From contig JAEOAD010000005.1 in the NCBI GenBank assembly GCA_036365145.1, positions 6,491,001 through 6,555,000 on the forward strand: 64,000 bases of DNA, read 5' to 3'. Of the stretch, positions 1-64,000 are shown one piece after another; position 1 is the first letter of the stretch; every line of letters starts with the position of its first letter. The DNA is from Orientallactaga sibirica. Taxonomy: Eukaryota > Chordata > Mammalia > Rodentia > Dipodidae. The position numbers were made by a program, and so were the translations under genes. Under the pieces are notes generated by a model. It was not told where the DNA came from. It was given only the letters and a program-made list of their open reading frames with translations, and did not search any database.

Positions 1-91
1 CTAGTGCTCCCATTCTTTCTTTCTCTCTTTCTCTCTCTCTCTTTCAATCTGCCTCTTTCTGTCTCTTTCAAATAAATAAATAAAAATAAAA
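1..91 (+). mobile_element. B2-type SINE, 3' end (cut by window edge)
   Basis: CTCCCATTC, then a C/T-rich tract and CAAATAAATAAATAAAA match the 3' end of the complete copies in this window. The tRNA-like head lies outside the window. Confidence 0.85.
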
Positions 92-363
92 TATTTTAAA
101 AATAGAGTATGCAATGCAGCCAGTAGGAAGTTATAAGGATTTGTTGTAGGAGCAAGCAAAGCCTGTTCTCTTTGGTACATATATTAAGCAAATTCTGGTA
201 AGCCCCTAGATCTCAGGTGAGCCCCTGGATCTCACAGGAAAGCACTATGTGAACTGACATGTAATGGGATACAGTCACCATATTAGTTTATTTCCTCCTT
301 TCAAGGACCAAATCCCTAGCCAGAAGCAATTTAAGGTAGGAATAGATTCCTGTGATTTAGTCC

Positions 364-745
364 AGTTTACAATCCATAGTGAAGGGGAAGGCATGGTGGC
401 AGGAGCAGGGTGCAGCGCTGATCACATTGTGCCTGCAGTTAGAAGTCAGAGGGTGGCGGATGCTCCTGAACAAGCATGCTCAGCTGGCTCTCTCCTTTGT
501 ATTCAGTCCAGAACTCCAGCTCATGAATGGTGACTCTCAGTTGAGGGGTGGGTCTTCCCCTCATCTAGAAAAATCCCTCATAGACTTTGTCCAGCGAGTT
601 ATTGCCATAGTGTCAAATTGAGAACCCAGATTAACCATTCCCTCCATCAAGGCTCCACCTCCTTTCCTTCCCAAACAACACTACCAACTGGGGTTCAAGT
701 ATTCAAACACATGAGCCTATGAGGGGCAGTTTATATTCAAATTAG
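364..745 (-). mobile_element. MaLR-type LTR, antisense
   Basis: Reversed, it starts near TTTGAATA, carries CTCATGTGTTTGAATACTTG and a GGAGGTGGAGCCTTG segment, and ends with CTGCTCCTGCCACCATGCC. These landmarks are shared with the LTRs at 2677, 26871 and 45256. The middle is longer than in those copies. ERVL-MaLR membership is a family-level judgement. Confidence 0.6.
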
Positions 746-789
746 AATGCCAGATGATTTAGAATGCATACAAATTCCAGAGGCTCAAA

Positions 790-1440
790 TTCCTAAGTCA
801 GGGTGTTGGCACAAACATGGGGAAAAAATTCTTCCTTGCTTCTTTCATGTTATGGTGGCCCCAGGCATTCCTGGGCTGTTTATAGCATAGTTGCCTGCAT
901 ATTTATGAATACTACCACGTCTGCTCTGCCTGTGTCACTCTGTGTCTTCTGCAGAAGACTCATTTTGTGTTCTCATAGGACACAATCATATGGGACTAGT
1001 ATCTACTGTCCTCTAGTATGCCCCCATGTTAATCTGGTCATATTTACACAAACCCTGTTTCCAAATAAGGTCCCACACACCAACACCAAGAATTAAGACT
1101 TAACCTTTATTTTTTATTTTTTTAATTTTTTTTTTTTTTTTTTGGAGAGAGACACAGAGAGACAGACAGAGAGAGAGGGAAAGGAAGACAAACAGATAGA
1201 GATGGGTGTGCCAGCAGTCTCTCAGCTGCTGTGAACGAAATCCAGATGTGTGCGCCCCCTTGGGTCACGTGTGGCATTGTGCCCTTGCATCACTGCATCT
1301 GGCTAAACGTGGGACCTGGAGATGGGAACCGCTGGAGATTGGAACCAGCATTCTTAGGCTTAGCAGGCAGGTGCCTTAACTGCTAAGCCATCTCTCCAGC
1401 CCTAGACTTAACCTATCTTTTAAAGAACACAGTTCAATCT
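790..1440 (-). mobile_element. Old MLT1-like LTR, antisense, split by a B2
   Basis: The order AATCTGGTCATATTTACACA, CCTGTTTCCAAATAAGGTC, then (after the B2) AAGAACACAGTTCAATCT follows the antisense pattern of old mammalian MaLR LTRs. The B2 at 1107-1403 interrupts it, with an 11-bp target-site duplication. It is much diverged. Confidence 0.5.
1107..1403 (-). mobile_element. B2-type SINE, long subtype, antisense
   Basis: It begins with the T-rich tail and ends with CTAAGCCATCTCTCCAGCCC, the reverse of the tRNA-like head. It has the extra internal segment of the long subtype (GGCATTGTGCCCTTGCATCAC). The target-site duplication AGACTTAACCT is perfect at 1096-1106 and 1404-1414. Confidence 0.95.
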
Positions 1441-2266
1441 ACAAGAACGAGGCCTATCAGCCCATAACAAATAGAAGGAGATGGCCCCACTGGTTTTTCC
1501 CTTGTAGATTTTCCACCACGATTTGTTCTCTAGCCAATCACCACTCTCCCTCCATTGAATTTCTTATTGCCCATTGGAGGAGCAGTGCTGGTCCTCCCAG
1601 ACTCACGTGGTGGTGTCATGTTCTTGTTTGGGTGCCAAATGTTGCAATAGATTTTTCTTAAGAAGACATGAACACATGTCTACTCGCCCTACATACAGCA
1701 TCAGCGACAGACAAGAGAAATTGTTCCGTTCATCCAGCATTGTGAACCAATGCATTTAGTTGAGGTTACATGCCGGAGCACAGGTGGGATGTTTTTATAG
1801 GAGCATGGACCAAGTACATCATTGAAGAAGAACCTCTCCCCACCCCCACTACACACACCAGCAATTGATAACCACTTATATTGTCTCAGGGAGAGGAAGG
1901 GTCTGACAGATGCTATGAACTTCCTGAGCCTTGTGTGCCCATTCATCCTTTCCCCTCCATGAATGAATGGTAATGGGCCAACCTTGGGAAGAGGTGGTGC
2001 ACAGAATCACAGTTGCCTGATTTCAAGCAGACAACCAGGGGACAATGTACCACAATGACTACAAAAACAAGTCAGTTTAAAAAAAATCAATAAGAGTTGT
2101 ATGAAATCCCAGGTAAATGTGGCTGCCCATCAAAGACTTCCAACCTGACGCCTGTTTTCTTTCTATTGAGATGAGAAGCTAGAAAATGTTTAAAGAGATT
2201 CTAAAAACATGCCCTTGTCCATTGTAAAAAAAAAAATCCATCCTTATTTTGTGTATGTATATAATG

Positions 2267-2268
<2 letters not shown>
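1441..2268. other. Intronic stretch, no assignable feature
   Basis: I see no SINE, no simple repeat and no open frame with protein-like features. It may contain an old ERV remnant, but I cannot name one. Confidence 0.5.

Positions 2269-2309
<41 letters not shown>
2269..2309. repeat. (TG)n microsatellite
   Basis: About 20 uninterrupted TG units in intron 2. It forms the tail of the antisense B4-like SINE that follows. Confidence 0.95.
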
Positions 2310-2310
<1 letters not shown>

Positions 2311-2657
2311 TATATGCACAGGTATGTGCCCTTGGGGTGCCTAGTGTGTCCACCTGCAGCAGGTTATCCTCGCCTGCGGTGGTCAAGTGGAAGGCTGGGT
2401 TAACCCACTCCTTTGCTCTTCCTCCTGTTCTTACTTGAGCCAAAGCATCTTCCTGATCCCAGAGCTTGCTCATTTTTCACAGGCTCTAGCAGTTCTCAAG
2501 GCTCTGCTTGCCTGTAAGTCGGAGCTTACTGGTGCATTTAATCACCCAGCTGCTGCTGTGAGTTTTGGGACTGGACCTCAAGGAGTCTCTCAGACCTCCT
2601 CAGGGCCTCAAGCTTTCAAGAAAGTGCTCTTGACCACTGAGCCATTTCACCAGCCCA
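2310..2657 (-). mobile_element. B4-like composite SINE, antisense
   Basis: It ends with CTCTTGACCACTGAGCCATTTCACCAGCCC, the reverse of a tRNA-like A-box head, and begins at a TG tract, as B4/RSINE elements do. The middle is diverged. Confidence 0.5.
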
Positions 2658-2676
2658 AGATTATCTTATCGTATGC

Positions 2677-2982
2677 TGTGGTTTGAATGTGAATGGCCCC
2701 TCCATACACTCACGTGTTCAAACACTTTGTCTCCAGCTCATGATGCCATATTGGAAGGCTTGGGACTCTATAGGAGGTGGAGGTTTGCTGGAGGAAGTAG
2801 ATTACTGTTGCCGGGCACTGGAATTTTATAGCCAAGCCCCACTTCCTACTTACTTTCTGTTTCCTGTTCAAAGATGTGAGCTCCCCAGCTGCATACTCCG
2901 GATACCATGGAGCCACCTGCCACTGGGCTTTCCCTCCACGATGCACTCTCCTTCCTTAAGTTATTTCTTGTCAAGTGTTTAG
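2677..2982 (+). mobile_element. MaLR-type solo LTR
   Basis: Starts TGTGGTTTGAATGTGAATGG and continues with CTCACGTGTTCAAACACTTTG, a GGAGGTGGAGG segment, CCCCACTTCCT and a TTCCTTAAGTTATTTCTTGTC 3' end. This is the same order as the LTRs at 26871 and 45256. No internal retroviral sequence adjoins it. Confidence 0.65.
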
Positions 2983-2985
2983 TCA

Positions 2986-3044
2986 TGAAAGAAGAAGAAA
3001 AGGAAGGGAGGGAGGAAAGGAAGGAAGGGAGAAGGAAAGAAAAG
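2986..3044. repeat. GA-rich purine tract
   Basis: An impure GAA/GGAA/GGGA tract sits between an LTR and a B2. Confidence 0.85.
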
Positions 3045-3075
3045 TAAATAATACTTCTTATGAAAATAAAAACAG

Positions 3076-3345
3076 GGGCTGGAGAGATGGCTTAGCGGTT
3101 AAGTGCTTGCCTGTGAAGCCTAAGGACCCTGGTTTGAGGCTCAATTCCCCAGTACCCACATAAGCGAAATGCACAAGGGGGCACATGCATCTGGAGTTCA
3201 TTTGCAGTAGCTGGAGGCCCTGGTGTGCCCATTCTCTTTCTTTCTCTCTCTCTGTATCTCTCTCTGAAATAAATAAAAATTTCAAATAAATAAAAATAAT
3301 TTTAAAAAACCCTTCTAAAAATAAAATTAAATTAATTAAATAAAT
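3076..3345 (+). mobile_element. B2-type SINE
   Basis: The head is GGGCTGGAGAGATGGCTTAGC, followed by a B-box-like segment, a C/T tract and an A/T-rich tail. The duplication AATAAAAACAG lies at 3065-3075 and 3346-3356, so the long AT-rich tail belongs to the insertion. Confidence 0.95.
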
Positions 3346-5523
3346 AATAAAAACAGCTTCTAATAACAGAGGTACTTTTTCAGGGATGATAAATCCTACC
3401 TTCCATCAAGGAATAAAAGTTTTATGACAGCTCTTTGACTTTGCACAGAAAAGGTAAAGGAGAATTCTACGTCATCATTAAACATAAAATAAAATGAAAA
3501 GGAATTACAACCAAGATCTTGGTTTCTTAGGCCAACCTGATCTGTTTTTGAACATGAACATCTGAAAAGATCCTTGCTAAGTACTCATTTGTTAGCAAAA
3601 TCTACAGAAGCTAGTCTGTATACTTCAACTGCTTTTATTTAAGGCTTTTAAAGCAGTGTAGCTTGAATGCTTCCTTCACAGTGTTATCATTCCCTTTTAA
3701 ATGAGCTTAAAGCCAAATGAAATGGAGAGCCTGATGCTGGAGAGTACTTGGAAAGCAGTGTTCAAGCAAAGTAAAGAGTTGAACACAAGACTGGGCCACA
3801 TACGCTAGTGTGAAAAACGTCCCACAGTCTTCACTAAGGTCTCTCAGTCACTTCAGTGCTGTCTTTCTTTATGGAATTGGTCCAGATGAATGGCGAAGCA
3901 GGAGTTTTGTTCTCAGATGGTGCTCCCAGCCATCATTTGATCCTGTAGGTACCACTTTCTGATGACATTACCAGCAAGAACCCTTGAATCCTAAATGTAA
4001 CACCCTCCATGTGAAATGCAAGTTTAACCTTCTGTATATAAACTTCTACTTTATAGCAACGAGTGCCTTGAGTTCTTCCAGGGTGCTTATATGATCTGAG
4101 CCACATTAAAAGAAAATATTTTGAAATAAAACAAGATGATAAGTGATCGCTCAGAGTGTATTATTTTCTCACTAACGAGGTTTCATAGATGTATTTTTCT
4201 AAGCTTGAATTTAAGCTAAGAAAAGAAACCTTGCTTTTTATGGCAATAGTTCTTGGGGAGAAGGGACACGTTGTAATGGAAAGCATCTTGCACAAAAGCT
4301 TTGGTAATCAGAGGGGGGAGATGCACGGGTATCTTTGTAAATTTTGACTTTGAAAGCCCAGAGTAAAGTAAATAGACTGCCTACAGTGTAAACAGCGGTG
4401 GTTTGAAAATAAAAACTACGAAAACAGGCAGTTAGCTAGTTAGAAGAAAATGTGGCTAATAAGCATGTGTTCAAAAAATGCCTTGAATATTTTTGATACT
4501 CTGCTATAATTACTAAGATGTAAAATACACAGGACTTTTGAAGACATGAGTGGAAAAAAAAAATCCACAAGATTTTCCCTCAGAAAAAAAGACAATTACT
4601 TTTTTTATATTCTTTACACATTTAAAATAACTTCAGAATATAAAGCAGATTTTCCCAAAACTTATATACTTGAAAATATTTTAAGTGATTAAGGAAGCCA
4701 GAATTTTTTTAATTGTAAAGAACCCACAACCTCTTAGCTTTATCAACAGATGAATATATTAGTTTATAAAAAGTGTTATTTTATTTACTTGACTTAAATA
4801 TCATCATTATGTCAAAGATCAAATTCATTTTGACAAAAAAATACAAAAGTGTACTAAAGATATTTTAATATAAAATGTTCCCAGCTCCCAGAGATTCTGT
4901 ATTTATTGTTTTCATGTTGGACTTCTGAAAACAACTATTCTTCTTTGAGACTCACGAACTTTTCCTCCCTTTTCCATGCTGGCAAGTGGGTGACTTGGCA
5001 ATGCTCTCAGCACACTCCTTTTTCCATCTCCCCAGAGGACGACAAGCAATCACGCATGCCACAGTCTATTCTGTGGAGATACTTTCATGAGACTGTGGGT
5101 AAGAAAGGGGGATAGTTGCTTTATAATCAAGTCAAGTGCAATCACTCACTTCCTGGACCTCAATTAGACAGAAGGGACAGTGTGTGTTAAATTATTCAAT
5201 GAATGTATATTCTCTTCCAGTAACCATGTAATCCAGGAATATGCAGTACATAGCTTATAGAATTTTAATGCCAAATGCTGTCTTTTCCTCCAAACATTTC
5301 GTCTCTATCCAGAATATTGCAAATTTCATTATTTTTTCATCTTTTTGATATATTTACCTTCTCAATGTCATTAAAAGACAGGCCACAAAATACACATCTT
5401 AATAAAAAAAAAAAGTGTGTGATTATTTCTCCTTAAATGTCCCTATTCTACTCATCATGCTCAGATTATGCTCATCTCTACCTTTTCTCAAGTCACTCAT
5501 ACTTATAATTTAAAACATCTTTT
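3346..5523. other. AT-rich intronic sequence without repeats
   Basis: About 2.2 kb of AT-rich sequence with no SINE or LTR. The longest open frame (4906-5115, 69 codons) shows nothing recognisable. Conserved noncoding elements could be present but cannot be judged from one sequence. Confidence 0.6.
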
Positions 5524-5740
5524 GGGGCTGGAGAGATGACTTAGTGGTTAAGGTGCTTGCCTGCAAAGCCTAAGGACCCAGGTTCGATTCCCCAGTACCC
5601 ATAAAAGCCAGATGCACAAGATGGTACATGCATCTGGAGTTCGTTTGCAGTGGCTAGGAGCCTTGGTATGCCATTCTCTCTCTCTCTCATCTCTCTCTTT
5701 CTCTCTTTCTGTTTCTCTCAAATAAATAAATAATTTAGTT
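5524..5740 (+). mobile_element. B2-type SINE
   Basis: GGGGCTGGAGAGATGACTTAG head, GGTTCGATTCCCC B-box, CATCTGGAGTTCGTTTGCAG, a C/T tract and CAAATAAATAAATAA tail. It is close to the window consensus, so fairly young. Confidence 0.95.
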
Positions 5741-6081
5741 TTTTTTAATTAACAAATAAAACACACTTTTCTAATTGTTGTGTTTGATACCAACCATAAA
5801 TGTTCCTATTAAAGATTTTACCAGTTCTCCCCTGATAGGTTTCTCTATCTGTCTCTCAATTCATCCACATACTTTACTATAAAGTGCAGCTTTACACCAC
5901 ATGACAGCAGACCTACATTCTCAACAATGTATTGTTAGATGATCTCACAGTTGTAAAATTTACAAGCTAAGATGGCTGGCGGGTCACTAGCATGACCGTA
6001 TGCAACCACCATAATCTATGTAGCATATATTTGACCAAAATGCTGATATGTATGGTACTTAATTGTGAGGTATTGGGTCTA
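5741..6081. other. Intronic stretch, nothing assignable
   Basis: Mixed sequence between a B2 and an LTR. No open frame, repeat or motif that I can support. Confidence 0.5.
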
Positions 6082-6431
6082 CCTATCACAGTCGGCCTTA
6101 CGTTGCTGGGATGAACTTCCAAACCAGGCACAGTTATGGGAGAAAGGGATTTATTGAAGCTTACAGATAGAAGGGAAGTTCCACACTGGCAGAAGAAGCT
6201 GGCCCGCTTTCACAGGTCCACCAGAGAGAACAAAACCTGTCATCCACACAAGCAAGCCCACTCCAGGAGCACAGGCAGAACTCAAGCACTTTGCATATCT
6301 TTAGCTGGAACATTCCAGATCCACCTCCAGACAGCTTAGGGCTGGAGTTAGGATTCACTCACAGTGACTCCAAGTTACAAGCTTGAATAAAACTGAATCT
6401 TTTGGGGGAAAATCCATTTCAAACCATCATA
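6082..6431 (-). mobile_element. MaLR-type LTR (family B), antisense
   Basis: Reversed, it matches the insertion at 33330-33709 along its length: GGTTTGAAATGG start, CCCCCAAAAGATTCAG, AAAGATATGCAAAGTGC, TCTGTAAGCTTCAATAAAT, then CATAACTGTGCCTGG. The two copies define the same LTR family. The AATAAA in the reversed copy is its own polyadenylation signal. Confidence 0.7.
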
Positions 6432-6558
6432 CTATCTTTAATAGCTTTTAATACCCATTATCAATTTATCAAATTACTTCTGTAAAAATTTTAAGAATTT
6501 TGCCCAAACACTACCTGCTGGATGATGAGCAATCTTTGTTGGTTTAAAAAACAATGCC

Positions 6559-6683
6559 TCCAGGCGTGGTGGCGCACGCCTTTAATCCCAGCACTCGGGA
6601 GGCAGAGGTAGGAGGCCACCCTGAGACTGCATAGTTAATTCCAGGTCAGCCTGGACCAGAGTGAGACCCTACTTTGCAAAACC

Positions 6684-6711
<28 letters not shown>
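6559..6711 (+). mobile_element. B1 SINE (7SL-derived), internally shortened
   Basis: Contains GGCGTGGTGGCGCACGCC, TTTAATCCCAGCACTCGGGA, ATTCCAGGTCAGCCTGGACC and a poly-A tail of about 30. Compared with its neighbour it lacks about 17 bases (ATCACTGAGAGTTCAAG) after GTAGGAGG. AAACAATGCC before and AACCCAATGCC after suggest a target-site duplication. Confidence 0.95.
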
Positions 6712-6714
<3 letters not shown>

Positions 6715-6763
6715 CAATGCCACTTTCCTTATGTATGTTCTGGGATTTAAAAGAGATGTTATA

Positions 6764-6958
6764 GCCGGGCGTGGTGGCGCACGCCTTTAATCCCAGCACT
6801 CGGGAGGCAGAGGTAGGAGGATCACTGAGAGTTCAAGGCCACCCTGAGACTACATAGTTAATTCCAGGTCAGCCTGGACCAGAGTGAAACCCTACCTCGA
6901 AAAACCAAAAAAAAAAAAATAAACAAAAAAAAAAAAAATAAAAAAAAAAATAAATAAA
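6764..6958 (+). mobile_element. B1 SINE, young, with perfect target-site duplication
   Basis: Complete B1 monomer with an interrupted A-rich tail (AAATAAACAAA type). The 16-bp duplication TAAAAGAGATGTTATA is perfect at 6748-6763 and 6959-6974, pointing to recent insertion. Confidence 0.97.
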
Positions 6959-6974
6959 TAAAAGAGATGTTATA

Positions 6975-8960
6975 AAAATGTACTGCACTCTTAAGACCTT
7001 ATGTGTGCCTTCACTCATATTTCAGGGGACATATTATTTGTCAAATAAAATAACCATGATCTTTCGGTGTATACCATAATTTAAGGACACCTGATGCAGA
7101 CAGCAGTTAATTTGGTTCTTGGTCACCTATATACTATTTGTCGCCTCCACAAATCAAAACAATCCGTGGCAGTATGCAGTTCTCCCATATCCCACTTGTG
7201 CATGTCATCATCTTGTTGAGGGAAAAGGTAAAGAAAAACGAAGCACATAAATAGACACAAAAGTATATCAAGCACTAAAATGAGCAACAATATCCCATCA
7301 GAGTCATTGTTAAGCTGTATTATTTTAGCCCAGTGCATACTTCCATCCTGCTAAAGTCAGTTGTAGGCTCTTGCTACAAGGCAGCAGATATGTGGAACTT
7401 TAATTAGAATATTTTGATTTAAGAAATATATCCATGCCTATAAAATATGCTAAGTTCAAATATATTCAGCTCTCTGCTGTGTGGTGTCAAGGTGCCACAA
7501 GGCCAGGAGAAGGGCTGTAGTTTTTTTTCTTCTCTCCCATTGTCGTGCCTATCTCTAATCCTCTCCTCTGAAGTGTGTCTGCCACGTTGGCCTTGAGTTC
7601 CTTGTTTCAAAACTCTCAGAAAAACCAGCAGCTAATCCCCATGTACGTTTAGTTGACAATATGTATTTGAGGTGATTGTCCTCTATACAGCTGAACAACT
7701 TTTGTGTGGAGACTGGAATCGTTCTTTGCCAATGAAGTCTATTCCTTGAAGGATCGAGACCCCGTCCTGGGTTAAAATGGAAGTGCCCTACTATGGTGGA
7801 GTTAGTTCTACAAGAAAATGGCATCCAGTGCCAGTCGATGGTTCCTTGACACATTGTGTGTGACAAGTCATACATATTTTACTTGTACTTGATTGTATTT
7901 ATAAATTTAAATGCATACCTGTACTCTTATGAAATATACATGCAGTTGGAAAATTTTATAATGAAATCTTACACATTTGGGGCAATATTAAGAAAACGTG
8001 ATTTGTGACCGCCTCTAGGATGCATACTGGAGTGTTGCTGATCACTCTATTGGTTTTTAATTCTCAGGTGCTAGTTTTTATTCCATTGGGATAAAACCAT
8101 GTCTTTTCAAAAGTCCTCTGATGAGTCTTGGCCTGTTATAAAATATAAAAGAAGGAACAAGCTAATCCTGACATGTGCTCAGGCAAAGGAGACATCAACT
8201 TTCCTGCCAGAAGTCCTCCAGGCTGCCTCCCCACTTTGTGAACAGCAGTCTGTAATTCCTGTTGGGAATCCCAGAGCTAAGCTCTGAATTGGGAAGTATC
8301 AGAAAGAGCCCTCACTTCCCCAGGGCAGAATGTTCTTGAAGGTGTAGGAAGTGTTGTCCTCTCCTGGGGTGCCTTGCTTTAACCCTCTGGAATGGCTGCT
8401 TACAATGAAAAGAGAAGAACTGAATCATCTGTAAAGACAAGGCTGTGCTAAGCAGTCTGGGTGCACCCACGAGGTGCGTGCACTTCATGCTTCAGGGGCC
8501 TAACTTGGCAGTGCTCTGCAGGGCACAGTTTAATGTCTTCTCCTTCCAGATGGATGGGGCCAAGGCAGGCAGGAGAAAGAGTTCAGGGCCTTCATACCTG
8601 GAGAAACTGCAAAGTTACATGACAAAGGACATGAGACCACAGGGAAACAGCCAAACTTAAAAAGAAATTACAACTGACACATTAGGGAAGAACTAGACTT
8701 GCCCCTGTCTGTGTAACAAAGGGTGGGCACTTCTAAAGAGAATGGGCTCTGTCTCAAGATCATAGTCTTAGAGAAAATTTCCTGAGATGAAGTGGCATCT
8801 CTGTCTCTGATGCTATCCAAAAATAAAATAAAATAAATAAAACAAATATAAAATAAAGAAGTAAATGAAAAGAAAAAACACAGTAGCCAATAAGTAGAAT
8901 TATAAGAAACTTATAAATAGGTGTTCAGTAAAGAGGAGCAGGTATCCAAATTCTTGACTT
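6975..8960. other. Intronic stretch, mostly unique
   Basis: No SINE. An imperfect A-rich AAATA-type tract lies at 8819-8880. A 106-codon minus-strand open frame (7555-7875) has no domain, repeat or codon signal I can point to, so I do not call it. Confidence 0.55.
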
Positions 8961-9168
8961 GGAGCTGGGGTGAAAGCTCATTTTGTAATGTACTTGTCTT
9001 CTAGCCAAGCAGACATCAGTTGGATCCCCAGGGGAAAAAAAATTGCTAGGTGTCCTGCTGCATGCTTGTAATCCCAGCATTGGGAAGGTGAACACAGGCA
9101 GACCCCCTAGAATGTGCTGGCCAGTCAGTAGAGCCTAATTGGCAAGTTCTAGTTAATCTCCAAAAAAG
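8961..9168 (+). mobile_element. B4-like (ID plus B1) composite SINE, old
   Basis: A tRNA-like head (GGAGCTGGGGTGAAAGCTC, GTTGGATCCCCAGG) is followed by a B1-like part (CATGCTTGTAATCCCAGCAT). It is well diverged. Confidence 0.55.
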
Positions 9169-9174
9169 GGGGAG

Positions 9175-9397
9175 GGGGTCCTGGAGAGAAGCCTTAGTGG
9201 TTAAAGCACTAGTCTGAGAAGCCTAAGGACCCATGTTCAACTCTCCAGATCCAATATAAGCCAGATGCACAAAGGTGAGGCAAGCGCAAGGTTGCACATG
9301 CCCACTAGGTGGTGTAAGTGTCTGGAGTTCAATTTCAGTGCCTGAGGCCCTGGTACACCAATTCTCTTTCCCTCTCTCTCTCAAATAAAAAAGAAAA
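9175..9397 (+). mobile_element. B2-type SINE, diverged
   Basis: CTGGAGAGAAGCCTTAGTGG head, AAGCCTAAGGACCCATGTTC, ATAAGCCAGATGCACAAAGG, C/T tract and CAAATAAAAAAG tail. It has an insertion (GTTGCACATGCCCACTAGG) in the middle. Confidence 0.88.
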
Positions 9398-10653
9398 CAA
9401 TGGTGTTTCCAAGGTTGTCTTCTGCTCTCTGAATGCACACGCATGTGCACACACACAAAAATTAATTGTTTCAAAGAAATTAAAGTTCTTTAGTTGGATG
9501 TTACTCCTGGAAGTTCTTGGCAAAGACAGTATCACATAAGTTTGCATGGGATGAAGTGTGAAAAGCAATGAAGGACAGATGTTTAGTCTTTACAGAAATA
9601 ATGACAACCAGAAATGACATAGACATCATTGTGTCCAATTGCTTATTTTATAGGTGAAGAAATATGGATTTTGGAGGTAAATTTCTTGTCTCTATCTCCC
9701 TCTTTGTCATGTGTGTGTGTAAAGGACACTAAATAAATGCATGTTTATACAAAATATACTGAGAATACATTTTCCTAAGTAAATATATCTGCATATAAAA
9801 TATACAATATCTAAGTCTATTTGTGGAGACAGACTAAATTCTCTCTTGTATGTATGGAGAAAGGGAAAGGAAATGAGCTTGCTCTTTAAGTAGGATTCTA
9901 AAGAATTCTGTCTCTCAAAAGCTTAGAAACCACTTGTACCCTCATCAAGAGATCTTCCTGTTTCAGGGAAGAAAATGATTCAGATTATTCAAATGCAAAT
10001 ATGAGGTTGTTAATAAGAAAAAAACATAAAATATCAAGGACTAATGGACCCTCTGAGAAGGCTGAGAATCTGTGCTCACAAGCAGAGGAGGGTCTGCGTG
10101 CCAGGGCAAGCGAGGGCAGAGGCAGCCATGCTCCAGTCTCTTTCTCTTCTGTAACACACTCTCTTCACAGGTAAGACGCCACACAACCCACCACCTGGCT
10201 GATATGTATTAGGAAAGCAAATCAGTTTCGTTTCTACCTCGGATTTTCCCGAGAGAAAAAACAATCCAACTTTGAAGTCGTGTTCTGTACATAAGGTGCA
10301 CAGGACATCAGGGAGCCATGGCCTGAGGGGATTTGTCCTGGTCTGCACAGGGGCCTGGTGGGATGGGTCTGCTTGTGTGAGACAAATTTTACTCCAGCAA
10401 CCACACCTGTTCACTTCCACACTGTTAACTGCAGATTTTCCTGACAATGGCAAAGTGAAGACCAGAGCGCCCGACTGGGAAGTCTAAGGGATACAGCGCG
10501 TGTGACTGGTGCAATCAGGGGGTCGCCAGCTTTGGAGGGGGGTCCTTGCACCTGAGTCCTTTACAAAGGTGACCAGGGGCGGAGGATTTTAGGAGAATGT
10601 GAACTTCTCCTGTGAGGCATGCCTGCTGTCCCTTCCTCCCCAGGAGCACGTCC
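9398..10653. other. Intronic stretch before exon 3, unique
   Basis: No repeats that I recognise. A 125-codon minus-strand open frame (10076-10453) lies in locally more GC-balanced sequence, but I see no protein feature in it. Confidence 0.5.
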
Positions 10654-10667
10654 AGACCGTCATTCTT

Positions 10668-10675
10668 TTTAAAAT

Positions 10676-10710
<35 letters not shown>

Positions 10711-10939
10711 CTTATTTATTTATTTGACATAGAAAGAGGGAGAGAGAGATTGAGAGACAGAGACAGAGAGAGAAACGGAGAGAGAGAATGGACGCACCAG
10801 GGCCTCCAGCCACTGTAAACAAACTCCAGATGCCTGTGCCACCTTGTGCATCTGGCTAACGTGTGTCCTGGGGAATTGAACCTGGGTCCTTTAGCTTTGC
10901 AGGCAAACACCTTAATCACTAAGCCATCCCTCCAACCCA
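10668..10939 (-). mobile_element. B2-type SINE, antisense, just upstream of exon 3
   Basis: It opens with a long ATTT-repeat tail (10672-10724) and a GA tract, and ends CTAAGCCATCCCTCCAACCC. The duplication AGACCGTCATTCTT / AGACCGTCCTTCTT lies at 10654-10667 and 10940-10953. Its 3' edge is 58 bp from the exon 3 boundary. Confidence 0.96.
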
Positions 10940-10947
10940 AGACCGTC

Positions 10948-10997
10948 CTTCTTAACCTTTTTTTCTTTTCTTTATTTCTCCTTTGATCCCTTACCAG
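10948..10997 (+). promoter_or_regulatory. FBXL7: Splice acceptor of FBXL7 exon 3
   Basis: A long pyrimidine tract runs up to TTACCAG at 10991-10997. A branch-point-like TTAAC (yUnAy) lies at 10952-10956, with its A about 42 nt before the exon. The 5' end of this region coincides with the downstream target-site duplication of an antisense B2 at 10668-10939. All acceptor signals must therefore sit in the 44 bp left between that duplication and the exon, plus the duplication itself. The AG choice is fixed because it gives an in-frame match to the known protein (xAC for Asp, then SDLS). Confidence 0.85.
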
Positions 10998-11609
10998 ACT
11001 CCGACCTGAGCATGCGCACCCTGAGCACGCCCAGCCCAGCCTTGATATGTCCACCGACGTTGCCAGGATTTCAGAATGGACGCGGTTCGTCCACCTCGTC
11101 CTCGTCCATCACCGGGGAGACAGTGGCCATGGTGCACTCCCCGCCCCCTACCCGCCTCACGCACCCTCTCATCCGGCTGGCCTGCAGGCCGCAGAAGGAG
11201 CAGGCCAGCATCGACCGGCTCCCGGACCCCTCCATGGTGCACATCTTCTCCTTCCTGCCCACCAACCAGCTGTGCCGCTGCGCGCGCGTCTGCCGCCGCT
11301 GGTACAACCTGGCCTGGGACCCGCGCCTCTGGAGGACTATCCGCCTGACGGGCGACACCATCCACGTGGACCGTGCCCTCAAGGTGCTCACCCGCAGGCT
11401 GTGCCAGGACACCCCCAACGTCTGTCTCATGCTGGAAACGGTCATTGTCAGCGGCTGCCGGAGGCTCACAGACCGAGGCCTCTACACCATTGCGCAGTGC
11501 TGCCCCGAGCTGCGGCGCCTCGAAGTCTCCGGCTGCTACAATATCTCCAACGAGGCCGTCTTCGACGTGGTATCCCTCTGCCCCAACCTGGAGCACTTGG
11601 ACGTGTCAG
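10998..11609 (+). CDS. FBXL7: FBXL7 exon 3: F-box and first leucine-rich repeats
   Basis: FBXL7 is the substrate-recognition subunit of an SCF (SKP1-CUL1-F-box) ubiquitin ligase. Reported substrates include Aurora A and survivin (family knowledge, not seen here). The exon is 612 nt. Its first two bases complete an Asp codon, then SDLSM follows with Met at 11012 (residue 48 on the human scale). The N-terminal part is Ser/Pro/Thr-rich. The F-box spans about 11204-11345 (residues 112-159), starting ASIDRLPD and including FLPTNQLCRCARVCRRWYNLAWD. Leucine-rich repeats of the cysteine-containing type follow, with VSGCRRLTDRGL, then VSGCYNISNEAV, then LEHLDVSG. The exon ends after the first base of a Gly codon (residue 247), followed by a GTAAAT donor. 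It is visibly GC-rich against AT-rich flanks. From memory it differs from human by only a few residues. It is one exon of a longer CDS, so 11012 is not proposed as the translation start. Confidence 0.97.
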
Positions 11610-11615
11610 GTAAAT
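11610..11615 (+). promoter_or_regulatory. FBXL7: Splice donor of FBXL7 exon 3
   Basis: GTAAAT directly follows the first base of a Gly codon. Reading past it gives KWKLTSSQPG, which departs from the known FBXL7 sequence (CSKVTC should follow), so the exon stops here. The intron phase is 1, matching the acceptor at 18084. Confidence 0.9.
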
Positions 11616-11652
11616 GGAAACTGACCTCCTCCCAGCCTGGGCTTTCTTTAAA

Positions 11653-11654
<2 letters not shown>

Positions 11655-11699
<45 letters not shown>
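11655..11699. repeat. (AC)n microsatellite near the exon 3 donor
   Basis: About 22 perfect AC units, starting 45 bp after the GT of the donor. An AT-rich stretch and an antisense B2 follow. Confidence 0.97.
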
Positions 11700-11704
<5 letters not shown>

Positions 11705-11720
11705 TATAATTGTTATATAT

Positions 11721-11903
11721 AATAAAGAGAAGGAGAGGGAGACAGAGAGAATGAATGAGCGTGCAGGGCCTCCAGCCACTGCAAATGAATTCCAGACGCA
11801 TGCACCACCTTCTGCATCTGTCTTACGTGGGTCCTGAGGAATCGAACCTGAGTCCTCTGGCTTTGCAGGAAAGTACCTTAACTGCTAAGCCATCTCTCCA
11901 GCC
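11721..11903 (-). mobile_element. B2-type SINE, antisense
   Basis: AATAAAGAGAAGGAGAGGGAG tail side, CAGGGCCTCCAGCCACTGCA core, and CTAAGCCATCTCTCCAGCC as the reversed head. It adjoins the AC microsatellite. Confidence 0.93.
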
Positions 11904-12472
11904 ATTTCCAAAGTGGTAGAGACATTGCCACCTCTGCAGGGTCCTCTTCTTGCTGGCTACCCAGATGGGTAGTGCTTGGAGAGAAGGCTAATTTTAAAGA
12001 AAAGAGAAAAAAAAAAAAACTCTATGGAATCTGGACCATGGAGGGCAGCAGTAGCCCTTGCATAAAATAATGTCTGCTTCATTCACGAGCTCTAGAGACC
12101 TTGGTCCTTTGTGTCCTTACTATACAGAACGCACATTTATTTCATAGCATCCATAAATAACAAACACCAAAGATCTAATTTACGTAACTGGAAGGAACCA
12201 AATAGCTGTTCAACAAGTAGAGACTTTTGTGCATTCGTTTGCCATTCCTAGAGCCTGTGAAGCATGCTGAGGCTGCAGCATGTCCCTGCATGCATGCTTC
12301 CTTCCCTGTTTTTGGCCTGACCCTGAAAGTCCACGACTGGGGATGAAATGGAGGATGGGAGGCTGTGCTCAGGATGGTTTGCCCTTCCGTAGACCTGGAG
12401 GGAAATAAATCCATCATGGTGATTTGACTGGAATTTTCCCCCACTCTCCTCACCTCTGGGTTAGTTTGATCT
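11904..12472. other. Intronic stretch, unique
   Basis: No repeat except a short A run (12009-12020). No open frame worth calling. Confidence 0.5.
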
Positions 12473-12506
12473 TTTTTTAAAAAAATAGTTTTATTTATGT
12501 ATTTGT

Positions 12507-12541
<35 letters not shown>

Positions 12542-12719
12542 GGAGACAGAGAAAGAGAGAACGGGAGAATAAGTGCACCAGGGCCCCCAGTCACTGCAAA
12601 TGAACTCTAGACGCATGCACCACCTTGTGCATCTGCCTTAAATGGGTCCTGGGGAATTAAACCTGGGTCCTTTGGCTTTATAGGCAACACCTTAACCGCT
12701 AAGCCACCTCTCCAGCCCC
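12473..12719 (-). mobile_element. B2-type SINE, antisense
   Basis: A T-rich tail and a GA tract are followed by CACTGCAAATGAACTCTAGA and CTAAGCCACCTCTCCAGCCCC. TTTGAT at 12465-12470 and 12722-12727 looks like a short or decayed target duplication. Confidence 0.93.
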
Positions 12720-13488
12720 AATTTGATTTCTTTTTAACCATAATCCTCAGTTACAAAGTACCAGGATAAGGTCTTCTGAATCAAGCCTTTCGTTCTTTTA
12801 AAGATGGAAAGCATTGTTGCTTTGCTTGAAAAATCTCTCGGGCAGGAAGAATTAAAGCCCAGAGTCAAACTTTGGCGCCAGACATGGATCCAGCCTGACT
12901 AACAGCCTTTCTTTATCTCAGCCGCTGCACAGGCCAAAGATGAACGTTTGAGAAGTTGAAACGTGTGCATTGCGTTAGGGACTTAAGGAAGTGAAGCAGC
13001 ATGACACGTGACCTGGGGGATGGCAGGGGAGGGGTCAAGAAGTCATCACACTGGTGTCAGGCAAATAAGCAGAATTTGGCATTTACAAGCATCTGAGGTA
13101 AATGATGCCTCCAATGACTCTGAAGTAAATCTGCTCACGGCTTGCTGGCTCTTTCAGAAGCTGATGTCTGAAAATATTTCAGCTGACGGCCCATTATTTT
13201 TTGGCACATTCTTTCCCTTGTAAGAAAGCAACTTGCTTGCCCCCAACTTCAGCTGGCTTCAGGACAAAGCCAGAGTAAGGCTACATTCAGTTAGTCATGA
13301 GCAGTCATTGGTTTTGAGAAACAGGAAACAAGGAGGTTTTTCTTCCCGTTTTCCTCCAAGGAATCATGGAAAGAGAAATTATTGTGGTGGAGACTAGTTT
13401 TCAAACTTTGTGACAGGCAACTCACTTAGCTCTCCCAGCTACGCTAGATGTGTTTTTTTTTTTTTTATTAGTTGAACAATCTCTTTTT
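12720..13488. other. Intronic stretch, unique
   Basis: Mixed sequence, one T run (13451-13466), no recognisable repeat or coding signal. Confidence 0.5.
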
Positions 13489-13715
13489 TTAATTTTGTTG
13501 ATTATTTATTTATTTGAGAACAACAGACAGAGAGAGAAAGAGGCAGATAGATAGAGAATGGGCTTAACAGGGCCTCCAGCCACTGCAAATGAACTCCAGA
13601 TTCCTGCGCCACCTTGTGCGTATGGCTTACGAGGGTACTGGGGAATCGAGCCTTGAACCTGGGTCCTTAGGCTTCACAGGCAAGCAGTTAACCACTAAGC
13701 CATCTCTCCAGCCCC
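13489..13715 (-). mobile_element. B2-type SINE, antisense
   Basis: ATTTATTTATTTGAGAACAA tail side, CACTGCAAATGAACTCCAGA core, ending CTAAGCCATCTCTCCAGCCCC. The duplication TGAACAATCT lies on both sides (near 13474 and 13716). Confidence 0.94.
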
Positions 13716-13823
13716 TGAACAATCTTTTTTATAAGGAAATCTCTTTCTAATTCTAATCATTCTAATTATCTGAGCATGTAATTAACACCTTGTTTTATTT
13801 TCTCAGATTAGAAAATGATTCAT

Positions 13824-13970
13824 GAGGCTGGAAAGATGGCTCAGCAGTTAAAGGGCTTGTTTGCAAAGCAAAGCCTGACAGCCTGGTTTCGATTCCCCAG
13901 CACCCATTTAAAATCAGATGCCCAAAGTGGTGCATGCGATTGGAATTCACTAGTAGTGGTGCTAGGTCCT

Positions 13971-14026
<56 letters not shown>

Positions 14027-14045
14027 ATAAAATAAATACATTTTT
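13824..14045 (+). mobile_element. B2-type SINE, sense half of an inverted pair
   Basis: GAGGCTGGAAAGATGGCTCAGC head, GGTTTCGATTCCCC B-box, and a pure TC tract in place of the usual mixed C/T tract. The tail AATAAAATAAATAC runs straight into the next, opposite B2. Confidence 0.93.
13973..14025. repeat. (TC)n microsatellite inside a B2
   Basis: About 26 TC units, an expansion of the C/T tract normally found near the B2 3' end. Confidence 0.95.
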
Positions 14046-14245
14046 AAATATTTTATTTTTATTTATTTGCAAGAGAGAAAGAGAGCAAGCGAGCCTGGGT
14101 GTGCCAGGGCCTCCAGCCACTGCAAATAAACTCCAGATGCATGCGCCCCCTGTGCATCTGACTAGTGTGGGTCTTGGGAAATCGAACCTGGGTCCTTTGG
14201 CTTTGCAGGCAAACGCCTTCACCACTAAGCCATCCCTCCAGCCCC
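14046..14245 (-). mobile_element. B2-type SINE, antisense half of an inverted pair
   Basis: TTATTTGCAAGAGAGAAAGAG tail side, CCAGGGCCTCCAGCCACTGC, CTAAGCCATCCCTCCAGCCCC. It joins the sense B2 tail to tail with no spacer. Confidence 0.94.
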
Positions 14246-14897
14246 ATACAATTATTTTTAAAGAATTTAATGGTTTATGTTTGGAGTATTCATCTTTGTG
14301 AGAGCTTTCCCAAGCATCCTTCATATAAACTGCAAGTAACTGTGGTCTCTCTCTTGGGGTGCTTTTGATATTCTGAACTGCTAAAACTGCATTGGCTATT
14401 TGGGAAATGTTTGGCTTTCTAGCCTGACTGACCCTTCTCTACCCTTTGATTTACTTCGTCTTGCTAACTGAATGATTCCTCAGCCTAATTTGCAGGTTCA
14501 GATAAATTTGTGCAGCTTCTTGGCAGGTCACCAATGACCTATCATCTACACACAGAGAAACTAGGACAAGGGGAATCTGTGGCTCGTGTAAATCCAGCAA
14601 TTCTGTGGCATATCATAGTCATTTCTTATCTCTGCTCTTGTCACTGAAGCCTTGAATCAACATTCAAGAAACTTAATCTGAGTGTATAAGCCACATGATG
14701 TCACTAAACCAGAGATGCCTCGTCTTTTAAGACTAAAGTTTAAATGAATGGTTTCTAAGGGATTCTCTGTGTCTGTAATATATGAATACACATATCTCAT
14801 AAATAGTACTTATTGAACCAATCTGTTTTCTTTCTAATGCAAACTCAACATGTCTCTAATAACTAGGGACAACCCTAACATTAAAATTATTGATAAG
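14246..14897. other. Intronic stretch, unique
   Basis: No repeat or coding signal seen. Confidence 0.5.
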
Positions 14898-15186
14898 AGG
14901 GTCCTGGAGAGATGACTGAGTGGTTGAGGTGCTTGCCTGTAAAGCCTAAGAACCCATGTTTGACTATACAAGTCCCACTTAAGCCAGGCACACAAGGTGA
15001 CACAAGCACACAAGGTCACACAAGGGTACAAGGTAGCCCATGTGTCTGGAGTTCTAGTGCAATGGCTAGAGGCCCTGGCATGCCAATTCTCTCTCTCTCT
15101 CTTTCTCTCTCTTGCTCACTCTCACTCTTTCACATTAAAAAAAAAAAAAAAGGCCAGTGTGTTGGGCTTGCCTTTAAAAACCAGTG
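14898..15186 (+). mobile_element. B2-type SINE with extra 3' sequence
   Basis: TCCTGGAGAGATGACTGAGTG head and a repeated CACAAGGT motif in the middle (local tandem duplication, about 14990-15030). A C/T tract and an A run follow at 15138-15152. ATTGATAAGA at 14888-14897 and 15187-15196 suggests the insertion includes 34 bp after the A run. Confidence 0.88.
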
Positions 15187-15372
15187 ATTGATAAGAAAAA
15201 ATACAGTAATATTTAGTCTACCAATAATATTTAGTCTACCACAACTGTACTAAAGTAAAATTTGTTGTTGAAATTTGGGACTCACTTTAAAATAATTAAG
15301 GCATATTATATATACTAATATTATGTCCTTCCTGAAGTCCAATAGATTTTTCTAGATATTAAAATGTCAAAA

Positions 15373-15585
15373 GGGGGCTGGAGAGATGGCTTAATGGTTA
15401 AGGAGATTGCCTGCAAAGCCAAAGCACCCAAGTTCCATTCCCCAGGACCCGCATAAGCCAGATGCACAAGGGGGTGCACACATCTGGAGTTTATTTGCAG
15501 CAGCTGGAAGCCCTGGTGTGCCCATTCTCTCTCTATCTGCCTCTTTCTCTCCTCTCTAATAAATAAATAATAATAAAAAAAATTT
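15373..15585 (+). mobile_element. B2-type SINE
   Basis: GGGCTGGAGAGATGGCTTAATG head, TTCCATTCCCCAGGACCCG, CATCTGGAGTTTATTTGCAG, C/T tract and AATAAATAAATAATAATAAA tail. Confidence 0.94.
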
Positions 15586-17029
15586 AAGTAAAAAGGAAAC
15601 TAGAAGCAAGATGCACAGATAAAGGCACTATGTGTCAAAGATATGCAAAAGCACCATAAATAGCAGAGTAAATACAGGCTAATCAAGAGAATGGTCATCT
15701 CAGAAAAAGAAATGTAAAACAAAGGGAGCTTTTAAAGCTAAGCATCTCTCGCAAACCCATGAAGCCCTGTCTCCCCCACCACCCCCAGCAGTGTGGCCCG
15801 CCTCTGAGGAGCCGCAGTTCTGTTTTCCACTTTCCTTTTCTCCTTAAAATTCTTGACTTGGTATCACATGATACTTGAACCCTGTTATTCCCAAGACGTG
15901 CATTTTATCAGTTCCCTGGGCAGCCTTCCAAGAAGAGGAGAAAAGTCCTCAGCAGCTTTGTTGTTCTGCCACTCGCCAGCCTTACATATTGCATGGAGGA
16001 CTGACGCTGCAGAAGTATCTGAAGTGGGGGTCCTGGTTGTAGAGCTGCCACAGGGAGGGTCTGAGAAGAGCTGGAAAATAATGAATTTCATGTGTGTGTG
16101 TGTGTGCGTGGTCTATTAGGTAGTTTATGTGTATGAGTGGTGAATGAAATATGTATAAATATAGGTTTATATAACATATTAATGATAATTGTTTACATTG
16201 ATATGTCTTAATTTTGCTGTATTTATTTTGCACAGTAATATTTCCTGAACTGAAATATTCAAAGAATATTTCATATATTATTTATAATCATATAATAATT
16301 GTACCATGTAGTGAGATTTTATATATATTATATATTAATTTATACACCTGTAGAATTTTAGAGGATTAAGAATGACATTTAGAGAATTATTTAAAGATAC
16401 CTCCCTGAGCATTAATATCCTGGTCTGTAAAATGAGTTAAGAGTTAAAGCCAAAATATTCATCAAAGTACTTTGTCATAGATCAGCACAAATTAGAGGCA
16501 TTTCAATTTAGTCTAAGACAGGCAAGTGTTATTTAATGCAGATGTAGTTAATCTAAAGTCAAAGTCTGTGGATATATAAATTTTGTAACTTTAATTCTGT
16601 CATCTGGTTGACTGTGCAATCCCTCTGTAAATCATTCATTCACTCACCAAACACTGAGTGCATACCACTTATCAACCAACTGTCACACAGACGGGCATGG
16701 ATCAGCCAGTCTTCTACTGAACAGCCGGCATTCAATAGGAAACAGCAAGCCAACAGGTGAATGGATAAACACATAATGCCACTGAAAATGATAAAAATGC
16801 AGAAGTCAGGGAGGAATTGTCTAATAATTGTCATTGTCTTGGAGACCTAAGAAAGTTGAGGATTAACCGTGGAACCTTCTGAGGCTGCTCCTTCTGGAAT
16901 ACACCCAGAGGCTGTAGTGCAGTGGGGCATCTGAGAAATAGCAATGAAGCCTATAGCGTCAGAGGTGAGTACCACATCAGCACATACATGTGTACATATA
17001 ACACACATACTACATATGTGTACATGCAA
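15586..17029. other. Intronic stretch with possible MIR/L2 fragments
   Basis: Mostly unique and AT-rich. GAGCATTAATATCCTGGTCTG followed by TAAAATGAGTTAAG (about 16405-16440) resembles the conserved part of MIR/L2 elements. CATTCATTCACTCACCAAAC (16632 on) resembles a reversed L2 3' end. Both are weak. A short TG tract lies at 16090-16110. Confidence 0.4.
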
Positions 17030-17095
17030 AGAAAGGAGGGAGAAGACAGGAAGGATGGAAGGGAAGAAAGGAAGGAAGAATGAATGAATGAATGA

Positions 17096-17143
<48 letters not shown>

Positions 17144-17171
17144 GGGAGGAAGGAAGGAAGGAAAAGAGAAA

Positions 17172-17203
<32 letters not shown>

Positions 17204-17281
17204 GAAGGAAGGAAAGAAGGAAGGAAGGAAGGAAGGAAGGAAGGAAGGAAGGAAGGAAGGAAGGAAGGAAGGAAGGAAGGG
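17030..17281. repeat. GAAA / GGAA purine microsatellite
   Basis: Composite purine-only tract: GAAA units at about 17093-17140 and 17170-17200, then about 15 uninterrupted GGAA units at about 17218-17280. It lies about 0.8 kb before the last FBXL7 exon. Confidence 0.96.
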
Positions 17282-17548
17282 AGGGGAGAAGAGAAAACCC
17301 AAAACCAAACTCCAACGTGAGGAATGTGGTGCTAAGGGCGTGGTCAAGTTGTCTCTCACATCTCCCTTCCTTGAACCAAGGAGCTCCCAGACCACTGAAG
17401 GGGGCTCCTGAACTTTCCAGCCAAGACAAGATATTCACACACTCAATATCACTTCTTTTTAGCTCCATTGCAGGGGAAATTATGTCCAGTTTTAAGACCA
17501 AATATCACAATTGGTGATGGATCAGTAACTAATTTTGGTATACTTTGA

Positions 17549-17764
17549 TTTTTTTTAATATATTTTATTTATTTGAGAGAGGGAAAGAGGCGGGGGGAGG
17601 GGGAGGGAGAGAATGCGTGTTCCAGTGCCTCCAGCCACTGCAAATGAACTCCAGATGCATGAGCCCCCCTTGTACATCTGGCTTATGTGGGTCCTGGAGA
17701 GTTGAACCAAGATCCTTTGGCTTTGCAGGCAAACGCCTTAACCACTAAGCCATCTCTCCAGCCC
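17549..17764 (-). mobile_element. B2-type SINE, antisense
   Basis: ATATTTTATTTATTTGAGAG tail side, CACTGCAAATGAACTCCAGA, and CTAAGCCATCTCTCCAGCCC end. Confidence 0.95.
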
Positions 17765-17775
17765 TGGTGTTTTTT

Positions 17776-17831
17776 GTTTGTTTGTTTGTTTGTTTGTTTG
17801 TTTGTTTGTTTGTTTGTTTGTTTGTTTGTTT
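17776..17831. repeat. (GTTT)n microsatellite
   Basis: About 14 GTTT units directly after the antisense B2 and about 250 bp before the last exon. On the transcribed RNA it is a U-rich tract. Confidence 0.95.
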
Positions 17832-18064
17832 TTGTAAGTCTGTGAATGCCCTTAAAGACAAACAAGCAGATAGGGAATAGACAAGTAATTCAAGGATCTC
17901 AGAGAAACCTTTTTTTTTTTCCTTGCATGCTTGCTTTGGTGTCTCCATAAGGGTCTTGATAGGAAAGGAGGTCAGCTGGCCAGGCTTGAGGGAAGAGTTC
18001 AGCTTTCCAGTCTTGGCACCGCTGGGACCCAGCTCAGATGGTGACAAGTTGCTCCCTGAGCCTG

Positions 18065-18084
18065 TGTTCTGTGTCTTTGTCCAG
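18065..18084 (+). promoter_or_regulatory. FBXL7: Splice acceptor of last FBXL7 exon
   Basis: A T/G/C-rich stretch ends in TTTGTCCAG at 18084. With this acceptor the split Gly codon becomes G|GG, and C-S-K-V-T-C-I-S-L-T-R follows, exactly as expected after exon 3. An acceptor one base away is not available (no AG), so the frameshift further down cannot be explained by choosing another splice site. Confidence 0.9.
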
Positions 18085-18820
18085 GGTGCTCCAAGGTGAC
18101 GTGTATCAGCTTGACCCGGGAGGCATCCATTAAACTGTCCCGTTGCACGGGAAGCAGATTTCCATCCGCTACCTGGACATGACGGACTGCTTCGTGCTGG
18201 AGGACGAGGGCCTGCACACCATCGCGGCGCACTGCACGCAGCTCACGCACCTGTACCTGCGGCGCTGCGTGCGCCTCACCGACGAGGGCCTCCGCTACCT
18301 GGTCCTCTACTGCCCGTCCATCAAGGAGCTGAGCGTCAGCGATTGCCGCTTCATCAGCGACTTCGGCCTGCGCGAGGTCGCCAAGCTCGAGACCCGCCTG
18401 CGCTACCTGAGCATCGCCCACTGCGGCCGCGTCACCGACGTGGGCGTGCGCTACGTGGCCAAGTTCTGCAGCAAGCTGCGCTACCTCAACGCCAGGGGCT
18501 GCGAGGGCATCACGGACCACGGCGTGGAGTACCTCGCCAAGAACTGCACCAAGCTCAAGTCCCTGGACATCGGCAAGTGCCCTCTGGTCTCGGACACGGG
18601 CCTGGAGTGCCTGGCCCTGAACTGTTTCAACCTTAAGAGGCTGAGCCTCAAGTCGTGCGAGAGCATCACGGGCCAGGGCCTGCAGATCGTGGCCGCCAAC
18701 TGCTTTGACCTGCAGATGCTCAACGTGCAGGACTGCGACGTGTCCGTGGAGGCCCTGCGCTTCGTGAAACGCCACTGCAAACGCTGTGTCATCGAGCACA
18801 CGAACCCTGCCTTCTTCTGA
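18085..18820 (+). CDS. FBXL7: FBXL7 last exon: C-terminal leucine-rich repeats, with a 1-bp frameshift
   Basis: This exon encodes the substrate-binding LRR solenoid of FBXL7 and ends at TGA 18818-18820 after EHTNPAFF. Repeats of about 26 residues recur, for example MTDCFVLEDEGL, LRRCVRLTDEGL, VSDCRFISDFGL, IAHCGRVTDVGV, ARGCEGITDHGV, IGKCPLVSDTGL and LKSCESITGQGL. The first frame runs from CSKVTC to EASIKLS, ending at 18140. The downstream frame starts with PLHGKQIS at 18140. The switch lies in a CCC run where CCCC is expected. Read literally, translation goes off frame and stops at TGA 18180-18182, losing nearly all of these repeats. Adding one base would make the exon exactly 244 codons plus stop, the length needed for a 491-residue protein. 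Everything else in the exon looks intact and conserved, so a sequence error is the simplest explanation. Confidence 0.93.
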
Positions 18821-19193
18821 ACCGGGCATGGCTCCCAAGAGGCGGGGGCAAGGGGGAGGGCGTGTGCGCACACCCACGCGCAATGGTTTGTAAATGCAGC
18901 AATTATGTAAGCGCCTCTCCCTCCACCCCACCCACCCACACACACACACTCCCACACCCACTCATAACAACTCTCTTCCAGAAAGGTTCCTAGGAATCTG
19001 GCTTTTCGTTTTCCTTCATGTCTCATGAGCCACAGAGTTGAAATGAAGGTTTGTGGGGGAGATGGAGGACCAAATTTCTAACACAATCAACTGGTTCTGT
19101 CTGGTTACTTGTAGGCAGGTTTCCCCTCAAAAAGATGTACCTCAGCGGGCCTATTGCAGTATCTTTAGAATTGTGCCTCACTTTTCTCCATTT

Positions 19194-19194
<1 letters not shown>

Positions 19195-19243
<49 letters not shown>
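19195..19243. repeat. (CT)n microsatellite in the FBXL7 3' UTR
   Basis: 24 uninterrupted CT units, 375 bp after the stop codon. It gives a pyrimidine-only RNA stretch of the kind bound by PTB-type proteins (family knowledge). Confidence 0.95.
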
Positions 19244-19247
<4 letters not shown>

Positions 19248-19460
19248 CCAGACACAAGCCACGCACACCCCAGGATCCACACAAGCACCCCACATCCCAC
19301 CCCCAGTGCCGCAGCAGTAGCAACTGACAAACATGGGAATAACAAGGCTCTCCGAATTTGATGGGCACAAGACCCATCCCTCCACCCCCACACCAAGCAA
19401 ACTGTGGTTAAATTAATGTCAGCCCTTTGTGTGTACAAAGAGCTTTCTCAGTCTTTTTTT

Positions 19461-19482
19461 AATAAATAAATGAATAAATAAA
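19461..19482 (+). terminator. Possible proximal polyadenylation signal cluster
   Basis: Overlapping AATAAA hexamers occur at 19461, 19465 and 19473, preceded by a T run and followed by mixed sequence. The cluster also looks like a short A-rich microsatellite, so its use is uncertain. If used, the 3' UTR would be about 0.65 kb. Confidence 0.35.
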
Positions 19483-21516
19483 TCCATTATGCTGAGCAGC
19501 ATGGAGTAAAGAGATCTGCTTTCCCACAGCTCTGTCAACTGCCTAGCTTCCCAACCTTGGCGGAAGTACTTCCGCTCTCTGGCCTTCAGCTTGCTAGCAC
19601 TGGCTCAGAGGCCATCCAGCCGGAGAATGAGCTTCGTGCCCGTTTTAGATGTCAAAGAGCATTGATACACAAGAACAAGAAGAGCTCTTCCGAGAGGACT
19701 GATTCCGCAGACAGGCTGTGGGTTTGGGAAGTTCTACAGTGTCATGGTCAGTTGGGTCAGTATCAAGGGTCCCCTAGGTATGTCCTTTTGCTCTCATCTG
19801 ACTACCACCAAATCCCTGTTTGCTTTGCTGGGCTAAACTAGTGCCCATCTGCCCTGCTGGACACTGGTTTCAGGACACAAGCGCTTCCTGCACCCCCTCC
19901 TCCGCTGCAAAACTTCTTAACCAGCCATGAGAATGCCTCACCACAAGAAACCTGGATTCCCCCAGTTCATTGGCATCCTCTGTTTGTAAATCTGAGGAAA
20001 GACCCTTGCAATTTTTAATTAAGAAGGGAAGCCCGAGGGAGCACACGTCCTGCAAGGTTCTTTAATCCTTCTCAATGCACACATGCCAAGGGTCAGGCCG
20101 TCTGTCCTGCAGCTACAGGGACAGAAGCTTTGGCTCTTTGTCATTCAGATTTTATTTCTCCATCACATGAAGCCTATTGAGGTTAAGTTTGTAAGTGTGT
20201 AATTGTGCAAATTGTCACCTTTCTTGCCACCCTCCCCTGTCTGCATGGTTTCCATTAAAAAACACCACGCAGACGGCCAAGTGTTTCAATACTTTTCACT
20301 CAAAATTACCACACAAATGGAAGACAGAACCCACTGATAAGACAGGTGCCTCTCCACCAAGCGAGTCATTGAAACAGAATGTTAAGACCATATCAAGATA
20401 GGAACCTTAAGTGGGTGGACTTTTAAAATGGTCCTGTCCAGATAGAATCAATTTGCTCATCTCATTTATGAGGAATCTGACAGCCAGAAGAAATCCCATT
20501 GTTTGTTTTCATGAAATCCAGTTATATCATTAAGACAAGACCTTTCCCAAACGTTTCTCTGGTCATATTGCTTCTCCATCACCTTTGAAACAGATCACCC
20601 TTGGAACAGTCCCTCATCCAGTCTCAAACAGCTCATCCATGGAAGGCTCCCCCACCCAGCCCCAGAACTTCTGCCTGTCTAAGCCTGAATTTGTTGAAGC
20701 GTGCTGAATGCCGCACAGCAAGCTTGTACACTGCTCGACAACTGCACTTCCACTGTAGGCTCCGGGGCGCACTATTGCCTGATGTTGAAAAAGACGTAGA
20801 GTGATGAATCAGCATCTCTTCAGGAGGTTTTTTTTGCATTCATCATGTGAACCTGTCCAGTTCACACCACTGTCAGTGCCAATGGGCAATCAAGAGTGTG
20901 CAATGGAAAAAAGGAAAGGTTTGGCTGAGAACAGTACCTAGTGATAGCCACAGAGTTTAGAGCCATAAGGAAGTTGAAGGTAGCAACCCCCTGCTCCTTG
21001 ACTGGGTGACTCTACCTAAAGTTGCACAGTTTGAAAGTCACAAATAATTGTCTAGAACCCTTGACTCTGGGACATTCCAAATGGCCTGGTTTAATTCTCC
21101 CATAATGAACAAGGGGTTCCAAAATGCTTCCCCGGATATTTTTCAAATTTCTTTATCTCCATCAACTGCCACATCCCCTGAACTGTCTTCCAAGCATGAC
21201 ACCCCATGGACGGTTCACACTCACTGGTCGCCAGGCACATACTGCCTTCCCCACTCTCTCCCTTTCCCAGCCTCCTCTTCATCTGTTCTGCTCTACCTCA
21301 GGGTATGAATCTGTGACAGAGGTTACTGGGAAACAGGTCAGCAGATTTTTTAAACTTCAAGCAAAAAGGCCTCACTAGGAAATGTATCTGTTTTAAAACA
21401 TGGCTTCCTTCCTGGCTCTGCTAAATTGAATGCTCATTGTTGTTTGTTTTAATTCTAATGTTCAAATCACTGCGTGCTGTATGACTCTAGAAAGCCTTAA
21501 TTTACTACCACCAAGA

Positions 21517-21522
21517 AATAAA
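21517..21522 (+). terminator. FBXL7: Likely distal polyadenylation signal of FBXL7
   Basis: A single canonical AATAAA sits in ordinary sequence and is followed by TG/GT-rich sequence (ATGTTGGTAATC) at the right distance for a cleavage and GU-rich element. It lies near the downstream end of the SINE-free block after exon 4. Placement is inference from sequence only. Confidence 0.5.
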
Positions 21523-21540
21523 GCAATATGTTGGTAATCA

Positions 21541-22162
21541 GGCTTAGCTTATCATTAATACTCTTGCCCGAGGACAGTGGTTTTCAAATAGGGACACTCA
21601 TTTAAAATGCAAGATCACAGCTGTCACTGTCCCTTTATATTTGGATCTATGACTTGGTCATCTCCCTTGATCTTAAGACGTTGGTTTAACAGGTAAGTGA
21701 AAAAAAAAAAAATTACCTTCTCAGGTTAGCTCAAGGATTCACTTGCTTAACCCAACTCTTGACACCTCACTTTAGAATTTACAATTTTGCACATTTTAAG
21801 AAGTGATACTTGGTACACTTTGTAACTCCCACAGTAGAGTGTGGGAGAACACCCTTAGCCAAATATGTTATTATTTCTATACTAACAGATATGGACAGTC
21901 ACTATATAAGCTTTATTTCAGACTCTAAATACCCATGTCTCAGTTCAGGTCAGGTAGTATTGTCATTAATTTGTGCAATACATGATGAAAGTAGTCCATT
22001 TTTCAGGGATATCTGGATTTTAGTATTACAGATACTTAAGTGTAGACTTACTTCAATATATGTTGCCTCTGGTTACAAATATCTTCAACACCATGCTGAC
22101 CATAAGCATCACCAAACTTTCAGGCTTGGGAAGAACTGTGACAACCTGATTTAAAAGGAAAT
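21541..22162. other. Intergenic stretch just after FBXL7
   Basis: No repeat apart from an A run at 21699-21711. An open frame at 21810-22154 (114 codons) has no recognisable feature. Confidence 0.5.
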
Positions 22163-22322
22163 CAACCTGGTGGGGAGGTACACACCTTTAATCCCAGCAC
22201 TTGAGAGGCTGAAGTAGGAGGATTGCTGTGAGCTTGAGGCCAGGCTGAGAGTATATAGGAAATTCCAGGTCAGCCTGGGCTAGAGCGAGGCCCTGCATTG
22301 GAAAACCAAAAAAGAAAAAGAA
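22163..22322 (+). mobile_element. B1 SINE
   Basis: CACCTTTAATCCCAGCACTTG, GAGGCTGAAGTAGGAGGATTG, ATTCCAGGTCAGCCTGGGCT and an A-rich tail. The first bases are diverged. Confidence 0.93.
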
Positions 22323-24064
22323 ATAATGTCAGTCAGTTGGAAGAAGTGAAATGCCATATTTTTCCTCCTCATGTAAATATTTAGAGCAATGTGGTGAAAA
22401 AGAAGCATTTGATAGCCTACTGGAGACCTTCATCCTTATAAACTGGGAACTCTGCAGGAGGTATTAATGTCACATGCATTTGTTTGAGACTTCTCAACCT
22501 GTGTTGCTTTAATAATGATCAGATAAGCCAACAGGACTATTAATTGCCTTGGAACATGAACTCCACGTAACTCAATGCAGTTCTTGTCCCAGTCTTAGGA
22601 TAGAGTGAGGGGAGTAAGATCCATTCACCTTCATAACTCATAACTTTTAAATTTATGGTTTTTTCGACAGTTTTTTAAAAAGCCTCCCTGAAGTCTGACA
22701 TCTAAGAGGATACAAAATGAAAAAGAAGGAACATTTCAAGAGGAAATTAATAGTGAAACTTCTTACCAGATCTACATTATCACAGAGTAATCATCAAAAG
22801 TTGGCACAATCTCCTGATTACTCCAGAGGGAAGTTAATTGGGGAAAATGCTAAATAGATGCCAGGAGACAGAGGAAACATTTAAAATGCTGGGTAACTAG
22901 TACAGTGAAAATGTTCACGTAGAAAATCTATGTAGCAAAATTGGTTTTCCTTTTGCACGCTGGTCCACCGGGTTTTGGTTTCTGATCATGCTGGAGGATG
23001 TCCTTGCAGCAGGAAGTGATATTGCACGGAGAGTGTGCACTGTTCACAGGGGACGCCCGTGCTATCACTAAGGTAATTGCTTGAGCACAGATCGAGTTAC
23101 CTGACAAGCAATTTAGGCAAGTTTCATTAAGACGACCACCAGGTAGCCCAAGCCTCTCGCATGAGGTTTGAGACACTGTCAAGGACTCTCGGGCTGCAGA
23201 CACTGCTACCAGACGGACTCCGGACATGCTCATTTCGTCCTTTCTGCTCTCAGTGTATCATTTCCCAAAGCCATGAGTTCGTGTTATAGAGTCCCTCTTC
23301 TCTCAAGTTAGCAGGTCAGATTACATTTGAGCCCACCGGAAATAACATCTCCACTCGGGATCTGTACAGGACACAGTCCTGCCTCTAGACCAAACCCATG
23401 CGGCATCGGCAGATACAATGCAGGAAGTACCTGCATCTCAGAGGCCAGTCTCCCACACCACTCAGAAAGTCTGCCTTTCAGCTCTGGTTGTTGCTTATGT
23501 CTTTAGCAGTGAGCACCTTCCAGGTTTCTGACAATAGTCTCAAACAATCACGTTTTCTTAAATTCCTTATCCATACATGTTCAACAAGTCATTTATGTTA
23601 TGGAATATTGTCTTTGCAGCTTCCTGGCTACTAAATTTTATTCAATAAGATGAGTTTATTCAAACGTTATCCTAGCCCAAATAATGATTAACATACAGTA
23701 ATGGACACGAGATTGCTACCACTTTGTTCATGAACCAGAAAGAGTTCATCATAAAAAACAAATTAAACAATCATTTATCAACCATCTACTCTATGTCAGA
23801 TACCATTACAGGTTCTGGGTGAATACGTACTCTAAAGAAACTCAGACCAAATATCGTTAGTACTACGTAATGACTCAGGGCTGCAGAGTTAAATATACAA
23901 GTAACACTCATTAGTTACTTCAAACTCATTGAGAGAATAGTACTTTCCTGTCACTGAGATTCTGGCCCTAATTAATTTACCAAAATAATAATGATAGGAG
24001 AGGTATACAAGTTGCAAAAATACCTTTTAGAAGAAAAGACCTTGAAAAGACCTTCATACTCTCT
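22323..24064. other. Intergenic stretch, mostly unique
   Basis: No SINE. TCATTTATCAACCATCTACT, then TATGTCAGATACCATTACAG (about 23772-23812), resembles a reversed L2/MIR 3' end. A 101-codon minus-strand frame at 22928-23233 has several Cys but matches no family I know. Confidence 0.5.
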
Positions 24065-24065
24065 G

Positions 24066-24293
24066 ATGGGCTGAAGAGATGTCTTAACATTTAAGGCATT
24101 TGCCTGGGAAGCCTAAGCACCCAGGTTTGATTCCCCAATACCCACATAAGCCGGATTCACAAGGTGGTGCATGTGTCTGGAGTTCATTTGCAGTAGCTAG
24201 GGTCCCTGGTGCACCCTTATTCTCTCTCTCTCTCTCTCTCCCGATCTATCTCTTTCTCCCTCATCTCTCAAATAAATAAATAAATATTTTTAA
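24066..24293 (+). mobile_element. B2-type SINE, first of a head-to-tail pair
   Basis: GGGCTGAAGAGATGTCTTAAC head, GGTTTGATTCCCCAATACCC, ATCTCTCAAATAAATAAATA tail. Confidence 0.93.
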
Positions 24294-24305
24294 AAGGGTA
24301 GATGA

Positions 24306-24537
24306 GGGCTGGAGAAATGGCTTAGTGGTTAAGGCATTTGCCTACTAAGCCAAAGGATCCTAATTCAATTCTCCAGGACCCATGCAAGCCAGATGCACAA
24401 GGGACACATGCGTCTGGAGTTCATTTGCAGTGGCTAGAGGCCCTGGCATGCCCATTCTCTCTCTGCCTCTCTTCTCTCTCTTTCTCTCTCTCTGCTTGAA
24501 AATAAATAAATAAATGATTAAAAAAAAAACATTGAAA
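24306..24537 (+). mobile_element. B2-type SINE, second of a head-to-tail pair
   Basis: GGGCTGGAGAAATGGCTTAGTG head and AAATAAATAAATGATTAAAA tail. AGGGTAGATG before and AGGGTGGATG after look like its target duplication. Confidence 0.94.
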
Positions 24538-24542
24538 AAAGG

Positions 24543-24585
24543 GTGGATGGCTCCATAGGAATGACACCCAAGGTTGTCCTCTGGC

Positions 24586-24623
<38 letters not shown>
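24543..24623 (+). mobile_element. B4-like SINE 3' remnant with (CA)n tail
   Basis: AAGGTTGTCCTCTGGCCTAC followed by about 18 CA units (24587-24623) is the usual 3' end of B4/RSINE elements. The 5' part is not identifiable upstream of the two B2 copies. Confidence 0.55.
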
Positions 24624-24625
<2 letters not shown>

Positions 24626-25244
24626 ATGGTGTGGGAAAGTAGTAACAAAACACGCAGCATCACGGAACCCACTCCGTGATAACACGAATGAACTAATTTC
24701 TGTCTGCTGTTCACGCACATCATCGAAACACTGACTAGCCTAACTACAGGATCCCAGGAATAGCCCCTTGGATTAAATATGCAGATTCTGTTTTGCAGAT
24801 ATACATGCCTAGCATGAGTGTGTATATTGTTGGAAAGAAGTATATAGCATGAAAACAACACTGAAAAATAATTTCTTTGGCAACCTAAGGTCCTTAGAGC
24901 ATGTGCATCCTCTCAAGCAGCATACACAAGAATGGTCCAAACACAGCCTGATGCCTGGGAACATGAAGTTATAATTCCTGAGTCTAACTGTTCTCTCCCT
25001 CAATCCTTATCCCTGACTTGTTCAGCCAACATGGACCCCTTTGGTGTATGCATCTGTATCTGTTCCTTTCTTCTTGCTAGGACAACGTACCTGGGCAGGA
25101 GCAGCTTAGGGAAGGGACGAGTTTGTTTTGGTGTATAGTTCCAGAGAGCAGAGTCCATCATGAATGGCAGGAGCAGAAGCCAGCTGCACATCGTCACACC
25201 CGTAAGGAAGTGCAGAGGCTGAATACAGCCAAGTGGGGTGACAT
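24624..25244. other. Intergenic stretch, mostly unique
   Basis: No named repeat. Sequence near 25140-25200 (AGAGTCCATCATGAATGGCAG, then GGAGCAGAAGCCAGC) looks like a reversed MaLR LTR 3' part, weakly. Confidence 0.4.
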
Positions 25245-25475
25245 TGTGGTGGTTTGAATGTAATAACTCCCGTAGGCTCATGAGTCTGAGCACTTGGTTT
25301 GAACACTTTGCTGTTCCCAGCAAAGTGATGCTACTTTGAAGGTTGTGGAACACTTAGTGTGTGGAGACTTGTGAGAGGAAGTGGGGCCTTGAGATATGAT
25401 CATAGAATAGCTCCACTTGCTATTCTCTCTATGTCCCCCTTTACCGGAGATCAGGCTGTCTCAATAATTTTCAAA
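25245..25475 (+). mobile_element. MaLR-type LTR fragment
   Basis: TGTGGTGGTTTGAATGTAAT start, GAACACTTTGCTG, GAAGGTTGTGGAACACTTAG and AGAGGAAGTGGGGCCTTGAG follow the LTR order seen at 26871. The 3' third is missing. Confidence 0.6.
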
Positions 25476-26870
25476 CTCGTGGGTGGCCCGTGTAAGATAC
25501 ATTAAATTGCCTTTAGCATTGCCGGAAAATGGACTTTACTTATGTCACTGAGGATAATTTCCTGGAAACCACAAATTCTATTAAGGTAGTGAATGAATTT
25601 ATTTGTCCTCGGTAATAATGAAGCAAATAGAGCCATTAAAAGTGTGCAAGTGACAAGAAGGCTTTTAAGTTCTGTCTCTCTGCAGGCAGAGTGATGGTTG
25701 CCATGGTTTCTCAGAGCTCTGCGTGACTCTCCGAATCTGAGTGGGCTTATTAAACCCATTTGAGATAGTCTAGCAAAAGAAAGAGGAGAGAGGATTTCTA
25801 ATTACAATGAATAACTGGTAATTGATACATTCTTTTTTCTGTTCTTCCAACCACTAATGAACATAGCTATCCTCTATCAATAAAACTTCTCTTAAAACCC
25901 ATGGTGGTTTTCCATCATGAACGTGTTCCTCATGGATATTTACATCTATGATTTAAACAAACTTATCATGGCTTTTTTTTTTATGAGAAAGTAGATAGAG
26001 GGACAACACTGTCACAACGGATAAATAACCCCTTTCTTCTTTATCTCAAAGCTTTCTCTCCTCTTTTTTTAAGATATGGAGACTAGAGTAGATGTAATTC
26101 GTTTTGTACATTTTTATATTTTCCACTCGTTAAGAATAACTACAAAAATGTATTTGAGTTCAGCTGTATGATTTCTTATTTTGCAATCTCACCCACTAAT
26201 AATGGGAAAGGTTTGATTTTTCCATACTCTGTTTCCACTCAGTAAAGTGCCCGAAGAGATATTTTCCCTAACAAATCCTCGCTGTAGAAGAACGAGAGCA
26301 TTCAGCTCGTTTCTCTTGTTCTCTTTGCCACCACACAGGCAAGTGTGTGATTTATGACATGGCTGATCTATGTGAATGGCAGCCGTGCAGCCAAATCTTT
26401 CCATTAGCTAGTTGGGACTGTGGGACTCCAGTTGGCTCTCCTCTGTGTTTATACTTTTAAAACCTGCAAAAATAATGACCATGGACAAGTTGCAAGGCTG
26501 GATATCAAGAGCCTGTGGGTTTAAAGAAAGATTGAGGAACATTCAAATAATGACCTCTCATTCACATAATGAAAGCCAGTCTCCTTCCGGATTTCCAACC
26601 TGGCACTGTTTCCCTGGCACCATCGCCTTGGGGCTCCTGCGTTCAATGCTTCTTTATAAAATAGCACACGCAGAAAGGCAGCGGGAAATACAAACACTGC
26701 CATGGGACAGCATTAGTCTCCCTTCCTTTTAAAACCTATGCTATATTTAAAACCTATTGCAAGATGATCTTAAAGTTGGCCGTGTGTTACATCATGATTC
26801 CTTTTGCTTTTCGCTTTTTTTCCGAAGGCCACACATTTGAAACCGAGCAGTTTGGTTTCTTTCACTCCAC
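25476..26870. other. Intergenic stretch, unique
   Basis: No SINE or LTR. Short A/T runs only. Open frames here are at most 106 codons (26412-26732) and show no features. Confidence 0.5.
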
Positions 26871-27212
26871 TATTGTTGAGGTCTGAACATGCCCCAAAGT
26901 CTTCATGTGTTTGAACACTTGGTTCCCAGATGGTGGTGCGGTTTGGGGAAGGTTGTGGAACCACGAGGAGGTGGGCTTTTGCTAGAGGAAGTGGGTCACT
27001 GGGTGATTGGCTCTAGGCTTTTGTTGATAGGCCACACTTCCTGTTTGCTTTCTCTTCCTGACAGGAGGCAGTGGGTTGAGTCAGTTTCCTGCTCCTGCTG
27101 CCATGCGTTCCCCACCATAACAAACTGCGCCTCCTGAACTATAATCCAAAACAAACCATAATCTGCTGCAGCTTCCCATCAGGCATTTGGCCACAGCAAA
27201 GAGTACTTAGTA
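26871..27212 (+). mobile_element. MaLR-type solo LTR, near complete
   Basis: TGTTGAGGTCTGAACATGCC, TTCATGTGTTTGAACACTTG, GGAAGGTTGTGGAACCACGA, GGCCACACTTCCTGTTTGC, CAGTTTCCTGCTCCTGCTGC and a TTTGGCCACAGCAAAGAGTA end. It is the best-preserved member of the LTR type also seen at 2677 and 45256. Confidence 0.7.
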
Positions 27213-27271
27213 CGCATGCTCTCAGCCTGTCTTGTTACAGCCTTCTGATCCAGTTGATTCAATGATTTCTT

Positions 27272-27519
27272 TTCTTTTAAATATATTTTATTTACTTATT
27301 TATCTGAGAGAGAGAGAGAGAGAGAGAGGAAGAGGCACAGAAAGAAGAAGTGGCAGAGAGAAAGAGAGAGAGGGCGCGGCAAGGCCTTCAGCCACTGCAA
27401 ACAAACTCCAGAAGCACAAGCCCCCTTGTGCATCTGGCTTAAATGGGTCCTGGAGAATTGAACCAGGGTCCTTAGGCTTCGCAGGCAAATGCCTTAACCA
27501 CTAAGCCATTTCCCCAGCC
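27272..27519 (-). mobile_element. B2-type SINE, antisense
   Basis: TATATTTTATTTACTTATTT tail side, GA tract, CCACTGCAAACAAACTCCAG, ending CTAAGCCATTTCCCCAGCCC. TTCAATGATTTCT and TTCAATAATTTCT flank it. Confidence 0.95.
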
Positions 27520-29807
27520 CAGTTCAATAATTTCTAAAAGCCATTTAAAGAGTTGTATCAAAGATACTTGTAACGTTTGTTTCTTGAAATACATAGTGTT
27601 ATATTAAGTGATTTTGGCCTCGTTTTAACTGCCCAAACATATTCCTTCCACATACCTACCAGTGAATTAAAATAGAAATAGAATAGAAGCAGAAACTTAA
27701 AACATTTTCATTTTGTAAGTAGTCCAATTCTAATGGAAGGGATTGTAATTGCATTGCAGTTCACCTGTCTCATGGGAATACCTGCTGGTCTAAAAGTTCC
27801 CGTAGTAGAAAAGGCTTATTTCCTTTCCATTTGGATTTTAATGGTAACTACACCCTTGAATTGCATAGTAAAAGAGCTCAGGCTACTAGCCATTTATTTC
27901 CAAGACACTAATAATATGCAAATGAATTTTAATCAACATCAAGATAACAGCAAGCAGCAAACAACAGTAGGATTTTGCACATCTGGAAAACTAATGCTGC
28001 AGAACCCTACTTTGAGCTGCCACCTTTCTGTCTTATCAGAATAAGGAATAGAAATTCTTTAGAACCCCATTTCAAAACTTACTAAAATCTCCCCACCACT
28101 CCAATCTGAAAGGAGAAAGTACAGCCAAAGGTGTCAGAATAAACAAAGGTCACTTCTTCGTGGCCACTTTCTCAACATTTTCCAAATGACCCTACATTGG
28201 CCACAGTCCAGCACTAAGGATGTGTCCAAAGAGATTTCTAATGTGATATTTTAATATATCCCATCAGCATTTCTCTTGATGTCAGCAATCCATGCTGAAG
28301 GGCTCTCGATGTGATCATGTACCAAGGTAAATCTCCACCTTAAGTCACCAGGGACCCTCCAGAGAACAAACTCTGAGACATGATCCAACTCTTCCCTTGA
28401 CACATGCTGCAGACTCAAAATAAAGGTTTGTTTTTAACTTTCATACCATGGTCAAGTCTGATCTTGTTCATTAGTTAGTTTTTAGATTAGACAGTACAGA
28501 AGTTGCTGCTCGTTCTATGACTGATGTTAATATTTGAAAGAATTTCTATGTTAAAGGACATGAGAACAACAGCCATTTAGGAACCAAGCTCTTTGCAAGT
28601 ATGGCCATCACTCATATTTCGATGATAAGCTAGTTTTCATAGAAAAGATAGGTAGATAGATGATAGATGAATATAGACAGATGACAGATGATGAATAGAT
28701 GGTAGACATAAACACATGCGTGCATGTGTGTGCATCTGCATATGTATAGTTGAGGAATAGCCAGCACTGAGGCCATCACACACACAAAAATGTCCCTGTT
28801 CTTAAAATTCTCACCAGCTTAGTATTCCATTCAGCTTTGGGACACACATTAACTTCAAGACACAAAACAACACAGAAAGGAAGCTATATCTATCAAAAAT
28901 ATTGACTGTAGCATCTGCCCTCAATTTTTTATTGAAATCACTCTAAATCTTGCCACTCTATCTGAGTAGAAAGAATAAAAGAGTAAGATATCCTCCTGAT
29001 GCTGGAATGAGAACAACAACAAAAAAAGAGATGTTTGATTCAGCCAACACCATTGAACTGCTGCTGCAGGAGGGAGCCGAGAAGAGAAATAACCATCTGA
29101 AAGGATGCAGACAGGACCTCATGGCCTAGATATTTTCCTCAGTTTTAATTACTGTGACTGCAGAAGAGAGCATTCATCAATGGCATTCAAAAGTCTCCCT
29201 TTTGCCAAACACAATCTTTTTTCTTTTTTACATTTTTTGAACATTTATTTTGCACTCACAGAAGCTTCCTAAGAACTCTGCCACACACAAACCAAATTTA
29301 GACTTCAGATTCTTCCCCAGCTTAACTACTTCCTTTTGAAATTTTATAAACAAGGTTTCGTACACAAGAGGTAGCAGAGGAAAATTCCAGGCCAATATGG
29401 TAGTAGTGAAATGTGCCCTCTATAACTGATCTTTAAAGTTCTCTAGCCAGACATCTTTTCTGAAAAAAAAAAAAATACAGCAAAGTGAAAACCATTGATA
29501 CTAAGAAATAGCCAATGTTCTGGGGAAATAATTTTCAAGGAATACAACCAAATTTTTCATGTGCCACCTCCGTATTTTTCTATTTGATTGGTCTGACTGT
29601 GGAAATACACAATGAACAGGCTATATATGCAAAGAATTATTCTAAAGATGTGAGAAGTACCTTTTGCTCTTATATCACTACTATTTTGTAAAGTGTGAAT
29701 TAGTGTTCAGAAAGAGGAAAGGACCATTCATAGATGGCCTGTTGAGAGCAGAAATTACAGGAGATACTTTGGCACAGTTTGGTTTCCACGGGTGACTCAA
29801 ATTATAT
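27520..29807. other. Intergenic stretch, unique
   Basis: No SINE or LTR over 2.3 kb. A decayed GATA-type tract lies at about 28648-28705, and an A run at 29463-29475. No credible coding frame. Confidence 0.5.
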
Positions 29808-29954
29808 ATATGTTTTTTGAGGTAGGGTCTCACTCTAGCTCATGCTGACCTGGAATTCACTATGTAGTCTCAGGGTGGCCTTCAACTCATGGCGATCCTC
29901 CTACCTCTGCCTCCTGAGTGCTGGGATTAAAGGCGTGCACCACCACGCCTGGCT
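29808..29954 (-). mobile_element. B1 SINE, antisense
   Basis: TTTTTTGAGGTAGGGTCTCAC, CTGACCTGGAATTCACTATG, GAGTGCTGGGATTAAAGGCG and CACCACGCCTGGCT are the reverse of a B1 monomer. Confidence 0.95.
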
Positions 29955-30387
29955 CACAATATTTTTTCTTAAGATGAAAAATGCAGCAGTCCCTGAGCCC
30001 CGCAGCTCCACAGAAATAGAAAAGTCAAAAAGGTCCCATGGACTTTAGGATCTTTCCGCACAAAAAATCCGCCAGACTCCTGGAAAGTTGACAATGTTCA
30101 GGACATCCCAGGTATTAAGACTTTCTTGATGATCATTTTGCTTCCGTTGGGGATACAATCAAGAGTAGACAAAATTCCTTTTTGCATGACATTCATCAGC
30201 TGTTATGGGAAGATCATCAGGAAGGAGGCATTTTGATTCAAATCAAGAACTATTTCTTAGATACCCACTAAAGCATCTTCACTCTTTCAGGCACTAAAGA
30301 CAAAGCAGGGAACCAGACCAACAAATCTCATACCTCGTGGAGTTGATGCTAGACGAGCTTTCTGTGATCGTAGGAATGTTCTTGAAG
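29955..30387. other. Intergenic stretch with weak ancient-repeat similarity
   Basis: CACTCTTTCAGGCACTAAAG followed by CAAAGCAGGGAACCAGACC (about 30280-30320) resembles an ancient mammalian repeat that often follows reversed L2-like ends. I cannot name the family. Confidence 0.35.
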
Positions 30388-30695
30388 TCTGCAGCCCAAG
30401 TCAGTAGCCACTAGCCATAGATGGCTCTTGAACATTTAATATGTGGCTGGCATGAATGAAGAATTGAAGGTTTAGATTTTATTCAACTTTAATTATTTTA
30501 TGTTTTGAGTAGCAGTCATTGGACTTTGGGGGATAATGACTTGTTTCCTGTCCTTGTTGTCTCATCCAGCAGCAGGACACACTTGAACTGTGGCCACCAT
30601 ACTGTCAAGCTGAATATTACACCTCATTCATTTTCTTTATTTTAACTTTAAGCGAACATCTGTGGCCAGTGACCACTATTTTGAACAACATGCTT
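30388..30695. mobile_element. MER5A-like hAT-Charlie DNA transposon remnant
   Basis: AGTAGCCACTAGCCATAGAT, GGCTCTTGAACATTTAATAT and GTGGCTGGCATGAATGAAG match the MER5A pattern as I know it. Near the other end CATCTGTGGCCAGTGACCAC is the inverted counterpart, so both terminal inverted repeats can be seen. The middle is enlarged by unrelated sequence. Confidence 0.6.
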
Positions 30696-32104
30696 CTTTG
30701 CCCATAGGCCAGCAGCATCAGCAACACTGGGGATGTCAAAAATTCAGGGTACATACTGCCCCGCGGTAAAGCCGATCAACAGATACAAGCCCGGAATTCT
30801 ATCCCCAGAAGAAACGAGGGATGGAGGAGAGAGAATGAATACAGACCTGACACTTTGACAGGATCCTCAGATTTAAGTTTGAAAAGCATTTGTTTCTATT
30901 AAACGCAGATAGAGAATGAAAAAAAAAGCTAAATGAATTAAGAGAGAGAATGCATATATGGTTGAGATTATACACATATACAGGGGGAGATTCTGCCGTG
31001 TTGAATAAAGCAAAGAAAGAAGAGAGGGGATACACAGTAGAGAGGTCTTGGGGTTTAAATGGAAGTTGGAAAAGTTTCCCCTGAAAAGGGGACAAAAGTG
31101 CATAGACTTGGCAAGAGCAAGGGAAGGGGCCAGGCCAGTGGGTGTCCCGAGAAGAGCATTCCAAGCTGCCCAAACTGCAAATACCAAGTAGAACAGAGGC
31201 AGGGCAAAAGCCTTTCTGGAAATATCCAGGGAAAACAGAGGGCAGAGAAAGTGAGGCAAGGAGTACATGGGGGGGGGGGGAGCGGAAGGGCAGAGAGCCA
31301 GGACCTCAGTGGAGATGCCACAATGTGTGAGTGGCTGAGAATATCGTAGGGAATTTGGATTTTAGACAGAAGCACCAATTTGGTTTGACTGAAATTGTAA
31401 AGAGGACCTCTGGCTTGTTGCTGACGTAAGTAACACCCAGGTAGAAGCAGAGAGATTAGCTAGAGAGCTGCTGTGGCACTGCAGATGAGAGGTGGCAATG
31501 ATCTGGACTGGAGGAATAAGGGTGGAAGGGTTCCAAGTGGTCATCCTGGGCATGTTTCTAAGGTAACATGACAAATTGGCTCCGGGCTTGGCTGCAGACT
31601 GAGAGACAGAGAAAGTCCAGTACAATGCCAACCAGTTGGCAAGTGCCTGACTGAACAGCAGGGATGTGGAGACATGATTATGTATTGTTTACGAAATGTC
31701 TACACGACAACAGCGTCCAGGTTCTTCTCTGTTCCTGAGGAGCATCCATTCATCTGTCCACGTTGGCAATGCCAGTGGCCGCTAAAGAAAAAGTATATGG
31801 CCACCTTCCGTCAGATGACTTCCTTTGACATGGACATGAGATTTTCCCAGTCTTTCATGAGAGGCCGTGGACACTCATCTTCAGTCACATCCCCTGCCAA
31901 TACAATCTCCTTTCAGAAGTTCCTCAGCCATCACTGTTTATCAATTTCCCTACCAAGGTACTGTCTGGAAATCAATTCGAAACTGTCATCCCCCCAGATT
32001 ATGATTCTGCGCTCATGAGTCTCCTCCGGCCATCTCCTCACTGGATCTTGACAGTTGCTTTTGCTCAGTCCAGAATTCAGTCTCCAAGGACTTAACTGAC
32101 CCGG
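30696..32104. other. Intergenic stretch, possible unnamed ancient repeat
   Basis: AGAAGAGCATTCCAAGCTGC (31150 on), GCAGAGGCAGGGC-type text and GAGGTGGCAATGATCTGGAC (31488 on) resemble a widespread old mammalian repeat I cannot name. There is a 12-base G run at 31269-31280. Overlapping frames of up to 131 codons on both strands (30799-31378) look like low-complexity chance frames. Confidence 0.4.
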
Positions 32105-32165
32105 CCAGGGCTTACTAAGCACTCACTATATGCCAAGAGTTTTCTTAAGGTTCTGAAATCTAAAC
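32105..32165 (-). mobile_element. L2/MIR-type 3' remnant, antisense (weak)
   Basis: ACTAAGCACTCACTATATGCC is the reversed form of the conserved L2/MIR 3' end. Only this short core is visible. Confidence 0.35.
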
Positions 32166-32228
32166 AAAACAGACAATTATCTTTGTAAAATCTACTTTGC
32201 TGAGAGACAAAGGAACTGTAACTATATA

Positions 32229-32449
32229 AGGGCTGGAGGGATGGCTGAGCGGTTAAGGCATTTGCATGCAAAGCCAAAGGACCCAGGTTTGATTACCCAG
32301 GACCCATGTTAGCCAGATTCACAGGGGGCGGGGGGGAGGGCACATGCATCTGGAGTTTGTTTGCAGTGGCTGGAGGCCCTGGCACACCCATTCTCTGCCT
32401 CTCTCTCTCTCTCTGTCAAATAAATAAATATAAATATAAAATAAAAAGG
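32229..32449 (+). mobile_element. B2-type SINE
   Basis: GGGCTGGAGGGATGGCTGAGC head, GGTTTGATTACCCAGGACCC, a G-rich stretch at 32325-32340, C/T tract and CAAATAAATAAATATAAATA tail. Confidence 0.95.
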
Positions 32450-32639
32450 AGGATAGTGGTGAAAATGACAATGAGATTTAAGTAGGTAAAGGGAGGGTGC
32501 ATGCCCAAGGAAATGGGGTGCTACTTTAGGTGGATTGTTCAAAAAGAACTCTGAGAAGATACACTGCAGCAGGAAAGAGAAAAAGACCTTCTTTTGCATT
32601 TAATTCAAACAATTTGCAACTGAATGTCACTATTAGTTT

Positions 32640-32990
32640 CTTCATACAGATTACAAATTGCTCCCAAATAGGCTACTTAAAGCAACCATTTATTATCTTA
32701 CAGTTTTGTGGTCTGGAAATCAGGGCCAGGTTAGTTATGGGGTGCAGGCTCAGGCTCTCAGTGAAGGCAGCCCACACTATTGTCATCACACAGCTTGGTT
32801 GGCTAGAGAACCTCACGCCCATTCCAACCTCACTCTGTGACATTGGCTGGACGACCTGGTTCCTGTCCAGGTGGGACTCTTCATAGGAATGAGCATCTGG
32901 TTTCCCAAATGGTGTGCGGTCAAGACAGAAGACAGACAGCAAGCAGGAAGCCATGTATTGTCCACGAATTTATCTTAGAATAACATTCTA
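32640..32990 (-). mobile_element. Possible old LTR, antisense
   Basis: ACCATTTATTATCTTACAGT, TTTGTGGTCTGGAAATCAGG and later AAGACAGACAGCAAGCAGGAAG follow the general antisense pattern of old MaLR LTRs. Similarity is weak and the ends are uncertain. Confidence 0.3.
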
Positions 32991-33267
32991 TCTATCACCT
33001 CTGCTTTAGCCTGTTGGTCACAAAGTCTGGCCTTGATACAACATGGAGGAGATCCTATGAAAGGTATGAATTCCAGGAAGTGGGGATCATTGGGGGGCTT
33101 CATGGAGCATGGCTATGTGGAATTCACAGCATCTCTTTCTTGAAAAGCAGTCAGCTTTTGTCATTCAGTCAAGCCCTTGGTACTCTATAAAGCCTCTTTC
33201 TCAGAGACCAGGAGAAGAAATAAGGACTTGACAAGGAAGTAGAGGAGAGGGAAGAAGATGGAGAGTA

Positions 33268-33328
33268 CGGTCCTTTGATTCAGGTGTTCCCCATAAAGTT
33301 AGGTGTTCTGAATGATGGGTTCCCAGCT
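33268..33328 (+). mobile_element. MaLR-type LTR (family A), 5' part before nested insertion
   Basis: TTGATTCAGGTGTTCCCCAT and GTTCTGAATGATGGGTTCCC match the start of the reversed copy at 51322-51690. The element resumes at 33710. Confidence 0.65.
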
Positions 33329-33329
33329 T

Positions 33330-33709
33330 TGGTAGTTTAAATATATGTCCCCCAATATATTCAGTGTTTTATTAGTTATAGTTTGCATCTGCAATCACCT
33401 TGCTAGAGGCAATGTCACTGGGGGCCCAGTCTTAAGGTGTGGTGGTTTGAGATTCCATTGTAAAGATATGCAAATGTGCCTAGCAGGAGTTCCTGAAGTG
33501 TGCTGGGCTTTTGGCAGTAGTTTTGCTCTGTGTGCTGTGGTGGCTGGTTGGCTTTCTCTCTCTCTGCTTGGCCCTGAGAAAGCAGGCTGCTTTTCCTGCC
33601 TTTATGGAACTTCCCCTGGATCTGTAAGCTTCAATAAATAATATCCCTTCCTCCATAACTGTGCCTGGTCTGGAAGTTCATCTCAGCGAACCTGAAGCTG
33701 TCTGCTACA
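33330..33709 (+). mobile_element. MaLR-type LTR (family B) nested inside family A
   Basis: A TG...CA element of about 380 bp with CCAGCT on both sides (33323-33328 and 33710-33715). It matches the reversed copy at 6082-6431, including TCTGTAAGCTTCAATAAATA and CATAACTGTGCCTGG. Removing it restores a continuous family A LTR. Confidence 0.7.
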
Positions 33710-34003
33710 CCAGCTGATGGAGATTTGGGAATTAAGGCCTCCTGGAGGCAGTGTATTGTTGGGAGTGGGCTTATGGGTGTTATAGCCAGTGTCCCCTTGC
33801 CAGTGTTTGGCACACTCTTCTGTCACTGTTGTCCACCTGATGTTGGCCAGGAGGTGATGCCCACCCTCTGCTCATGCCATTGTTTTCCCCTGCCATCATG
33901 AGCTTCCCCTTGAGTCTGTAAGCCAAATTAAACCTTTTTTTTTCCCCCACAAGATGTTCTTGGTCAGTGATTTCTGCCAGCAATACAAACCTGACTGCAA
34001 CAG
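33710..34003 (+). mobile_element. MaLR-type LTR (family A), 3' part after nested insertion
   Basis: GATGGAGATTTGGGAATTAAG, GTGTTATAGCCAGTGTCCCC, GGAGGTGATGCCCACC and CCTTGAGTCTGTAAGCC match the reversed 51322-51690 copy nearly base for base over long stretches. Confidence 0.7.
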
Positions 34004-35029
34004 AGAGGAAAAATAATAAAATAAAAAGGTACAGCGAAATTTCCACATTTTCTTTTGAAATGGCACTCAGTGTTGGCGATTCCTAAGATCAGATCATCTC
34101 AAGACCCGCACCGAACATGAAAAGACTCATTAACAGGGTTCTGTGCTCTGGTAGATGATGCAACATCTCGGGGTAGGTTTTCTCCACTAATCGTCACCAT
34201 GGCTATCACAAGGAAGGAGTCTTGTAAGGATTTCATGTCCCAAAGATATGTATTACACCAAGGGTTTTTCTTTTATGGGACTAAAGTTAGTTATAAGGCA
34301 GTTTTCACTATAAATAATTACTTTCATTAAACCTATTGGAAGACTTTGTATATTTTGTGATGTGTTATCCCTTATTCAACATCTGATACTCTTAATTCAC
34401 TTAAGTCTCTGCAAAATGCTTCACACAATAAATTTCACCCTGGGTTTAGTTCTAGGAAAATGATTTTCTCTGTAGACAAGCTTGGCTGTATTCTTTTAAT
34501 GATCTGAGAAAATCTCTGCAAACTTCTATGTATTTTTTTATTTCCAGGAAATAAAAATAAAAGAATATTAAAGGCTAATTCATCATTTAGCTCTTGCCAG
34601 GTAGCATCTATTCCTTCAAAAATAACTAATGAATACTAGTCTTCTATTTTTCTTTATGCTTAAAGTTATGCACTGCAAGTAGTCCTTTGACATAGGCAAG
34701 ATCTATATTCCAAGAAATAGCAACTTATGAATGTGTCAGCCAAAAACAAATGATTCTTGATGCTGGCTTGAACTCTCAGGACCATATGCACAAGGTTGTC
34801 ATGGTGTGAGAGCTTTGCTGCTTTGAATCATCATCATCATCATCACCATCACCATCACCATCATCAACAGTACCCGTGAACTGCCGAAGGTCAGGGCCTC
34901 TTAGCTGGTCTATCCGGTATTGCCAGAACGCTGTCTTTCATCAATGTTCTGTCTTGAAAACCAGGAAGCCAGCAGGAGGTGGTTCAGATGTGTCCCTCCT
35001 CTGAATTGAGACTCAGTCTAGATGCCTAC
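34004..35029. other. Intergenic stretch, unique
   Basis: AT-rich, no SINE. It contains the ATC repeat listed separately. Confidence 0.5.
34826..34865. repeat. (ATC)n / (ACC ATC)n microsatellite
   Basis: ATC units pass into CACCAT units and back. Both phases are trinucleotide-based. Confidence 0.9.
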
Positions 35030-35395
35030 AAAGTCATCTGCTGAACCCATAACCACTTGTACCCCAAAATGGCATTGCATTTGGTGACTAGGTGTTGAAA
35101 GAAGTAAATAAATTAAAATTCATTCACTGTGGTAGAACCTAACCCAATATGACTGGTATTACTATAAGAAGAGGAAATTCAGGCACAAACATATACCCAA
35201 GAAAGGAGATGTGAAGACCTTAGGAGAAGACAGATCCAAAAGCCAAAGAGAGAGACCTCACATGATCCTACCGAAGGAGCCTCTATATTATACTTCCAAC
35301 TTCCAACACTATGAGTTCATAAGTGTCTGTTGTTTAAGAACATGATCCCCACTACTTTGTTAGGGTATCTTTAGCAAGTTAGTACACGCCAGATC
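35030..35395 (+). mobile_element. Old MLT1-like LTR
   Basis: CTAACCCAATATGACTGGTA, TTACTATAAGAAGAGGAAAT, GAGATGTGAAGACC, AAAGCCAAAGAGAGAGACC and CTGTTGTTTAAGAACATG appear in the order of old mammalian LTRs shared by many orders. This copy predates rodents. Confidence 0.6.
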
Positions 35396-35514
35396 CTCCC
35401 ACTGAGAAGTAAAAGCTGAAACGTTCAATTATTTTTATATCTAGAGCCATAGCCTAGTTGGCCACAATCTGATTTGAATTATAAAAATGCACGCACTGAT
35501 GATGGGGAATAAAA

Positions 35515-36250
35515 CAGCTGAATATCATCACACTAACAAATATGAATCAGCCCATTTTCTACTGCTACAACAAAGCACCAGAGGCAGCTACTGTATTTTA
35601 GTTTACCCTCTGGACGTAAAATATGTTTACAGTCTTCCTCAGCTGGTGCTCTTCTCACAGCATAGTCTTCAGGTGGCACAGAACATTTTGTGCTGAAACA
35701 GAGGACTCATGTGGAAGTGTCTGTCTGGTCTGGTCCCTTTCTAGTTAAAAAGCCAACAAACTGGGCTGGAGAGATGGCTTGGCGGTTAAGGCACCTGCCT
35801 GCTAAGCCTAAGAACGCTGGTTCCAATCTCCAGCGGTTCCAATCTCCAGGTCCCACGTTTAGCCAGATGCAAAGTGACGCAAGGGCACAATGCCGCACTT
35901 GACCACAAGGGGGCGCACACATCTGGATTTCGTTCACAGCAGCTGAGAGACTGCTGGCACGCCCATCTCTATCTGTCTCCCTCTAACTCTCTGTCTGTCT
36001 CTCTCTCTGTGTCTCTCTCCAAAAATAAATAAAATAATTTAAAAAAATTTTTAAAAAAGCCAACAAACTGTAGTCACAGGCATCCTTTCCTGATGACTTT
36101 CCTTATTAATCACTTCCCAAGGGCCCTACAGCTAAGTCCTCAAGTTGGATCAAGTGTCCATCATGCTCAAACTTCACAATGGGAATTACATCTGCACATG
36201 TGGATCCTAGCCAAAGACAGTCAGACCACATACAACCCACAGCAAAACAT
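35515..36250 (-). mobile_element. LTR-like fragment, antisense, split by a B2
   Basis: TTTTCTACTGCTACAACAAAG then CACCAGAGGC opens it in the manner of reversed MaLR LTRs. A B2 at 35763-36054 splits it. The right-hand part (CTTATTAATCACTTCCCAAG) is consistent but weak. Confidence 0.4.
35764..36054 (+). mobile_element. B2-type SINE, long subtype
   Basis: GGCTGGAGAGATGGCTTGGC head, CACCTGCCTGCTAAGCCTAAG, a short tandem duplication of GCGGTTCCAATCTCCAG, and the long-subtype segment GACGCAAGGGCACAATGCCG. The duplication AAAGCCAACAAACTG lies directly on both sides (ends 35762 and 36070). Confidence 0.95.
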
Positions 36251-36284
36251 CCAGGTGGACTTGTGGACGTATCAGCCTTAGGTG

Positions 36285-36645
36285 CCTATCTGTGACTACA
36301 ACAGAAAGCCTGAGACGAGGTAATTTATAAAAGGAGTCAACTTCACTCATGGCTCTGAAAGTCCGAGATCATGGCCCTGTCATCTGCCCAGCTCTTGCTG
36401 AAGACCTCATGATGGGAAGCGAAAGAGAAGTGGTGTGTGGGGGAGAGAGATCACAGAGTGACAGAAGAAGCAAAGAAAGGGGCAGGATCTGAATTCGCTT
36501 GATAGACTTGACCCACTCTTGCGGTAACTAACCCATCCTACCAAAATGAGAACTATTACCAAAAAAGAACTGGACTTTCTTTAAGACCTAGTTGCTTCGT
36601 AAAGACCCCATCTCAACACTGTGACACTGGGAGCTGAGCTCCTGC
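36285..36645 (-). mobile_element. MaLR (MST/MLT1-like) LTR, antisense
   Basis: CTACAACAGAAAGCCTGAGAC, GAGGTAATTTATAAAAGGAG, CATGGCTCTGAAAGTCCGAG, CTCATGATGGGAAGCGAAAG and GACCCCATCTCAACACTGTG give the typical antisense MaLR order. Confidence 0.65.
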
Positions 36646-36784
36646 CTGAGCTTTGGTGAGAACAAAAGTACTCCATATCAGTATCAATAACAGTATCAAA
36701 AGCATGGTCATCCTGCTCAGCAACTTGGTCCTCTGAGCCTTCACCTGGCTGGGTCATGGTCATGAGGAGAGGGGACAGGTGCCA

Positions 36785-36965
36785 ATAAAATAAAATAAAA
36801 TAAAATAAAATAAAATAAAATAGTAATAAAATAAATAAAATAAAATAAAAATAAAATAAAAAATAAAAATAAAATATAAAATAAAGTAGAGTAATAAAAA
36901 ATAAAATAATAAAATTAATTAAATTAAAAGTAAAAAAATAATAAAATAAAATAATAAATAAAATA
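36785..36965. repeat. (AAAAT)n-based AT-rich tract
   Basis: Nine or so perfect AAAAT units decay into AAATA/AATAAT mixtures over about 180 bp, with almost no G or C. Confidence 0.95.
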
Positions 36966-37932
36966 TAGCTATTTCCTGTTAAACCCAAGGTCTTGTTTCT
37001 CCATGAAGTTTTGAAGTTCACCAGCACAGCTACTTATCATCTTCATTCACCTGTAGAAATTATTATCAATCTATCAATCTTTGAATGTGATAAATCACTT
37101 TCCCAAGCATGTACATCAGGAAGGAGCTAGGGAGTGCAGATGGACGAAGACCATGAAATGGGCAGACCCAGCCCATCTTTAGAAAAGATGTGATTGACAC
37201 ATCCTTCTTGCTTCCCCAAGGAGACCGAACAGTTCTTCTTGGCCCAGAAAAGTTGTACAGTAACTCAGGATGGCTAAATGCATAGTCAAATAGAATTTCC
37301 AGAACCTAATTTGATATTGTAATTCAGCAGAGTGAGGTCTTATTTGGAGGGGCCGGGGAGAGGTGATGGGAAGAAAGTCACAGCCAGGAAAATGGTGTTC
37401 CCTTTCGATAAGGTAAAATGCACAAATGTTTCCTCTTCTATTCTTCTCTTTAAAAACTACATTAGTATTTCCTTTTCATGAAAGGGATGTAAATATTTAC
37501 GCATCCAAAGATGGTATTGCCGGTGAAAGTCAGCTCCTATTATCATGTTCACAGTGTGGTGCACACAGAGCTATTCCAAATATTTCCATTCCGCCATGCC
37601 AGTAATGAACCTTGGTCATCAAGGACTTCCCTTCAGATCTCTGTTAAATGTAAATGGTGATGTTTTCCCATGTGCTATCAGTTGAAACCATTATCCATGA
37701 AGGAACTAAAATGTAATGTTTAGTGTTTAATGTAAAAACTAAAATGTGATGTGTATTTGTTGACTCCAGTGCACAGGTCCCATATGTGGGCTCACTGTTG
37801 CCTTGATGACCGGATTGTCTCTCTTCCAGTATTTGTTATGGTTGAGAGACTAGGAAGTAAGAATTCATCAGCTGCCGTTTCTTGGCTGGAAGGATCGTGA
37901 AGTGTGAACGGTTGCTGAAAACGCTATTCACA
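36966..37932. other. Intergenic stretch, unique
   Basis: No repeat seen. No credible coding frame. Confidence 0.5.
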
Positions 37933-38490
37933 GGGTTGAGGAGATGGCTCAGTGGAAATAGCTCTTGCAGCTCAAGCCCTGAGTAGCCACATTTGATTGC
38001 TAGGCCCTGGGTAAAAATCTCAAAGCTATAACGGGCTTCTGTAATGCCAGCATGTTGATGAGAAGATGGAAAGCAGAGACAGGAGAAATTTTCAGAAGCT
38101 CATAAGGCAAAAGTGAGTGCAGTAGTGAACAACAAAGATTGAGAGGACAATTCTTGCTTCAAAAAATGAAGTGGAGGGCTGGAGAGATGGCTTAATGGTT
38201 AAGCACTTGCCTGTGAAGCCTAAGGACACCTGTTCAAGGCTTGATTCCCCAGGACCAGATGCATAAGGTGGCGCATGCATCTGGAGTTGGTTTGCAGTGG
38301 CTGGAGGCCCTGGTGTACCCATTCTTTCTCTATCTATCTGCTTCTTTCTCTGTGTGTCTGTCTGTTGCTCTCAAATAAATAAATAGAAATAAATCTTTTT
38401 TTAATGAAGTGGAAAGTAAGGAGCAACACCTGAAAGTTGTCCTCTGACCTCCACACGTGCGTACCTGCGCTCACACACTCACACACTCAA
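37933..38490 (+). mobile_element. B4-like composite SINE split by a B2
   Basis: GGTTGAGGAGATGGCTCAGTG head, TAGGCCCTGGG, a B1-like TAATGCCAGCATG part, then after the B2 insertion GTTGTCCTCTGACCTCCACAC and a CA-rich tail. Confidence 0.65.
38176..38402 (+). mobile_element. B2-type SINE nested in a B4-like SINE
   Basis: GGGCTGGAGAGATGGCTTAATG head, CATCTGGAGTTGGTTTGCAG, CAAATAAATAAATAGAAATA tail. The duplication AATGAAGTGGA is perfect at 38165-38175 and 38403-38413. Confidence 0.96.
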
Positions 38491-40345
38491 ACAAAGCCAT
38501 TCACTGCGACCGTTATTTATTCCCTATACTTCACCGTTTTATTATGGCCACTGCCATTGCTGAAGAGGGCTGCTATCATGGAGATGCCAACATGCTTGCA
38601 GACAAAAGCACCAGTTTTATGCCATGTTAACTGTATGACCACAAGAGCAACACTTACCATTTCCGCCTTCAGTAGCCATGAAAATGACCCCGAATATGCC
38701 ACTTTGTGTACTTACTGATATTGAAGTCCCTGAAATTTGCTACCTGCCTAAAAGCAGAGCTCCCCAAATGACCAAATTGTCATAAAGTCCTTCCCTGAGC
38801 CTATCCTAACTTTCTCTCAGAGAAGAGAAGTTGGCACAATACCCAGGCAGGCTGACATTGTGGCAAGCTATATTATCTCCCACCGACTGTCTCAGAGAGC
38901 TGTTTTTCTTTTCCAAAAAAATTCACTTGCTTTTCCCTCCCTCCCTTTCCCCACTACATCTACAGGCCTCAAATGCTAACCACCCCCATGCTCCACTCTG
39001 GATGCCCCCATGTGTGTGCACCAGCATGAGCATGGTAGTAAATATTTGATTATTGGTCTATGTGAGTAGGAATCAAACTCAGTAGTAGAAGCCAGTAAGC
39101 TAGAAAGGGGATATAAAGGGAATAGAAAGGGAGGGAGGGGGGTATTTAATAGGATGGTATTGTATATATGTAAGTAGAAGAACAGATTAATGGGGGTGGA
39201 AAGGCCCAAGTGAGGTCAGGGGAAGGGATTGAGAAAAGGAAAGGTGGAGGGAGGGCTAATCAAAATCTAAGAGGATATAAATAAGTCATATGGAAATCTC
39301 CTTTTCTGCACAATGGAACACTCAGAAGCCATACCATAGATTGTTACTAGAAAATTTTCAGTGCCAGGGATGGGATACCTTCCAGTGAGTTGTTGGCCAG
39401 GGAGGTCACAGATACCCCCAAAACATTACAGGCCATTGCCAAGGTCCTTTGTTTCCCACCAGGAATAGATAGTAAGACCCTATTGCTGAAGACTCCACAT
39501 ACTTGGGCTGCAAGGTCACTGAGAAATGCTGCTGGAGCTGAGCTGAAAACCTCCTCCATGTGGACCAGATGACGGAAAGCTGGAAAAAGCTACGCTGCGT
39601 GCAGCTCCATGGAGAGAGAGAAAACACCAGTGAACATACTCACATCTATCTTTGGTCAGTGTACTTGGTAGGACTTCTCGAGTACAATTAGAAGCGTGAG
39701 GAGAAAACATTTTCCCCCTCTCTTACAGCCTCGTTTTTTCACTTGGGGAATTTGAGTCAGATATCTTCCCTCAGTTATAAGATGAGATGTGAGAGATGAT
39801 GAGTGAAAGTATTCTGTCAGCCTCAAAACCCAGTAAAAGTAGGAGGAATCAGTAACTAGCCTGTACTTCCTCCAAAGCCTCCAGGCTGCAAATCCAGAAG
39901 GATCTTGCATCTTTCTTCATGCGCTGTTTGTTTGTCCCACTATCCGTGGTTATCTCCAGAAAAAAATCCTGCTCATTTCTTTTTATTTGCAATCACATCA
40001 CACAGGTGAGTCCTCACAGGAAAAAAAAAACACCTCCAAGGCTAAGGTGTCATGACCTGAACAAACCCTGTAGAGCTGTTGATTTTATTTTTGATTCTAT
40101 TACACCAGTCCCCTTTTAGAGACCAGAGTTTCTCAAATTTTAAAATTCACCAGAATAACCTGCAAAGATATTAAAATACATATGGATGGGTTCTACCCCC
40201 AGATCTTTTAGTTTTGATGTGGCCAGAGAATTCCCATCCCTAATAATTGCTAAGGAATGCTGATGGTGCTTTTTGAGGACCACACACCAAGAACCATTTT
40301 AACAGGCCGTTAACTCGGCTAACGATGTGCTTCTTTGGTAAAGCA

Positions 40346-40348
<3 letters not shown>
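38491..40348. other. Intergenic stretch, unique
   Basis: No SINE or LTR. Open frames of up to 93 codons (38437-38718) without features. GA/G-rich patches at 39120-39260. Confidence 0.5.

Positions 40349-40379
<31 letters not shown>
40349..40379. repeat. Poly-T run
   Basis: 31 uninterrupted T with no SINE body on either side. It may be the tail of an unrecognised antisense element or a simple expansion. Confidence 0.97.
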
Positions 40380-40385
<6 letters not shown>

Positions 40386-40548
40386 TGTACAATATCACGT
40401 GAAACTAAATGAATGTATTCATGATTTGTTTCAAAATAACTCATCAGAATTTATAAGCAAAAATACACCTTTCAAGACTGCTTTAACCATGATAATCATG
40501 GAACAGGGGATGAAAGAATGCAAAGTAAAACAAACACATGGATGTGAA

Positions 40549-40553
<5 letters not shown>

Positions 40554-40604
<51 letters not shown>
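40554..40604. repeat. (CA)n(TA)n microsatellite
   Basis: About 19 CA units pass directly into six TA units. Confidence 0.96.
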
Positions 40605-41636
40605 ACCATTGCCCAATATTGTTCAATTCTGATTATTGATTGAGGCTTGTCTGTGTCTATTGTTCTTATTTAAAACCAAAATGAACAGCTGAGACTCCGG
40701 TTTTGGAATTATGAGGCTGTGGAGCAGATGGACACATTGAGAATCTAGTGGTCTTTTCTTCACTTTTTTCAAGGTCCCAGCTGCAAGGGCAAGAGAAAAT
40801 CCTGTGCTCTTGATACAAAACGCAAATCCTTGTAGCATTTATGAGAGTTGGATAGAAAATGGCTGTTTGCTTCATGATATTCAGAAGTCCATGAGGCGGG
40901 AACCCAAAACCCCGAGCCTGCTTTCCATCATGTTGCACACAGAGGAGGGACACAGACATGCCAGATAGACTCTATTGGATACAGATGTCCTCAAAGCACC
41001 AAGTTTATTCCGTTCAACTGCCATGGTAACACCAGCTGCTTATGAAATCATGAGAAGTGAGGGTGAGGAGGGTTACATGTTCAGACATATATTTACAGTG
41101 ATTTTACAAACCTCATTATTTCCAAAGAAGAGCAAGATGAAAACCGCCTGCTCATAAAACCAGACTCTCCAATTAGACTGACCATCCCCCACTCCCTTGA
41201 ACACAACCTCTGCAGGATGTGTGTACTAGCTCGAGAACGGAGCAGTCACCCAGCATGTCCGAGAAAAATCCTCCTTTGATTCAAGCAAAAGTCTGCCTTC
41301 GTAGACAGGCATCACTTACACAAATGGAACTCAGTTTCATCCCCTTATCAACAGTGATAGGCTCAGACTTCTGGTTTTAAAATGACATCTGGCAGGCAGC
41401 TCCTGAGAAAACTCTCCCAACATCCTCTTGAATTTTATTCCAGTTTCTGTGAAGTTCTGGCTAAAGATCAATGAGTTAATCAAACAAGCAATTGATAAGG
41501 CAGCATAACAGATCTGAATTTAATTTGGGGGAACTGATAAAGACTATAAAATTAATGAGAATGTATAGAGTATTGGTTTCTAGCTAGGAAAGAAAGGATA
41601 GGACCAATTAAACAACTGGCATTCTCTCTCTCTTTT
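40605..41636. other. Intergenic stretch, unique
   Basis: No repeats recognised. Short frames only. Confidence 0.5.
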
Positions 41637-41895
41637 TATTAATATTTTAAAATTATCTTTTATCAGAGAAAGAGAGTAAGAGAGAAAGAGAGAGGGGAGG
41701 GGGAGAGAATTGGTGCACCAGAGCCTCCAGCCACTGCCATTGAACTCCAGATGCGTGAGCCATCTTGTGTGCATGTGTGACCTTGCACTCTTGCATCACC
41801 TTGTGTGTCTGGCTTATGTGGTACCTGGAGAGTTGAACATGAGTCCTTAGACTTCGCAGGCAAGTGCCTTAACCACAAAGCCAACTCTCCAGCCC
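41637..41895 (-). mobile_element. B2-type SINE, antisense, intermediate length
   Basis: GA tract, CAGAGCCTCCAGCCACTGCC, a long-subtype-like GACCTTGCACTCTTGCATCACC, ending CAAAGCCAACTCTCCAGCCC. Confidence 0.92.
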
Positions 41896-41959
41896 TAGTT
41901 TCTCTTTTATAGGGAAATGGCAATTATATATAATTTGAAAGATTCACACTTAGATTCAT

Positions 41960-42180
41960 TGGATACTGCAACTCCCAGCAAACTCTTAAGGCATTCATCT
42001 CTCTTTGCTTCCTACTACAGATGCGAGGTGACCAGCTGCCCCAAGCTCCCATCACCTTGCCTTCCCTGCCACAATGGACTTAGAGCTCTCAAACCATGAA
42101 CCAAAGAAATCCTTCCACCCTTAAGTTGATTCCTGTCAGGTATTTGGCTACAGTGCCAAGTAAAGTAAATAATACTAAAC
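41960..42180 (+). mobile_element. MaLR-type LTR, 3' part
   Basis: GACCAGCTGCCCCAAGCTCC, CTTCCCTGCCACAATGGACT and TTAAGTTGATTCCTGTCAGG then TATTTGGCTACAG match the 3' half of the 26871 and 45256 LTRs. Confidence 0.55.
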
Positions 42181-42964
42181 ACGTGGGTATTTGAGACTCT
42201 GATGTAACCATAGTACTAAAAGTTTATTGTTTATTTTATTCTCATAAATAAATATATATAGAGAGATATTCAATTATATCTCAGGCTATTCAAGTAATAA
42301 TTTTAGGTCTCTTAAAATTCAAGCTGAATAAAGCAGTGATAATTCATTAGGAAACCTAATAAATTTATTCAGAAGCTGATATTAAGTGTTACTAAATAAT
42401 CCTTTACAAAGTTGTTTTATATAGGATCTATAATATCCCCTTGTTGGTATACTCAAAATGTATATATTGAACGATTTCAACTACTTTTCATTAAAACCAA
42501 CAAAACAGGCTTTAGGAAAACACACCCAAAATATCCACAGATATGGAATTTTAATGTTTTGAGTATAAATTCTACAAGTATTTCTATTTTTAAACATAAT
42601 GAACATATTTAAAATCAGAAATATTAAACTTCAAATTCAGCTATACAATTTTATATACTTCAGCACAACCATATAATAATTAACCCAGAAGATGGAAAGA
42701 AAATGCATTACCAGGCTAGTAGTATGCAAGTCTAAGATCTGAAAATCTGGCCAGCTTATCTTCTTCATTATTGAAATATTTGAGACATTTTGGTGATAGT
42801 CATGTTTTAGATTTATAAGGGTATACATGATGGAAACTGGAAAGCATTTTAACAATGACCTATCTTTGCTGTTTAAGGAATAACTATATGAAAGAATATT
42901 CTACATGGTTCATTGAGGATTTTTATGACTGAACAATAATAAAGGAATACTATAATAACAATCA
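42181..42964. other. AT-rich intergenic stretch
   Basis: Very AT-rich with no named repeat. No credible coding frame. Confidence 0.5.
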
Positions 42965-43185
42965 TGACAGGAAGTAACATTTTTATGAAGGGTATTATGT
43001 CCCAAGCACTGTGCTAACCATTTACGATGGTAGCCTTAATTTATCTCTAAAACAACCTTGTGAGATAAGGTGTGTTACCATTATGCTAATAATTTTATAC
43101 ATGAGAATTGAAGCTTAAAGGATGGAAGTGGGAGTAACTTACCAACAAAGTGAAGTCAATGCTCAGACTCTGGTCCAAAAGGCAA
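42965..43185 (-). mobile_element. MIR SINE, antisense
   Basis: TATTATGTCCCAAGCACTGTG, TAAAACAACCTTGTGAGATAAG, ACATGAGAATTGAAGCTTAAAG and AACTTACCAACAAAGTG follow the reversed MIR order (low-point motifs, the tRNA-derived head at the right end). It predates the rodent radiation. Confidence 0.75.
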
Positions 43186-43329
43186 GAGATAAAGACTGAC
43201 GTAGAAGAGACAATAGACGATGATTCCTTGTACCCGGCAGGGACCTGAGTCCCGCACTGGTGGAACACCCAAGGATAAGGGTCCCCTTGAAGAAGAGATG
43301 TATTCTAGGTCACAACCTTCTCCCTTTGA

Positions 43330-43735
43330 TGCTTCCACACTCTGCTGTACCTGCTCACTCATTCTCTGTGTACGTGACCTGCACCTAACGACCCTAGCTG
43401 GCCTGTTTTCTATCACCATTTGTGGAACAGACACCGGAGAGAAAGACACAAGTGGAAGAGGGAAGGAGAGGAAGAAAAAGGAGGAAGAAGAAGGGAGAAA
43501 ATGGTGATGATGAGAGAGAGAGAGAGAGAGAGAGAGGAAGGAAAAGGAGGAAGAAGAAGGGAGAAAATGGTGATGATGAAAGAGAGAGAGAGGAAGGAAA
43601 AGGAGGAAGAAGAAGGGAGAAAATGGTGATGATGAAAGAGAGAGCGAGAGAACTCCATCCCTCTCTGTTGCTGCCCCATTATTTCTATTTCTTTCTGACA
43701 GAGACATACAGACACAGGATCATTTAAGTGCTAAT
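43330..43735. repeat. Unnamed interspersed repeat, copy 1, with internal minisatellite
   Basis: GTACGTGACCTGCACCTAAC, GGCCTGTTTTCTATCACC, GAACAGACACCGGAGAGAAAG and TTGCTGCCCCATTATTTCT correspond in order to 55005-55230. Between them a purine-rich block has been tandemly repeated. Confidence 0.6.
43459..43650. repeat. Minisatellite, three copies of a 50-75 bp purine-rich unit
   Basis: Each unit carries GGAGGAAGAAGAAGGGAGAA then AATGGTGATGATG and a GA tract of varying length (units at about 43459, 43538 and 43593). Frames across it give long Glu/Arg/Lys-rich peptides that are repeat artefacts. Confidence 0.93.
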
Positions 43736-44242
43736 GTAATGACTTAGAATAATTTATTCATCAAATCCAAACCATATTATGAATTAATCAATCTACAATC
43801 TGGCAACCTGTTTTAAATGACATAAGCCAGGCACCATAGGATAAACTCCTCATGACCTCCCTCACAGATGGAATCGAACAAGTTAGTTCTACAGAAGCAG
43901 ATAACAGAATGTGAGTTACCAGAATCTGAGGAAAGCAGTACGGAGAGAATAGGGAGGAACTGGTCCAAGGGAGTTAAGCTTAGACAGGAGACATAAGTCC
44001 TGGCGTCCTATTGCACAGTAAGGTGACTATAGTCCATAAGAATTACATACCACATATTTCAAAATAGTTAGAGAATTTTGATGTTCTTACCACAAAGAAG
44101 TGGTCAGTGTTTGAGACAGTGGCTTTCTAAATCACTGTGGTTGGATCATTAAATAGTGTATACGTGTATGGACATACCGAAGTGCAGTTCACAAATTCAC
44201 AAACATGGGTAACTACTAGGTGTGAATGAAAAATGAAACTCA
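43736..44242. other. Intergenic stretch, unique
   Basis: No repeats recognised. No credible coding frame. Confidence 0.5.
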
Positions 44243-44243
44243 G

Positions 44244-44483
44244 GACCTGGAGAGATGGCTTAGCGGTTAAGCGTTTGCCTGTGAAGCCTAAGGACCCTGG
44301 TTCGAGGCTCGAGTCTCCAGAACCCACATAAGCCAGATGCACAAGGGGGCGCATGCATCTGGAGTTTGTTTGCTGTGGCTGGAGGTCCTGGTGCACCCGT
44401 TCTCTCTCTCTCTCTATCTGCCTCTTTCTCTCTCTGTCTGAAGCTCTCAAATAAATAAATAATAAAAAAAAAAAAAAAAAAAA
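44244..44483 (+). mobile_element. B2-type SINE, young
   Basis: CCTGGAGAGATGGCTTAGCG (A-box), GGTTCGAGGCTCGAGTC (B-box), CATCTGGAGTTTGTTTGCTG, C/T tract, and AATAAATAATA plus a 23-base A run. GAAACTCA flanks it on both sides. The intact A run suggests a recent insertion. Confidence 0.96.
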
Positions 44484-44855
44484 GAAACTCAAATACCCAC
44501 TTGAGGGTGTTCTGTCCTTATAAAGCTATTGATGACACTTAGGTTTACTGCATCTGCTTAATCCATTGCCTGCTAGTCAGCGTGGCTGTGTAAACTCCAG
44601 GCACATGGTGACTGCTAACCTCAATTCAGCATGACGGATTTCCAAACACAGTAAATTCTCTAAAGGAGCAGACAGAAATGGACGGTGTCATGAAACTTGG
44701 TGCATATTTTGTAAATATCTGTTCTCGGTCTTATGAAAGAGTCCTATCTATTCTCTTAAAACCATCTCTGCTGTTATACGGTACTATGCCATAGCTATTG
44801 TCCACATTCAGATGGAAATCCCTTGCCACAGGATTTGTATACATTCGTCTTTTCA
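44484..44855. other. Intergenic stretch, unique
   Basis: Short unique spacer between two B2 copies. Nothing to call. Confidence 0.5.
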
Positions 44856-45076
44856 AAAAATATTTTATTTTTATTATTTGAGACTGAGAGAAAGAAGCAG
44901 ACAGACAGAGAGAGAGAGAGAAGAAATGGACTTGCCAGGGCCTCCAGCCACTGCAAAGGAACTCCAGACACATGCACCCCGTTGTGTATCTGGCTTATGT
45001 GGGTTCTGGGGAATCGAACCTGTGTACTTTGGCTTTGTAAGCAAGTGCCTCATCTGCTAAGCCATCTCTCCAGCCC
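44856..45076 (-). mobile_element. B2-type SINE, antisense
   Basis: AAATATTTTATTTTTATTAT tail side, GA tract, CAGGGCCTCCAGCCACTGCA, and CTAAGCCATCTCTCCAGCCC end. Confidence 0.95.
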
Positions 45077-45255
45077 TACATGAGTCTTCGTATTCATCCT
45101 GCTTGTCCAGCTCAGAATGCCTTAATCAATCAAACAATAGATTGTAGGGACTTTATCTTTCTTGTCATTCAGTTTTATTACTGCTCTGGCCACTTATGTT
45201 TTCTCAATGAAGCTATGGCTCTCATGTTGAAGGCCATTGTCAATTTAATATTGTG

Positions 45256-45585
45256 TTTTAAGTGTGAAATGCCCTCCCTTGGCTCATGTTTGAAGACTTG
45301 GTCCCCAGCTGGTGGCACTGTTCGGAAAGGTTGTGAAATCATTAAGATGTGTAACCTTGCTAGAAGAAGTGTGTCAGTGCAGGGCGGGCCTTGAAGTTTT
45401 ACAGCCCACTCCACTTCCTGTTTGCTCTCTGCTTCATGACAGTTGATGTAATGTAAGCAGACAGTCCTGCTCCTGCCATCATGACTTTCCTGCCTGGCGG
45501 ACTGTATCCTTGGAACTGTGAGCCCCAATACATACTTCCTTCAATTACTTCATGTCAGATAAGCAGCGGTGAGGAGAGTAACGAA
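45256..45585 (+). mobile_element. MaLR-type LTR
   Basis: GTGTGAAATGCCCTCCC, GTCCCCAGCTGGTGGCACTG, GGAAAGGTTGTGAAATCATT, CCACTTCCTGTTTGCTCTCTG, CCTGCTCCTGCCATCATGAC and TGGAACTGTGAGCCCCAATA. This is the same order as 26871. Confidence 0.65.
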
Positions 45586-45728
45586 TGCAGGAATGGAATA
45601 CTTGAGGGTACAAGTTTTCCTATTAATTTGTAAAAGGAAATAATTGATGGGAATATGTGCTCTTGACTGTGGAACAAAGTCATCGCTATGCCTATATGCA
45701 TAATGTGTCATGATAATGAAAACATTCT

Positions 45729-45945
45729 TTTTTTAAAATTTGTTTATTTATTTAGTTGAGAGTGACAGACAGAGAGAGAGAGAGAGAATGGGCTCACCAG
45801 GGCCTCCAGCCACTGCAAACGAACTCCAGATGCATGCACCATCTTGTGCATCTAGCTTACGTGGGTACTGGGGAATCAAGCTTCTAACTGGGGTCCTTAG
45901 GCTTCACAGGCAAGAGCTGAACCACTAAGCCATCTCTCCAGCCCC
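45729..45945 (-). mobile_element. B2-type SINE, antisense
   Basis: AAAATTTGTTTATTTATTTAG tail side, CACTGCAAACGAACTCCAGA, and CTAAGCCATCTCTCCAGCCCC end. ATTCTT on both sides may be a short duplication. Confidence 0.95.
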
Positions 45946-46014
45946 AGAATTCTTATTTGTGAAAGACATGGGTTCAAAATTTTACTCTGCCATCTATTAA
46001 GAGTAAGACTTTGC

Positions 46015-46165
46015 CAGGCGTGGTGGCTCACACCTTTAATCCCCAGTACTGGGGAGGCAGAGGTAGAAGGATTGCAGTGAGTTCGAGGCTACCCTGAGAC
46101 TACAGAGTGAATTCCAGGTCAGCTGGAGCTGGAGTGAGACCCTACTTAAAAAAAAAAAAAAAAAA
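46015..46165 (+). mobile_element. B1 SINE, young, with perfect target-site duplication
   Basis: CAGGCGTGGTGGCTCACACC, ATTCCAGGTCAGCTGGAGCT and a 19-base A tail. The 16-bp duplication AAGAGTAAGACTTTGC is perfect at 45999-46014 and 46166-46181. Confidence 0.97.
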
Positions 46166-46181
46166 AAGAGTAAGACTTTGC

Positions 46182-47551
46182 AAATCTTTGGCAATTTTTT
46201 GCTTACAACATATGAAAAATAATGCTTGTTTGTTGGACTGGCTTTAGAGAAATAGATAGACATAGATAGATATTAGCATACAAGTAGTTCTCAATACATG
46301 ACGAGTTCAGACTCTTTTTCTAAATTTTGTATTCAGTCAAATAAGTTTGAAGATCATAAACCATAAGCTTAGAGTAAATGCATTAAAAATTATCATGGGC
46401 CACTCCCCTCTTATTTAAATGTAAGTTATCAAACTGTATGCATTCCAGGAAGTAATGGGTGCTCACTAGATGCATTTCCAACTTTCCAAAGATGAGTATT
46501 TAAGGCTGAGTACCATGAGCCAGAGCTGCCTTGGAAGGTCTGCACGTGGCTGTAATGCAGCAGTGAGTTAAAGAAGAGACTTTACATCCCCCCACCCCCG
46601 CCCAGCACCCTGTGCTCCCTTTTCCTGTGAGTACACCCTGGAGGGGCGAGGAGAGTAGATGCCATTTTTATGGAGTAGCTAAGAGGCCAACAATCCGAGA
46701 GGTGTGAATATTACTACCATGCAGTAAACTACTCCAAGACAAAACTGCAAGTCTTGATCCGGGCGTCGCCTGTCAGTTCCCAGGAGTCCTTGCCTCACGG
46801 CTCCCGCAGATGCGGGTGAATCATAGCAGGGCGGGTAGAGGAGACATCTGGAATGGAGCTTACTGATCCTGAAGTGTGTTGTTCTTTCTAAGCTCTTACT
46901 TTCTACCATTACCATCCTTTCTGTACACGGTCATGATAGCAGCAAAAGACGTAAATAGAAAAAGGCCCTTCCGCCTTACAACTCCCTGCATCCCGTGTGC
47001 ACACTGGGCTCCCCAGAGCCCATTCCAGTGGCTCAAACCCATAAAACACTGCGCCAGCTTCAGTGTTCCCTTCCAGTCATACCTCGATGATGTGTCAACT
47101 AGCTTGTCTCGGCTGCAGCGCAGAGTCAGGGATACCCTTCCTAGAGTGCTCCTTCTCATGCAGGAGGAAAAGAATAAAGGCAGCCAGCAGCCAGCTGGTA
47201 GCCTAATGTACTTCTCCCAGGTGTTCAGCCAAACAGGTTCTGTTGAGAAGGGAGTTTTCAGATGGAATTAAAGTCCTTAATCAGTTGACTTATGTTAATT
47301 GAAAAGAACTCTATCCTGAATCAGCCTGACTCAGTGGTATGGACTCCTTTAATGGGAGAATTATAGAAGGATTTCCATAAACCCAGGGGCTCCAACCAGC
47401 AACAGATAACACAGTTCCTTACCTCTCCCGCCTGACTACCCATGTGTAGGTGACAGGCATAAGCCTGGCCCGAGGCACTCCAGCCTGTGTATGTTTTTCC
47501 TCTTCCTACTTGCCTACCCTGTGCTCACAGACAACCCAATCAATCCGAAAC
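46182..47551. other. Intergenic stretch, unique
   Basis: No SINE or LTR. A short GATA tract lies near 46251-46275. A 131-codon frame (46876-47271) has no recognisable feature and no start context or splice evidence. Confidence 0.5.
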
Positions 47552-48425
47552 AGAAGGAACACAGACAGAGGGATCCCAATGCCTGACCTGAATCTATATT
47601 AGCAAGCCACAGTGACACAGAGAGCATGGTACAAATACAAAAACAGAAATGCATACTAGTGGAATATATATATACCCCTCAGAGCTATGAACAACTAACG
47701 TTTGACAAAATTCTCAAAAGCATGCACTGGAAAAAAAATAGCGGCTATTCAATAAATGATGCTGGCAAAACTAAGTACCTACAGAAGAAGGAAATTAGGT
47801 CCATATCTCATACCCTGCATAAATTTTAATATAAATTACATCAAAATGGATGCATTTAAAAACCTGAAATATAAGCTGCTAGAGGAAAACATGTGGGAAA
47901 TACTTTAAGGCATAGTCTTTCCAGATAGAATCTCACAAGAAAAGTTCCCAAGAAGTGACGTATGGGATTACACGAACCCAAAAGACTTCAGGGCAGCAGA
48001 GGAAACTATCAGCAGTGAGCAAACAGACTGGAGAAAAGTTTCACTAGTGACAGTCATAAAGAGGGTTCAAATCTAGAATATAAAAAGACTTATACAAATT
48101 AAACACCAGTAAAAAAAAAAAAAACTGCCACCAATAAATGGACCAATAAATTAACAGACTGTTCTCAAAAGAAGAAACACAAATGGCCAATAAATATTTT
48201 TAAAGAGTTCAATATCCTTAGTCATCAAGAAAATACAAATTAAAGCTACTCCTTTGAGATTCCATTTCACCCCTGCCAGAAGGGCTATCACCAAGAAAAC
48301 GAATGACGCCAAACGTGGGTGGGGAAGGAAGAACACTTACTCCCTCTTGATGGAGTGTAACACGGCCTAGCCACTGTGGCAATCAGGGTGGAGGTTTCTC
48401 ACAGAACAAGACAAAGCTGCCATGT
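47552..48425 (+). mobile_element. L1 LINE, ORF2 3' region, degenerate
   Basis: AATAAATGATGCTGGCAAAAC, CATCAAAATGGATGC, ACTTATACAAATTAAACACC, TCAAAAGAAGAAACACAAATG, CATCAAGAAAATACAAATTAA and TGAGATTCCATTTCACCCC appear in the order of the L1 ORF2 end. Stops and indels break the frame. Confidence 0.85.
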
Positions 48426-48426
48426 G

Positions 48427-48652
48427 AGGGGCTGGAAAGATGGCTCAGCGGTGAAGACGACTGCCCACTAAGCCTAAGAACCAAGGCTCGGTTTCCCAGT
48501 ACCCAGTAAACAACATGCGCAAGAGGGGACATGCATCTGGAGTTCGTTTGCAGTGGCTAGAGTCCCTGGAGTACCCATTCTCATACTCACTCTCTCTCTC
48601 TCCCCCTCTCTGTCTCTAATAAGTAAATAAATGAAATCTTTTTTAAAAAGTC
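48427..48652 (+). mobile_element. B2-type SINE
   Basis: GGGGCTGGAAAGATGGCTCAGC head, CATCTGGAGTTCGTTTGCAG, C/T tract and AATAAGTAAATAAATG tail. It sits at the end of the L1 fragment. Confidence 0.93.
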
Positions 48653-48662
48653 ACTTAACATG

Positions 48663-49115
48663 GCAGGAAGCTGTAGATGTAGCTCAGTACATAGAGGGCC
48701 TGTCCACCATGAAGCCCTGAGCTCGCTGATGTCAAGCACCACAAAAATCCAGCATGGTGCTGCCCACCTGGAGTCAATCCCAGCACCAGGAGGGGGAATA
48801 TAGAATCATGAGTTGAGGGCTGGAGAGATGGCTTAGTGGTTAAGGTGCCTGTCTGCGAAACCTAAGAACACCCGTTTGAATCTCCAGGTCCCACGTTTAG
48901 CCAGTCGCAAAAGTGATGCAAGTGTGCAATGTCACACATGTGCACAAAGGGGCACACACGTCTGGAGTTCGTTCACAGTGGCTAAGAAGTCCTGGCGCAC
49001 CCATTCTCTATCTGTTTCTCTCTCTCTCTCTTTCTATCTCTTTCTCTCTCTCTCTCTCAAATTAAAAAAAAAATAAGCTTGAGGCCAACCTGGGTTTCAG
49101 GAAATCTCTAAAAAA
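48663..49115 (+). mobile_element. B4-like (ID plus B1) SINE split by a B2
   Basis: GAAGCTGTAGATGTAGCTCAG head, AGTCAATCCCAGCACCAGGAG in the B1-like part, then after the B2 GAGGCCAACCTGGGTTTCAG and an A-rich end. Confidence 0.6.
48817..49072 (+). mobile_element. B2-type SINE, long subtype, nested
   Basis: GGGCTGGAGAGATGGCTTAGTG head, TTGAATCTCCAGGTCCCACG, the long-subtype GTGATGCAAGTGTGCAATG, C/T tract and AAATTAAAAAAAAAATAAG tail. Confidence 0.94.
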
Positions 49116-49297
49116 ATAATGAAAGTAAAAGTTAAATTAAAGTAAAATTAAATAACATGAGGAGATAAAAATACAAACCCAGAAAAGACCTGTGAAGGTA
49201 GTACGTTTACAACTCAGCCTGACCCTCAGAACAGAGATAGCCTATAACATTGTAAAACAAACAAACAATAAAATAAAATAATAAAATAAAATAATGT

Positions 49298-49513
49298 GGG
49301 CAGGTTGGAGAGGTGGCACATCAGTTGAGCAGTTGTCTGCAAAGCCTAAGGACCCAGGTTCAATTCCCCAGTACTAGTGTAAAGCACAAAGTGACACATG
49401 CATCTGGCATTTGTTTGCAGAGGCTAGAGTCTTGGGTACCCTTTATTTCTCTCTCTTTCTCTCTCTCTCCTGGCTTGCAAGTAAGTAAATTAGAAAACTT
49501 TTAAAAAGCATGG
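49298..49513 (+). mobile_element. B2-type SINE, old
   Basis: GGTTGGAGAGGTGGCACATC head is diverged. GGTTCAATTCCCCAGTACTAG, CATCTGGCATTTGTTTGCAG and the C/T tract remain. Confidence 0.88.
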
Positions 49514-49519
49514 GGAAAG

Positions 49520-51125
49520 GAAAGAATATGATTTCTATAGTTACTATATTAGTTCTCATGCAGTAATCCAGGCAATAAATCCACAACAATTTGTTCATTT
49601 ATATTTTTCAACACACATTGAATAAAGATGTAATTTTTAACATTAACAACTTAAGAAGGTATAGACAGAAATATAAAAGGAATAGAGTTTTCATATGTGA
49701 CTGGACTTCAAGTGGTATAAATTCAAATTAGAGTGATATAATTTCAGATGTAATTAGGATGGCCCTTGTTATCCTCATTAAGCACAAAGAAAACAGCTAT
49801 AGAACATATATAAAATGAAATGAGAAATGCAAGCCATTTACATGAAAATGTAAGCCCCAAAGGTGGCATAATGCAAGAAAGGAGGGAACAAAAGGGTCAA
49901 TGTACATAGAAATAAGCAAGAACATATGTCCCTTTCTATCAGTAATTACTTTACATGCAAATGAATTAAACTTTCCAATCAAAATAGGAAATAGGAAGAA
50001 AGGGTATTTTGAAATAATCAAATTATGCGCTGTCTACAAGAAACTCTTTTCGCACCCAAAGATAAAACTAGTAAACCAAAGAGTAGAGGAGGGCTTACTG
50101 GCATCACAAAAATAGACTTCAAATTTCCAAAGGCTACCAGATACACAAAAGATATTATATATTAATGAAAGTTCCAATACAATGAGAAGATATAGCCATG
50201 TTGAACATCTATATATCTAATAACAGATGCCCCAAATAACGTAAGCTAAATTAACAAATTGAGGGGAGAACAGGGTTCTACAATATGAGCTGAGGATTGT
50301 AAGATCTTCCTGTCAATAAGACATACAACAACCAGACAGACAGAGGGTAAGCAAGGAAGCAGAGAACTTGACTGATACAGTAAACCAGTTGTCTAACAGA
50401 CATACGAAGAAAAGTCTAACGCCAGCAACAGAACGTCTTCTCAAATGCATTTGGACCCTTTTCCTAGAACTTCAACCCTCACGCACTGGTACTGGCAAGG
50501 CGAGATGGTGTGGCTGCTGTGGAAAACAGAATGATGGATCCTCAAAAGGGTCAAAATAAAGTTACTGTTTGATCTCACAATTTCACTTCTGAAAAGAAAC
50601 CACAGAGACTTGAAAGCCGAGCCTTAATGAGATAGTTACATCCATGGTTGTAGCCATATTATTTATAATAGCTAAACAGGATGCAACCCAGATGAACACC
50701 ATGAGTGTGCAAATGACAGCATGTAGCCTCTGTCTACAATAGGATATTAGTCAGTGTATGAAGGAGTAAAACGCTGAGCTATGACATAACACTGAGGAAT
50801 TTATGATAAGAGAATTAAACTGGCAACAAAATGACAAATATATAATGTCTTTATATAAGGTTCTTAGAGTAGTCAAAAATTATAAAGTTAGAAAGTAACC
50901 TAGTGCTGCCAGGATCTGCATGGAGAGGAAAGTCAGTTATTATTTAATGGGTATAGAAGTCCTGTTTTACAGGACAAAATGAGTTCTGCAGATGGACAGT
51001 GGTGTAGGTTTCACAGCAGTATAGATGTACTTAATGACATGGGAGTATATACATAAAACGGTTAAGCTGGTAGATTTTATGCCATATGTACCTCAATCAC
51101 AATTTTTCAACTGAAAAAGTGAAAA
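49520..51125 (+). mobile_element. Old L1 LINE with internal deletion and 3' UTR
   Basis: CTATCAGTAATTACTTTACA and ATGAATTAAACTTTCCAATC (early ORF2), then CTGTCTACAAGAAACTC, then the ORF2 end (GTGGAAAACAGAATGATGG, TATTATTTATAATAGCTAAA) and a 3' UTR (TGGACAGTGGTGTAGGTTTC, AGATTTTATGCCATATGTAC). Most of ORF2 between about 50160 and 50480 is missing. It is an old mammalian-type L1. Confidence 0.8.
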
Positions 51126-51321
51126 CTAATAAACACTTTGTCAGAAAGTGCCTCTCCTTCAGTATCTAATACTATCCCTCCTTTTATTCTGTACCCCAAG
51201 TTAGACAACAACGTGAGCTCACAACACAATTTGCTTAAGCAGAGAAATTTCCAGAAAGACATCACTGAAACAGGCATTTATAGAACAGAAATTTGTCAGT
51301 TCATCCCTCAGTTGCGATTCA

Positions 51322-51690
51322 TACTGAGTGCTGCAGTCAGGTTCCCATTGCTGGTAGAAATCACCCGACCAAGAGCAGCTTGTGGGGAAAAAAGGTCTAT
51401 TTTTGCTTATAGACTCAAGGGGAAGCTCCATGATGGCAGGGGGAAATGATGGCATGAGCAGATGGTGGACATCACCTCCCAGCCAGCATCAGGTGGACAA
51501 TAGGAACAGGAGAGTGTACCAAACACTGGCAAGGGGACACTGGCTATAACACCCATAAGCCCGCCCCCAACAATACACCTCCTCCAGGAGGCGTTAATTC
51601 CCAAATTTCCATCAGCTGCGAACCCAGCATTCAGAACACTTAAGTTTATGGGGGACACCTGAATCAAATCACCACATTCTGTCCCTGGTC
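51322..51690 (-). mobile_element. MaLR-type LTR (family A), antisense
   Basis: TGCTGCAGTCAGGTTCCCAT, ATGGCATGAGCAGATGGTGG, CAAGGGGACACTGGCTATAAC and CTCCTCCAGGAGGCGTTAATTC are the reverse of the 33268-34003 LTR. Confidence 0.75.
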
Positions 51691-52978
51691 CCCATAAACT
51701 GATAATCATCCATGATGTGAAATGCAATGCGTTCAGTCCAACTTTAAAAGTCCCCATATTTTTATCAATCCTAATGATGTTCAAAACATCCCCAGAATCC
51801 AAGGTCTTTTAGCTGATCCACAATGCCTAAAAGTCTCCCTCAAACCCATAATGGTACAGAATAAACATTGACACTACAAAAGATGGCATTGGGTATAGCA
51901 AAGAAGAATTCAACCAATACAAGATTTAAACAGGGAAAACATCAAACTCTGTAGCTCCAAGTCCAACAACTCCACTCAGTTGCAAATCTCCAAGTCTGAT
52001 AATTCTAACCAGCAACAAGTCTCTGAAGTTCCAATTCCTCCCCTCCAGCTAGGCTACTCAGTCATGGAAAACTTCATCCAGACTGGCAGCTTTCCTTAGC
52101 AACCATCTCGTGGTCCTGGCATCTCCATTGGGTCTTCACTGGAACCCACAGTTCATCCTCATGGGCCCATGGGGTCTCCATACAGGCATCCAGCAAGCCT
52201 GCTTCACACTGCCCACGGCCATTTCCAAAACACACGACCGTGTTGCAAACTCAATGACCCTCTCTTTCCTGCATTTCTTATGTTCCATAATACCAGGTAG
52301 GGTGCCAACTTGTTAAGCCAGGGGGGAATAAAGCAGACATTGAAGAACAGGACACTCCTTCAGCATTCAGGCCCCTTAAAAATGTCTATATTCTTCTTGT
52401 TGCCCCAGTGCAGGTCAGCTGGCCCAATATTGAAGGTTGTAATCTCTCATATAATTGCAGCTGAACAGGCAAAAGTTTCAGCCCCCAAAATTTCCTTTCT
52501 GTGCCATAGCCTTCTGCTCACACCAGTCTATTTCTACACAAAGCAACCCTGCACAAGTCCTCAGGACACAGGAATAACAGCAAGCCTCTCACACAAACTG
52601 CTTCTAGCCCAGTCCAAGCAAAGCTCTTTCTCATCCTCATAAGACAAACCTCATAGTCAATAGTTCTTACTGCACTCAGATCTGAGTTTGACAAGAATAG
52701 TCCACCAGGCTGTACTTACAGCACTGCAAGGCATGTCTTAGGCCAGGTTTCAAATTCTTCCATATTCCTCTTGAAAATCAGCTCCAAAAGGCCAAAACCA
52801 CACTGTCAGATGTCTAGCAGCAAATGACACCACTCTTCCACACCAACACTGAGAAGGTCCTGAGCCATCCTTTCCTGAGACAGCTGGTCTGCAAACTCTA
52901 GCAGAGACCTGATTTGATTCTCCCATAAAGCAACTCGTGTACAATTAGAACACACAGTTGCAAGAGGACCTCAGTGAT
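51691..52978 (-). mobile_element. MaLR-type internal sequence next to its LTR, antisense
   Basis: It abuts the family A LTR and runs on as mixed C/A-rich sequence with no frame of note, which is typical of noncoding MaLR internal regions read backwards. In element orientation the LTR is the 3' one, so this is the 3' part of a provirus-like copy without its 5' LTR. No intact retroviral protein is present. Confidence 0.6.
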
Positions 52979-52989
52979 CATATTCATTT

Positions 52990-53254
52990 AAAAATTTTTT
53001 TATTATTTTACTTTTTGGGGAGAGAGACACAAAGAGAGACAGACAGAGAGGGAGAGGGAGACAGAGAGATGGGTGCACCAGCAGTCTCTCAGCTGCTGTG
53101 AATGAAATCCAGATGCATGCGCCCCTTGTGGGCAAGTACAGCATTGCACACTTGCATCCCTTTGCATCTGGCTAAATGTGGGACCTGGAGATTGGAACCG
53201 GGTTCTTAGGCTTAGCAGGCAGGTGCCTTAACCGCTAAGCCATCTCTCCAGCCC
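52990..53254 (-). mobile_element. B2-type SINE, long subtype, antisense
   Basis: T-rich tail, GGGGAGAGAGACACAAAGAG, CCAGCAGTCTCTCAGCTGCTG, ending CTAAGCCATCTCTCCAGCCC. The duplication CATATTCATTT is perfect at 52979-52989 and 53255-53265. Confidence 0.96.
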
Positions 53255-53265
53255 CATATTCATTT

Positions 53266-53794
53266 TTTAAAAGTCTTAAGAAGACACAAAAGGCTGTAAA
53301 AGAACACGTGCAAGTCCACATCACAGTAGATGTGCTGGGAATAATTGCTCTAAGACTTCTGCAAGAAATGAAATCCAAGGTAGTTCCAATGAATAATGAA
53401 TTCATGGGGAAAAATAATTTCACTCATTTGCTATCTTGCCCATACTCCACTAGATAACCTTCCACCCATGTTCATGCAAGCAACCCAAATTTAACTCAGT
53501 GTGTCCAACATAAGGCACGAAAGTAGGATGGGGTTTAACTGGGAAGAAGCAGGTTTCGGTGAGAGGGTGAGGAGGTTAAGAGAGGGTGATTGGGGGAGTA
53601 AGGTCAAAATACATTATGTACATGTATGAACATATAAAAAAGCCTGTGTGACATGCTTTCTGCAAGCCCTTGGGTTGACTAACATCATGGTCGATTTTTA
53701 ATGCACTGAATCTGTTTCTGAAATTGCCTTTTAAAAAATAAGTTTCTGTACATTTTAAATGTGGTACAAAAACCAGACTTTTATAGAAGTAGGG
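53266..53794. other. Intergenic stretch, unique
   Basis: No repeat recognised. Confidence 0.5.
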
Positions 53795-53960
53795 GTGTGT
53801 TAGTCAGATTTCTGTCACTGTGACAAATACGTGGGATACATCAACTTTTGGGGAGGAAAGTATTATTTTAGCTGACAGCTTCAGGGGCTTGTGTATGGTT
53901 GATCAGCCCCAGCCTTTTAGGCCCATGGCAGTGCAGCCCATGACGGGGGAACCACATGTT
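53795..53960 (-). mobile_element. LTR-like fragment, antisense
   Basis: GTTAGTCAGATTTCTGTCAC, TGTGACAAATACGTGGGATA, GAGGAAAGTATTATTTTAGC and ATGGTTGATCAGCCCCAGCC follow the start of reversed rodent LTRs. Only the first part is present. Confidence 0.5.
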
Positions 53961-55004
53961 AACAGATGGTAATAAATTAATACTTCAGGAGCTGCTATTA
54001 CTACCAAGAAGATAGCAGTTGTATTAAAATATTTCCGTACTTCATAATCTACTTAATTCCGTTTCTCCCCGTGTCTAGAAACTTGCTCTTTCTTGTTACG
54101 TCTTTTTCTCTCCACCTTCCTTCACCTGTACTTCTGCATTGTGTCTATGTATAATACAGAATTTAAGTGCATTTTAAAATGAAACAGCACTTCAAGCTTC
54201 ATAGTTTCTCTACAGAAGCTTTTAAAGTTTCTGTCTTTTAAAACAAAAGGCTAAAGCTGCATTCAGATGAACCTTCTCCAAACTTCTTTAAGTGTGGAGT
54301 GGTTAGTGGTTCTTGGTAGAAAGTGTTTTCCTATCTGGAAAAAAGCTTAGACATTCATCAGGATAATGTTGTCAAAATATATTTTTATGAGGTACCTTGA
54401 AACAGAAAATAAAAAATCCCAACAGCACACAAAGATGAGGTTATTTAACATCATGTGCCAACCCAGTTTTTACCTGCTTTTAATAATTATCCAGCAGCTA
54501 AATCCAGTACACGGGAGGCCAGCTCAAACATAAGAAATTTCAAACTATGACTTTTTCATTTCACAGAAGAACACACAATTTTCTGGCAAAAGAGAATTAT
54601 CAAGTTCTGTTACTTTTTTTTCTGTTACCACTACTTTTACAGTAAAACATACCATATGGGGTGGTCGTATAGCACAAATTAGCCGGTCAAAGGTACCCCT
54701 TGAGTTAGGTACCTGATAATCTTCACTTTAATTAGCATCAAGGGGAGCTGAAGCACGTTGAGAGTCTGGCTGCCATCCATCCTGTGTGCCTTCACTGGGA
54801 CATGCAAAATGGTGTGCCTCTTACAATTTGCTACTAAATTCCGAAGTGGACTTTATTCTGATTGAACACTGCGAGGGTCTGATCCGGGAAGACTCCAGAG
54901 ATCAAGCATGGGGATCAATGTTCAGACACTGAAATCAAATAAAGCACTGGCTAAATATATAAATAAATAAATAAAAATAGAGGGTAAGATTTCCTAAACT
55001 CTTC
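53961..55004. other. Intergenic stretch, unique
   Basis: About 1 kb with no repeat apart from a short AAAT tract at 54957-54976. No credible coding frame. Confidence 0.5.
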
Positions 55005-55230
55005 CTTTCTTTACTCTTTTTTGCTCATTCACTCTAGGTGTAAGTGACCTGCACTCAGTGACCCCAGATGATCCATTTCTTTTCAGAATTTACATAACAG
55101 ACATCAGAGAAAAAGACATGGGGTGAAAGAGGGAAAGAGAGTGAGACTGAACAGCTGCCCCGTTCCTTTGACTCTCAAGCCTGAAGGTAGTTATTATGGG
55201 ATTACCATAAGCTTAATTTCATAAACTTCC
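55005..55230. repeat. Unnamed interspersed repeat, copy 2
   Basis: GTAAGTGACCTGCACTCAGTG, CATTTCTTTTCAGAATTTAC, AACAGACATCAGAGAAAAAG and AACAGCTGCCCCGTTCCTTT align in order with 43330-43735. The purine block is present once here and not expanded. Confidence 0.55.
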
Positions 55231-55234
55231 CTTC

Positions 55235-56385
55235 TTAAAAATTTTTATTTTTAATTAATTTATTTTTTATTGACAACTTTCTTAATTGTAGACAATATTC
55301 CATGGTACTTCCCTCCCCACCCCGCACTTTCCCCTTTGAAACTTCACTCTCCATCATATCCCCTTCCCCTCTCAATCAGTCTCTCTTTTCAGTTTGATGT
55401 CATGATCTTTTCCTCCTATTATGATGGTCTTGTGTAGGTAGTGTCAGGTACTGTGAGGTCATGGATAACCAGGCCATTTTGTGTCTGGAAGAGCACGTTG
55501 TAAGGAGTCCTACTCTTCCTTTGGCGCTCTATTCTTTCTGCCCCCTCTTCCGCAATGGACCCTGAGCCTTGGAAGGTGTGTTAGAGATGTTTCAGTGCTG
55601 AGCACTCCTCTGTCCCTTCTTCTCAGCACCGTGGTGCCTTCTGAGTCATCCCAAGGTCACCACCATCTAAAAAGAGAAGCTTCTCTAACCAAAAGTGAGA
55701 GTAACATTAATACATGGGTATGGACATTAAGAGAAGTGCTTACTGGGCAGTTTGGTGAGCATAGTATATATGTTTAGCCAGACACCAGCAGATGTTACAC
55801 CCCTAGGGCTCATGACTTCTCCTGCTGTAGGCTTTCAGTATCAGGGATGTATTCCCTCCCATGGAGCAGGCCTCCAGTCCAATTAGAGAGCAGTTGGTTT
55901 TCCCCATAACAGACTGCCACTATTGCAACCGTTGGCTCATTTGGCCTGGCTATTTTCTTGCCAGATTTTAACTCATCCACTATGTGATGGCTGCCCATTC
56001 TGCCCTCCATGCACTAGAAGGACACAGGAATGTATACTACAGAAGACGTGGTGGCATGGGAGAAGCATCTGAACAGTGCACCAGAGCTCTTTACACTCCC
56101 AGCTACTGAGTATACAGGTCCATCTGTCCACATCCTCCCCAGCAGCTGTCATTTTTGTCATTTTAATAATAATCATAATTCTCACCTACATCATGTGGTT
56201 TATCTTTATGGTGTTGATTCACATTTCTTTTCACTAATGTTCTTTTTTATACATCTGTGGGCCACTTGTGTGTCTTCTTTTGAGAAATGTCTATTCAGAT
56301 CTTTGCCCATTTTTTAAAAATTGGATTATGTGATTCTTTGGATAATGAATTATCTGAGTTCTTACTATACTCTAGACATGGGTGC
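55235..56385 (-). mobile_element. L1 LINE 3' end and ORF2 fragment, antisense
   Basis: TTTTTTATTGACAACTTTC, then GTAGACAATATTCCATGG and CCCTCTCAATCAG read, reversed, like a rodent L1 3' UTR and tail. Further right, GTGTGTCTTCTTTTGAGAAA, GTCTATTCAGATCTTTGCCC and ATTTTTTAAAAATTGG are reversed L1 ORF2. It is degenerate. Confidence 0.7.
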
Positions 56386-56424
56386 CTTGGCAGATGGATG
56401 GTTTGTAACTATCCTGGAGTGTCC

Positions 56425-56530
56425 ATTCTCTGACTCTTCCTCTTTCTGCCTGTCTCTGTCTCTCTCTGTCTCTCTCTGTCTTTCTCTGTCTCTCTCTCTC
56501 CTTCTCTCTCAATTTAATTTGTTTAATGAT
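56425..56530 (+). mobile_element. B2-type SINE, 3' end only
   Basis: GAGTGTCCATTCTCTGAC, then a C/T tract (CTGTCTCTCTCTGTCTC) matches the B2 3' third. The head is absent. Confidence 0.7.
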
Positions 56531-56544
56531 TTAATTTTTTTGAC

Positions 56545-56735
56545 AAGCATCATTGTTATTTAATTTATTTACTTGATAGAGCAAAAGAGGCAGACAGAGA
56601 GAGAAAGAGAGAATGGGTGCACCAGGGCCTCCAGCCATTGCAAACAAACTCCAAACTTGTGTGGGTGCTGGGGAATTAAACCAAAGTCCTTTGGCTTTGT
56701 AGGCAAATGCCTTAATCACTAAGCCATCTCTTCAG
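56545..56735 (-). mobile_element. B2-type SINE, antisense, internally shortened
   Basis: TTATTTACTTGATAGAGC tail side, CAGGGCCTCCAGCCATTGCA, ending CTAAGCCATCTCTTCAG. A segment between CTCCA and ACTTGTGTGGG is missing. Confidence 0.92.
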
Positions 56736-56887
56736 ATGGACAGCACACCAAGGCCTCTAGCCTCTGCAGACAAACTCCAGACACAAGCACCACCTTGTGC
56801 ATCTGGCTAACATGGGTCCTGGGGAATCAAACCTGGGTCCTTTGGCTTTGCAGGCAAGTGCCTTAGCCACTAAGCCATCTCTCCAGC
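56736..56887 (-). mobile_element. B2-type SINE, antisense, without tail
   Basis: It starts at ACACCAAGGCCTCTAGCCTC and ends CTAAGCCATCTCTCCAGCC. It abuts the previous antisense B2 and lacks its own tail, so it may be the older copy into which the other inserted. Confidence 0.88.
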
Positions 56888-57048
56888 CTACATTTTCTTT
56901 GCTCACTCTTCTGTGGATAAACACCCAGGCTGGTTCTTTAACTTAGCTATTGCGAATTGTGCTGCAGGAAACATTCACACGTGCAGGCATCACTATGAAT
57001 CCTTGACTTAGAGTCTTTTGGGTAAATAACCAGAAATTTTGTCGCTCA
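56888..57048 (-). mobile_element. L1 LINE ORF2 3' fragment, antisense
   Basis: CTTTAACTTAGCTATTGCGAA, TTGTGCTGCAGGAAACATTC and GAGTCTTTTGGGTAAATAAC are reversed L1 ORF2 end sequence. Confidence 0.75.
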
Positions 57049-57059
57049 AGCCACAGCAC

Positions 57060-57307
57060 TTTTTTTTTTGGAGAGAGACACAGAGAGAGACAGAGAGAGA
57101 GGGAGAGGAAGACAGATAGAGATGGGCGTGCCAGCAGTCTCTCAGCTGCTGTGAACTAAATCCAGATGTGCGCGCCCCCTTGTGGTCAAGTGAGGCATTG
57201 CACCCTTGCATCACTTTGCATCTGGCTAAACGTGGGACCTGGAGATTGGAACTGGTTCTTAGGCCTAGGAGGCAGGCGCCTTAACCGCTAAGCCATCTCT
57301 CCAGCCG
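57060..57307 (-). mobile_element. B2-type SINE, long subtype, antisense, young
   Basis: TTTTTTTTTGGAGAGAGACAC, CCAGCAGTCTCTCAGCTGCTG, GGCATTGCACCCTTGCATCAC, ending CTAAGCCATCTCTCCAGCC. AGCCACAGCACTTTTT and AGCCACAGTATTTTTT flank it. Confidence 0.96.
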
Positions 57308-58127
57308 GAGCCACAGTATTTTTTAATGACGAGTGGTGACAAGGTATAGTCTGCATTGAGCATCTCTGTATCAAAACACTGGCTCCAGGCCAGTCACACT
57401 TAGAAGAAACAACCCAGTAGGTACAGAAATACAAGCCCAGGCAGCATCCTTGACTTGAATCAGATGGTTGGCTGTGCAACATTCCCCCCTCTGTCTGCCA
57501 CTGGTCACGGAGGCTGTCATTTATGGACGTGCTCTGCCTGCTTTGCTTCTCTGAGCTCCTCACATCCTCTAAGGAAGGTGCATCCATCCCGTGGGCTACT
57601 GCTACTGCGTGAGACAGAAAAGTAGTCCCCAAGGAGGTTTTGGGAAGGAGAGTCCTGAGGGTTAAAGAGCAGCCTTGACAAAATGGTTTCCTGCAAGTGG
57701 GCTCATTTGCTTTCAGGAGAGCAGATCTTTGTACCCCTGTCTGGAAAGGACATCTTGGTCTGAAATGGAACAAAGTTGAGGTCGGTACGTGGCAGACACT
57801 GGAAAGAGTATTTGCTGAAACGAAAGAAAGTTTCCTGTGGACAGAAACCTCTGCCCTCTAGGCTGTCAGGGTATCTTTTTGTGTGTGTGACAGTGGTCTT
57901 TATGGAAGTCATGGAGAAGAGTTTATGGATGGTAACCAGGCTATGGTGACGGTTCCCACATACAATGACTCTCACTTCTACTAGTAGGTTCTCTGCATCT
58001 AGGGACAAAATATAAGGATGTTACCCAAGTGCCTGCTCTATCCAGTGTCTGTGAAAACACTCCTCACGTGATCAGTGGCAGTGAAAAGCCTGAGGATTGC
58101 AGTGTGCACCAGCTTGGACCAAGCATC
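57308..58127. other. Intergenic stretch, unique
   Basis: A 161-codon minus-strand frame (57288-57773) starts in unique sequence and ends in the B2. I see no domain in it and do not call a gene. Confidence 0.45.
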
Positions 58128-58322
58128 ATTATGCTTGCCTGAGAAGCCAAAGGACCCAGGATCAATTCCCCAGGACACATGTAAGCCAGATGCTCAAGGG
58201 GCACATGTGTCTCTAGTTCGTTTGCAGTGGCTGGAGGCCTTGGCACACCCATTCTCCCTCTGTCTGTCTCCTCTCTCCCTCTCTCTCTACTTGCAAATAA
58301 AATGAAATACATTTTTTTAAAA
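58128..58322 (+). mobile_element. B2-type SINE, head missing
   Basis: ATGCTTGCCTGAGAAGCCAAAG, ATCAATTCCCCAGGACACATG, AGTTCGTTTGCAGTGGCTGG, C/T tract and CAAATAAAATGAAATAC tail. The first about 30 bases of a B2 are replaced by unrelated sequence. Confidence 0.9.
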
Positions 58323-60014
58323 GTCCTATACAATCTCAGCAAAATGCATTTTGAGCAACATTTTAGTCCTCAGGAACCATGTCTTCTTTATTGGTAACAG
58401 AGCATTTTATTGGAAGTCGTTACCTATCCCAGGGCTATATACTGAAGCCCTCAGCCCCACCCTCTAACTTAATGTTGACTCCTTGGCCTAAAAATGCAAG
58501 GAAATTCTGTTAAATGAGCTGCGCGCTAAAAATATTATGGCTACAAGCTGCAAGCAATGAGGTGTGGATCCCAGACCACATAAAACCACGCAAGCATTTA
58601 AAGACAAAGTGTGGAGGGTAACAAGGAGCAGTTTTGCAACAGCGAAAAGCATGTGAGTGCCCCGCTGCTCTGGACAATGCGCCGTAAGCATTGGCATTTA
58701 CGCAGGCTCTCCTGGGACCCCCTCCGAAAGAGAGCAGGCCTGGAAGCCAGCAGTGTCCACCTTCAGAACCAGCTCTTCTGAGTAGTCCAGAAAGGGTCAA
58801 GGCCACTTTCCCAAGCAAAGATATCCAGGATTGTCCATGTGCTACTGATTCACAAAAGCAAGGGGCAATTTGCAGTCCATTCAAGGACTCATGAACTAAC
58901 GATACAACTGCTTTTGGTTCGCTGTGTGCCTTTGCCCCCTTTCAGGGACACACTTCCTTGAACAAGAGCTCCATCTATGGGAGAAACCAATTATACAAGC
59001 GTCTACCCTTAACACCTTGAGAAGGACATGAGACCATGAGTTCTCAGCAGGAGAAAGGGAGGTTTTGCTACCCCGGGGGGATTGTGGACAGTGTCTGGAG
59101 ATACTTCTGGTGGTCAACACAGAACTGGGGTCGAGGTACAATTGATAACTAGTGGGTACAAGGCAGTGGTACTGCCCTGCACCCTATAATACATAAGACA
59201 GTACCCAGGATATTTTTCCTATCCAAGTGATAAGATTGAAAAACTGCTTGACAACAAAGAGTTGATAAAATGTATGCCTATAGATTGGTTATGATCCTAC
59301 CATCCAAGGCCTAAAATCAGATTTATTTAAAGCTTTTCCTACTTCGCCACCACGTCTTGAAATGTCTTATCTACCTAACTTTTCCTACTCATATACTTGA
59401 CAAACTCTTCCTCAGTTGTTAATGATTCGATGTATCTGTCACTATTAAGGCTAGTAGAGAAAAATATTTAAAGCAAAAGAATGAAGACAAAATGTATTTG
59501 TAATTGAAGAATGTATATACGAGTTTCTAACTGGAAACCACTGGATTTGGATGCAAAGGTCCTCTTAGAATTTTCCAATGAGTTAGACCTGCTGCTGTGG
59601 CTGTTTGTATAAAATGGTGTTACGTAGTGTTCAGACTCTTGTGGTGAGCATTGTAATTGTGAAGATATTTATGGGGAATCCACAGTGCAGAGAAAAATTC
59701 AGCTATCTTGGGACTCCACACAACGCATGTGCTTCAAGAAGACACCGCTGAGCAAGATGGGCAGAAGTTTGCTAAATGGGATCATGGAAGACAATACACT
59801 GCAAGTTAGCTTCTGAGAGGTTTTTCTTTCTGTTCAATGACATAAATCACCCTACTGCTGATGAAGGAATAGTTACAAGAAAATCTCAGCCAGGCTCTTC
59901 GGTCCTTTAAGATCTTGCAAGTGTGCAGCATGAACAAAACACTGAGGTCTCCTGCGGGCAGTTTCATGTGCGCTAGGTGACCAAGTTATGCCTGTCAAGA
60001 AGAACAAGTGTTCT
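58323..60014. other. Intergenic stretch, unique
   Basis: No repeat recognised. A 124-codon minus-strand frame (58510-58884) has no visible domain. Confidence 0.5.
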
Positions 60015-60236
60015 GGGGTGAAGAGATGGCTTAGCGGTTAAGGAGTTGGCTTGCAAAGCCAAAGGATCCCGATTCGAGTCTTTAGGACCCACGTTAGCCA
60101 GATGCACAAGGGGGCACATGGGTCTGGAGTTCATTTGCAGTGGCTGGAGGTCCTGGCATGCCCTTTTTCTCTCTCTCCCTCTCTGCCTCTTCCTCTCTCT
60201 CAAGTAAATAAATAAATTAAACATAGTTTTTTTAAA
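60015..60236 (+). mobile_element. B2-type SINE, young
   Basis: GGGGTGAAGAGATGGCTTAGC head, ATTCGAGTCTTTAGGACCC, C/T tract and AAGTAAATAAATAAATT tail. The 18-bp duplication AAGAAGAACAAGTGTTCT is perfect at 59997-60014 and 60237-60254. Confidence 0.97.
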
Positions 60237-60254
60237 AAGAAGAACAAGTGTTCT

Positions 60255-61837
60255 ACTGGTAGAGCCTACTGATGCTATACTACAGGGAACCACATTGTCC
60301 CCAAGAAAAGACAGAGTCAGCTTATTTGCCTGGGAAAATGACCATCTCTTTACTTAGATGAGCCTGCCTCTCTTCCCCTGTTAAATAAGTAAGCATTGAC
60401 CCTTCTCATTAAACCCATCTATACCATGTTGCAGGTTTCCGTCCCTACAATTCAAGCTATGTGAATGCAGAGAGGAATGCAGGAGACTTCTGAGCAGGTC
60501 TACCGTACCTGACTGCGGACCACTATGCCACCAAGCTCTAGAAATTGCACTGAAAGGAAATGGATATTCTTTCTAGGTGCATGAACTGACAAGCTTGATT
60601 GGTTACTTACAGGAGCCTGCGTGAGGATGTTATTTACACATGCCTAGGCAACTGGCCAGTAGTTATGCCACTGAAGAAAGGGATCGGTGCGCCCATTGCA
60701 TCATCAGAAATAACAAATCAAGCATTCAACACTGAAAGTCATTAACACTCTTCCCAGGTTTTTCATTCACTGTCTAAATTTCCACACTATGATCGGAGTG
60801 GGCAAAGTACATAGCAAGAAGTGTTTGAGCTTCCTAAAAATTCCTACTAAAGGAGTAATGATTTAATAACTTTCTTCTTCAAGTGCCATCAGCAAGGAAT
60901 GGTACAGCTTTATGAGAACACTTGATTTATTGGTACTGAAGCTTGCCTCTGTACAGCCAGTTTGCCTCATAATTTGTGGGAAAGAAATAAGATTAAAAAG
61001 AAATTTGAAGGAAAATATGAGCTGAGAAAAATTGGCAATGGAGCTTGTGCAATATTAATTGTAATCGAGAAGGAACCATCCTTGCTGAATCCAAGGAGTA
61101 AAACCTCCTCAGAACTAATATAACCAGTGTCCCCCAAACTGTCACCAGATGTATGATCATTGCTTCAGATCACATGGATCTTATAAGTAGTGGAGATTAT
61201 ATATATGTATATATACATATGTATGAAATTGTATGAATACTGTAAGCTGGGAAAGATATTGGATTGCTCCCTTCCCAAGCAGGACTTGGTATGATGGCTA
61301 GAAGAAAGAGAAATGATGGAGGAAAATTAATATAAATGGTATATAAATAAAACAGTGAAATATTATCTTCAGACCAAGGCCAGAAACTTTCCAGCATATT
61401 GAAATTCTCATCCTGTTACCTAAATAAAGTGAGCAGAGATGAGCCAAGACAACTGGCCGGGGCTGCATCTACTCCTAGATTGGTTCACAATAATTTAATC
61501 AAGGATTATGGAGCTTGATAAAAATTAAAAGTTTGAGTTATACACTTTTAGTTTATATAACAATATGATTTCCTAGTGAAAATGATACGGAACTTTTGAT
61601 TTGCTAGAAAAATAGTTCACCTCATACTGGAGAAGCGTTTTAATAAATATTAATATAGTGTCTAGCGGGTGCTTACATTACCATGAATATGTAATTGCTT
61701 TTGTTACCAATAAATCAAGGTTAACCGTTATACAGTTGGAGCCAATTGCTTAGATTTCTCGTGTTCCATTTGAAAGAGTGAAGTTTATTAAATCATATCC
61801 CATTTGTTATGAGTTTATTAAGCTTCACTGTTAGGGG
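60255..61837. other. AT-rich, repeat-free intergenic block
   Basis: 1.6 kb without any repeat I can name, becoming very AT-rich after about 60880. A short TATA/ATAC palindromic patch lies at 61199-61225. No credible coding frame. Confidence 0.5.
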
Positions 61838-62081
61838 CCCAGTAGGTGGCTCAGTTGGTAAAGTGCTTGACACTCGTGTTCAGACCCCAGCTACCATGAA
61901 AAATCTGACCTGGAAGGGTACAAGTGTAATCCCAGCGCTGGGGAGGCCGAGGCACGAGACCCTCGGGGGCACATGGACCAGCTCGTTTAGCTTAACAGTT
62001 GTCCAGGTTTCAATTAACACGTTGCCTCAAAAGACAGTGTGGAGAGTGATTGACGAAGACACTCCACATTAACCTCTGGCC

Positions 62082-62083
<2 letters not shown>
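61838..62083 (+). mobile_element. B4-like composite SINE
   Basis: GGCCCAGTAGGTGGCTCAGT head, TTCAGACCCCAGCTACC, GTGTAATCCCAGCGCTGGGG, then ACATTAACCTCTGGCCTTC leading into a CA tail. Confidence 0.65.
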
Positions 62084-62132
<49 letters not shown>

Positions 62133-62529
62133 GCACGCACTCAAGCATGCACACTCACACGTATGTGCACCCACATACATATATGAACATGCATCTATAC
62201 ACAACGAATGCACGTACACACACACACACACACACACACACGCATGCACTCAAGCATGCACACTCACACGTACGTGCACCCACATACATATATGAACATG
62301 CATCTATACACAACGAATGCACGTACACACACACACACACACACACATGCACTCAAGCATGCACACTCACACGTACGTGCACTCACATACATATATGAAC
62401 ATGCATCTATACACAACGAATGCACATACACACACACACACACACGCACGCATGCACTCAAGCATGCACACTCACACGTACATGCACCCACATACATATA
62501 TGAACACGCATCCATACACAACGAATGCA

Positions 62530-62571
<42 letters not shown>
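62084..62571. repeat. CA microsatellite grown into a ~105-bp minisatellite
   Basis: Four tandem units start with ACTCAAGCATGCACACTCAC at 62139, 62248, 62351 and 62456 (spacings 109, 103 and 105). Each has a CACATACATATATGAACA core, an ATACACAACGAATGCAC segment and a CA run whose length varies between units. It begins as the tail of the B4-like SINE. Frames across it are Thr/His-rich artefacts. Confidence 0.96.
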
Positions 62572-63267
62572 ACCTACTATGTCCGTGAAGTACCTCGTAT
62601 ACTTCAAATAGAAAAGCCAGAATTTCTGACCAGCCTCTTTCCAGCAAGATGAGCATGGTTGGCATTCTAGGAAACGATGGTTTTTGTAATTATTTTTTTT
62701 TTCAGAAATTTGGAGTTAGAAAGCCCCAAAGATCAGCTCATCAACCCAGACAAAGGTCAGGCAGCTTTTACCAGCCAGAACTTTCCAGGGCTCTACTGGT
62801 GCTGCCCAGCCAACTCCTACCCACTTCTTAATTGTGATGTGCCCACTGAATTCTCATCTAAAGGAAAAATATGAGAACTTCCTAAAGTGGTCCACTTTAC
62901 TGGGAAGCACTGAAAACAATGTTTTTGGTTTTCATGTTTTCCCATTGAGCTCAAATGTTTACTTTCTAACAATTGTAGTTGTCACCATTGACTGAAGACA
63001 CCCCTGGGCGGGAAGGAGTTGTGTGTACATGTGCATAGGTATGTGAATACATATTTCCTGAGAAAAGACCACTACAGTATCATAAGGCAGCTTGTCAACA
63101 ATTCCAAACCTTGAGACTCTTCTCAATAGGCTTTTAAATGACTTTGTTCCTTCACATAACTTAAAATTAAATCATCTCTCAGGCTCAGAATTCACTTCTA
63201 TAAAGTGCTATTTGATCCCCATCTCAACACATTCTTCTTTATCCACATGAAATTAAAGTGGAAGACC
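62572..63267. other. Intergenic stretch, unique
   Basis: No repeat recognised. Short frames only. Confidence 0.5.
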
Positions 63268-63268
63268 C

Positions 63269-63470
63269 TTGAGCTGGAGAAATGGCTTAGAGGTTAAGGT
63301 ACTTGCCTGTGAAACCTAAGGACCCAGGTTTGATTCCCCAGGACCCATATAAACTATATGCATAAGGTGGTGCATACTTCTGGAGTTCATTTGCAGGGAC
63401 TGGAGGCCCTGGCACATTCTCTTCCTCTCTCTCTTCCTCTCAAATAAATAAATAATAAATAAAATATTTT
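63269..63470 (+). mobile_element. B2-type SINE, sense half of a second inverted pair
   Basis: TTGAGCTGGAGAAATGGCTTAG head, GGTTTGATTCCCCAGGACCC, short C/T tract and CAAATAAATAAATAATAAA tail. Confidence 0.94.
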
Positions 63471-63716
63471 GGGGGTTGGGGGAGAGAGACACAGAGAGAG
63501 ACAGAGAGGGAAAGGAAGACAGATAGAGATGGGTGTGCCAGCAGCCTCTCAGCTGCTGCTAACAAAATCCAGATGTGTGGGCCCCCTTGTGGTCAAGTTC
63601 GGCATTGCACCCTTGCATCACTTTGCATCTGGCTAAACGTGGGACCTGGAGATTGGAACCAGCATTCTTAGGCTTAGGAGGCAGGTGCCTTAACCGCTAA
63701 GCCATCTCTCCAGCCC
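63471..63716 (-). mobile_element. B2-type SINE, long subtype, antisense half of a second inverted pair
   Basis: GGGGGAGAGAGACACAGAGAG, CCAGCAGCCTCTCAGCTGCTG, GGCATTGCACCCTTGCATCAC and CTAAGCCATCTCTCCAGCCC. It is inserted in the tail of the preceding B2, and AAATAAAT recurs on the far side. Confidence 0.95.
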
Positions 63717-64000
63717 TAAATAAATTATTTTTTTAAAAAAATGAATAAACCGTAAGACCCAGAAGGACAGCAATAACCAGTGCTGTTTGGATCTTACTTT
63801 TAAAAAGAGGTACGGCTTCATCTTTCCTCGTGTCAGTAAACTTTAACTGAGCAGCTACTATAATGCTGAACATAGTGCTCGGTCCTGGAAGCACAAAATC
63901 AAATAGCAGACTCAACCTGTACTTCAGTAAAGGGCTTTACATAGCTCATCCCAGTAGACATAAATCCCAACTCATGATAAGAGAAGGAAAGATAAAAATG
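63717..64000. other. Window end with weak L2/MIR-type remnant
   Basis: AGCTACTATAATGCTGAACA, then TAGTGCTCGGTCCTGGAAGC (about 63852-63893) resembles a reversed L2-like 3' end. The rest is unassigned. Confidence 0.35.

What the first reader, a model, noticed from the sequence alone, without database searches (positions are those of the whole stretch)
18138..18142. Single-base frameshift breaks the FBXL7 reading frame in the last exon
The frame from the acceptor reads to IKLS (ending 18140). The frame that encodes the rest begins PLHGKQIS one base out of step, at a CCC run where CCCC would keep the frame. Exon 3 (612 nt) plus exon 4 (736 nt), after the two bases that complete the split Asp codon, leaves a remainder of two. 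One added base gives exactly residues 44-491 plus stop. Read literally, translation stops at 18180-18182 and loses nearly half the protein, including most of the LRR solenoid. Every other part of the gene looks intact and strongly constrained, so an assembly or base-calling error is likelier. If real, it would be a truncating allele of a conserved SCF subunit.
Basis: partly seen in the sequence, partly recalled or inferred. Interest (0 to 1): 0.75.

Follow-up and report, generated by a model that had tools for sequence, protein, structure and literature searches.

The report
Assembly slip in a rodent gene
One missing letter breaks the reading frame of the otherwise intact gene FBXL7 in this rodent genome, and because the same assembly shows the same kind of break in other well-conserved genes, it is most likely a sequencing or assembly error rather than a real mutation.

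Summary
FBXL7 exons 3 (10998-11609) and 4 (18085-18820) have intact splice sites. Read literally, the frame stops at TGA 18180-18182; the remaining 226 residues continue one base out of step at a CCC run (18139-18141). Exons 1 and 2 lie upstream on the same contig and are intact. One copy was found in the assembly, with no second haplotype. The read-through protein is 96% identical, over its full length, to its best relatives. Five of five lineage-specific changes after the break are conservative. No nearby acceptor restores the full frame.

New evidence for error: among 46 loci of this assembly with potassium-channel or receptor exons, a frame-switch scan finds single-step breaks in KCNA1, HTR1D and HTR5A; KCNA6 looks broken by eye. 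HTR5A shows the same lesion, three C before G where the frame needs four. That is 3-4 breaks in about 55 kb, so roughly 8-11% of genes of FBXL7's size would be hit by error alone. Verdict: ordinary assembly artefact, very probably. No reads were available, so a recent real truncating allele is unlikely but not excluded.

The parts
10998..11609 (+). FBXL7 coding exon 3 (612 nt; F-box and first LRRs; residues 44-246 plus split codons)
   Evidence: AG before 10998, GT after 11609; F-box-like PF12937 E=1.1e-17
18085..18820 (+). FBXL7 coding exon 4 (736 nt as assembled), last exon
   Evidence: AG acceptor before 18085, normal C-terminus ...EHTNPAFF and stop at 18818-18820
18087..18140 (+). first part of exon 4, in frame with exon 3 (CSKVTCISLTREASIKLS)
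   Evidence: translation; same residues in relatives
18139..18141 (+). the break: run of three C followed by G where the conserved frame needs a run of four
   Evidence: lesion of the same form in HTR5A of this assembly
18140..18820 (+). rest of FBXL7 (residues 266-491 and stop), one base out of step; LRR solenoid
   Evidence: open to stop, LRR_6 E=1.8e-27, ungapped with relatives
18180..18182 (+). TGA that ends the literal frame, in the last exon
18158..18158 (+). first base after an internal AG acceptor; joined to exon 3 it reads the third frame, like predicted isoforms X2 of sloth and seal; it skips the break but does not restore FBXL7
   Evidence: (P0114, P0115)

Best explanation
It is a one-base deletion error in the assembly (base calling or consensus) inside the last coding exon of an intact, functional FBXL7 gene of a rodent. 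A short C run before a G in GC-rich DNA was called one base too short and was not corrected. The real gene would be expected to encode the normal 491-residue F-box/LRR protein. Shown: the break, the otherwise intact four-exon gene, one copy, conservation after the break, and comparable breaks elsewhere in the same assembly. Inferred: that reads would show the longer run.
For: Apart from one base the gene is intact in all four coding exons over about 385 kb. Protein and DNA searches of the whole assembly give one FBXL7 place. The read-through protein is 96% identical over 100% to P0001 and P0002. 5 of 5 lineage-specific changes after the break are conservative (BLOSUM62 at least 2), against 29% (at least 1) for random nonsynonymous changes (P=0.002), so the downstream frame was under selection until recently or still is. 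In 46 loci with conserved channel or receptor exons (about 55 kb covered by matches of 60 bits or more), 3 show a frame switch: KCNA1 (L019), HTR1D (L048), HTR5A (L059); FBXL7 exon 4 as positive control is also detected. KCNA6 (L020) is broken near its C-terminus by eye. HTR5A has three C before G where its frame needs four, as FBXL7 has. Exon 4 is GC-rich (63%, window 42%).
Against: No raw reads, second assembly or RNA could be examined. The run is only three or four bases, short for a classical homopolymer error. 42 of 46 sampled loci show no break by scan or by eye, so errors are common but not everywhere. The other broken genes could in principle be real losses, though that would need several in one genome. 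KCNA6 also has a further in-frame stop and diverged residues near its break, so it is a messier case.
Confidence: 0.92

Rival explanations
1. A real, recent truncating allele. The last-exon stop would escape nonsense-mediated decay (established knowledge) and yield a 278-residue protein with the F-box but without 8 of 11 LRRs, which might occupy SKP1 without recognising substrates.
For: The assembly shows it literally. The review PMC9338262 (passages) says Drosophila Fbxl7 loss-of-function mutants are viable and fertile, so loss need not be lethal.
Against: Intact and conserved sequence on both sides limits its age: at most about 1.8-4.4 million years under assumed neutral rates of 5e-9 to 2e-9 per site and year, which are recalled and not measured. 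Similar breaks in unrelated conserved genes of the same assembly make error the cheaper cause. [quoted passage not shown]
Confidence: 0.06
2. A functional gene with a genuine shift that is bypassed by programmed ribosomal frameshifting or by alternative splicing.
For: An internal acceptor before 18158 exists, and predicted isoforms X2 of sloth and seal join exon 3 to the equivalent place.
Against: That acceptor leads into the third frame, not into FBXL7. With any listed acceptor up to 18123, the frame that would lead into the rest stops at or before TAA 18131-18133, and no later listed acceptor (up to 18287) has the right phase (exon 3 donor at 11609 only). The site is no canonical slippery heptamer (judged by eye). 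All close relatives seen read straight through without a shift.
Confidence: 0.01
3. The window holds a decayed duplicate, and the working FBXL7 lies elsewhere.
For: None found.
Against: Whole-assembly protein and DNA searches give no second FBXL7 place; the next protein match is only 30% identical. The copy has its introns and exons 1 and 2 in order on the same contig.
Confidence: 0.01

Closest known systems
[quoted passage not shown] ground squirrel P0002
   Same: 96% identity over 100% of the read-through product; same length for residues 44-491; same exon 3 and exon 4 content
   Different: One base short in the last exon as assembled; a handful of conservative replacements
Residual single-base indel errors in long-read assemblies
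   Same: A lone one-base break in an otherwise intact conserved gene, repeated in other genes of the same assembly. The abstract of PMC12007338 in a search listing says long-read errors can introduce frameshifts that pseudogenize genes
   Different: The technology behind this assembly is not known to me; the C run is short

Membership tests
FBXL7 (SCF substrate receptor) | F-box domain followed by C-terminal LRRs | tested here: met
   F-box-like PF12937 E=1.1e-17 in exon 3; LRR_6 E=1.8e-27 in the part after the break
FBXL7 (SCF substrate receptor) | Full-length orthology rather than paralogy | tested here: met
   96% identity over 100% to P0002; next place in the same genome 30%
FBXL7 (SCF substrate receptor) | Uninterrupted reading frame of 491 codons | tested here: not met
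   In the assembled sequence the frame stops at residue 278
Assembly or base-calling error | Same kind of break in other conserved genes of the same assembly | tested here: met
   3 of 46 loci by scan, a fourth by eye
Assembly or base-calling error | Reads disagree with the consensus | not testable with these tools
   no reads held
Pseudogene | Relaxed constraint or several disabling changes | tested here: not met
   one break only; 5 of 5 lineage-specific changes after it conservative
Programmed frameshifting | Slippery site, shift conserved in relatives | tested here: not met
   relatives read through without a shift; no slippery heptamer by eye

The most novel reading that the evidence does not exclude
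The deletion is real and recent: this rodent, or the one animal sequenced, carries a last-exon truncating FBXL7 allele that makes an F-box protein stripped of most of its LRRs, a natural dominant-negative candidate in the Fat/Dachsous-linked SCF pathway.
Probability: 0.06. Interest if true: 0.45.

Novelty: not a real feature. Interest (0 to 1): 0.06.

Why it matters
As a biological finding it hardly matters. It matters as a warning: about 3-4 breaks in roughly 55 kb of conserved coding sequence mean that gene-loss claims from this assembly need read support.

Tried and rejected
Splice rescue: all AG acceptors from 17900 to 18300 were examined with the exon 3 donor fixed; none restores the full frame. 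Donor shifts were not examined. Second copy or haplotype: none found. Genome size 2.820 Gb lies between the 2.81 and 2.83 Gb of two jerboa assemblies in PMC9837166 (passages); this is no identification. A search for papers holding both FBXL7 and jerboa found 0.

Frame-switch scan: the first run failed through a wrong program option and gave nothing; it was repeated. One search flagged 10 of 46 loci besides the positive control. I dropped 7: L044, L045, L049 and L051 vanish once the four broken query proteins are cut at their breaks; L017, L036 and L052 remain flagged only through short matches (35-39 bits) to one repeat-rich stretch of one query, which I judged to be low complexity. KCNA6 (L020) was not flagged by the scan and is called by eye.

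Full report
What is there. Exon 3 (10998-11609) and exon 4 (18085-18820) of FBXL7 have AG/GT and AG boundaries and a normal C-terminus. Joined as assembled, they stop at TGA 18180-18182. The first 18 full codons of exon 4 are in frame with exon 3. From 18140 the normal protein goes on one base back, open for 228 codons including two before the break. The C run at 18139-18141 has three bases where the conserved frame needs four.

The rest of the gene. A search of the whole assembly with the first 43 residues found exon 2 (C2055:6243527-6243619) and, at a weak E-value of 9.85, exon 1 (C2055:6124934-6124981), both upstream on the window's contig and strand. Reading them shows an ATG start, GT donors after both and an AG acceptor before exon 2; the TAA reported inside the exon 2 match lies in the intron side. 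All four coding exons span about 385 kb. The assembly holds one FBXL7 place: the next protein match has 30% identity, and the DNA search gives only the window itself.

Conservation. The best relatives of the read-through product are P0001 (no name given) and P0002 (ground squirrel), each 96% identical over 100%. Against P0001 there are 8 differences in 222 residues before the break and 10 in 226 after; against P0002, 9 and 8. Changes that set the window apart from P0001-P0004 number 3 before the break (BLOSUM62 -1, -2, 1) and 5 after (2, 3, 3, 3, 2); random nonsynonymous changes score 1 or more in 29%, P=0.002 for 5 of 5. The numbers are small, and the part before the break does not show the same pattern. 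In the alignment of 120 listed relatives (of 501 found) 119 have some sequence near the junction and 92 cross it with no gap or insertion; the exceptions are mainly diverged loops and products that end or splice elsewhere.

Splicing. No acceptor from 17900 to 18300 restores the full frame with the known exon 3 donor. The acceptor before 18158 gives a third-frame product like isoforms X2 predicted in sloth (P0114) and seal (P0115); it skips the break and is not altered by it.

How reliable is this assembly? A KCNA2-like query fetched 20 loci (L015-L034) and a CHRM2-like query 30 (L035-L064); 4 are duplicates, leaving 46. In KCNA1 (L019) the frame runs into a stop just after ...YFYHRET, while the known C-terminus goes on in the next frame. 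In HTR1D (L048) the frame breaks after ISAARE and goes on in another frame to the end. In HTR5A (L059) it breaks after SLA, and the sequence has three C before G where the frame needs four, as in FBXL7. KCNA6 (L020) changes frame near its C-terminus, in a diverged stretch. The gene names and normal C-termini are recalled. A scan for adjacent matches in different frames finds FBXL7 exon 4 (positive control) and KCNA1, HTR1D and HTR5A; three further flags (L017, L036, L052) come from repeat matches and were dropped. The loci hold about 55.3 kb covered by matches of 60 bits or more. So 3-4 breaks in 55.3 kb, or 0.08-0.11 per FBXL7-sized coding sequence.

Function if it were real. PMC9338262 (passages) gives 11 LRRs, of which exon 3 encodes three with the F-box. 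The truncated product would keep the F-box and lose most LRRs, which are said to bind substrates. A stop in the last exon is expected to escape nonsense-mediated decay (established knowledge). This is inference only.

Verdict. Error in the assembly, 0.92. The prediction for reads is plain and could be tested at once by anyone holding them.

Noticed in passing
L019 (KCNA1), L048 (HTR1D), L059 (HTR5A), L020 (KCNA6): Apparent frameshifts in other conserved genes of the same assembly; used here as evidence for error.
   Followed up: yes
window 18158-18636: Internal acceptor in exon 4 leads into a long third frame; predicted isoforms X2 of sloth (P0114) and seal (P0115) read the equivalent frame. 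Whether this splice is real is unknown.
   Followed up: partly
window 62107-62558: Tandem array of about four 105-109-base units with CA-rich parts.
   Followed up: no
window 27444-27515 (-) and seven places of a recurring motif: tRNA-like match (Rfam) and seven copies of a motif that I recall from jerboa SINEs.
   Followed up: no
L045 C-terminus (HTR1B-like): The last residues differ from the C-terminus that I recall for HTR1B; real divergence or another slip.
   Followed up: no
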